A stretch of DNA of 37,158 bases from Candidatus Adlerbacteria bacterium RIFCSPHIGHO2_12_FULL_53_18 (GTDB lineage: Bacteria > Patescibacteriota > Minisyncoccia > Phycocordibacterales > SBAW01): contig MEWW01000007.1 of NCBI GenBank assembly GCA_001775475.1, forward strand, positions 6,519 through 43,676, read 5' to 3'. The notes under the pieces are model-generated. The model searched no databases and was not told where the DNA came from. It saw nothing but the letters and a program-made list of their open reading frames with translations. The translations under genes were made by a program, and so were the position numbers. This document shows positions 1 through 37,158 of this stretch, piece by piece (the stretch's first letter is position 1; every line of letters starts with the position of its first letter).

Positions 1-466
1 GGTCGTAGTCGCCGGGCGTCAAAAACTCTCCCGCTATGATGTCTTCGCCCAAACCCGTTACCGCATTTTCGAGTACGGGGTCGATGCCGACAATGTTGGC
101 GTTTGCGGTATCGGCTTTATCAGTGTCTTTGCGGGTTTGGTAGCCAGCTTCGAGCGTGCCCGCCATGCTGTAGCGCGGCGTTATAACCTCGATCTCAGGC
201 AACGAGTTAAGAAGTGTGATTAGGTTGGGACTGTTCTCAATGTAGCGCTTGTCCAAGGGCGCCGAGATGATGATGTCGCTCGTAAATTTGGTGCGCACCC
301 CCTCGACTGCGCCCTGCAAGAGCCCCACCAAAATGCCCGAGACTACCACCAGGTTCAGAAAGGTCAGTATCATGACCGAAATAATGAGCGAGGTGGTCCA
401 GAGGCTCGCGCGCCGCAGAGCCCGTAGTGCCAAAAACCAGCCGATACGGATATTGAGAGGTATCAT
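1..466 (-). CDS. ABC transporter permease, MacB/FtsX-like, N-terminal part (cut by window edge)
   Basis: This is the N-terminal ~155 codons of a membrane permease that runs off the left edge, so the ORF track missed it. Translation from the ATG at 466 begins MIPLNIRIGWFLALRALRRA, followed by a hydrophobic segment at about residues 22-50. After that comes a soluble region (SDIIISAPLDKRYIENSPNL and onward) typical of the MacB-type periplasmic core domain. Proteins of this kind pair with a LolD/MacB-type ATPase and a HlyD-like adaptor to export peptides, drugs or lipoproteins. The adaptor gene ends only 6 nt upstream of this start, so co-transcription is nearly certain. The ATPase gene is probably beyond the edge. 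The substrate cannot be inferred. Confidence 0.8.
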   Translation of the reverse strand, partial: MIPLNIRIGWFLALRALRRASLWTTSLIISVMILTFLNLVVVSGILVGLLQGAVEGVRTKFTSDIIISAPLDKRYIENSPNLITLLNSLPEIEVITPRYSMAGTLEAGYQTRKDTDKADTANANIVGIDPVLENAVTGLGEDIIAGEFLTPGDYD

Positions 467-472
467 GAGACG

Positions 473-1795
473 CTACTCGGAAAGTACGACTACTTCGCCT
501 GGAGAGAGACCTGAAATAATTTCTATCGAACCGATCGATGAGACAGCACCGGTCTCTACCTCGCGCTCTTTCATAGTCTCTCCTTCCATAACGCGCACGA
601 AGTCTTTGCCGTCGCGCGAAGTGACCGCGCGTTGCGGAATGCTGATAATGTTGTCTCTGCGGTCTGCGGTTATAACAACGTTTGCAGTCATGCCGGAGCG
701 TATCCGCTCGTCTTCCGCTACAAACTCCAGGATTGCTCGGTACGTGGAGACGCCGTCGCGCACCGTCTCTGCCGGGTCGACGGACACCACCACTGCATCA
801 AACAGCACTCCGCTGCCGTATGCATCGAGTGTCACGGCCGAAGAAGCCCCGGGCCACACGAGTGAGAGATTTATCTCCGGCACAAAGCTCTCTATCTGCA
901 GCGTATCGTCGCCAATGAGCGAAATAACCGGCTCATTAACTGCGGCGGTAGCGCCAACCTCGGTGTCAACCACTGTGATAATGCCGACAAACGGAGCGCG
1001 GAGTACATGTTCGTTTATTTCAGTCTGGATGCGCTGAACTTCAGCTTCGGCATTTGCAATCGCCTTCTCGCGCGTCCGGAGTGTCTCTTGATACGCGTTG
1101 TAGTTTGCAAGATACGATGAACTCTTGGTGTTTGGAATAGTTATGTACCAGATAGTATTCTCGTACGCGGCCTGCCCGTCTGGGAACGAAATAAACAGTC
1201 CGCGAGTGCCTAACGCTGTCGGCTCATTGTCGAGCACCTCTACCAGTCCCACGGTTTCCAGCTGGAACACGCGCAGCTCGTAGTCGGACGAGTTCTCTTT
1301 TTTAGTGATGCGTGCACGATACGTACCCTCTGCACCGTCGTAAATACCGGTGATTGCGGGCGCAGTGGCATCGTCGGACGAAGACGACGGTACGGCGGCA
1401 AGGTCGTCGGAGAGAAGGGTTCTGTAGGCGCTTGCAACAAGCTCATCCTGCTCTTTTTGTACTTTATCGAGGTCAGCCTGCGCCGTGCGGAGTTCTGCCG
1501 CAAGCACGCTGATACCGAGTGTGGCAAGTGTCTTCCCTGCAGCGACCCTGTCGCCCACTCTAACGTTAAGCGCTTCCACCCGACCTGTTTCAGAGAAGGC
1601 TAGGTCTACTTCCTGTGCTGCCACCACCTTGCCGGAAACGGAGACTTGCTGGAGAAATGTACCCTGCTCAACTACAAGAGTTTCAACAGGAACCTCGCCG
1701 TTCGAAAAGTAAAACCATGCCCCAAGTCCTGCGAGCACGGCAACTCCGATATACACCACGGGCTTTCCCGTAAGTTTTTGCAACGCTTTTTTCAT
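473..1795 (-). CDS. HlyD/RND-type membrane fusion (adaptor) protein
   Basis: A 440-aa periplasmic or extracytoplasmic adaptor of an efflux system. A single N-terminal membrane anchor covers about residues 14-30 (VVYIGVAVLAGLGAWFYF). It is followed by a lipoyl/barrel half (VSGKVVAAQEVDLAFSETG), a coiled-coil-prone helical hairpin interrupted by a long insert (about 85-260), the second lipoyl half (LRAPFVGIITVVDTEVG), and a C-terminal beta-barrel/membrane-proximal part (IPQRAVTSRDGKDFV). That order is the HlyD/MacA architecture. The gene lies between the ABC exporter (17 nt gap) and the MacB-like permease (6 nt gap), which supports a MacAB-like unit. The insert of roughly 100 residues between the coiled-coil halves is larger than I would expect and I do not recognise it. 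Confidence 0.88.
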   Translation of the reverse strand: MKKALQKLTGKPVVYIGVAVLAGLGAWFYFSNGEVPVETLVVEQGTFLQQVSVSGKVVAAQEVDLAFSETGRVEALNVRVGDRVAAGKTLATLGISVLAAELRTAQADLDKVQKEQDELVASAYRTLLSDDLAAVPSSSSDDATAPAITGIYDGAEGTYRARITKKENSSDYELRVFQLETVGLVEVLDNEPTALGTRGLFISFPDGQAAYENTIWYITIPNTKSSSYLANYNAYQETLRTREKAIANAEAEVQRIQTEINEHVLRAPFVGIITVVDTEVGATAAVNEPVISLIGDDTLQIESFVPEINLSLVWPGASSAVTLDAYGSGVLFDAVVVSVDPAETVRDGVSTYRAILEFVAEDERIRSGMTANVVITADRRDNIISIPQRAVTSRDGKDFVRVMEGETMKEREVETGAVSSIGSIEIISGLSPGEVVVLSE

Positions 1796-1812
1796 ACTGT
1801 CGTATCACTTTA

Positions 1813-3591
1813 CTATAACTTTTGTTTCTCCCAAAGCTCGAAAAAGCGCCCTTTTTTAACCATAAGTTCATCGAAATTGCCCGACTCCACCAGCTGCCCC
1901 TCTTCAAGGACCAGGATCTTATCCATCTCTTTAATAGTGGTCAGGCGGTGGGCGATAACGACTGCAGTTACGGTTTCGAAGAGCTGGTGAAGTGAGTCGC
2001 GGATTTTTTCCTCCGACTCGAGGTCAAGGTGCGAAGTTGCTTCGTCCATTAAAAGGAGTTTCGGCTGCCTATATATCGCGCGTGCGATTCCTAGCCGCTG
2101 GCGCTCGCCGCCGGAAAGCTTAATACCCTTCTCCCCTACTACCGTGTCGAGACCTTCAGGCAGTTTGCCGAGAAAGTCTGCGACATGCGCCGTCTCAAGC
2201 GCCCGCAGGAGCACTTCCTCGCTCTTTTTGTACTCCGGATTGGTAATCGTAATATTCTCCCTTAGTGAGAGGTTAAAGACCTCGGTGTCTTGGAGCACCG
2301 TCGAGACGTGGCGGAAGTAGTCTTTGCGGCTCAAGTCTTTTATCGATACATCGTCAAAGAGAATGTCGCCCGTAAATTCGTCTCGCTCTTTAAGGAGCAG
2401 TTTAAACAGGGTAGATTTGCCGGCTCCGGAGAGGCCTACAATGCCTATCTTTTCCCCGCGCTTGATTTCAAACGACACGTTGCGCAGAACCGGTAAGTCG
2501 CCGTAGGCGAACGAGACGTTTTTGAGAGCAATGCGCTGCCACTCCGGACTAAGTAGCACTTTGCCGACCTCGCTATCTATGCCGAGCGGCGACTTCGTAA
2601 TATCCTTCATGCGCGAAACCGAGAAGCGGGCGGTTATGAACTCCTGGGTTACTTCCGAGAGCTCGTCTACCGACGACCAGATGTTTACGAAATAGCCGTT
2701 GAACAGCACGAGAAAGCCGATCTCGTAATGGCCTTCGAGTATCCCCATGACAATAAACGCGAGGATGCCGAAGCGGAACCCCTGCCCCAAGAAGTTGAGC
2801 AAGGAGCTCCTGAGCTGAAAGCGAAAAATGCGCAGCTTTACTCTTTCGAAAAGTTTTGCGGTCTTTTTCTCCGCGATATCGTAGAGCTCGCGTGCTATGG
2901 CCATCACCTTAACGCTCCGAATATTGTTGATGGCCTCGAACATAATGCCACTCACCTGCTCCTCTTCCTGGTTGACCATGTAGGAGGCTGCGGCCGCACG
3001 CCTGGTGAGCACAAACGAGAGCGAGAAGTACAGCACGATAAAAATAAGAAGAAACACGAGTATCGTCCGGTCGAGAAGCGCGAAGATAAATATGATGCCG
3101 ACGAAGTTGACGATGATTTCTATAATATTGTCGAACCATACGCGTAAGACTTTGGTGAGCCCTGCGGCGCCGTTTTGGATGCGCTTTATCTTGTTGCCGG
3201 AGTTTTCCCGCTCATGCCACACCATGTCGAGCAAAAAGAGGTGCTTCAGGGTCTCGAGCGTCGCATCAAGAGCCACGCGCTCGGCAACACGGTAGCCAAG
3301 CCACTTCGCGGCAAAGCGCATGGTCGAATGCAGCACAACGGCAAGCCCCCAGAGTATGAGCACTACCCAAAGAGTGTCGAGCGACATGCCTGCCTCGTAG
3401 GTGGTGAGGAACGTAACTATGGTTGCAAACGCAAACGGCGGGTAGAGCCACACAAGGTCGGAGACCAGGCGAAAAAACGAGCCAAGCAAAAAACGCCATC
3501 GGTACGGCGCAATATGCCGACCGAGGTCTACGAAGAGGTTCCACGGGGAATACTCAACTTGCACTTCACTGAGACCCAACACTTTTTTCAC
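1813..3591 (-). CDS. ABC exporter, fused permease and ATPase (MsbA/LmrA-like)
   Basis: A 592-aa half-transporter. The N-terminal ~330 residues hold about six membrane helices of the type I exporter fold. The C-terminal ATPase has Walker A GLSGAGKST (about residue 390), the signature LSGGERQRLGIAR, Walker B LLLMDEAT and the switch His in VIAHRLTT. Such proteins dimerise and export lipids, peptides or drugs. The length is normal for the family. It sits 14 nt after the DUF305 gene and 17 nt before the HlyD adaptor, so it may belong to the long minus-strand transcript starting at csoR. The substrate is unknown. A link to metal stress is inferred from position only. Confidence 0.92.
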   Translation of the reverse strand: MKKVLGLSEVQVEYSPWNLFVDLGRHIAPYRWRFLLGSFFRLVSDLVWLYPPFAFATIVTFLTTYEAGMSLDTLWVVLILWGLAVVLHSTMRFAAKWLGYRVAERVALDATLETLKHLFLLDMVWHERENSGNKIKRIQNGAAGLTKVLRVWFDNIIEIIVNFVGIIFIFALLDRTILVFLLIFIVLYFSLSFVLTRRAAAASYMVNQEEEQVSGIMFEAINNIRSVKVMAIARELYDIAEKKTAKLFERVKLRIFRFQLRSSLLNFLGQGFRFGILAFIVMGILEGHYEIGFLVLFNGYFVNIWSSVDELSEVTQEFITARFSVSRMKDITKSPLGIDSEVGKVLLSPEWQRIALKNVSFAYGDLPVLRNVSFEIKRGEKIGIVGLSGAGKSTLFKLLLKERDEFTGDILFDDVSIKDLSRKDYFRHVSTVLQDTEVFNLSLRENITITNPEYKKSEEVLLRALETAHVADFLGKLPEGLDTVVGEKGIKLSGGERQRLGIARAIYRQPKLLLMDEATSHLDLESEEKIRDSLHQLFETVTAVVIAHRLTTIKEMDKILVLEEGQLVESGNFDELMVKKGRFFELWEKQKL

Positions 3592-3605
3592 TCTGTCTGC
3601 TCACT

Positions 3606-4178
3606 TTACCACGACGAGAGCCAGCCGCGCATCATCTCAATTTCCTGCGTTTGTGAAGTAATTATATTCTCTGCGAGTTGCTCCATCTCCGGCCGTTCGG
3701 TTCCAGCAGCAAGCATCTGCGCCATCATAACTGCCATCTCATGATGAACGATCATCTGCGAAAGAAATTCTTTATCGAAATCCGCTGCTGCCAGAAGCTC
3801 ATCCAAATCCCCTTCCATCCCCTCCATACGCATCATGCTGTGGCCGGCAGCGCTTGGTGCGGCATTAAACCACTCCTGATACCACGCGGTCATATCGTTG
3901 ATTTCCCGAGTTTGTGCATCAATGATGCCCTGTGCAAGCGAGAGAATTTCCGGACGCGCCGATTTCTCAAGTGCAAGCTCCGCCATCTCAATTGCCCCCT
4001 CGTGGTGCGGGATCATCTGGTCAATAAAATGCTGATCGATACCGTCACTTACTCCCATCATGGATGCCGGTCCCATCATATTAGAACCCGTGGGTCCCAA
4101 GAATGTAGGCGCCACAACAATGCCTATAAGCACACCGAGAATAAGCCCGCCAAGTCCTATCGTTATAGAAGAGTTCAT
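3606..4178 (-). CDS. DUF305 family protein, membrane anchored
   Basis: A 190-aa protein with an N-terminal hydrophobic anchor (about 5-30, IGLGGLILGVLIGIVVAPTF) and then two related His/Met-rich units: DQMIPHHEGAIEMAELAL and SQMIVHHEMAVMMAQMLA. The paired M-I-x-H-H-E motif is diagnostic of DUF305, a ferritin-like helical family common in copper and silver resistance loci. The repeated HH and Met residues suggest metal binding outside the cytoplasm; that is family-based inference. It is embedded in a cluster with a P1B ATPase and a CsoR regulator, which strengthens the metal role. The spacing of 14 nt to the next gene and 38 nt to the previous one fits an operon. Confidence 0.92.
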   Translation of the reverse strand: MNSSITIGLGGLILGVLIGIVVAPTFLGPTGSNMMGPASMMGVSDGIDQHFIDQMIPHHEGAIEMAELALEKSARPEILSLAQGIIDAQTREINDMTAWYQEWFNAAPSAAGHSMMRMEGMEGDLDELLAAADFDKEFLSQMIVHHEMAVMMAQMLAAGTERPEMEQLAENIITSQTQEIEMMRGWLSSW

Positions 4179-4216
4179 AAGTATATTGTTAGTATATAAC
4201 TCAATATAGCACGTTG

Positions 4217-4630
4217 TTAATACGAGATTTCTATCACGTCGCCATCCTGCATACGATAGTTTTCGAATTCGGAACTTTCTATTCCGTTGACCATCATTGA
4301 TCTGGCGGTACCAAAGTTCTTATCCCATACATTGAAGAATTTCTGTAGGGCAAGATCACTTTTTGTAACTCGCCCGCCAAACTCCATGTGGACGAGCCCC
4401 GGTTCATCGTCGTGCGTATGTATAGGGTTGTGCACCGCGCCAAGTCCCATATTTGCAGGAATCTCTACTTCTTCTCCATCAACACGGACTGTGACCTTGG
4501 CATGCCAATGCAGACCATTCTGTGAGAGAATTTCCCCCTGTTCTGCCGGAGATGATTGTGGCATATACCCCAAAGCTCCGATTGCTGCGACAAAGAGCGC
4601 AATAATTCCTAGCGTATAGATTGGTTTCAT
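4217..4630 (-). CDS. Small anchored His-rich protein of the metal island (HWHA/HTHD family, function unknown)
   Basis: A 137-aa protein with an N-terminal signal or anchor helix (about 5-22, LGIIALFVAAIGALGYM) and an exported domain. The motifs GLHWHAKV, EIPANMGLG, PIHTHDDEPGLVHMEF and FFNVWDKNFG are visible. The dense histidines (HWH, HTHD, VHME) look like a metal site. The C-terminal part (VNGIESSEFENYRMQDGDVI) resembles a small beta-grasp-like tail. I recognise the motif set from uncharacterised proteins of bacteria and archaea but know no assigned function. It lies 11 nt downstream of the dsbA-like gene and 38 nt upstream of the DUF305 gene, so a role in extracytoplasmic copper handling is a reasonable inference, not a demonstrated one. 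Confidence 0.82.
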   Translation of the reverse strand: MKPIYTLGIIALFVAAIGALGYMPQSSPAEQGEILSQNGLHWHAKVTVRVDGEEVEIPANMGLGAVHNPIHTHDDEPGLVHMEFGGRVTKSDLALQKFFNVWDKNFGTARSMMVNGIESSEFENYRMQDGDVIEISY

Positions 4631-4641
4631 AATTATCCTTG

Positions 4642-5352
4642 TTAGTTTTTAGTGAGGGCCGCTTCAATAGCCTGCCTAAACACTGCGTACGGCTGTGCAC
4701 CTTCGACCAGCTGCTTACCTACTATTGAACCGGGAGTGCCGCTGATGCCGAGCGCCGCGCCCTCGGCCTTGTCAGCGTCCATTTCTTTCTGATATTCATC
4801 TCCTTTTGATTTCACCAGAGTGGCGACTTTGCCCGTATCGCTCGCGCCAAGAACATTTGTCGTTATTGAAGTGATTTTAGCTTCAGTCGCCCAGCCGGAA
4901 TTTTCTTGGCCCTGATTATCGTATACGGCCTTGTGCCATAGATAGAATTTATCGGGCGCGACTTCCCACACAGCACTAGAGTACTGCCCCAGCGCCTGTG
5001 AGTCGGGGCCGAGGAATTGAAAATCCTTGAAGACTATTTTTACCTTGCCGGTGTCCACGTAGTCCTTGATGATCTGCGGCATTGCCCCCTGCTCATGGCG
5101 CTGGCAAAATGGACATTGATAGTCGTACCAATACGCAATAGTTACAGGCGCATTGGCATTGCCGATAAACGGTTCCCCTTCTGTTCTTACTCTGCTTATA
5201 TCAACATCAATAGCTGCCGGTTGCTCTGGGTTTGCCGCTACGGGCCCTGTAGGCTGCTTGTTTGTGAATATGACCGCGCCCGCGATGATAACTCCTGCGA
5301 TGATAATTGAGACCGATGGTGATAGGTTAAATTTTGATAGTTGAGCTTCCAT
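4642..5352 (-). CDS. DsbA-like thiol:disulfide oxidoreductase, membrane anchored
   Basis: A 236-aa thioredoxin-fold protein. An N-terminal hydrophobic segment (about 13-30, VSIIIAGVIIAGAVIFTN) anchors it outside the membrane. The catalytic motif CPFC lies within YWYDYQCPFCQRHE (about residue 80). The cis-proline loop is GISGTPGSIV near the C terminus, and between them is the helical insertion typical of DsbA. It would oxidise or isomerise thiols in exported proteins. In this cluster likely clients are the Cys-rich small membrane proteins, although that is inference. The upstream 62-nt gap contains a nested inverted repeat, so expression may be adjusted separately from the genes before it. Confidence 0.92.
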   Translation of the reverse strand: MEAQLSKFNLSPSVSIIIAGVIIAGAVIFTNKQPTGPVAANPEQPAAIDVDISRVRTEGEPFIGNANAPVTIAYWYDYQCPFCQRHEQGAMPQIIKDYVDTGKVKIVFKDFQFLGPDSQALGQYSSAVWEVAPDKFYLWHKAVYDNQGQENSGWATEAKITSITTNVLGASDTGKVATLVKSKGDEYQKEMDADKAEGAALGISGTPGSIVGKQLVEGAQPYAVFRQAIEAALTKN

Positions 5353-5362
5353 ACGTAATGTA

Positions 5363-5412
5363 AGGTTGATAGGGATAAAGAGCGCGGGCGTCAGTCACCG
5401 CGGAATCAACCT
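5363..5412 (-). promoter_or_regulatory. Nested inverted repeat in the leader of the dsbA-like gene
   Basis: Outer arms AGGTTGAT (5363-5370) and ATCAACCT (5405-5412) are perfect complements. They enclose inner arms CGCGG (5383-5387) and CCGCG (5398-5402). It fills most of the 62-nt gap inside the metal operon. There is no T-run after it on the minus strand, so it is not an ordinary terminator. It may be a transcript-stabilising or processing hairpin. Confidence 0.45.
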
Positions 5413-5415
5413 AAC

Positions 5416-5811
5416 TTAAAAAATCTTTGGATGCATTAATCCGCGAGCAATAAAGCGTTGCAGAGAATCATGTCCTCGAACTTCCAGATCGTAAGAGATG
5501 AGGACAGGCTGGGGCGATGGGTGAAGGAGCCACAGGTACTGACTAAAACCAAGCACAAAAAGCAGTGCAAAGAGCAGCAGTAACAACATCACCGCACTCT
5601 GCACCGGGATCGCAGCAACAAGATTTTGCCAAGCGCTCAGGTGTTCAAGCGGATTCATATTGCACATGGCGGTATTATGTCCCATGAGTGCGCAGCCACC
5701 TATATCCTCCATGCTATGGCCCATCATCATGCCGGAATACAAAGCGCCAGTCGCCCCCACGAGCAAAAAAGTGGTGATGATTATGCTGGTGAGTAATTTT
5801 CCGAGATGCAT
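5416..5811 (-). CDS. Small two-helix Cys/His membrane protein A of the metal island
   Basis: A 131-aa protein of unknown function. It has a membrane helix at about 8-26 and a short exported loop rich in Met, His and Cys (MMMGHSMEDIGGC, then C50, H57, WQN at 61-63). A second helix spans about 68-93 (VMLLLLLFALLFVLGFSQYL), followed by a basic tail. The loop pattern GC-x9-C-x6-H-x3-WQN recurs with nearly the same spacing in the 104-aa protein encoded at 6228-6542, so the two are paralogues. The ligands fit soft-metal binding at the outer membrane face. It is preceded by the DUF302 gene (14 nt) and followed by the dsbA-like gene, which could oxidise its cysteine pair. Confidence 0.82.
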   Translation of the reverse strand: MHLGKLLTSIIITTFLLVGATGALYSGMMMGHSMEDIGGCALMGHNTAMCNMNPLEHLSAWQNLVAAIPVQSAVMLLLLLFALLFVLGFSQYLWLLHPSPQPVLISYDLEVRGHDSLQRFIARGLMHPKIF

Positions 5812-5825
5812 AGAGTAATTATAAG

Positions 5826-6209
5826 CTACTTTGCGTTGTTGATTATGGTCTGAACTATGCGGTCGATTTCTGCTGGCATGTCTCCCAAATCGGCATTCGG
5901 AAAAAATTGGGGTAGGACAACAGGCCGCATGCCGGAAATGTACGTCTGGCCGTCTTTTACATACACGTTGATTTTACACGGCATGCAAAGTCCTATCTTG
6001 ATGTCCGCTTTCAAAAAATCATTGGCGAATTTCGCGTTGCAAAACTCGATGATTTTAAATGGTTCCCGTACAAACCCCTTCTCGGTCAAAGTCTTCTGTA
6101 CATCATGAACATATAAAACCCGCATGCCCGCTTCGGCAATTTTGTCTTGTGCGCTTTTAACCGCCTCGTCAAAAGCCTTCGTTGTCTTTACGGTGTAATC
6201 GAATGTCAT
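5826..6209 (-). CDS. DUF302 domain protein
   Basis: A 127-aa protein that is essentially one DUF302 domain. Visible family features are the IIEFCNAKFANDFL helix, the GLCMPCKINVYV strand with a CxxC pair, and the C-terminal NADLGDMPAEIDRIVQTII. No signal peptide is apparent, so it is probably cytoplasmic. DUF302 proteins are small alpha/beta proteins often found near redox or heavy-metal genes; their biochemical role is not established. The three cysteines could bind metal. It lies between the two paralogous small membrane-protein genes (14 nt to the next, 18 nt from the previous), inside the island headed by csoR and the P1B ATPase. Confidence 0.9.
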   Translation of the reverse strand: MTFDYTVKTTKAFDEAVKSAQDKIAEAGMRVLYVHDVQKTLTEKGFVREPFKIIEFCNAKFANDFLKADIKIGLCMPCKINVYVKDGQTYISGMRPVVLPQFFPNADLGDMPAEIDRIVQTIINNAK

Positions 6210-6227
6210 ACGTTCAAGCAGACCGTA

Positions 6228-6542
6228 TCATATCCGCAAACCAATCCTTAGTCCATTAGATAATTTCACCACCTCTCCCGCGAGGGCTGCAAGACGGGTA
6301 ACAAGAAATAACGCGAGCGCAACTACTACAAGGATCTCGACAACTATTGCCAAAAGCGCATTCTGCCAGTGCCCAACGTGGACAAGCACCTCTGCACATA
6401 CCACTGATAGGGGCGACAACGATGCACAGCCTGCCTCATGCTCGTGGGGAGATAGTGCAACCATCGCATAGAGCCCAAATACCGCCGCAAAGATAAATGC
6501 GAGCAAAAGTACGGGGGCAAGCTGTCTACTAAGAGCGATCAT
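6228..6542 (-). CDS. Small two-helix Cys/His membrane protein B of the metal island
   Basis: A 104-aa protein. The ORF track starts it at 6698, but that extension lies inside the ATPase gene in another frame. The ATG at 6542 overlaps the ATPase stop as ATGA, so 6542 is the likely start and translation is probably coupled. It has a helix at about 9-30, a loop PHEHEAGC (C39), C49, H55/H58 and WQN at 59-61, then a second helix at about 62-82. The loop matches the 131-aa protein at 5416-5811: the same Cys-Cys distance of ten residues and the same WQN before helix two. Function is unknown. Metal binding or delivery to or from the adjacent ATPase is inferred. Confidence 0.85.
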   Translation of the reverse strand: MIALSRQLAPVLLLAFIFAAVFGLYAMVALSPHEHEAGCASLSPLSVVCAEVLVHVGHWQNALLAIVVEILVVVALALFLVTRLAALAGEVVKLSNGLRIGLRI

Positions 6543-8431
6543 AGTGATTTGCGGCGCAAAAGTGCTGCGTTTACGGCGACAATAACAGTTGAAAGAGACA
6601 TAAACACCGCTGCGACCGCCGGCTGCAGCACAACACCCCACGCAGCAAGAGCACCAGCGGCAATAGGGAGCGCCACGACATTGTAGCCAGATGCCCAAAA
6701 GAGATTTTGAATCATTTTCGAGTACGTCAGGCGCGAGAGCCTAATGATTTTAGGAATATCGCGGGGGTCGTTGCGCACAAGGATGATGCCAGCAGACTCG
6801 ATGGCTACATTGGTGCCCGCCCCAACCGCAATACCAAGGTCTGCTTGAGTCAATGCCGGTGCGTCGTTGACGCCGTCGCCCACCATAGCGACCATCTCAC
6901 CCTTGCTCTGCAAGAGTTTTACTTTGTTCACCTTGTCCTCTGGGCGCACGCGAGCAAAAAATTCCTCTATGCCAAGTTCCGATGCCACCTCTCGCGCAAC
7001 CACCTCCGAGTCCCCGGTAATCATTGCAATATGAAGTCCCATATCGCGTAGTGCTTCGACCGCTTCTTTTGCCTCCGGTCGAGGCGTGTCTGCAACCGCG
7101 ATAGTACCCAACACCTCTCCGTTAACTTCGACCACAATATCCGCGCCACCGCGATGACCGACAAAGATTTGCCTCCCGCCGACATCTGCCTGCGCACCGG
7201 CACCAGGGATGCGTTTAAAATTTACCGCTTCCGGCACAACAAGACTGCGTTTCTGTGCCTCAGCGATAACTGCCTTGCCTATCGGGTGCTCCGAGTGCGC
7301 CTCTACCGCGGCGGCAAGAGCAAGTGCCTCGTCGGAGTTTGAATGCGTAACAGAGAACTTGCCTGCAGTAAGCGTGCCTGTCTTGTCAAAGAGCACGGTC
7401 GTGACGTTGCGCGCCGCCTCGAGTGCGAGGCGGCGTTTAACAAAGAAACCGTTTTTTGCTGCCATCGTGGTTGAGATAGAGGCGACAAGTGGGATTGCGA
7501 GCCCAAGCGCGTGCGGACAGGCAATGACAAGCACGGCAACTAGGCGCTCAACTGAAAAACCAAAGCTTTCCCCTACCATCACCCACACAACAAACGTAAT
7601 TGCACCAGCACCAACCGCAAGCAAGGTTAGATAAAACGCCGCCCGATCGGAGAGAAGCTGCAGGCGAGACTTTGAACTTTCTGCCTCTGCTACTAAACGC
7701 ATGACACCGGCAAGAAAAGTGCTTTCCCCTATCTTTTCTATCCGTATCGTGAGACTTCCATCTCCGTTTATTGCTCCAGCCACCACTTCGTCTCCTGTTT
7801 TCTTTTGGACCGGCCGCGACTCTCCGGTAATGAGTGCTTCATCCAATTCTGATTCACCTTCCACAATTATTCCGTCGGCCGGCACTTTTGCCCCAGGACG
7901 AACCAGCGCAATGTCACCCTGTCGCACATCACTAAGAGAAACGACTACTGTTTTGCCTTCACGCACAACCTCCGCTGTGTCTGGCAGCAGTTTAGCGAGT
8001 TCTCGCAATGCCCCCTTAGCACCCTGCACCGCGCGCATCTCAACATAGTGGCCTATGAGCATGACGGCGATCAGGGTCGAAAGCTCCCAAAAAAGTGTCA
8101 TGCCACTGCCGAACAACACAGAGCCCACACTGTAGAAGTATGCAGCGGAGATCGCAAGTGCAATCAGGGTCATCATGCCGGGAAGCCGCGCCTTGAGTTC
8201 GCTCAACGCACCTCTAAGGAATACAAGTCCGCCGTAGAAAAAAACTATGGAGCCGAGGACAAGCTGCAGATACGGTGAACCCGCAAATGTGGGCGCGCTC
8301 CATCCAACTAATGCCTCCGGCAAATCGGAGTAAAGAATGATGGGTACCGTGAGAACAAGCACCACCCAGAACTTTTTTAAAAAATCCTCGGTGTGATGTC
8401 CTGCGTGTTTATCATGTGATCCATGATCCAT
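6539..8431 (-). CDS. Heavy-metal P1B-type ATPase, CPH (CopB-like) subtype
   Basis: A 630-aa metal-exporting ATPase. The order is: a His-rich N-terminal tail (MDHGSHDKHAGHH), two extra helices typical of P1B pumps, actuator motif TGES, the membrane metal motif CPH (VIACPHALGLAIP), phosphorylation motif DKTGTLT, the P1B-specific HP dipeptide (SEHPIGKA), hinge TGD and GDGVNDAPAL. There is no N-terminal ferredoxin-like HMA domain; the His tail takes its place. CPH rather than CPC, with a His-rich N terminus, is the pattern of CopB-type pumps associated with Cu(II)/Cu(I)/Ag(I), so copper is the best guess. It begins one base after the csoR stop, and its stop overlaps the start of the next gene. 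Confidence 0.95.
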   Translation of the reverse strand: MDHGSHDKHAGHHTEDFLKKFWVVLVLTVPIILYSDLPEALVGWSAPTFAGSPYLQLVLGSIVFFYGGLVFLRGALSELKARLPGMMTLIALAISAAYFYSVGSVLFGSGMTLFWELSTLIAVMLIGHYVEMRAVQGAKGALRELAKLLPDTAEVVREGKTVVVSLSDVRQGDIALVRPGAKVPADGIIVEGESELDEALITGESRPVQKKTGDEVVAGAINGDGSLTIRIEKIGESTFLAGVMRLVAEAESSKSRLQLLSDRAAFYLTLLAVGAGAITFVVWVMVGESFGFSVERLVAVLVIACPHALGLAIPLVASISTTMAAKNGFFVKRRLALEAARNVTTVLFDKTGTLTAGKFSVTHSNSDEALALAAAVEAHSEHPIGKAVIAEAQKRSLVVPEAVNFKRIPGAGAQADVGGRQIFVGHRGGADIVVEVNGEVLGTIAVADTPRPEAKEAVEALRDMGLHIAMITGDSEVVAREVASELGIEEFFARVRPEDKVNKVKLLQSKGEMVAMVGDGVNDAPALTQADLGIAVGAGTNVAIESAGIILVRNDPRDIPKIIRLSRLTYSKMIQNLFWASGYNVVALPIAAGALAAWGVVLQPAVAAVFMSLSTVIVAVNAALLRRKSL

Positions 8432-8432
8432 A

Positions 8433-8705
8433 TCACTTTTTCTTCTGCGCCAGCTTATACACTTTCAAAATCTCTTCGACCGCCTTTTTACTCCTCCCCG
8501 ATTTTACCTGTGCAACCACGTGGGTCGTGAGATGATTCTCAAGCATCAAATCTTCAACACCCGATAGCGCCTCCTTTATCGCGCTCGACTGTGTAATGAT
8601 GTCCACACAGTAGCGCTCGGTATCTACCATCTTTGTCAGGCCATTTAGCTGACCTTTAATGAGGCTCAGGCGTCGGAGTGCTTTTTTCTTCATGTCAGCT
8701 TTCAT
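8433..8705 (-). CDS. csoR: CsoR/RcnR family metal-sensing repressor (C-H-H type)
   Basis: A 90-aa all-helical repressor of the CsoR/DUF156 family. Family features are RRLSLIKGQLNGLTKMV, the first ligand Cys in YCVDIITQ, and the helix ENHLTTHVV. In classical CsoR the ligands are Cys-His-Cys. Here the last is His, giving Cys-His-His, as in Thermus thermophilus CsoR, which is known to respond to several metals. It is the first gene of the metal island and is followed immediately by the ATPase. A GC-rich palindrome in its promoter is the probable binding site, giving autoregulation. The start at 8705 is supported by the promoter geometry. Confidence 0.92.
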   Translation of the reverse strand: MKADMKKKALRRLSLIKGQLNGLTKMVDTERYCVDIITQSSAIKEALSGVEDLMLENHLTTHVVAQVKSGRSKKAVEEILKVYKLAQKKK

Positions 8706-8711
8706 ATCCCC

Positions 8712-8740
8712 ATGATACCCCCATGGGGTATTTGTGTAAA
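8712..8740 (-). promoter_or_regulatory. csoR operon promoter, sigma70-like, apparently leaderless
   Basis: On the minus strand the -35 box is TTTACA (8740-8735), the spacer is 17 nt, and the -10 box is TATCAT (8717-8712). Seven bases beyond the -10 box lies the A of the csoR ATG (8705), so the predicted transcript starts at the start codon. The GGGG between the two is then not needed as a ribosome binding site. Confidence 0.72.
8715..8731. promoter_or_regulatory. Probable CsoR operator palindrome
   Basis: ATACCCC-CAT-GGGGTAT is a perfect inverted repeat with 7-bp arms and a 3-bp centre. It lies between the -35 and -10 boxes of the csoR promoter and overlaps the -10 box. G/C-tract palindromes flanked by AT are the known CsoR/RcnR operator style. 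Bound repressor would block RNA polymerase directly. Confidence 0.8.
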
Positions 8741-8748
8741 GTAAAGAA

Positions 8749-8790
8749 TGACTGTACCCTGTAGGTAGTGGTCGATATTATTTACAGTCA
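8749..8790. promoter_or_regulatory. Inverted repeat around the promoter of the divergent small ORF
   Basis: TGACTGTA (8749-8756) and TACAGTCA (8783-8790) are perfect 8-bp complements 26 bp apart. A -10-like TATTAT (8776-8781) lies between them; the -35 position is weak. The arms would overlap the -35 region and the expected start site, so this could be a second operator or a 5' UTR hairpin. Confidence 0.4.
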
Positions 8791-8801
8791 CAACAAAATA
8801 T

Positions 8802-8933
8802 ATGATGGGTTATGGATATGAGGGCATGATTGGCGGAGGCATGGGCATTTTTGGACCTTTGTTAGGTCTCATTGTGCTCGTCGATCTTGTGCTGGTCGGT
8901 ATCTGGCTTTGGCAACAGGTTTCGAAGAAATAA
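8802..8933 (+). CDS. Small glycine/methionine-rich single-helix membrane peptide
   Basis: A 43-codon ORF missed by the track and divergent from csoR. The N terminus is MMGYGYEGMIGGGMGIFG. One hydrophobic helix follows (PLLGLIVLVDLVLVGIWLW) and a short QQVSKK tail, so the Lys end would face the cytoplasm. Short Met/Gly/Tyr-rich membrane peptides of this style occur beside metal-resistance genes in many bacteria, so a metal-related role is plausible. No Shine-Dalgarno sequence is visible. An alternative start is the second ATG (8805). It is one of only three plus-strand genes found here and shares the 96-bp intergenic region containing the csoR operator. Confidence 0.68.
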   Translation: MMGYGYEGMIGGGMGIFGPLLGLIVLVDLVLVGIWLWQQVSKK

Positions 8934-8963
8934 TAAGTGCAAAAACGTGTTTATTCTATTGTA

Positions 8964-9530
8964 CTAAGTGAAGGGTGCAAGCCAACCGTAAAGATAGACA
9001 GCGGCATAGGCAAGTGCCGTATTAAAAATGACAGTGCCAAGACCGAGAGGTAGCATGACACGCCACAGCGGGTATTTTAAAAATCCCATAGGGATCGTGA
9101 CAAGATCGCTTGAAAAGGGAACGCATGCTCCGTAGAGAAAAAATATCGTGGGCAAGAGTCGAGGGTATCTTTCTTTTAAGAAGGAGAGTTTTTTAAGCGC
9201 AGTTTGCACTCGCACGGGCATGAGCTGCCCCCCGAAGTAGCCAACATAGTAGGTGGTACAGTCGCCAAATGTCACCGCAAGTGCGGTGGTGATACCAAGT
9301 ATAAGCGGGTTGAGCCCTCCCGCAGCAAAGGAAATGAGAACTACGTGGTACGGAATGCCGCTCCCCGTAGTGAGCCCGCCCAAAAATGCAAGTACGAAGA
9401 GAAGTACATACGCATTTTCGACCCCGACGAGAGAAAGTATGCCCTCGGGCGAAAAGTAGAAAAAAGTGATTGTCAGTCCTACAAAAAAGAGTATGGGGAG
9501 AAAACGCAGTAGATATGCAAAGCGCTTCAT
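8964..9530 (-). CDS. VTT-domain (DedA/SNARE-associated type) membrane protein
   Basis: A 188-aa integral membrane protein with four to five hydrophobic segments. The VTT/DedA-like region shows a G-rich re-entrant segment (FLGGLTTGSGIPYHVVL), then GDCTTYYVGYFGGQ, and a second re-entrant motif in ACVPFSSDLVTIPMGFLKYP. DedA-type proteins act in lipid flipping or envelope homeostasis. This one lacks some of the classic charged motifs, so the specific function is uncertain. Its ATG overlaps the stop of the preceding gene by 4 nt (ATGA), showing tight coupling. Confidence 0.78.
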   Translation of the reverse strand: MKRFAYLLRFLPILFFVGLTITFFYFSPEGILSLVGVENAYVLLFVLAFLGGLTTGSGIPYHVVLISFAAGGLNPLILGITTALAVTFGDCTTYYVGYFGGQLMPVRVQTALKKLSFLKERYPRLLPTIFFLYGACVPFSSDLVTIPMGFLKYPLWRVMLPLGLGTVIFNTALAYAAVYLYGWLAPFT

Positions 9531-9889
9531 GGACGGTCGCTCTCGGGGCGCGGCTCCCTTTTTGCGTAGTCGACAACACGGATAAGCCGCGCCTCAACAC
9601 TTCCGTCTGCCAGCTCCTCGCCCACAACAACCACTGAGTCGCCTACCCGAAGTCCTCCCTCGAATATTTTATTACCTCTCCTCACCTCGGCATGCTCGGG
9701 TATCAGCACTGTGCGTGTACCTTCTCGTGGATCGGAGATAACAAGACCTTGTTCGGTGAGGCTCTGTACCTCGCCAAAGTACTGTTCTCCCTGCCACCTA
9801 ACATGGGCATAGACAGCAAGTACCAACAACGTAGCCGCAATCACAACTCCTCCCACAGCTGCCGCGCGCCATACCGTGCTAGTCGTCAT
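9527..9889 (-). CDS. Small anchored protein with beta-rich exported domain, function unknown
   Basis: A 120-aa protein with one N-terminal helix (about 10-30, AAVGGVVIAATLLVLAVYAHV). It is followed by a beta-rich domain: EVQSLTEQGLVISDPREG, TRTVLIPEHAEVRRG, LRVGDSVVVVGEELADG, VEARLIRVVDY. The pattern of short strands ending in VGDxVVV and A-x-x-I-R-V resembles small OB-like domains such as DUF5666, but I cannot assign it firmly. It ends in a basic/Pro tail. It overlaps the VTT gene by 4 nt and follows the phosphoribosyltransferase gene by 10 nt, so the three are likely co-transcribed. Confidence 0.75.
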   Translation of the reverse strand: MTTSTVWRAAAVGGVVIAATLLVLAVYAHVRWQGEQYFGEVQSLTEQGLVISDPREGTRTVLIPEHAEVRRGNKIFEGGLRVGDSVVVVGEELADGSVEARLIRVVDYAKREPRPESDRP

Positions 9890-9899
9890 ATATCGTTCA

Positions 9900-10523
9900 C
9901 TATATCAAAGAGAGCAGGCGGATGACTTCTGGGTCTTCGACCTGCGGGAAGAATCGATAGTGTGCGCCGACGGCACCCAAAAAGTTCTCCGGCGACTCTA
10001 ACACTACAAGCTCATCCGCCTCGCGCTTGATTTTCATCGCGACGTCAGAGGGTGTAACCGGCACTGCAACCACAACACGCATTGGCTTTTGCTCTTTAAC
10101 CGCCTTGATTGCGAGCCGTATGGTAAGGCCGGTTGCAATGCCATCATCAACAATGATCGCCGTTTTACCGGAGATTGAGATCGGTGCTTTCTTTCCCCGG
10201 TAGAGCGCAATGCGACGTTGCGCCTCTTGTTGCTCCTGCACAACCCTTTGGTTGAACCATTTTTTATCGATATGCTTCAGTTCGGCCTCGTTGCACAAAC
10301 GCGTGCCCCGCTCATCAACCGCGCAGATCGCATACTCGGAGTTCGTGGGGTGTCCCACCTTGCGCGCAACAACAATGTCGAGCGGCAGTTCAAGCCCTTT
10401 TGCTACTCGCTCCCCTATAACCACGCCTCCGCGCGGCAGCGCCAAAACAACCGCTTCAGTACCGTGATATGCCTTAAGTTTTTGCGCCAACTGTGTCCCC
10501 GCATCTTCTCTATCGCGGAACAT
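9900..10523 (-). CDS. Phosphoribosyltransferase-fold protein
   Basis: A 207-aa type I phosphoribosyltransferase fold. The PRPP-binding loop is AIIVDDGIATGLTIRLAI (about residues 120-138). The N-terminal FRDREDAGTQLAQKL and ALPRGGVVIGERVA motifs are typical of a widespread stand-alone PRTase-like family found beside stress and dienelactone-hydrolase genes. No purine, pyrimidine or uracil signature is evident, so the substrate is unknown. It lies 3 nt downstream of the 52-aa basic ORF and upstream of two membrane-protein genes. Confidence 0.88.
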   Translation of the reverse strand: MFRDREDAGTQLAQKLKAYHGTEAVVLALPRGGVVIGERVAKGLELPLDIVVARKVGHPTNSEYAICAVDERGTRLCNEAELKHIDKKWFNQRVVQEQQEAQRRIALYRGKKAPISISGKTAIIVDDGIATGLTIRLAIKAVKEQKPMRVVVAVPVTPSDVAMKIKREADELVVLESPENFLGAVGAHYRFFPQVEDPEVIRLLSLI

Positions 10524-10526
10524 AAG

Positions 10527-10685
10527 CTATTTCTTTTCCTCTGCTTTTTGTGAGCGTTCCTTCTTTTTCTTGCGTATTGGATTCAACCCCGCATTTTTTG
10601 CCTTGCCCTCAAGCCGCGGCGGGCGGGTGAGGTGGTCCTCTTTTCTCAAAAGTCTTTTCTTGTCCATCGGGTGCTGCTTCCTCAT
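10527..10685 (-). CDS. Very basic 52-aa hypothetical protein
   Basis: A short ORF below the track cut-off, starting at ATG 10685. The product (MRKQHPMDKKRLLRKEDHLT at its N terminus) is about one-third Lys/Arg and ends in a KKKKERSQKAEEKK tail, with no hydrophobic segment. It fits exactly between the histidine kinase stop (26 nt) and the phosphoribosyltransferase start (3 nt), which is why I think it is real. Lys-rich disordered peptides often bind nucleic acids, but no function is assigned. An alternative start is the Met at residue 7. Confidence 0.55.
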   Translation of the reverse strand: MRKQHPMDKKRLLRKEDHLTRPPRLEGKAKNAGLNPIRKKKKERSQKAEEKK

Positions 10686-10711
10686 AATTCTTTAGTCGAC
10701 ATTGCTCATCA

Positions 10712-12760
10712 TTATCGATACTTATACGGAAATTTTACGGTGAATGTGGTGGTTGCGCCCGGAGTAGACTCAAACGAGATAGAGCCGCCGAGGCGCTCGA
10801 TAAATGACTTTGTAATATAGAGGCCGAGCCCGGAGCCATCTGGGTTTTGGCGCGACGCCGTCTCACCGCGGAACATTTTCTTAAATATATGCGGCTGCTC
10901 CTCGAGTGGAATGCCGGGGCCCGTATTTTCAACACTGAGCGTAACACCTTTCTCTTTTTCTTCCGTTAGCCGCGCCACCACGCGCCCGCCCACTTCTGCA
11001 TAGCGGGTTGCGTTTGAAAGCAGGTTGTTGACGATAATCTGAAGCAGACGCTCGTCCGATATTACTTTCGTTTCAACACCCTGCTCGCGCTGGATTTCAA
11101 CTGTAAGCTTTTTGTCTTGTATCGCCGGCTGGAGCTCCGCGAGAGATTTATCAACAAGAGTTGATATCTGAAGTTCGGTCTCCGTTGTTTCAAACGCATT
11201 AGTTTCAATCTTCGAAACATCGAGCATGGCTCTGATGAGCGAGAGCGTACGGTTTGCGGCCGACTCCATGGGCGGTATAACGCCAGAGAGCACATCTTTC
11301 GGAAGATCCGCACGCAATTTCAACTTTTCCAGAGACCAGCGCACAAGCGTGAGCGGGGTGCGGAGCTCGTGTGATACCAGTGAGACAAAGTTGCTCTTGG
11401 TTTGCTCAAGCATCTGCTCTTCGGTAATGTCGCGTAGGTCCTGCACGGCACCGATAATTGCGCCGTCGTGGATGACCGGTGCGGCTGTCACAATCGCGGG
11501 AAACTTTGAACCGTCCGTCCTTATACAGACAAGGCTTTCTGCAACAATTCTCTTTTCCGCCATGGCGCGCATCAGGGGGTAGCGCTCCGGTGTCAGAGGC
11601 GTACCATTCGGTGTCTCCGCTTTAAATATGTCTTCCGCTCTTGATCCGATGACCTCACGCGCGGAGCGCTTAAAAAGCGACTCTGCCGCGGTGTTAAAAA
11701 GCGTAATTTTGCCATCATTATCAACCGCCATAAGGCCGCTTCCGACTGCCGAGAGAACGGCGTCGTCTCTCGCCTTAGCCTTGACCACCAACTCATGTTC
11801 GGAAAAGTTGAGCACCAGCTTCGCAAGTGCGCCAAACTCGGAGCGATCATTCTGCATACTCTGCATGAGCGGGATATTTTTATTCCTAATACTCGAGGAA
11901 AGCGCAGAAATCGGCTTACCGACTAAAATTTCAAGGAAGACATAAATGAGTACGAGGAGCACGAGCGAGGAGGCTATAATCATAAAAAGCTGATTCTCTG
12001 ACGCCTGCTGTGCCTCGCCGATAAAGGGTATGGGAGCCGTTATGATGTAGGTTTTGGCGATGCTGCCGTCGAGGTCGCGCAGCTCGAGGGGAAACGAAAT
12101 AGTGGTCACACCGTTTTCGGGAGGGAGAGCCTCTCCCGGTTCGGTAATCGTTGCACCTGAGAGATCCTCTATTTCCTGCAGATGTTCCTCGTCCCAGCGC
12201 TCGCCTACTGCCAAAAACCCTTCAGGGTCTGTAACCCGGTCTGGGTCCGTGGTGCCATGCACCGTAGCTACCCAAAAATCAGTAAGTATACCGTTTTTCA
12301 TCCGGTAAAAATGGGTGAGGCGATTTTTCTCAAACAGAGCGAAGTCTGTCGGGGTAAAGATGGGGGGAATGATCTCCACGTCTGGTATCTCCTCGTATAG
12401 ATGGGTAACATCACCGCTGTAGATGTGTTCGCCGTTTGGCAAGTAAATGTATGTCTCGTGTGTCTCAAAGTTGTCAGCGCTAATCGTAATGTTTTCGTCC
12501 GCCCACACGTGGTCCCTTGAGGGACCGGCCTGTAAATAATCAACAAAATCGTCCCAAAAACTGTAATCCTCGGTAAAGAAGCGGAGCTTTGCACCCGCGT
12601 AGTCTACGAACGAACGGAAAAAGTCCGACTGCTCATCTATAATTCCCTGAACAATGAGATCGGCGCGATCTTTCTCCAGGCGGTACTGGCCGTAAATAAT
12701 CCCGAGTGAAAGCAACAAAAGAAACCCGATGAGGAGGGTTATCTTGAGACGAATGTTCAT
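10712..12760 (-). CDS. Membrane sensor histidine kinase (CHASE4-PAS-HisKA-HATPase)
   Basis: A 682-aa kinase. TM1 is at about 7-26. A CHASE4-like extracellular sensor follows (about 30-250, with FFTEDYSFWDDFVDYL), then TM2 (LFMIIASSLVLLVLIYVFLE, about 260-280). A PAS domain spans about 335-455 (VDNDGKITLFNTAAESLF). HisKA follows with the phospho-His in SHELRTPLTLVRWS, then HATPase_c with N box (NNLLSNATRYA), G1 (NTGPGIP) and G2 (GSGLGLYITK). It autophosphorylates and passes phosphate to the receiver encoded just upstream; the two genes overlap by 4 nt. The stimulus is unknown. Confidence 0.93.
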   Translation of the reverse strand: MNIRLKITLLIGFLLLLSLGIIYGQYRLEKDRADLIVQGIIDEQSDFFRSFVDYAGAKLRFFTEDYSFWDDFVDYLQAGPSRDHVWADENITISADNFETHETYIYLPNGEHIYSGDVTHLYEEIPDVEIIPPIFTPTDFALFEKNRLTHFYRMKNGILTDFWVATVHGTTDPDRVTDPEGFLAVGERWDEEHLQEIEDLSGATITEPGEALPPENGVTTISFPLELRDLDGSIAKTYIITAPIPFIGEAQQASENQLFMIIASSLVLLVLIYVFLEILVGKPISALSSSIRNKNIPLMQSMQNDRSEFGALAKLVLNFSEHELVVKAKARDDAVLSAVGSGLMAVDNDGKITLFNTAAESLFKRSAREVIGSRAEDIFKAETPNGTPLTPERYPLMRAMAEKRIVAESLVCIRTDGSKFPAIVTAAPVIHDGAIIGAVQDLRDITEEQMLEQTKSNFVSLVSHELRTPLTLVRWSLEKLKLRADLPKDVLSGVIPPMESAANRTLSLIRAMLDVSKIETNAFETTETELQISTLVDKSLAELQPAIQDKKLTVEIQREQGVETKVISDERLLQIIVNNLLSNATRYAEVGGRVVARLTEEKEKGVTLSVENTGPGIPLEEQPHIFKKMFRGETASRQNPDGSGLGLYITKSFIERLGGSISFESTPGATTTFTVKFPYKYR

Positions 12761-13143
12761 GCCGGCTGCGGGTTCAAAATGTCGTTCACTTTCTCTACCA
12801 AATCGCCGAGCGAGAAATCAGCCTTAACGATGTAGTATACCGGCTCGTAGGCGGCAACACTGTCGATAATCTCGGCGCTGTCCGGTGTTAGGTTGCTGAT
12901 GATGACGATGGACACCCCCTTGCCCCACTCGTCCTTACTGCGGACCTGCTTCATGATCTCGAGGCCGCTCACCTGCGGGAGCATAATATCGAGGAGGATA
13001 AGGTCGGGCTTTTTTTCTAGTGCATTGATGCCCGCCTGTCCCGTCAAGGCAATATCCACCGCATATCCCGCACCTTCAAGCTGCTCCTTCATTAGTTTGG
13101 AAAGGTTCTGATCGTCCTCCACTATCAGTATGCGTTTGCTCAT
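12757..13143 (-). CDS. Stand-alone response regulator receiver
   Basis: A 128-aa CheY-like receiver and nothing more. The acidic pocket (VEDD), phospho-acceptor Asp in DLILLDIMLP (about residue 52), the Ser/Thr switch region (VIISNLT) and the conserved Lys in IVKAD are all present, so it should be phosphorylatable. There is no DNA-binding or enzymatic output domain. The output therefore has to be a protein-protein interaction or phosphotransfer. It is the first gene of the pair, and its TGA overlaps the kinase ATG. A 72-nt gap separates it from the upstream flavoprotein gene. Confidence 0.93.
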   Translation of the reverse strand: MSKRILIVEDDQNLSKLMKEQLEGAGYAVDIALTGQAGINALEKKPDLILLDIMLPQVSGLEIMKQVRSKDEWGKGVSIVIISNLTPDSAEIIDSVAAYEPVYYIVKADFSLGDLVEKVNDILNPQPA

Positions 13144-13215
13144 AGCCCCCTTATTCTAGCACCGCAAATCTACCCTTCTCTACAGAAACTGGGCATAACC
13201 AACCCTGCTCATACA

Positions 13216-14469
13216 CTACCTACCCGCAGCGTGAGTCCCTGCGACATAGCCGGTAGACCAGCACAATTGCAGGCTGTAACCGCCCGAAGGGCGGTTGATG
13301 TGTAAAAGGTCTCCCGTGAGATACAGGTTCGAGACTTTTTTAGAGCGCATAGTGCGTGTATCTATCTCCTCCAACGGCACGCCCCCGTCGGCAATGACTG
13401 CACGGTCAAACCCCATCAATCCCTCTATCGTAAGCGGCAGGGCTTTGAGCAGGCGCACCAATATCTTGCGCTCTTCTTTAGTAACCGAGTGCACCTTTTT
13501 AGCAGTATCTATATTGCCCTCAAGAAGGGCAAGTATGCCCCGCGCAGTGCCATCGGGCACCACCTCCTTCAGGACATTCTTGAGTGCCTTATTTTTATTC
13601 GTATCAAATACCGCTATCACGCTACGCTCCAAAGCGCCGAGGTCGGTGTGCGGGTATGCATCTATGGTTGCTGTCACTACGCCTTCATACAGCAGGTCAG
13701 AAACCGCACTGGCACTGTTGAGTATGAGCGGCCCAGACAACCCAAAGTGGGTAAAAAGTATTTTGCCAGTTTTTGAAAACGCTTTCTTGCCTTCAGCAAG
13801 AAAAGTTATCTTCATAAATGTCAGTGAGCTACCGGCAAGCATTTTCACCCACGCATCTTTAACCTTCAAGGGCACAATAGAGGGTGTCGGCTTAACAACG
13901 GTGTGACCAAGTTTCTCGAGCCACTTAAAACCGTCTCCGGTTGAACCGGTTTCTGGGTGCGAGACACTGCCAGTTGCAAAGATATAATTTTTCCCTACAT
14001 AGGTCTCTGTGTTGCACACAACTCCGGTAATCCCTGACTCATCATGAGTGGCTGCTGTAACCGGTGAGCCGGTGCGAACTATTACCCCACCCTTGTGTAC
14101 ATATTCTTCAAACGTATGCACGACATCTGCGGCGCGCTCTGTCGCAGGGGATACACGTTTACGTGCCTGGACCACCAACGGCAACTGGTGCGACTCGAAG
14201 AAGGCAAAGGTGGCTTTGTTGCCAAACTGAGAAAATACAGAGTATAAAAACTGCTCCGCCTTGCCATAGGCGCCGAGTAGCACCCGTTCATCTTCTTCTG
14301 CGTTCGTAATATTGCAACGACCCCCACCGGTTATGCGCAGCTTTTCTCCCAGACGCTTGTTCTTCTCAAGTAGGAGCACGCGCTTCCCTCTCTCTGCCGC
14401 GCGACCTGCGGCCATCAGCCCAGAAGCACCGCCGCCCACAACCACCACATCGTATATCTCTTTCACCAT
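13216..14469 (-). CDS. NAD(P)/FAD-dependent oxidoreductase, HI0933/YhiN family
   Basis: A 417-aa flavoprotein. The dinucleotide-binding GxGxxG is at the N terminus (VVVGGGASGLMAAGRAAERG). It is followed by LLLEKNKRLGEKLRITGGGRCNITN, the signature of the HI0933/YhiN family, and a C-terminal FAD motif with GGYSLQLCWSTGYVAG. Family members are soluble and their physiological substrate is mostly unknown. The length is normal (about 400). It follows the ABC-F gene by 6 nt, so the two are probably co-transcribed. Confidence 0.9.
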   Translation of the reverse strand: MVKEIYDVVVVGGGASGLMAAGRAAERGKRVLLLEKNKRLGEKLRITGGGRCNITNAEEDERVLLGAYGKAEQFLYSVFSQFGNKATFAFFESHQLPLVVQARKRVSPATERAADVVHTFEEYVHKGGVIVRTGSPVTAATHDESGITGVVCNTETYVGKNYIFATGSVSHPETGSTGDGFKWLEKLGHTVVKPTPSIVPLKVKDAWVKMLAGSSLTFMKITFLAEGKKAFSKTGKILFTHFGLSGPLILNSASAVSDLLYEGVVTATIDAYPHTDLGALERSVIAVFDTNKNKALKNVLKEVVPDGTARGILALLEGNIDTAKKVHSVTKEERKILVRLLKALPLTIEGLMGFDRAVIADGGVPLEEIDTRTMRSKKVSNLYLTGDLLHINRPSGGYSLQLCWSTGYVAGTHAAGR

Positions 14470-14475
14470 AGCCTA

Positions 14476-15927
14476 TCAGGAGCCCAGGTCGAGCGTCTCA
14501 TCGATGCGTATCTGCTGCACAAAGTCGGGCACGTGCGACACCAAGATCATCGGCCCCTCAAACGCACTGAGTGCCTCGGCAATAACTGGCAGGTGACGAA
14601 AGTTAATATGGTTGGTCGGCTCATCGAGGATAAGCAGACCGGGCTTGAGCAAGACCAAACGAGCAAAGGCCACCAAGCCTTTCTGCCCTTCCGAGAGAGT
14701 GCCTATCTTCGAGTGAAATATTTCTCCGCTTACCAAAAAACCTGCAGCAACCCGTCGCAAATCTTCTTCCATAAGGTTCCCCGGCATTGCCGTGAGCTCC
14801 TCATACACTGTTTTATTAAAATCGAGGTTGGAAAAATCCTGCCGGTAATATCCTATCTCCGTCCCCGGCGTAATGGTGACACCCTTGGCGGTGCCGTCGG
14901 CAATCGACTGCAAGAGAGTACTCTTTCCAATGCCATTTGGCCCCTGGAGGAGTAGGTGGTCATTCTTGCGCAACGACACTTTAACCTTGCGTTCCACCGG
15001 CTTATGGTTGCGCACCACGGTGAACGAAGAGATATGCACCACCTCCCCAACAAGCCCGCTTTGGTACGGAATGCGGAACGAGCGTATCGTCTTATCTTCC
15101 TTGCGAACATCTACTTTCGTTTCTTCGAGTAGCTCCGCTTTTTCGCGCATGCGTTTGGCTACCATCCGCATTTGGCCACCCTTGTTGGCAAAGAAGTTTG
15201 CCTTGTCTTTATTCTCCTGGATTTCTTTTGCCAAGAGAGCATTCTTCCGATTTTCTTTCTCTATACGCGCCGAGATCTCTTTAATCACATCGAAGTAGTT
15301 GCCGACGTACTGCTCGACCTTATGTGTGTTCACATCGAGATAGAGCACGCCCTGCGTAAATGAATTCAAGAACTCTGCATCGTGAGAGATAACAACCACT
15401 GTCTTTTTATAGTTGACGAGAAAGATGGTGAGATGCTCGATCCCCTCTTTGTCCAGATTATTAGTCGGCTCGTCTAAGAGCAGTAGGTCGGGGTCTTGTA
15501 TCAGCGCCTGTGCAAGCAGTAGACGCGCCTGCTGTCCGCCGGAAAATGAGCCTATGGTGCGCTCGTGCGGGGCCGCAAGGTTAACCACCTCGAGCACAGT
15601 GTCGATTCTTGGGTCGATGTCGTAGACCTTTTTTGGAAATACGTTCTGAAAAAACTCCCGCACCGTGAGAGACATATCTTCGCGCGGAATCACCTGCCGT
15701 GCTGTGGCAACCGTTAGACCGTGCGCGAGATGCATCTGGCCGTCTTCCGGCGTATGAGCGCCAGTCATAAGACCAAAGATAGTGCTTTTGCCAGCACCGT
15801 TTTGGCCCATGAAGGTAATTTTGCTACGACGTCTAACAGAAAAATCCACCTTATCCAAGATGGGTTTTTTGACACCGAAGTCGAATGATACCTGTTCGAA
15901 CCGGACTATGGTTTCCCCGCGCTGCAC
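14476..15927 (-). CDS. ABC-F family ATPase
   Basis: A 483-aa soluble protein with two ABC ATPase domains and no membrane segments. Domain 1 has Walker A MGQNGAGKST, signature FSGGQQARLLLAQ and Walker B LLLLDEPTNNLD. A charged linker follows (about 205-275, with KENRKNALLAKEIQENKDKA). Domain 2 has QGPNGIGKSTLL, LSEGQKGLVAFAR and LLILDEPTNHI. ABC-F proteins act on the ribosome, in translation rescue or antibiotic protection. It is shorter than typical EttA/Uup proteins (about 550-640), mostly at the ends. The gap upstream to the NYN remnant (about 130 nt) must hold its promoter, but no convincing boxes were found. Confidence 0.9.
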   Translation of the reverse strand: MQRGETIVRFEQVSFDFGVKKPILDKVDFSVRRRSKITFMGQNGAGKSTIFGLMTGAHTPEDGQMHLAHGLTVATARQVIPREDMSLTVREFFQNVFPKKVYDIDPRIDTVLEVVNLAAPHERTIGSFSGGQQARLLLAQALIQDPDLLLLDEPTNNLDKEGIEHLTIFLVNYKKTVVVISHDAEFLNSFTQGVLYLDVNTHKVEQYVGNYFDVIKEISARIEKENRKNALLAKEIQENKDKANFFANKGGQMRMVAKRMREKAELLEETKVDVRKEDKTIRSFRIPYQSGLVGEVVHISSFTVVRNHKPVERKVKVSLRKNDHLLLQGPNGIGKSTLLQSIADGTAKGVTITPGTEIGYYRQDFSNLDFNKTVYEELTAMPGNLMEEDLRRVAAGFLVSGEIFHSKIGTLSEGQKGLVAFARLVLLKPGLLILDEPTNHINFRHLPVIAEALSAFEGPMILVSHVPDFVQQIRIDETLDLGS

Positions 15928-16057
15928 CGCACAACCTTACCACGCTCTTTACATTTTCGCGAACGTGTTCTATCTAAAAATCAGCTGCCCGACCTAGATA
16001 GGTTAAGAACGGTTAATTGGAGACAGGTTGTCCAAGAATTTTAGTATATAGAACTCC

Positions 16058-16472
16058 TTACGTCACTTTCCCAAACTCCACGACCTCAGAATTACGGATT
16101 AAGATAGTCCTGTTGGTAGTATATGACAGCCCTTTGTTAGGTTGAGTCTCAAAACCAAGGTACACGCAACCAACTCGTCTGTCCCGCACTTCTTTTATAG
16201 CAGGCTGTAAATCGGAATCAGAACTGCCAATGAGTTTTGAGCAGGCGTTGTTCCTCTACTAACTGCTTTGATTTCTCTTTACTTGCCTCGTGCTCCTTAA
16301 TACGAGCAAAGTAAAAGACTCGTCTTTCTATAGGGATGTCTTTAAGCACCTTATCGAGCAGACCCTTAAAATTATATTCATGCCAAATAGGCTTTTCCTT
16401 AGCTATTTCCTTAAAAACGGAACGGATTTTGCCCTTAAAATTCTCCCCATCTATGAGCAAAATAGTCTGCAT
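16058..16472 (-). pseudogene. NYN-domain (LabA/DUF88-like) gene remnant with internal deletion and frameshift
   Basis: The ORF from 16472 encodes an NYN-type N terminus: TILLIDGENFKGKI (catalytic Asp region), then FYFARIKEHE and EEQRLLKTH. It stops abruptly at 16218. In the +1 frame the reading continues directly as GSSDSDLQPAIKEVRDRRVG, then VYLGFETQPNKGLSYT and ILIRNSEVVEFG, ending at TAA 16058. SSDSDLQPAI is the conserved C-terminal NYN motif. The stretch normally joining the two halves, about 40 residues with the central acidic strand, is missing. So there is an internal deletion that also shifts the frame. NYN proteins are putative RNases; this copy should be inactive. Confidence 0.8.
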
Positions 16473-16730
16473 TTAGGAGCTATTGTAACAGGTTTTGGCA
16501 CGAACAAACCCCAGCGGACCTTTCGGCTAGCTGGGGCGTGTATAAACCCACTATACAGGGGGTAACCTGATAGGTCAATGAAGTTGTGGATAGCCATTTT
16601 TCCACTCCTAAAGAAGACTCTGATTTCTATATTTTAATTCGAGTCTTAGAGGGGTTAAAGCAAAGTCGCCGTTCGCTTTCGCTACTAGACGATGCGCCTC
16701 GAGCGCGTTCTAACTTTCACAAATTTTCAT
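16473..16730. other. Intergenic stretch without a convincing gene
   Basis: About 258 bases between the NYN remnant and the leuA terminator. It holds a CCCCAGC/GCTGGGG hairpin near 16510-16537 and an AAGACTC/GAGTCTT inverted repeat (16613-16647) around an AT-rich centre. No ORF of note, tRNA or clear promoter was seen. Confidence 0.5.
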
Positions 16731-16765
16731 AAAAAACCTCCCGCAAGCATGTAGCGTGCGGGAGG
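16731..16765 (-). terminator. Rho-independent terminator of leuA
   Basis: On the minus strand, CCTCCCGCA and TGCGGGAGG form a 9-bp GC-rich stem with an 11-nt loop. It is followed by six Ts (16736-16731) and lies 9 nt after the leuA stop. Confidence 0.92.
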
Positions 16766-16774
16766 TAGTATTGT

Positions 16775-18442
16775 TCAAGTGCGTCTAGACCGATTGACGG
16801 CACTCGCAAGCGCCAGGAGTGAAGCTGTCGGAATATCGGTATTAATACCGACCCCCCACACTGCTTCGCGCCCCGGAACGGCAATGGCCACGTATGCGAT
16901 AGCTTTCGCATCCGAGCCACCGCCGATCGAACGTTCCTGATAGTCGAGGAGCGAGACCTCTATGTTGCAGGACGTAGCGAGCGCATTGGCAAATGCGTTG
17001 AGCTCGCCATTTCCGTCTCCTGCAATGAAGCGGCTGTCACCATTGATCTTGATGGTCGCTTCGAGGACTCGGCCTCCTTTGACTTTGCCAGGTACGCTGT
17101 AATGATCAATGAGCTCGATAGGATGAGCTACGTTGACATACACTTCTTCGAAAAGCTGCCGAACACGTTCCGGCAACAATTCTCCGCCTGTTTCCTCTGC
17201 GGCCTTCTGCACGAAAGTCGCAAAGTCCACAAGCAGCGGCCGCGGGAGTTCGACGCCGTAAACGTCACGCATGATATAGGCGACACCACCTTTGCCCGAC
17301 TGGCTGTTAACGCGTACTGGACGATATTCCCGTCCGACATGGGCCGGATTGAAGGCAAGATACGGGACCTCAAATATAGGGCTGTTCGAGATTTCCATTG
17401 CCCGTGTCCCTTTGTTGATGGCGTCCTGGTGCGAACCAGAAAATGCCGTCAGCGCGAGGAGTCCAGCGTACGGATGCCTTGGATGCACTTCAATACGCGT
17501 GCATTCTTCTGCGATCCGTACGGCGCCCGGAAGATCGGACAAATCTACTTTCGGGTCTATACCCTGCGTCATCAGGTTGAGCGCGAGGGTTACGAGATCC
17601 GCGTTGCCGGTACGTTCACCATTACCGAAGAGCGTACCTTCGACGCGGTCAGCGCCAGCCAAGAGGCCGAGCTCTGTCGCGGCGACAGCACATCCGCGGT
17701 CATTGTGCGTATGCAGACTGAGAACGATAGAGTCGCGATGCGACAGGTGTCGACCCATCCATTCGATCGCGTCGGCATACTTGTTAGGCGTCGACATCTC
17801 CACCGTTGCAGGCAGATTGATGATCGCTTTGTTCTCCAGAGTCGGTTTCCATATGTCGAGCACTTGGTTACAGATCTCGCAGGCGAATTTGACTTCGGTC
17901 CCTGTGAACGACTCAGGTGAGTACTCAAACGTCCATTTAGTTTTCGGTTGCTTTTCCGCGAGCTTTTTGATGAGTCGCGCGCCGGAGAGAGCGATTTGTA
18001 TAATACCCTCCTCAGATTGGCAAAAGACAACTCGGCGTTGAAGTTCAGACGTCGAATTGTACAGGTGCACGATTGCCCGAGGAACGCCTTTCAGGGCTTC
18101 GAACGTTCGTTGTATCAATTCCTCGCGCGATTGCGTGAGGACTTGGATAGTGACGTCGTCAGGAATCCGATTCTCCTCAATCAACGTCCGAACGAATGTG
18201 AACTCGATCTCGGAGGACGCCGGGAACCCAACCTCGATCTCTTTGAAGCCGATCTTCACGAGCAGATTGAACATCTGCAGTTTCTTCTCGACACCCATCG
18301 GCTCGATGAGTGCCTGGTTGCCGTCGCGCAGATCCACCGCGCACCAGATGGGTGCCTTGGCAAGTCTGCCATTTGGCCACGTGCGGTCCGGCAGCTGTAC
18401 CGTCGGGAATGGACGATATTGGTTGAAGGGCATCGTCGTCAT
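16775..18442 (-). CDS. leuA: 2-isopropylmalate synthase, single gene with leucine attenuator
   Basis: A 555-aa enzyme that condenses acetyl-CoA with 2-ketoisovalerate, the first committed step of leucine synthesis. The catalytic TIM barrel (about 30-330) shows APIWCAVDLRDGNQAL and the metal motif HTHNDRG. The C-terminal LeuA dimer/regulatory domain (about 435-550) contains GNGELNAFANAL and GGGSDAKAIAYVAI, the leucine-feedback region. The N-terminal TWPNGRLAKAPIWC style is that of the long LeuA group (TIGR00970) common in Actinobacteria and some Proteobacteria. A strong Shine-Dalgarno (GAGGAG) precedes ATG 18442. No leuB, leuC or leuD is nearby. A biosynthetic orphan with its own attenuator and terminator in a CPR-like genome suggests acquisition as a unit. 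Confidence 0.95.
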   Translation of the reverse strand: MTTMPFNQYRPFPTVQLPDRTWPNGRLAKAPIWCAVDLRDGNQALIEPMGVEKKLQMFNLLVKIGFKEIEVGFPASSEIEFTFVRTLIEENRIPDDVTIQVLTQSREELIQRTFEALKGVPRAIVHLYNSTSELQRRVVFCQSEEGIIQIALSGARLIKKLAEKQPKTKWTFEYSPESFTGTEVKFACEICNQVLDIWKPTLENKAIINLPATVEMSTPNKYADAIEWMGRHLSHRDSIVLSLHTHNDRGCAVAATELGLLAGADRVEGTLFGNGERTGNADLVTLALNLMTQGIDPKVDLSDLPGAVRIAEECTRIEVHPRHPYAGLLALTAFSGSHQDAINKGTRAMEISNSPIFEVPYLAFNPAHVGREYRPVRVNSQSGKGGVAYIMRDVYGVELPRPLLVDFATFVQKAAEETGGELLPERVRQLFEEVYVNVAHPIELIDHYSVPGKVKGGRVLEATIKINGDSRFIAGDGNGELNAFANALATSCNIEVSLLDYQERSIGGGSDAKAIAYVAIAVPGREAVWGVGINTDIPTASLLALASAVNRSRRT

Positions 18443-18489
18443 AACTTCTCCTCAGGGTTATCGTGAACGAACTGTCAAAGAACAGGGCT

Positions 18490-18522
18490 AAACAACAAGG
18501 CCCTCCGGGTGGAGGGCCTTGT
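18490..18522 (-). terminator. Attenuator terminator in the leuA leader
   Basis: A perfect 12-bp stem, ACAAGGCCCTCC (18522-18511) and GGAGGGCCTTGT (18506-18495), with loop ACCC and tail TGTTT. It sits between the leader peptide stop and the leuA ribosome binding site. The tail is only moderately T-rich. Confidence 0.85.
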
Positions 18523-18583
18523 GTGTATCTGGTTTCGTTAGAATCTAGACACAAGCAAATCCTCCACCCTGAGTAAGGAGGAG
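18507..18583 (-). promoter_or_regulatory. Leucine attenuator: competing antiterminator and pause pairings
   Basis: GGGTGGAGG (18569-18561) is perfectly complementary to CCTCCACCC (18515-18507), which is the 5' arm and loop of the terminator. A second block, CTTGTGT (18555-18549) with ACACAAG (18524-18518), extends this antiterminator. The Leu-codon segment TCCTCC (18582-18577) pairs with GGAGGA (18565-18560) as the alternative hairpin. This gives the classic 1:2, 2:3 and 3:4 arrangement. Confidence 0.82.
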
Positions 18584-18619
18584 TCCGAGGAGAACATTAG
18601 ATTGCTTGTTGCCCGACAT
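18545..18619 (-). CDS. leuA leader peptide (attenuation peptide)
   Basis: A 24-codon ORF beginning MSGNKQSNVLLGLLLTQGGG. It contains five leucine codons in six positions (CTC CTC GGA CTC CTC CTT), far more than chance. The Leu run lies directly on the RNA segment that pairs with the pause/antiterminator region, and the TAG is at 18547-18545, just before the terminator. A ribosome stalled at the Leu codons would free the antiterminator; one reaching the stop would allow termination. The promoter places the transcription start on the A of its ATG, so it is probably translated without a leader or Shine-Dalgarno. It is too short for the ORF track. Confidence 0.85.
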   Translation of the reverse strand: MSGNKQSNVLLGLLLTQGGGFACV

Positions 18620-18625
18620 GTTTTG

Positions 18626-18653
18626 AGAATAACGTCTTATATAAATTTGTCAA
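18626..18653 (-). promoter_or_regulatory. leuA operon promoter
   Basis: TTGACA (18653-18648, perfect consensus), a 16-nt AT-rich spacer and TATTCT (18631-18626). The predicted +1 is 18619, the A of the leader-peptide ATG. Confidence 0.75.
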
Positions 18654-18774
18654 CGCGTCTCGTGCGGGAGAACCTATTTCAAGCTGACGATGCTTCTAGG
18701 ATTCGAACTGATTTCGTGGCTCAAAATATAGAAACGAGAAATTGACCCGTCTTGGACGATATTGATGTCATACC

Positions 18775-18804
18775 AAAAACACGGCTCTAACTATAGAGAC
18801 GTGT
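18775..18804 (-). terminator. Terminator downstream of tRNA-Gln
   Basis: On the minus strand ACACG/CGTGT and CTCTA/TAGAG form a stem with one mismatch and a 4-nt loop, followed by TTTTT (18779-18775). It lies 28 nt past the tRNA-Gln 3' end and separates it from the leuA promoter. Confidence 0.8.
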
Positions 18805-18832
18805 CTTGGTCCATCGATACTAAACTAAGCTG

Positions 18833-18903
18833 CTGCGGGTCAGGGACTCGAACCCCAATTTTCTCCTCCAGAGGGAGACGTGCTACCATTACACCAACCC
18901 GCA
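18833..18903 (-). tRNA. tRNA-Gln (CTG anticodon)
   Basis: A full cloverleaf on the minus strand. Acceptor TGCGGGT/ACCCGCA has the U1-A72 pair typical of tRNA-Gln, and the discriminator is G. The anticodon stem TCTCC/GGAGA carries the loop CTCTGGA (anticodon CTG), and the T arm contains GGTTCGAGTCC. CCA is not fully encoded. With gatA and gatC in the same window, charging is probably indirect via Glu-tRNA(Gln). Confidence 0.93.
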
Positions 18904-18936
18904 ATATACCGCTATACCGTACACCAAAATGGGTTC

Positions 18937-19209
18937 TTACTCAATCGAGAGTATATAAAAACCGTATTTTTCTAAATCTTCTTTTTGTTTAAAAGTGTCT
19001 GGGCTAAATTTCCTCACATAGGTAACCTTCTTCTCAATAGTGCGTCCTGTCGGTTTGCGTGTTGTGCGGTCTTCACTATCCCACTCCTCAAGCACGAGAG
19101 TGTCGCCCTCCGCGATATCAAAATCCGCGACGCGAAATTCATACTTCTTTTTTCCTGATGCAATCGCATCAAAATAACCGGGCAATATCTTTTTTACTAT
19201 GCGTGCCAT
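18937..19209 (-). CDS. ASCH/DUF3850-like small RNA-binding-fold protein
   Basis: A 90-aa protein with ASCH/PUA-type features: ILPGYFDAIASGKKKYEFRV (the K-x-x-E-x-R basic patch), DIAEGDTLVLEEWD, and the closing strand KKVTYVRKF. ASCH domains are proposed to bind RNA or modified nucleotides, sometimes as nucleases. The length matches a single domain. It lies 15 nt after the CAP-protein gene. The molecular role here is unknown. Confidence 0.78.
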   Translation of the reverse strand: MARIVKKILPGYFDAIASGKKKYEFRVADFDIAEGDTLVLEEWDSEDRTTRKPTGRTIEKKVTYVRKFSPDTFKQKEDLEKYGFYILSIE

Positions 19210-19224
19210 TGCTAAAGTTTAGCA

Positions 19225-19896
19225 CTATCGCGGTTTTGCCAACACTTCCGTGACATAGATAGAGTCGCCGAGGATAACAACCCCAATACCTTCGTGGGTA
19301 AAGTCAGGCTCAAACATATTTTCTCGATGGCCGGGGCTCCCCATCCAGCCTGCAACGACGACAGCCGAGGCACCCTCGGCAGAAAAGTGATACTCGCGCT
19401 TCAAGAGAAAGAGGTTCTCCCCCACCATGCGCCACTTGTAGCCGGCAGAGGTGACGCGGCACGCCGAGTCGCAACCGTCTTTGTCTTCGTGCGCAAAGTA
19501 GTCGTTTGCTGCCATATCGGTTGAGTGATAGGCCGCCACTTGCGCAAGCACGTCGTCATACTCAAGTGCGTTGAGCCCTTCGCGAATGCGCTCCTCGTTT
19601 ATCCGATTATGCACCGCAAGTTCAAGCTGCTCGACATATGCTTCATCGTAGGTAACCTGCTTGGGCTCCGGAGGCGGCGTGGGCAGGTTCGAAGCTCCCA
19701 CTGGAGTATCTTCCTTCGAAAGTGGCGCTTCCTCCGCAACTTCGACCACTATCTCACTCGTGGGCGAAGTTTCCGGCTCTTGCACAGGCTCCTCCTGCGG
19801 GGAGGTTACTACGACCACAGGCGCGTGAGCGTTCTCCCACATAGCACTCGCCCATAGCAGGAGTGCTATGAGGAATATGTACAGTAGCGCCCTCAT
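19225..19896 (-). CDS. Secreted CAP-domain (SCP/PR-1-like) protein
   Basis: The ORF track starts at 20013, but the first 39 residues overlap the neighbouring gene and look unnatural. The ATG at 19896 begins MRALLYIFLIALLLWASA, a clear signal peptide or anchor, giving 223 aa. A Pro/Glu-rich linker (about 25-80) leads to the CAP domain: HNRINEERIREGLNALEYD, AYHSTDMAANDYFAH, VGENLF, GWMGSPGHRENMF. The two His and Glu residues of the CAP cavity are present, plus a Cys pair (CDSAC). Bacterial CAP proteins are extracellular and of diverse or unknown activity. It follows the preceding gene by 35 nt. Confidence 0.88.
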   Translation of the reverse strand: MRALLYIFLIALLLWASAMWENAHAPVVVVTSPQEEPVQEPETSPTSEIVVEVAEEAPLSKEDTPVGASNLPTPPPEPKQVTYDEAYVEQLELAVHNRINEERIREGLNALEYDDVLAQVAAYHSTDMAANDYFAHEDKDGCDSACRVTSAGYKWRMVGENLFLLKREYHFSAEGASAVVVAGWMGSPGHRENMFEPDFTHEGIGVVILGDSIYVTEVLAKPR

Positions 19897-19931
19897 GGGG
19901 CTATTGTAGCAAATCGAGCGCTTATCCAGAG

Positions 19932-20528
19932 TTAGCTCCCGATGGCGTTTTGCGGACGGGTAAGATTGCCTTTGCCGCTTTCGGTGAGTACATGATACTC
20001 CCAGGTACCCCACACGCTCCAGTCTGGGTTGCCGCGGTAACGCGGGTCGGTCTCATGCACAATGAGATAATTGTAACTCCCATTGTCGTCGTACCCCGAG
20101 CAGTTGATGTTGTTCATAATCCAGCCGCTATCCATAAACGGATCATTTTCAAAGTTGCCGCGGTACTGCACTTGGTAGTCACAAGTGGTAAGTGTATCGG
20201 CGTCCAAGTCATCTACCGAACCGACAGTCCCCTGAACGCGCCCATCCCCAAGGTCCCAGTACCAGTCTCCTCCTTCATCGTATGCATATAGAGAGACGTA
20301 CTTACCGTTTACAGTAATTCCTGCATCCGGTATGCCGTTGCTGTCTGCGTCAATTTTACCGCTATCAATTTTCTTTTGCTGACCAGGCACTACCGTGCCT
20401 GCGAGCAGCCACTCGCTGTGTATAGAGGTAAGCATGGCAGCACCTACCATAACACCACCCAACACCACTGCTACAAGCAGTGGTGTTGGCGAGTATGTTG
20501 AAACTTTTTTAATTTCTTTTTCCACCAT
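19932..20528 (-). CDS. Anchored surface protein, function unknown
   Basis: A 198-aa protein I do not recognise. It has an N-terminal anchor (about 16-40, PLLVAVVLGGVMVGAAMLTS) and a long exported acidic/aromatic domain. DADSNGIPDAGITVNGKY resembles a calcium-binding aspartate-rich loop, followed by LYAYDEGGDWYWDLGDG. Four cysteines could form disulfides. The overall style (Asp-, Gly- and Trp-rich) suits a cell-surface protein. It lies between pyrG (79 nt) and the CAP gene (35 nt), which also encodes an exported product. Confidence 0.72.
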   Translation of the reverse strand: MVEKEIKKVSTYSPTPLLVAVVLGGVMVGAAMLTSIHSEWLLAGTVVPGQQKKIDSGKIDADSNGIPDAGITVNGKYVSLYAYDEGGDWYWDLGDGRVQGTVGSVDDLDADTLTTCDYQVQYRGNFENDPFMDSGWIMNNINCSGYDDNGSYNYLIVHETDPRYRGNPDWSVWGTWEYHVLTESGKGNLTRPQNAIGS

Positions 20529-20607
20529 AAAAAATATTAAACTAGTACTAAGTTAAGTATACAGGGTATTTTTCTCCGCAACCTAACTAATGCCCAGTTT
20601 CAGCAAC

Positions 20608-22281
20608 TCAATTTTTTGCACCGGCAAGCGCGATTTTTACAAACGCCATAAACAGCGGGTGGGGTCCTAGCGGACGCGATAGAAGTTCGGGATGAAATTG
20701 CGTTCCTAAGTAAAACGGGTGCTTGTCCTTGGGTAACTCCGCTATCTCCATAAGTTTTCCCGAGGGCGATCGGCCGGAGAATATGAGCCCTCCCTGCTCG
20801 AGCTTCTCAATGTATTCTGGGTTGACCTCGTAGCGGTGACGATGGCGCTCATCCACTTCGCTCTTGCCGTATGCCTCTTTGGCAATGGTGCCGTCTGTAA
20901 GCACTGCTTTATAGGTGCCCAGCCGCATGGTGCCGCCATAGTCTTGTTTTATGAGCTTCTCTTTTTGATCGGGCATCACGTCGATGATGGGGTGCACACT
21001 TCCAGGGTCGGTCTCTACTGTGTTTGCACCCTCTAAGCCCACTACGTTGCGCGCATACTCAACGACCGCCAGCTGCATGCCGTAGCAGAGCCCGAAGTAC
21101 GGAATCTTGTTCTCGCGGGCAAAGCGGATTACGGAGAGTATGCCGTCTATCCCTTTCTCGCCAAAACCGCCCGGCACTACCACTCCGTCAAAATCCTTAA
21201 GCTCCTCCACCTTGCGCGCGCCGCTTTCGAAATCTTTTGAGTTGATGTACGAAATTTTGACCTTTGCTCCTTGGTGTGCACCCGCATGCTTAAGTGCTTC
21301 GAGTACTGAGATGTAGGAGTCCGCGAGCGTAAATTCCCCGGTATCGAAGTACTTGCCGACAACCGCAACTTTTAGTTCGCGGGTTGCACTCTTTGACTTT
21401 TGTACAAAAGTCTCCCAGTCACCGAGATCGGTCTTGCGCTTCGGCAAACCCAGTATATCCGTCAAAATATCACCCAAGCCGTCTTTCTCGTAGTTTATGG
21501 GCACATCATAAATACTTTCGACATCCGGCGCTGAGATTACCCGCTCAGGGAGCGTGTTGCAGAAGACGGCAATCTTCTCTTTTCGCTTTTGGTCTATTGG
21601 GCGTGAGGCCCGCGCCATAATCACGTCGGCCTGCAGGCCGACGGCGTTAAGCGAGCGCGCGGCATACTGAGTGGGCTTGGTCTTCATCTCGCCGACATGC
21701 CCCGGTATTGGTACATACGAGACCATCACAATGGCAACATCGTGCGGATATTTCTGCTTCATCATGCGCGCCGCTTCAAGAAAAATGATATTTTGGTACT
21801 CGCCAATAGTGCCTCCGACTTCAGTCAGCGTGATTTCAGCGTTGGCAGTTTTTTGCGCCTCTTCTATGCGGCGGATTACTTCAAGCGGAATATCTGGCAC
21901 CACTTCGACATTCTTGCCCTTGTACTCAAGGTTGCGCTCGCGGCGGATGACCTCCTGGTACACCCTGCCGGTCGTCATGTAGTTGATGTTGGGCAAGGTT
22001 TCGCCCAAAAAGCGTTCGTAGTTGCCCATGTCCTGGTCGGTCTCGTAGCCGTCTTCCAGTACAAAAACCTCACCGTGCTCGGTGGGGTTCATCGTCCCCG
22101 CATCAACGTTGATGTAGGGGTCTATTTTTATCGCCGTTACCTTAAAACCTTTGGCTTTAAGGATCCGCGCAATGCCGGAAGTAACCACGCCTTTGCCGAT
22201 GCCGGACATGACCCCGCCGACGACAAAAACGTATTTAGGAGTTTGGCCTGGAAGTCCTTTACCTTTAAGCCAATCGAGCAT
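20608..22281 (-). CDS. pyrG: CTP synthase (glutamine hydrolysing)
   Basis: A 557-aa enzyme making CTP from UTP, ATP and glutamine. The N-terminal amidoligase domain has VVGGVMSGIGKGVVTSGIAR and DPYINVDAGTMNPTEHGEVF. The C-terminal class I amidotransferase has the nucleophile Cys in PYFGLCYGMQLA and the catalytic His-Glu in TQFHPELLSRP. The length is normal (about 540-550). The start at 22281 gives a slightly extended N terminus; the core begins at TPKYVFVVGG. It lies 78 nt downstream of ftsX. Confidence 0.97.
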   Translation of the reverse strand: MLDWLKGKGLPGQTPKYVFVVGGVMSGIGKGVVTSGIARILKAKGFKVTAIKIDPYINVDAGTMNPTEHGEVFVLEDGYETDQDMGNYERFLGETLPNINYMTTGRVYQEVIRRERNLEYKGKNVEVVPDIPLEVIRRIEEAQKTANAEITLTEVGGTIGEYQNIIFLEAARMMKQKYPHDVAIVMVSYVPIPGHVGEMKTKPTQYAARSLNAVGLQADVIMARASRPIDQKRKEKIAVFCNTLPERVISAPDVESIYDVPINYEKDGLGDILTDILGLPKRKTDLGDWETFVQKSKSATRELKVAVVGKYFDTGEFTLADSYISVLEALKHAGAHQGAKVKISYINSKDFESGARKVEELKDFDGVVVPGGFGEKGIDGILSVIRFARENKIPYFGLCYGMQLAVVEYARNVVGLEGANTVETDPGSVHPIIDVMPDQKEKLIKQDYGGTMRLGTYKAVLTDGTIAKEAYGKSEVDERHRHRYEVNPEYIEKLEQGGLIFSGRSPSGKLMEIAELPKDKHPFYLGTQFHPELLSRPLGPHPLFMAFVKIALAGAKN

Positions 22282-22359
22282 GTATTGTTATACCCCAACG
22301 AAGCGAGAGAAGTCAAACTTGTTTGAATTCCGAGCGAGTGACGGGTTAAAGATCATATC

Positions 22360-23295
22360 TTATACCTTAAGATACCGCCTTACGGCAAGTGCGCTCGCGA
22401 TAGCTCCCAGCGCTACACCTGACCCTACAATAACGAGGAAAAAGAACGGGAAGTTGGTGATGTAGTAGTAGAACACGTTGACTCCGCCGAAAAATCCGAC
22501 CGTTGCGTCGCCAAGCCACCAGGTTAAAGGATAAAAGAGGACGAGTGTTATAGCGCCCGCGATGAGCCCATAGAGTATGCCTTCTACCATAAAGGGCGCC
22601 CGAATGTAGCCGCCGGTGGCACCTACAAGGCGCATCACCGAGATCTCCTCGCGGGAAGTGTAGATGGCGAGCCGCAGAGTGTTAAAACAGATGGCTATAG
22701 TGATGGCGACAAAGAGACCGATGATCGCGGCGCCGACCAGGCGTGCCGAGTCGGTAATCTGTACAAGACGGTCGATAGCCTGGCGGTGCTGCTCGTCGTA
22801 GTAGTTTATCTTTTCGATTATCTGTTCTGCTCCCGCCACGAGCGCTTCCTGCTCCTCCTGCAAGAAGTTCGCGATGCTGTCGTACTGGGTTATCTCGCGC
22901 GCCTTTACGTTAAGTACGGCGCCAAGCGGATTTTCTCCCAGCTCTTCCAAGGCCTGCAGGGTCAGCTGGTCGTTTTGGTGCCGCTCGCGAAACTCTGCCA
23001 GAGCGACCTCGCGGGAGGTGTAGTCTATTGACTCCACCTCGGGGAGAGCGGAGAGTGTTGCCTGGAGCTCGAGAATAGCGCTCTCGGGTGCCGTGGTCGT
23101 AAAGTAGATGTTCATGTCTGCTTTGTCGCGAAACTCCTCGAGCGCGGTCGAGAGGATCACCCCGCTAAAGAGAGCCAACCCTACGATAAAAAGGGTAAAG
23201 ACCATCATAAGGACCGAAGCGAAAGAGACAAAACCGTTGCGCCAAAAGTCTTGGAGCCCCGCCCGGAATATGCGCCGAATAGTTACTGCTTTCAT
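22360..23295 (-). CDS. ftsX: Cell division protein FtsX
   Basis: A 311-aa membrane protein and the permease-like partner of FtsE. TM1 is at about 25-50, an extracellular loop at about 50-180 (NIYFTTTAPESAILELQATL), and three C-terminal TMs at about 185-300 with the FtsX-type TSREEISVMRLVGATGGYIR motif. FtsEX transmits ATPase activity to peptidoglycan hydrolases during division. It starts 3 nt after the ftsE stop. Confidence 0.93.
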   Translation of the reverse strand: MKAVTIRRIFRAGLQDFWRNGFVSFASVLMMVFTLFIVGLALFSGVILSTALEEFRDKADMNIYFTTTAPESAILELQATLSALPEVESIDYTSREVALAEFRERHQNDQLTLQALEELGENPLGAVLNVKAREITQYDSIANFLQEEQEALVAGAEQIIEKINYYDEQHRQAIDRLVQITDSARLVGAAIIGLFVAITIAICFNTLRLAIYTSREEISVMRLVGATGGYIRAPFMVEGILYGLIAGAITLVLFYPLTWWLGDATVGFFGGVNVFYYYITNFPFFFLVIVGSGVALGAIASALAVRRYLKV

Positions 23296-23298
23296 AAT

Positions 23299-23979
23299 TT
23301 ATAGTATATATTTACCTTCCCTATCGTCGCGCACGACCTTGCCCCTGTCCATCGTAACGACGCGTTTTTTGAGACTGTCGATGACGCCCTTGTTGTGGGT
23401 GGTGAGCATGATGGTAGTGCCGAGATCGTTTATCTTTTTTAGTATCTGCACCACCTCAAAGGTATTGACCGGGTCGAGGTTGCCGGTCGGCTCGTCGGCC
23501 ACAATGACGTCGGGTTGGTTGACGATGGCGCGGGCTATAGCGACACGCTGCTGCTCGCCACCGGAGAGCTCGTCGGGAAAGTTTTCCATCTTGTCTTGCA
23601 GGTCGACGAGCTCCAAGACATGCGGCACGTCGGAGAGTATCTCTTCCTCACTGCGGCCTGCGGCCTCCATGGCAAATGCGACATTTTCAAACGCGGTTCG
23701 GTTGGGGAGGAGCCTGAAGTCTTGAAAGACGGTGCCGATTTTGCGGCGCAGGTCGCCCATACGGCGCGGGTGCATCTCATGGACGTTCATCGACTCAAAA
23801 AAGACGGAGCCCGAGGTGGGGCGCTCTTCTGCGAGCAACATCTTAACCAAGGTGGTCTTGCCCGCACCGGAGTGGCCGACGATAGAAATAAACTCTCCCG
23901 GCTCAATCGAGAAGGAGACGTCCTGAAGCGCAACAGAGCTGTCGCTGTAGACCTTAGTGACCCGGTCGAAGTAAATCAT
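23299..23979 (-). CDS. ftsE: Cell division ATP-binding protein FtsE
   Basis: A 226-aa ABC ATPase: Walker A GHSGAGKTTLVK, signature LSGGEQQRVAIARAI, Walker B VIVADEPTGNLD, switch His in TTHNKGV. The N-terminal MIYFDRVTKVYSDSSVALQ and the direct link to ftsX (3 nt) identify it. It lies 15 nt after prfB. Confidence 0.95.
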   Translation of the reverse strand: MIYFDRVTKVYSDSSVALQDVSFSIEPGEFISIVGHSGAGKTTLVKMLLAEERPTSGSVFFESMNVHEMHPRRMGDLRRKIGTVFQDFRLLPNRTAFENVAFAMEAAGRSEEEILSDVPHVLELVDLQDKMENFPDELSGGEQQRVAIARAIVNQPDVIVADEPTGNLDPVNTFEVVQILKKINDLGTTIMLTTHNKGVIDSLKKRVVTMDRGKVVRDDREGKYIL

Positions 23980-23994
23980 GACAACCCGTATATT

Positions 23995-24858
23995 TTACTG
24001 TGCTTTAAGGAATGGCTCAAGGTTGCCCTCAAGGACACCTTCGGCGTCATGCACCTCTACGCCACTACGGTGGTCTTTGACGAGCTTATACGGATGAAGG
24101 ACATAGGATCGGATCTGGCTCCCCCACTCGATTTTGCCCCCTTGGATGGAGAGATCGGCTATTTTCTCCTTGCGTTCCTCCTGGAGCTGGCGTAGAAGCT
24201 TTGCTTTAAGTATGGAAAGTGCTTTCTCTTTGTTGGCGCCCTGCGTACGCTCGCCGTCGACATGCGCGGAGAGGCCTGTCGGGGTGTGTACGATGCGCAC
24301 TGCTGTCTCGCGCTTGTTGACGTTCTGCCCGCCAGGGCCGCCAGAGCGCGCAACCGATATTTCAAGATCATTCTCAGGAATTTCGACACCGGAGACTTTT
24401 TCGATAACCGGGAGGACCTCGACCAGCACAAAGGAGGTGTGGCGCTTTGCATTGGCATTAAAGGGCGAGATGCGCACCAGGCGGTGCACGCCGTACTCAT
24501 CTTTGAGTGTGCCGTACGCTTTTTTGCCTTCTATCTCAACTGAGAGGTTGCGATAGCCGCCATGGTCGTTCTCATTTTTATGCAACACGCGTATACCCCA
24601 GCCATGTTTCTCGCAGAATTTGCGATACATGTCATAGAGGATGCGGGCAAAGTCTTCAGCATCATCGCCGCCCGCGCCTGCGACGATTGAGAGCACCGCA
24701 TTGCCTGTGTCGTACTTGCTGCCACCTTCGGCTTCAGTTTTGAGGTCGTGGAGCTCGCGAATACGTGCCTGAGCTTGCTCAGGAATAGCCCAAAAATCCG
24801 GGGCCTGCATGGCGCTCTCCAGTTCTTTTATACGCGCTTCTCGTTCTTCTTTTGTCAT
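23995..24858 (-). CDS. prfB: Peptide chain release factor 2, domain-1-less short form
   Basis: A 287-aa class I release factor. The stop-codon recognition motif SPF (VRISPFNAN) marks RF2 (UAA/UGA), and the catalytic GGQ is in [18 protein letters not shown]. Bacterial RF2 is normally about 365 aa. Here only about 45 residues precede the conserved core ([20 protein letters not shown]), so most of helical domain 1 is missing. The usual in-frame UGA frameshift site of prfB lies in the lost part. There is no room upstream, because tRNA-Thr ends 3 nt before the ATG. The gene is co-oriented with ftsE and ftsX. Confidence 0.94.
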
Positions 24859-24861
24859 TTC

Positions 24862-24937
24862 TGGAGCCAGCGGCCGGGATTGAACCGGCGACCTCCTCGT
24901 TACGAATGAGGTGCTCTACCAACTGAGCTACGCTGGC
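24862..24937 (-). tRNA. tRNA-Thr (CGT anticodon)
   Basis: A minus-strand cloverleaf. Acceptor GCCAGCG/CGCTGGC is perfect, discriminator T, encoded CCA. The anticodon loop TTCGTAA gives CGT, and the T arm is CCGGTTCAATCCCGG. The innermost anticodon-stem pair is an A-C mismatch. Confidence 0.93.
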
Positions 24938-24962
24938 GTACACTTCTTAATTATAAAGAAGT

Positions 24963-25038
24963 TGGAGCCGTTGGCCGGGATCGAACCGGCGACCTGCTCC
25001 TTACCATGGAGCTGCTCTACCATCTGAGCTACAACGGC
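24963..25038 (-). tRNA. tRNA-Thr (GGT anticodon)
   Basis: A minus-strand cloverleaf. Acceptor GCCGTTG/CAACGGC, discriminator T, encoded CCA. The anticodon stem GCTCC/GGAGC carries the loop ATGGTAA (anticodon GGT). It is 25 nt upstream of the tRNA-Thr(CGT) gene, so the two Thr tRNAs are likely processed from one transcript. Confidence 0.94.
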
Positions 25039-25091
25039 GATACACAAGGCAGAGTAACGCAATCGGGGCGTTTTTTCAATCAGTAAAATTG

Positions 25092-25229
25092 TTACGAAAC
25101 CAGGCCAACAATTGAGCGGGCAAAGTTGAGTATCATCGAGAGAACGGCGATAAAAAAATTGATGATAAGCTCCAAAAGCCCGAGCAGGAAGCTGAGCAGC
25201 ATCGAAAATAAATTACTAATGACATCCAT
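25092..25229 (-). CDS. Tiny hydrophobic membrane peptide (45 aa), function unknown
   Basis: An ORF below the track cut-off, starting at ATG 25229. The product is almost entirely one or two hydrophobic helices (MDVISNLFSMLLSFLLGLLE at its N terminus, then INFFIAVLSMILNF) with a single Arg near the end. It lies between a C39-like peptidase gene (15 nt) and tRNA-Thr. Small hydrophobic peptides can be toxins, holin-like or assembly subunits. Nothing in the sequence decides among these, and the ORF itself is moderately supported by its clean hydrophobic pattern and position. Confidence 0.5.
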   Translation of the reverse strand: MDVISNLFSMLLSFLLGLLELIINFFIAVLSMILNFARSIVGLVS

Positions 25230-25244
25230 GTGCAAAGTATAGCA

Positions 25245-25706
25245 CTAGGTGTGTGCAGGAGTGGCAACGGTCATCAACATCCGCTCGCCGTACTGCCCTA
25301 TCTCATTATCTTTCCATCGTTCTTCAAACTCGACCTTGGGTATCTCCAGGTTGTCGCCATGCCAGGGGTCGATAAGCACAATCTCCGCTTCGCCCACCGT
25401 ACGCACGAGAGCATAGTGCGGGTCCCCCTCTCGCTCAAGATAACCGACAATAACAACACCTCTGCCAAGCGCTTCAGCTAAGTCTCCCCATTCGGCATTA
25501 TTTTTACGGTCTATAACAAATCCGCGCTGCTTAAAAAACTTTTCAAGTTCTTTCGCACTCGTGCCAACCACCATGTCAATCTCAAGCTCCTTGGCAATCT
25601 CCTGCTGGGTAAGCTCCGTGCCAAAACGCTTCAGTACCATCTGTACCACCGCCGGCCCACAGTAATGATCATTTTCTTGAAATCGATGTACGACTTCCAT
25701 ACCCAA
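25245..25706 (-). CDS. C39-like cysteine peptidase domain protein
   Basis: A 153-aa papain-fold protein of the Peptidase_C39-like family. The catalytic Cys is in ENDHYCGPAVVQMVLKRFG, the His in REGDPHYALVRTV and the Asp in VLIDPWHGD, in family order. There is no signal peptide or ABC transporter fusion, so it is probably a cytoplasmic or unconventionally exported stand-alone domain. Relatives cleave double-glycine leader peptides, but stand-alone forms are uncharacterised. Whether it acts on the adjacent 45-aa hydrophobic peptide is only speculation. Confidence 0.85.
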   Translation of the reverse strand: MGMEVVHRFQENDHYCGPAVVQMVLKRFGTELTQQEIAKELEIDMVVGTSAKELEKFFKQRGFVIDRKNNAEWGDLAEALGRGVVIVGYLEREGDPHYALVRTVGEAEIVLIDPWHGDNLEIPKVEFEERWKDNEIGQYGERMLMTVATPAHT

Positions 25707-25712
25707 ATCTTG

Positions 25713-25784
25713 TTGCGGGGGCCGGAATCGAACCGGCTATCTTCAGGTTATGAGCCTGACGAGGTACCACTCCTCCACCCCGCG
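25713..25784 (-). tRNA. Initiator tRNA-fMet (CAT anticodon)
   Basis: A minus-strand cloverleaf. Acceptor CGCGGGG/CCCCGCA has the C1-A72 mismatch that marks bacterial initiators. The anticodon loop is CTCATAA. The anticodon stem TCAGG/CCTGA has two, not three, consecutive G-C pairs next to the loop. T arm GCCGGTTCGATTCCGGC. CCA is not encoded. Confidence 0.93.
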
Positions 25785-25858
25785 ATATAAATTCAGCATA
25801 GCAGAAAAATACGGACCCGTCTAGCGGGAACGCCAAAAATGTAGTATTTTTGACTCAC

Positions 25859-25932
25859 GTCGGCGTAGCTCAGGTAGTTAGAGCATGGCACTCATAAAGC
25901 CAAGGTCGAAGGTGCAAGTCCTTCCGCCGACA
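25859..25932 (+). tRNA. tRNA with CAT anticodon (elongator Met or Ile2), atypical D/T loops
   Basis: A plus-strand cloverleaf. Acceptor GTCGGCG/CGCCGAC is perfect, D stem GCTC/GAGC, anticodon loop CTCATAA, T stem GAAGG/CCTTC, discriminator A. The T loop is TGCAAGT, so position 55 is G instead of the near-universal U. The D loop AGGTAGTTA has A instead of G at position 18. Both partners of the tertiary 18-55 pair are therefore changed. The acceptor lacks initiator features, so it is an elongator Met or a lysidine-modified Ile2 tRNA. Confidence 0.85.
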
Positions 25933-25976
25933 CCCGTTTCGTTTTATCTGCTTTTAGGCTAAGATACGAGACGTTT

Positions 25977-26050
25977 GCGGGAGTAGCTCAACTGGTTAGA
26001 GCGCCGCCCTGTCACGGCGGAGGTTGCGGGTTCAAGTCCCGTCTCTCGCG
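25977..26050 (+). tRNA. tRNA-Asp (GTC anticodon)
   Basis: A plus-strand cloverleaf. Acceptor GCGGGAG/CTCTCGC (one G-U), anticodon stem CCGCC/GGCGG with loop CTGTCAC (anticodon GTC), T arm GCGGGTTCAAGTCCCGT, discriminator G as expected for Asp. It lies 44 nt downstream of the CAT-anticodon tRNA on the same strand, so they probably share a transcript. Confidence 0.95.
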
Positions 26051-26064
26051 CAGCAAGTATTGGT

Positions 26065-26643
26065 CTAAATATAATTGAATTCTTCAAACACGCGGCCATA
26101 CTGGTCGATGGTCGCGCGCACGTCGCGCTCGGTGAGTTGCAGTCCTTCGCCGCCGTGCGCGACGTCGTTGCGCATCTTGTGCGCCTTCCATGCCAGGTCG
26201 AGCGTCGTAAACTGCAGAGGATTTGCGTCTTTGAGCTGGTCGCCAATCGTTGCACCGCGGTAGCCTTGGCTCGTCAGCAAGTCGCCGAGCATTACATCCG
26301 CTTCGATAATAGCGCGCCGCCAGTCGCTCTCTTGCGGCGAGGCTGCAAGCATAACAATGGTCTCCCATCGTGAGTTGCCCTTTTCGAGTTCCGGCTCTTC
26401 GAGCGGTGTCAGAAGCGAGGCTTCCTGGCCAAAGCCTTCGTGCTCGACAAACACGATACGGATGCGCGTGTAGACGACAAACGCAAGAAATATAACGGAG
26501 AGTGTAAAACCGAGGAGTATAATCTGTCCGCCCCAGTACATAAACTCGTACGGCACTTCCTCCACGTCAACGTTCAAGCCCGTAACGAGCTCGTAGACGC
26601 GCAAAATAATATACTCAAGGTTAAGGAAGTCGACGTTCTGCAT
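26065..26643 (-). CDS. Membrane-anchored protein with HEPN-like C-terminal domain
   Basis: A 192-aa protein of unknown function. One strong membrane helix (about 40-63, IILLGFTLSVIFLAFVVYTR) follows a short N-terminal helix. The cytoplasmic C-terminal part (about 95-190) is all-helical: DWRRAIIEADVMLGDLLTSQ, then KAHKMRNDVAHGGEGLQLTE. RNDVAH matches the R-x4-H motif of HEPN-type domains, many of which are RNases. I treat this as suggestive, because the motif also occurs in non-catalytic relatives. It is convergent with tRNA-Asp and lies downstream of gatA. Confidence 0.75.
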   Translation of the reverse strand: MQNVDFLNLEYIILRVYELVTGLNVDVEEVPYEFMYWGGQIILLGFTLSVIFLAFVVYTRIRIVFVEHEGFGQEASLLTPLEEPELEKGNSRWETIVMLAASPQESDWRRAIIEADVMLGDLLTSQGYRGATIGDQLKDANPLQFTTLDLAWKAHKMRNDVAHGGEGLQLTERDVRATIDQYGRVFEEFNYI

Positions 26644-26655
26644 ATGTGCATTCTA

Positions 26656-26696
26656 CCCCGACGCTTCGGTCGGGGCCCCGACTATCAACGTCGGGG
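26656..26696. repeat. Double-hairpin palindromic repeat at the gatA 3' end
   Basis: Two back-to-back perfect hairpins: CCCCGAC-GCTTCG-GTCGGGG (26656-26675) and CCCCGAC-TATCAAC-GTCGGGG (26676-26696). The second overlaps the last codons of gatA. The arrangement and core match the element at 34821-34861 in reverse orientation. It may act as terminator, 3' stabiliser or mobile REP-like element. Confidence 0.8.
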
Positions 26697-28121
26697 TTGT
26701 ACAGCCTCTTTTGCCTCAAGTTTTTTCCCTATGGCAAAAAGGGTCTCCTCGTTACCATGGGCGGCAGTGAACTGTATGCCGACTGGGAGGTCCTTCCCTT
26801 CCCTCGCGACCGTATCCATCGGTACAGAAATTGCCGGGTTGCCGGTTAGGTTGGCGGTTGCGGTAAAGATGTCTAAGAGGTACATGGCCAAGGGGTCGGC
26901 AACTTTTTCTCCAAGTTTAGTTGCGGGCGAGGGTGCCGTGGGCGTGGCAATGGCGTCAACGCTCTCGAGCGCTCGGGCCACCTCTGCGCTAAGCGCAACC
27001 CTCGCAGCCGTAGCCGTGCCGTAGTATGCCTCGTAGTAGCCGGAGGAGAGCACGTAAGTGCCGAGCATAACTCTCCTTCGCACTTCAGCACCAAAGCCTG
27101 CGCCTCGCGTTTTGGCGTAATCCTCCCACTGAGAGCTGCCTTGAAGCGAGAGTCCGTAGCGCACGCCGTCAAAGCGCGCGAGGTTTGCCGAGACTTCCGC
27201 CGGCATAATCACGTAATAAATCGCGAGCGCCAGACCCGCCGAAGGGAGCTTTATATCTACGATCTCATAGCCTTGCGTCTTAAGTGCAGAAAGCGCTGCT
27301 TCAAACTGCTCAAGTACATCTTTATCAATTCCTTTTTGCAGTAAGTCTCGAGGCACACCGATTTTTTTCTTAAGAGGATATTTGGGATAGAAATGCTCGT
27401 CAATCGAGGTGCTGTCCAAGGGGTCTTTGCCGCGGATTGTGTTGAAGATAAGTTCGGTGTCGGCAGTGGTGCGCGTAAGCGGTCCGGCCTGGTCGAGCGA
27501 GGAACCCATGGCAATAAGCCCCGAGCGCGAGACTGCTCCGTAGGTGGGTTTGAGGCCCACAAGCCCACAAAAGCTTGCTGGCTCGCGTATAGAGCCGCCT
27601 GTGTCGGTGCCTAAGGCCCCGAGCGCCATCCCGGCTGCGACGGCGGCCGCAGAGCCGCCGGAGGAGCCGCCTGGCACGCGCGAAGTGTCGTGCGGATTTT
27701 TAGTCGGGCCATAGGCCGAGTTTTCGGTCGAGCTGCCGTGGGCAAACTCGTCCATGTTGGTGCGGCCTAATAAAATTGTACCCGCCTCTTTTAACTTTTT
27801 TATAACGGTTGCGTCATAGCTTGCGACATAGCCCTCTAAGATTTTAGAAGCCGCCGATGCCCGCCGGCCCTCTATCAAGATGTTGTCCTTGAAAGCAAGC
27901 GGGATACCAAGGAGAGGGTGTTTCTCTCCTTTTGCGCGACGCGCGTCTGCTTCTGTAGCTTGTGCCTCTACATCGTCAAACACTTCGAGGTAGACATTGA
28001 GCTCCGGATTTTTGGCCTCGATGGTTGCAAGGCAGGCGCGCGCGAGGTCAGCTGCTGAGATTTCTTTTGCGGCGAGTTTTTTCGACGCTTCAGTTATTGA
28101 AAGTTCTGCAAGGTTACTCAT
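26685..28121 (-). CDS. gatA: Glutamyl-tRNA(Gln) amidotransferase subunit A
   Basis: A 478-aa amidase-signature enzyme that supplies ammonia from glutamine to convert Glu-tRNA(Gln) to Gln-tRNA(Gln), in complex with GatC and GatB. The Ser-cisSer-Lys triad is visible: Lys in PLAFKDNIL (about residue 77), cis-Ser in GGSSGGSAAAVAAG, nucleophile Ser in DTGGSIREPASFCG. The length is normal. The start overlaps the gatC stop by 8 nt. The last codons fall inside a double-hairpin repeat, which provides the PRR tail. gatB is not in the window. Confidence 0.96.
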   Translation of the reverse strand: MSNLAELSITEASKKLAAKEISAADLARACLATIEAKNPELNVYLEVFDDVEAQATEADARRAKGEKHPLLGIPLAFKDNILIEGRRASAASKILEGYVASYDATVIKKLKEAGTILLGRTNMDEFAHGSSTENSAYGPTKNPHDTSRVPGGSSGGSAAAVAAGMALGALGTDTGGSIREPASFCGLVGLKPTYGAVSRSGLIAMGSSLDQAGPLTRTTADTELIFNTIRGKDPLDSTSIDEHFYPKYPLKKKIGVPRDLLQKGIDKDVLEQFEAALSALKTQGYEIVDIKLPSAGLALAIYYVIMPAEVSANLARFDGVRYGLSLQGSSQWEDYAKTRGAGFGAEVRRRVMLGTYVLSSGYYEAYYGTATAARVALSAEVARALESVDAIATPTAPSPATKLGEKVADPLAMYLLDIFTATANLTGNPAISVPMDTVAREGKDLPVGIQFTAAHGNEETLFAIGKKLEAKEAVQPRR

Positions 28122-28437
28122 CTTTTTGGATTATTTTGCGCACAACATTGTAGTCCTCCTCTCGTTTCGGAAATGCAGCGCGAAGAACTTCTTCTTTCCC
28201 TGCAAGAAGATCCCCCGACCCACGAGGTGTATCCTCCCGCATCACGTTGTAGTTGCTTGTTAAAGGCGACACCTTAGAGAGCCCGGGTGTTAAGGTGTCG
28301 CCTTGAGAGGCCGCTGAGACCTGCCTCACATACTCGAGGATGTTTGAGATGTCTCTTTGCAAGCCCGTAGTCTCTTCGTCAGTGAGCTGCAGTCGTGCGA
28401 GTTCGGCCAAATTCTTAATCTCCTCTTTCGAAATCAT
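28114..28437 (-). CDS. gatC: Glutamyl-tRNA(Gln) amidotransferase subunit C
   Basis: A 107-aa small subunit that wraps around GatA and stabilises GatCAB. The N-terminal MISKEEIKNLAELARLQLTD and the middle ISNILEYVRQV are typical, as is NVMREDTPR. It overlaps gatA by 8 nt and starts 12 nt after ligA ends. Confidence 0.94.
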   Translation of the reverse strand: MISKEEIKNLAELARLQLTDEETTGLQRDISNILEYVRQVSAASQGDTLTPGLSKVSPLTSNYNVMREDTPRGSGDLLAGKEEVLRAAFPKREEDYNVVRKIIQKDE

Positions 28438-28449
28438 GTTGCTATCTTA

Positions 28450-30483
<2,034 letters not shown>

Positions 30484-30497
30484 TTAGCCCGATACTT

Positions 30498-31019
30498 CTA
30501 GTAATTTATCTCGAGTGCGCGCTCGAGCCTAGACGGGTCAGCATTGTCACAGGTGTTACGGCCGCGGGAGGTTATCGTAGTTGCCGAAGGGTCACCCGGA
30601 TTCACAATGGTTTTCTCTACCGTTACCTTTGCGCAAGGATCAGATAGCGCTGTACCTAGAGATACCCAAAACACAGTGGTGGCACTTGTTGGTGTGCGTG
30701 GAGGCACTGCGGTAGTCCAAGGTATGCCTACAACTGGCGAAATTACTACATTTTGATTATTGCAAGAAAGACTAGAGACTATGGGATTATCCAAAGAGGA
30801 TGTCGCAAATGCACTTTTGTCGTTGTCGGTGTAGTTTAAGTCCCAGTACAGTGCACATTCTGCACCAGTGTCTGCAGCGTAGATTGCATACTGCGACTGA
30901 GTCGCGGTTTGCGATAGTGCAAGCTCGCGCAGAAGGAGGTCATAAATCGCAAGCCCTACCGCAAGCGCCAAAGAGCCTACGAGTACTGCAAAAAAGATTG
31001 TAAATCCGCGTTTATACAT
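30498..31019 (-). CDS. PilX/GspK-like minor pseudopilin lacking Glu5
   Basis: The track starts at 31031, but the Met at 31019 (MYKRGFTIFFAVLVGSLALA) is better: it gives a normal short basic leader and leaves a 2-nt gap instead of an overlap. The product is 173 aa. The prepilin peptidase site is KRG|FT. The following residue pattern FTIFF lacks the Glu at position 5 present in the other pilins here. Loss of Glu5 is known for GspK/PilX-type subunits that sit at the pilus tip. The exported part has several Cys (GAECALYWD, LSCNN, DPCAK, NTCD), likely disulfide-bonded. It is the last gene of the pseudopilin run. Confidence 0.85.
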   Translation of the reverse strand: MYKRGFTIFFAVLVGSLALAVGLAIYDLLLRELALSQTATQSQYAIYAADTGAECALYWDLNYTDNDKSAFATSSLDNPIVSSLSCNNQNVVISPVVGIPWTTAVPPRTPTSATTVFWVSLGTALSDPCAKVTVEKTIVNPGDPSATTITSRGRNTCDNADPSRLERALEINY

Positions 31020-31021
31020 AC

Positions 31022-31660
31022 TTACTGCCAATTAAATATACTTTCCTGCACGACAACGCACCGGGTGCCTGTGGGACAGCCTACGCCGGTAGCACCGGTT
31101 GTGCCCCAATACACCGCAACCGTCACGACCGCCTCCTGTTCGTTCACCACTTCGACTATTTTTACACTCCGTACGAAGGGCGTCACTATAGATCCAGACA
31201 CGACATAGGTAAACCTGTTTAGCGTTGTGTTGAAGCGGATCGGCTTTGCACCAGACCCGATGGGAGCACCTCCGAGAGTCAAACAATTATTGTTGGTACA
31301 GTACGCGATATTGTATGGGGCATCAATATTATTGCCTGTCGAATCGAAGTAACAGCCGTTGGCGCCGACACAGTCCCCACTGGTTCCATCTGCCGTAGTA
31401 AAACCGTTTGAGGTTCCGTCGAGCCCGGCGAGCCAGTTGTTGTCGCGCAACTTGTTGGTATCGCGTATAAATCGCACATACTCAACCGCATCCTGCGCTA
31501 AAAAGAACGCGGTTACCTGGTCTTTAGCTACAAGCGCGGCAATAAGGCTCTTAGAGGCAATGGTCAACGGCCCCGCTATCGCGGTAGTAAGCAAGAGCAC
31601 CGCAACAAGCGTCTCGATAAGAGTAAACCCCTTTAATTTTTTAGTGATGTTATTGATCAT
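31022..31660 (-). CDS. Type IV minor pilin, PilV/GspI-like
   Basis: A 212-aa class III-type prepilin. The leader KKLKG and mature start FTLIETLVAVLLLTTAI show Glu5. The exported domain has Cys pairs (GDCVGANGCYF; YCTNNNCL; GCPTGTRC). The position within the run and the T-A-I-A-G-P motif after the helix fit the PilV/GspI class. It starts inside the end of the preceding gene (11-nt overlap). Confidence 0.88.
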   Translation of the reverse strand: MINNITKKLKGFTLIETLVAVLLLTTAIAGPLTIASKSLIAALVAKDQVTAFFLAQDAVEYVRFIRDTNKLRDNNWLAGLDGTSNGFTTADGTSGDCVGANGCYFDSTGNNIDAPYNIAYCTNNNCLTLGGAPIGSGAKPIRFNTTLNRFTYVVSGSIVTPFVRSVKIVEVVNEQEAVVTVAVYWGTTGATGVGCPTGTRCVVVQESIFNWQ

Positions 31661-32270
31661 AGAGCCGTTGGGTAACGGAAGTTTGGAGTCGAAACTGAGT
31701 TGACTGAACCACTCCCGCCGCTGAAACCTGCGAAGGAATATCTCCGATAAGGGTTATGACCACTTTGGGCTGGGAGGTTGTCGGGTCGCTCTCAAATTCG
31801 GGTACTGAGCCGCGAACATAAAAGGTAAGATTGGTTACGTTGATCTCTGACGCAGTGATGGGGAGAGGATTTGCACCGCTAGCCACCGAGCGCATAATGC
31901 AGCCGCCTATGTGATTTGCACCGCAGTCCAGGGGGTCTGGTTCGTAGAAATACACTACCTGGTCGCCGTTGTCGTTTATGTCGCCCCCTACCGCCTCAAA
32001 TGCAAAGTAGTCATCGCCGCCCGAGCAGTCTTGCGGCTCATACAAGGCAGCCCCTCCCCCGGCAGGACAATGGTAGGTGATGCCGGTGCGGATAGTGCGC
32101 GCCATGCTCTCGAGCCCGAAGTTGAGGTTGTTCATAACGGTTTTGAGAGCCTCTGCTTTGCGCTCGGCGGCGGAGATAGAAAGGAGCGCGCCAAGGGAGA
32201 TAGTCATCACGACGATAAAAATCGTGACGGATACCATAAGCTCAATAAGTGTAAAGCCTTTATTGTTCAT
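31650..32270 (-). CDS. Type IV minor pilin, PilW/GspJ-like
   Basis: The track extends to 32432 through an unnatural Cys/Arg-rich stretch in the neighbour's region. The ATG at 32270 gives MNNKGFTLIELMVSVTIF, a textbook prepilin start (206 aa), 2 nt after the previous stop. Glu5 is present. The exported domain carries Cys (YHCPAGG, DCSGGDD, DCGANHIGGC) and ends in beta strands (LTFYVRGSVPEFESD). The PilW/GspJ class is inferred from size and gene order. Confidence 0.87.
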   Translation of the reverse strand: MNNKGFTLIELMVSVTIFIVVMTISLGALLSISAAERKAEALKTVMNNLNFGLESMARTIRTGITYHCPAGGGAALYEPQDCSGGDDYFAFEAVGGDINDNGDQVVYFYEPDPLDCGANHIGGCIMRSVASGANPLPITASEINVTNLTFYVRGSVPEFESDPTTSQPKVVITLIGDIPSQVSAAGVVQSTQFRLQTSVTQRLYDQ

Positions 32271-32272
32271 AC

Positions 32273-32899
32273 TCAGCTCCCTGTCTCGCCCACGGATATC
32301 TGGCCGCTGGTTGTAACCGTGACGCTTCTTGTTACTCCGCCAGAGCCCTCGATTTGAATGTATGCTCCGGAGTATCCAGAAGGAGGAACAGTACCACACA
32401 CATTGGCATCGGGCCCCTCGGTTGCAATACATGCTTCGGGATTTGGCCGCTCAAAGATAATGGTTATCCAGTCGAAAAAGTTGTCGCTGGTACACTCCGG
32501 TGTGCCTCCTCTGATGGCACAAACGTTACTTATCGTATAACTGCCTTGAAATTTGTAACTGTCAACGAACTCCGTAGAGGGGTCATATTGTCCATTTTCG
32601 TTAGTGTCGGCAAAGAGAAAGTACTCGCTTGCATAGGTGCCAGGGTTGAAGTAGATACCGTACGCCGGGAACTCCCCACCAAACGAGCGGACCGAGAGCC
32701 CGTACGTCTGTGCCTCGCGTATGGAGAGTGCAACGCTGTATGCCAGCGAGCGCAGAAGGGTCGTACTGTCGAACTGCCGCTGTTGAAAGAGAAAGACTCC
32801 GGTAAGAAGCGACATGATGGTGACAACCACCATGAGCTCGGTTAGTGTAAACCCCCTAGATGGCAAAGAGATACGGAAGCGTTGCAAAAAAGTCGACAT
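32273..32899 (-). CDS. Type IV pseudopilin, FimT/GspH-like
   Basis: The track starts at 32944; the Met at 32899 (MSTFLQRFRISLPSRGFTLT) gives a more usual leader, although it is still long (about 15 residues) and overlaps pilD by 44 nt. The mature start FTLTELMVVVTIMSL has Glu5. SVALSIREAQTYGLSVR is the GspH/FimT helix continuation. The C-terminal GGVTRSVTVTTSGQISV strands are typical of the family. About 209 aa. Confidence 0.87.
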   Translation of the reverse strand: MSTFLQRFRISLPSRGFTLTELMVVVTIMSLLTGVFLFQQRQFDSTTLLRSLAYSVALSIREAQTYGLSVRSFGGEFPAYGIYFNPGTYASEYFLFADTNENGQYDPSTEFVDSYKFQGSYTISNVCAIRGGTPECTSDNFFDWITIIFERPNPEACIATEGPDANVCGTVPPSGYSGAYIQIEGSGGVTRSVTVTTSGQISVGETGS

Positions 32900-33623
32900 G
32901 AAAAAAGTGTGCGGCAAGAGCCCCAAGTACCAAAAACGGAGCAAAGGGCAGCTCGCTCTTCATTGTATATCGTTTTGAGAGCACGAGTAGGACAATGCCC
33001 ACAGCGGCACCGCTCCAAAATGCAAGCACCAGAGCGGTTGCACCCACGCTCAGCCCAAGTAGCCAGCCTAGGGAGAGCTCGAGTGCGCTGTCACCCCACC
33101 CCATCCAGGTGCCCCGCGAGACGAGCGAGAAGAGAAAAAGCGGTAGCGCAAGAAGAGGGCCGGCCACAAAGCTCCACAAGGTAGGCTCAGTAAAGAAAAA
33201 GAGGTGCAGGAGCGCGAGAGTGGCAAGAAGGCCGGAGGCGCTCCACGGTATAATGCCATGGCGAATGTCGTACACGACGATAAACAGAAGGGTCACAACT
33301 ACGCCAAGCCAGAGTGCATACTCGAGCGGCGCGGGATGCGCGAGATATACTGCAAGCGAGAGCAGCGCGGCCGTAACTTCTACCACTGGATATTGGAGCG
33401 AGAACCTGGCCCCGCAGTAGCGGCACCGCCCCCGCAAAAACAAAAAAGAGAGCACGGGCACGAGGTCCACCGCCGAGAGCGCGTGGCCGCAGTGTATGCA
33501 GTGTGACCGGCCGCCCATGCCGCGGCCGGTGTTAAAGCGGTAGACCAGCGCGTTTATAAAACTGCCAAATATGGCGCCCAGGACAATACTGCCGAACGCA
33601 AGTACTGCAGTGTCTTCAACCAT
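32856..33623 (-). CDS. pilD: Prepilin peptidase/N-methyltransferase
   Basis: A 255-aa polytopic aspartyl protease (about seven to eight helices) that cleaves prepilin leaders and methylates the new N terminus. The N-terminal domain has the zinc-type CIHCGHAL and CRYCGA pairs. The two catalytic aspartates are in VVYDIRHGIIP and GMGWGDSALE (the GxGD-like motif reads GWGD). It overlaps the preceding pilin gene by 1 nt, and its substrates are encoded on both sides. Confidence 0.94.
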   Translation of the reverse strand: MVEDTAVLAFGSIVLGAIFGSFINALVYRFNTGRGMGGRSHCIHCGHALSAVDLVPVLSFLFLRGRCRYCGARFSLQYPVVEVTAALLSLAVYLAHPAPLEYALWLGVVVTLLFIVVYDIRHGIIPWSASGLLATLALLHLFFFTEPTLWSFVAGPLLALPLFLFSLVSRGTWMGWGDSALELSLGWLLGLSVGATALVLAFWSGAAVGIVLLVLSKRYTMKSELPFAPFLVLGALAAHFFHVDFFATLPYLFAI

Positions 33624-34165
33624 CAGGGTATAACGTCGTAGCAGTTATTTGTCCCCGCGGAAGTACCCACGCAATCGGTTGCTTCTCCGTGAAATCTGGT
33701 GTTTGTCTCGCACTGTCCATAGTTAAGCGCACTACCGTCGCCATCAAAGTCTATCCAATTATTCTCCTGCTCCATTAGGGAAGGGTTAGTGGTCTCTAGT
33801 ATAGCACCGAGATGATAAAAAACCGGCGTATTAAGGCTACAATTTGTTGACGTCGAAGGAGGAGCGCTGTTTGGTGAATGTATCGCCGTATACTTATACT
33901 CTGCGCCAGAATCTTTCGGTACGGTTGACATGTAGGTTGGGGCAAGACCTACGGGAGAAGTGGAATAAATATTAGTAGGGTATCTATTGTTGTCCGCATA
34001 GTAGAGCGTAAGCGCTACCTGAATATTTTGTATATCGGCAACACGCTTGGCGTCGCGAGCGGCTTCGCGCGCATTATCAAGGCCCACAATGACAATGCCC
34101 GAGAGAATACCTATGATGGAAATAACAACCAGGAGCTCAACTAGGGTAAAACCCTTTTTATACAT
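33623..34165 (-). CDS. Type IV pilin-like protein
   Basis: A 180-aa prepilin: leader MYKKG, mature FTLVELLVVISIIGILSGI with Glu5. The exported domain begins AREAARDAKRVADIQNIQVAL, the conserved helix of CPR and Gram-positive pilins, and has two to three Cys pairs. It lies directly upstream of pilD and is separated from the major pilin by a strong terminator, so it probably belongs to the lower-expressed minor set or has its own promoter. Confidence 0.9.
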   Translation of the reverse strand: MYKKGFTLVELLVVISIIGILSGIVIVGLDNAREAARDAKRVADIQNIQVALTLYYADNNRYPTNIYSTSPVGLAPTYMSTVPKDSGAEYKYTAIHSPNSAPPSTSTNCSLNTPVFYHLGAILETTNPSLMEQENNWIDFDGDGSALNYGQCETNTRFHGEATDCVGTSAGTNNCYDVIP

Positions 34166-34188
34166 ACCACTAGTATATCTCTAAAATC

Positions 34189-34217
34189 AAAATCCCCAGC
34201 GCAAGGCTGGGGATTTT
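34189..34217. terminator. Strong hairpin terminator after the major pilin gene
   Basis: AAAATCCCCAGC and GCTGGGGATTTT form a perfect 12-bp stem with loop GCAAG (plus-strand reading). The A/T ends provide T-tracts on both strands, so it can work bidirectionally. It lies 24 nt after the major pilin stop, between the two pilin genes. Confidence 0.9.
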
Positions 34218-34241
34218 GAAAACAAACTCAGAGAAGATTGC

Positions 34242-34694
34242 TTATGGACAGACCGTTGCAGCGTTGGCGCTAGCTGTACCGCCCGCGGAATGTCCTGTAC
34301 TGTCAACACACCATGCAGGATTAACTGAGGTATCAACAAGAGTCACCGAAGCAGCCCATGCTGTGTTGCTTGCACCACAAGTTATTGTCTGGTTTGAGTA
34401 GTTAGCGCTGGCTACTAACGGAGCGATTGCAGTAGTTGCAAAAGCACCTGCAGCACAGGTTGCTGCCGTACCACCGTAGTTTCCGTTCTGTGAATAGTAT
34501 ATCTCCATTGCTGTGCGCAGGCTGGAAAGCTGCTCTTTTGTCTTGGCATCACTTGCACCAGAACGTGCAGTGCTGAGCGAGGCGAGCACAATACCGGCCA
34601 AGATGCCGATGATGGCAATCACGACCAGAAGCTCGATCAAGGTAAAGCCCTTCGACGAGCTCGGGGTAAACCGCCTAATAAAACCTTTTATCAT
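34242..34694 (-). CDS. Major type IV pilin (probable)
   Basis: A 150-aa prepilin: leader MIKGFIRRFTPSSSKG (16 residues, basic), then FTLIELLVVIAIIGILAGIV with Glu5. The small, Ala/Ser/Thr-rich exported domain has two Cys pairs (TCAAG, TCGAS, WCVDS, TVCP), the simplest composition of the pilins here. It is alone between a 171-nt upstream gap and a strong terminator, the arrangement expected for the abundant structural subunit. A -10-like TATACT is at 34751-34746; the -35 is weak. Confidence 0.87.
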   Translation of the reverse strand: MIKGFIRRFTPSSSKGFTLIELLVVIAIIGILAGIVLASLSTARSGASDAKTKEQLSSLRTAMEIYYSQNGNYGGTAATCAAGAFATTAIAPLVASANYSNQTITCGASNTAWAASVTLVDTSVNPAWCVDSTGHSAGGTASANAATVCP

Positions 34695-34820
34695 AATTGA
34701 TATCCGTCTTTCTAATAATTAAATGTTCTTGTTGCGGATGCTTAAAGTATAAGGGGTTTTGGAGGCACAACGAGAAGGGGCTGTGGATAGCCAAGAGTGC
34801 ACTAAATCTGGCCCGCGGTG

Positions 34821-34861
34821 TCCCGATGCCTTGGTCGGGAGGCCGACCGCAAGCGTCGGCC
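34821..34861. repeat. Double-hairpin palindromic repeat after pilC
   Basis: Two adjacent hairpins: TCCCGA-TGCCTTGG-TCGGGA (34821-34840) and GGCCGAC-CGCAAGC-GTCGGCC (34841-34861). On the minus strand it aligns with the gatA-end element (CCGACGCTT, GGTCGG, then CCCGAC, TCGGG). It starts 5 nt after the pilC stop and may terminate or protect the pilT-pilC transcript. Confidence 0.8.
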
Positions 34862-34865
34862 TTGT

Positions 34866-36080
34866 CTAAATTTGTCCTGCAGTATTGTATATAGGAAGCA
34901 ATACCGCCGCCAAGAGAAAACCGACGCCCAAGGCGAGCGATATGATGAGCGCAGGCTCTATCAAAGAGACCAGCGTGTCCACCGCCGAGTTGACCTCGCG
35001 GTTGTAAAACTTGGCCAGACGCTCGAGGATTGAGCCCAGCTCCCCCGTTTCCTCCCCTATCTGGAGCATCTGCACCATTATGGCAGGCACCTCATGCGGG
35101 TAGCGCGAGAGCGTTTGCGATATAGTGGTACCGGCCTTAACCGCCTCGACCGCCTCGTGGAGGATAGCCTCGTAGACCGCATTGTCTACTACTGAGGCCG
35201 TTATCTCGAGCGCGCGCACGGCGGAGATGCCGGAAGAGAGCATCACATGCATGTTGTCGGCGATGCGCGAGAGAAAGAGTTTTTGGTAAAGCTGGCCTAC
35301 GTAAGGTATAGAGAGCTTTAGGTGGTCGGCTGCCATCTTGCCTGCCGGCGTTTGGACGTAGCGGTACAAAAAGTATCCGCCGATGATAATCGCAATAAGT
35401 AGAAAGACGCCGTAGTCGATAAAGAAGTTGCTTATGCCAAGTACCACTGCCGTTATAAACGGCATCTCCTGCCCCGACTCCTCAAGAATGGCGCCGATTT
35501 TGGGTATAACAACCGTGAGCATCAGCACCATCACGGCAACAAAAGTGAGCATGATGAATGCGGGGTAGATAAGCGCGTTGCGCGCCTTGGACGTGAGCTC
35601 GTAGGAGCGGTCGATGTAGTCGGCGAGGTAGAGGAAGGTCTGGTCGAGCTTGCCGGACTCCTCGCCCGAGCGGACCATGTTGACGTAAAAGTCGGAGAAG
35701 ACTTTGGGGTGCTTGGCCAAGGCCTTGGAGATGGAGCTTCCGCCTTGGAGGTCGTCGCTGATTTCGGTCAGTGTCTGCTGGAGAATGGGCTTGCTTGCTT
35801 GCTCGGCAAGGAGGCGGAAGACGCGCAGGGCGGAGACCTGCGCTTCAAAGAGTGTTGCTATCTGACGCGACAGCAGCACCAAGTCGCGGTTGGATGCCCC
35901 GCCAAAAAACGTGATGCCGCCGAACTTTTGCATAAAACCCTGACTTCCCCCGCCCGTAAACGAGGTAATAGTGAGCCCGCGGCGCTGCAAGGCCTCAATG
36001 GCAGCATCCTGGTTCGGAGCATTAACCACGCCGCTTGTCGCTTTGCCGTTTTGGTCCAGTGCTTCGTACTTAAATTCCAT
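34866..36080 (-). CDS. pilC: Type IV pilus inner-membrane platform protein PilC
   Basis: A 404-aa protein with two GspF/PilC cytoplasmic domains (about 65-190 and 270-395). Three membrane helices include FIMLTFVAVMVLMLTVVIP and the C-terminal LIISLALGVGFLLAAVLLPI. The N-terminal MEFKYEALDQNGKATSGVV and VRSGEESGKLDQTFLYLADY motifs are typical. It couples the cytoplasmic ATPases to pilin extraction or insertion. It lies 7 nt after pilT. Confidence 0.95.
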   Translation of the reverse strand: MEFKYEALDQNGKATSGVVNAPNQDAAIEALQRRGLTITSFTGGGSQGFMQKFGGITFFGGASNRDLVLLSRQIATLFEAQVSALRVFRLLAEQASKPILQQTLTEISDDLQGGSSISKALAKHPKVFSDFYVNMVRSGEESGKLDQTFLYLADYIDRSYELTSKARNALIYPAFIMLTFVAVMVLMLTVVIPKIGAILEESGQEMPFITAVVLGISNFFIDYGVFLLIAIIIGGYFLYRYVQTPAGKMAADHLKLSIPYVGQLYQKLFLSRIADNMHVMLSSGISAVRALEITASVVDNAVYEAILHEAVEAVKAGTTISQTLSRYPHEVPAIMVQMLQIGEETGELGSILERLAKFYNREVNSAVDTLVSLIEPALIISLALGVGFLLAAVLLPIYNTAGQI

Positions 36081-36087
36081 AGTCAGT

Positions 36088-37152
36088 TTAGAGCAAGCGC
36101 TCCAAGGTCTTGGGGTTCCACGAGCGGGAGTAGGCGCTTTCTACTGTTATCTCGCCCGAGCGCACGAGCTCAGCCAGAGCACGGTTCATGTCAATCATCC
36201 CTTCTTCCGAGCCGGTCTCGATGACGGTCTGTATCTCGTGGGTGCGTTTCTCCCTGATAAGATTTTGCACGGCAGGAGTGTTTATGAGGAGCTCGTAGGC
36301 CGGAATAAGCCCGCCGGAAATTCTTGGAAGGAGGCGCTGCGAGAAAATCCCCGCAAGCGAGCCCGCAAGCTGAATGCGGATCTGCTCCTGCTGGGCCGCC
36401 GGAAAGGAGTCGATGATGCGGTCAATGGTTTGTGCCGCGTTGTTAGTGTGGAGGGTGGAGAATACGAGGTGTCCGGTTTCGGCGGCGGTAACGGCCGTCG
36501 CCATGGTCTCCGGTGTCCGCATCTCGCCTATCATCAGAACGTCGACGTCCTGCCGAAAGACCGACTGCAGGGCCACCGTAAAGTCGGAAGTGTCCACTCG
36601 CACTTCGCGCTGCTCTATGAGCGACTTCTTATTTTCGAACAAATATTCTATAGGGTCTTCTATTGTAATCATGTGCTCGGCGCGCTCCATGTTTATCTTT
36701 TCTATAAGCGCCGCGAGCGTTGTTGTTTTGCCCTGCCCCACCGGCCCCACTACCAAAAAGAACCCCTGCTCGCGCGCGGCAAAGTGCTCGAGCGCGGGCG
36801 GCAAGTTAAGCTCGGCGATAGAGCGGATGACCCGCGGGATGAGCCGGAGAGCGATCCCTATGTTGCCGCGCTGCCAGTACCCGTTACCGCGAAAGCGCGC
36901 CTTGTTGCCGTACGCGTAGGAAAAATCCACCTCTTGCGTCTCTTCAAAGCGTTTTTTACGGTCTGGCGGTATGAGCTCGCTCAGGAACCCCTTCAGGTCC
37001 TCTTGCGTGAGCATCTGTTCCGAAAGGAGCGGGGTCAACATTCCCGAGACGCGCATGATGGGCTGCACGCCAACCGAGAGGTGCAGGTCGGACGCTCCCT
37101 GGGCAACAAGACTTTCAATGAGCGCGGTTAGTTTGGCTTTGTAATCTGTCAT
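36088..37152 (-). CDS. pilT: Type IV pilus retraction ATPase PilT
   Basis: A 354-aa hexameric secretion ATPase. N-terminal ASDLHLSVGVQPIMRVSG, Walker A GPVGQGKTTT (usual GPTGSGKSTT, so altered at two positions), Asp box TIEDPIEYLFEN, Walker B VDVLMIGEMRTPETM, His box GHLVFSTLHTNNAAQTIDRI, and the PilT signature NLIREKRTHEIQ. It drives pilus depolymerisation, as in twitching or DNA uptake. The extension ATPase PilB is not visible and may lie upstream of the window edge. Confidence 0.95.
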   Translation of the reverse strand: MTDYKAKLTALIESLVAQGASDLHLSVGVQPIMRVSGMLTPLLSEQMLTQEDLKGFLSELIPPDRKKRFEETQEVDFSYAYGNKARFRGNGYWQRGNIGIALRLIPRVIRSIAELNLPPALEHFAAREQGFFLVVGPVGQGKTTTLAALIEKINMERAEHMITIEDPIEYLFENKKSLIEQREVRVDTSDFTVALQSVFRQDVDVLMIGEMRTPETMATAVTAAETGHLVFSTLHTNNAAQTIDRIIDSFPAAQQEQIRIQLAGSLAGIFSQRLLPRISGGLIPAYELLINTPAVQNLIREKRTHEIQTVIETGSEEGMIDMNRALAELVRSGEITVESAYSRSWNPKTLERLL

Positions 37153-37158
37153 AAAAAA

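Follow-up and report, generated by a model that had tools for sequence, protein, structure and literature searches.

Transcription attenuation through a leader peptide is a textbook mechanism. Bacteria of the patescibacterial type are regarded as having lost most of their amino-acid synthesis, are mostly uncultivated, and little is known of how their genes are regulated. The locus described here, on contig MEWW01000007.1 of a Candidatus Adlerbacteria genome, raises two questions: whether a leucine-sensing attenuator stands in front of leuA in such an organism, and what benefit the control of this gene could bring. The locus lies within a stretch of 37,158 nt, all of which was analysed and is called the window. 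A leucine attenuator had been proposed at this site from the letters alone (the original prediction), and the proposal was followed up by folding, by comparison with related genomes and by searches for known RNA families.

Anatomy and folding of the leuA leader

A sigma-70 promoter, a leader ORF, a terminator and a competing antiterminator are all present on the minus strand between 18653 and 18488, upstream of leuA (Table 1). The original prediction had listed a consensus promoter, a leader of 24 codons, five Leu codons in six positions and a 12-bp terminator, and each of these was read again in the sequence. The leader ATG is found 6 nt past the end of the -10 box. The leucine run (LLGLLL) is placed 5' of strand 2 and the leader stop codon directly 3' of it, so that a ribosome terminating there would cover strand 2, translation of the leader being predicted. 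Strand 1 can form a helix with strand 2b in the window, and this helix is not found in every relative. The terminator stem is GC-rich, with ACAAGGCCCTCC and GGAGGGCCTTGT as its arms; the U-tract after it is poor and interrupted (UGUUGUUUAG), and the terminator was absent from the output of a simple terminator scan.

Table 1. Coordinates of leuA and of the elements of its leader region (positions in the window)
Feature	Position	Strand	Basis or remark
Sigma-70-type promoter, TTGACA-16-TATTCT	18626..18653	-	10/12 matches; TTGACA 18653-18648, spacer 16 nt, TATTCT 18631-18626
Leader peptide ORF, MSGNKQSNVLLGLLLTQGGGFACV and stop	18545..18619	-	24 codons, the coordinates including the stop; sequence and homologous leaders
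Control codons CTC CTC GGA CTC CTC CTT (Leu Leu Gly Leu Leu Leu)	18575..18592	-	Sequence
Strand 1, ACAAGCAA	18602..18609	-	Partner of strand 2b when ribosome-free; 8-bp helix here
Strand 2, GGGTGGAGG (2a) and TTGCTTGTGTC (2b)	18548..18569	-	5' side of antiterminator; GGTGGAG invariant in 14 leaders; covariation
Strand 3, ACAAGGCCCTCCACCC	18507..18522	-	Common to 3' side of antiterminator and 5' arm of terminator
Terminator hairpin, strands 3:4, 12 bp	18495..18522	-	-25.7 kcal/mol with flanks
Imperfect U-rich tail TGTTTAG, 3' of terminator stem	18488..18494	-	Sequence
BoxA-like element GTTCTTTGACA, between terminator and leuA	18473..18483	-	Exact match
leuA, 2-isopropylmalate synthase (TIGR00970 / PRK03739 type)	16775..18442	-	Catalytic, IPMS_D2 and LeuA_dimer (leucine feedback) domains

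Folding of the attenuator RNA gave a z-score of -4.9, and none of 200 shuffled sequences was equally stable. The minimum free energy structure of the full RNA contains a hairpin of CUCCUC with GGAGG, which agrees with the alternative hairpin previously placed on the Leu codons. The antiterminator had been described as a 9-nt pairing; this pairing (GGGTGGAGG with CCTCCACCC) is present and excludes the terminator, the two structures being mutually exclusive as judged from the sequence, but it understates the helix, which in the nascent RNA comprises 9 + 4 + 7 bp and a small apical part, or an interrupted helix of ~20 bp. With a ribosome placed on the Leu codons, nascent RNA extending to strand 3 adopted the 2:3 antiterminator structure, at -31.3 kcal/mol; with the ribosome at the stop codon the antiterminator was lost, and RNA of the same extent reached only -16.0 kcal/mol. 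Full-length folding by itself preferred the terminator in all ribosome states, and the switch must therefore be kinetic, as is usual for attenuators.

In the mechanism that we propose, transcription is inferred to start at or beside the leader ATG. When charged tRNA-Leu is scarce, the ribosome would stall at the Leu codons and leave strand 2 free to capture strand 3 once the latter is made; no terminator would form and leuA would be transcribed. When leucine is plentiful, the ribosome would reach the stop codon after strand 2 and cover that strand, strand 3 would pair with strand 4, and transcription would stop before leuA. The stalling, the efficiency of termination and the response to leucine are inferences, and no transcript, term-seq or ribosome data are at hand. 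With that reservation, we hold it very probable that a leucine-responsive, ribosome-mediated transcription attenuator controls leuA.

The imperfect U-tract, and a leuA start that lies ~50 nt 3' of the hairpin with a GAGGAG of its own, would also suit a leader peptide that acts on leuA translation, through reinitiation or occlusion of the start site, with the hairpin merely structural and without a role in termination. However, the 3:4 hairpin is strong and GC-rich, it stands well upstream of the leuA ribosome-binding site, and U-rich sequence (consensus GGCTGGTTTTGTTTT) follows it in nearly all relatives; control of translation in place of termination is accordingly rated improbable.

Conservation and covariation at related loci

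The original prediction had proposed that leuA upstream regions of related genomes be aligned for conserved Leu codons and compensatory changes. Of the 11 further genomes of the order in which leuA was found, 9 have a leader of the same plan, with a Leu run, before leuA or its operon; the shared plan is a Leu-rich short ORF, the invariant GGUGGAG and then a terminator with CUUCACC or CUCCACC. At the two loci without a leader, leuA follows leuC-leuD directly (L056) or is preceded by an IS-like ORF (L061). When 14 leaders were submitted to RNAalifold, the 2:3 antiterminator was selected, with 90% of cells paired and both-side changes in 12 of 20 pairs; neither value was attained by any of 500 shuffles, and pairing fell to 32-48% when the partner was slid by 1-3 columns as a control. 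The terminator folds in all 14. The covariation counts of A3 were excluded from the evidence, as antisense matches of the same hairpins were included in them. The comparison thus came out as proposed, and with homologous leuA leaders, Leu runs and a covarying antiterminator, ribosome-mediated leucine attenuation remains the best reading of the window element.

One genome in this set carries two attenuators with near-identical 3' halves (L053), of which one has LLGLLL before leuA and the other IIGIII before another gene.

An RNA family with interchangeable codons

The family was searched for with covariance model R1, which spans only the segment from GGUGGAG to the terminator and leaves the leader codons outside, and with model R2, built without the window. 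R2 recovered the window at 32.1 bits (E = 1.1e-7 in 388 kb); the window member scores below the core set, reaching 46.7 bits when it is included in the model. At E<=0.1, R1 matched 97 of the 397 genomes sampled from the order, with ~60 matches of at least 40 bits, and neither R1 nor R2 gave a match at 33 leuA loci of other phyla, those of Actinobacteria included. Of 42 held-out leaders, 32 have a stretch of six residues with at least four alike, in most cases Leu or Ile, against a mean of the maximum of 2.3 after shuffling.

The amino acid of the run follows the downstream gene. Leu runs precede LeuA in the window and at L051, L052, L053, L054, L055, L057, L058, L059 and L060, and LeuA of bacterial type at L126 and at L152, the latter in a genome from a different class. 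Ile runs precede threonine dehydratase IlvA (L057, L109), RidA-IlvA (L117, L122), citramalate synthase CimA (L040, L055, L108) and a CimA-like protein in the other class (L172); Phe runs precede prephenate dehydratase PheA, at L114 with two elements in tandem and at L170, again in the other class. Where a match of at least 40 bits stands directly before an amino-acid enzyme, no case of disagreement was met, and the agreement of run and gene is on these grounds established across the family at the level of sequence. Small proteins of unknown function follow many other matches, so the cognate function cannot be checked there. Weaker candidate leaders carry Met, Thr, Val or Pro, the last before ProB (L148, 27 bits). 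We conclude that the window element belongs to an RNA family serving Leu, Ile, Phe and probably further amino acids, which is present in many genomes of the order and, within the phylum, in at least one genome from a different class.

Two matches were discarded: L140 is a false positive that reads through an NYN-like ORF, and a minus-strand pattern match at L038 turned out to be the real L126 element read in antisense. Attenuator-like elements with FWHL in their leaders were also noticed in two genomes (L132:2582, L139:2639), ~430-490 nt ahead of M20 peptidases, hinting at control of amino-acid scavenging; the leader at L132 is rich in aromatic residues and has no clean run. Clusters of attenuators were seen close upstream of the 16S rRNA gene at L055, L057, L101, L108 and L117.

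The short ORF could be incidental if the element belonged to some other class of cis-regulatory RNA, such as a T-box, a riboswitch or the LEU pseudoknot of Actinobacteria. Leader regions of leuA in other phyla do carry other elements, that of Actinobacteria being the LEU pseudoknot with its Leu-run ORF (PMC1262725), and weak sub-threshold Rfam matches exist for the window element. These matches, however, are to Phe_leader (24.8 against a gathering score of 55) and Trp_leader (22.4 against 41), which are themselves leader-peptide attenuators, and at gathering score nothing in Rfam matched the window element or 13 other family loci. A T-box covariance model did not match the window element, the family model finds no actinobacterial leuA locus, and the position, start and codon run of the ORF are kept family-wide, with the run tracking the gene. 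Another RNA class is thus very hard to credit, and the leader-peptide attenuator is retained.

Promoters and the interval before the controlled gene

Promoters with at least 9 of 12 matches were found at 46 of 56 family leaders, against 9% of shuffles, and in 37 of those 46 the ATG follows the end of the -10 box by 6-9 nt. Strong Shine-Dalgarno sites are rare among the leaders. From the closeness of -10 box and ATG and this rarity we infer that the leader ORFs are probably carried on leaderless mRNAs; the window leader mRNA, likewise, is probably leaderless or almost so.

The interval from terminator to gene contains in many members an element, GTTCTTTGA, which we take to resemble the boxA antitermination site. 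Such elements, with at least 9 of 11 matches, occur at 27 of 60 family loci, against 4% of shuffles.

A leuA gene without its pathway

The LeuA encoded in the window is close to the solved enzyme of M. tuberculosis and is full length, with the motifs LRDGNQ, HTHNDRG and GNGERTG intact. Within the order, leuA of this type was found in 12 of 397 genomes, the window's own included; none of 34 genomes of its genus has it, and samples of the class and of the phylum yielded no further case. Genome sizes in the order and phylum samples are 0.4-1.5 Mb throughout, and membership in Patescibacteria was inferred from these sizes and from kinship tables. Family searches, whose controls were positive in 14 of 14 known genomes and on which all statements of absence here rest, did not detect leuB, leuC/leuD (aconitase families), ilvC or ilvD in the window's genome. 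That genome (G000) is 89% complete, so the absence there is not decisive alone; of the 11 other genomes with leuA, 10 likewise yielded none of the five genes, and most of these are 91-100% complete. The exception, G298, has leuC, leuD and leuB, and ilvC and ilvD were not found there either. With these genes undetected, leuA is under inferred leucine control without its pathway: the window leuA is an orphan committed-step enzyme, and for that reason the benefit of the control is unclear.

In a tree of LeuA sequences 10 of the other CPR proteins form one clade (support 100/100), and the window LeuA is placed on a long branch near alphaproteobacterial and actinobacterial LeuAs; one clade for all CPR LeuAs could not be rejected (p-AU 0.10 and 0.065). 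The origin of the gene is unresolved; if the position in the tree is real, leuA was acquired separately and put under a native attenuator. That the attenuator was imported along with leuA, from a donor among Alphaproteobacteria or Actinobacteria, is not supported, as the RNA model matches no donor-type locus. An assembly chimera is unlikely: the gene lies in the interior of a 43.7-kb contig, and its attenuator is of a family typical of the order.

The long branch, the lack of the five pathway genes and the absence of leuA from related genomes of the genus would all be expected of a relict, in which leuA and its attenuator, left from a horizontal transfer or a lost pathway, are decaying and without present function; this is compatible with the attenuator mechanism itself. 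The intact enzyme, the intact and covarying attenuator, and the recurrence of orphan leuA across several families (10 other genomes, most more than 90% complete) speak against decay. A relict is on balance unlikely, though a modest chance of it has to be allowed.

Elsewhere in the window, at ~3606-8705 on the minus strand, a cluster resembling a copper island was noticed by reading only, with DUF305-like, DsbA-like thioredoxin and DUF302-like proteins, a heavy-metal P-type ATPase and a CsoR-like regulator.

Feedback domains without a synthase

LeuA_dimer domains with no adjoining synthase domain were found at a Leu attenuator (L134:2241-2585) and at two Ile attenuators (L052:11759-12319 and L095:1217-1789), the small protein of L134 matching LeuA_dimer at E=2e-22. 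The idea that all small proteins after Leu attenuators are LeuA_dimer relatives was rejected, being true for some only. Neither Pfam nor the LeuA_dimer profile gave a match for group A8 (75-98 aa; L099, L102, L095 and L106; Leu attenuators) or group A9 (107-113 aa; L099, L094 and L113; Ile attenuators).

Through their attenuators, orphan committed-step enzymes and orphan feedback domains stand out as regulated, and therefore presumably useful, genes. As a speculation in which we place little confidence, these organisms, probable episymbionts, might employ attenuators to act on the pathway of a host instead of running their own, and when short of Leu or Ile express only a feedback-controlled committed step (LeuA, CimA or IlvA) or a lone LeuA_dimer. 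Were this true, an intermediate would be fed into the host pathway, or the feedback inhibition of a host enzyme would be blunted, and the finished amino acid would be taken back.

Comparison with known attenuators

The original prediction knew of no description of such control in Patescibacteria, and our literature searches, which did not cover most subscription papers, likewise returned no relevant paper linking attenuation and leader peptides to Patescibacteria, Parcubacteria or CPR. According to a 2010 survey, no leader-peptide system outside Proteobacteria and Actinobacteria was known before its own case in Firmicutes, the histidine leaders of Bacillus hisS/hisZ (PMC2965389); the leucine-rich attenuator peptide of the S. 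aureus branched-chain amino-acid operon (PMC5794164) is a further example outside those two phyla, also in Firmicutes.

The actinobacterial LEU element likewise has a short ORF with a Leu run upstream of leuA of the same type; it folds into a pseudoknot, and in its base stem the Leu codons are paired to the Shine-Dalgarno box of leuA (PMC1262725). The window appears to differ in having a putative intrinsic terminator, weak in its U-tract, and an antiterminator, with the hairpin upstream of the Shine-Dalgarno sequence. The new family is like the enterobacterial leu, ilv, his, thr, phe and trp attenuators (RF00512 Leu_leader, RF01859 Phe_leader, RF00513 Trp_leader) in its leader ORF of cognate codons, in the exclusive 2:3 antiterminator and 3:4 terminator, and in its placement before the cognate biosynthetic gene. 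It differs from them in that one scaffold (GGUGGAG...UUGCUYGUG / CAAGCCAGCUCUUCACC) is combined with Leu, Ile or Phe codons, in leaders that begin so close to the -10 box, and in a host lineage with reduced pathways. The mechanism is thus known in kind, and the RNA family, the lineage and the orphan targets appear to be new; a family with exchangeable codons offers a direct, testable read-out of the amino acids that these mostly uncultivated organisms sense.
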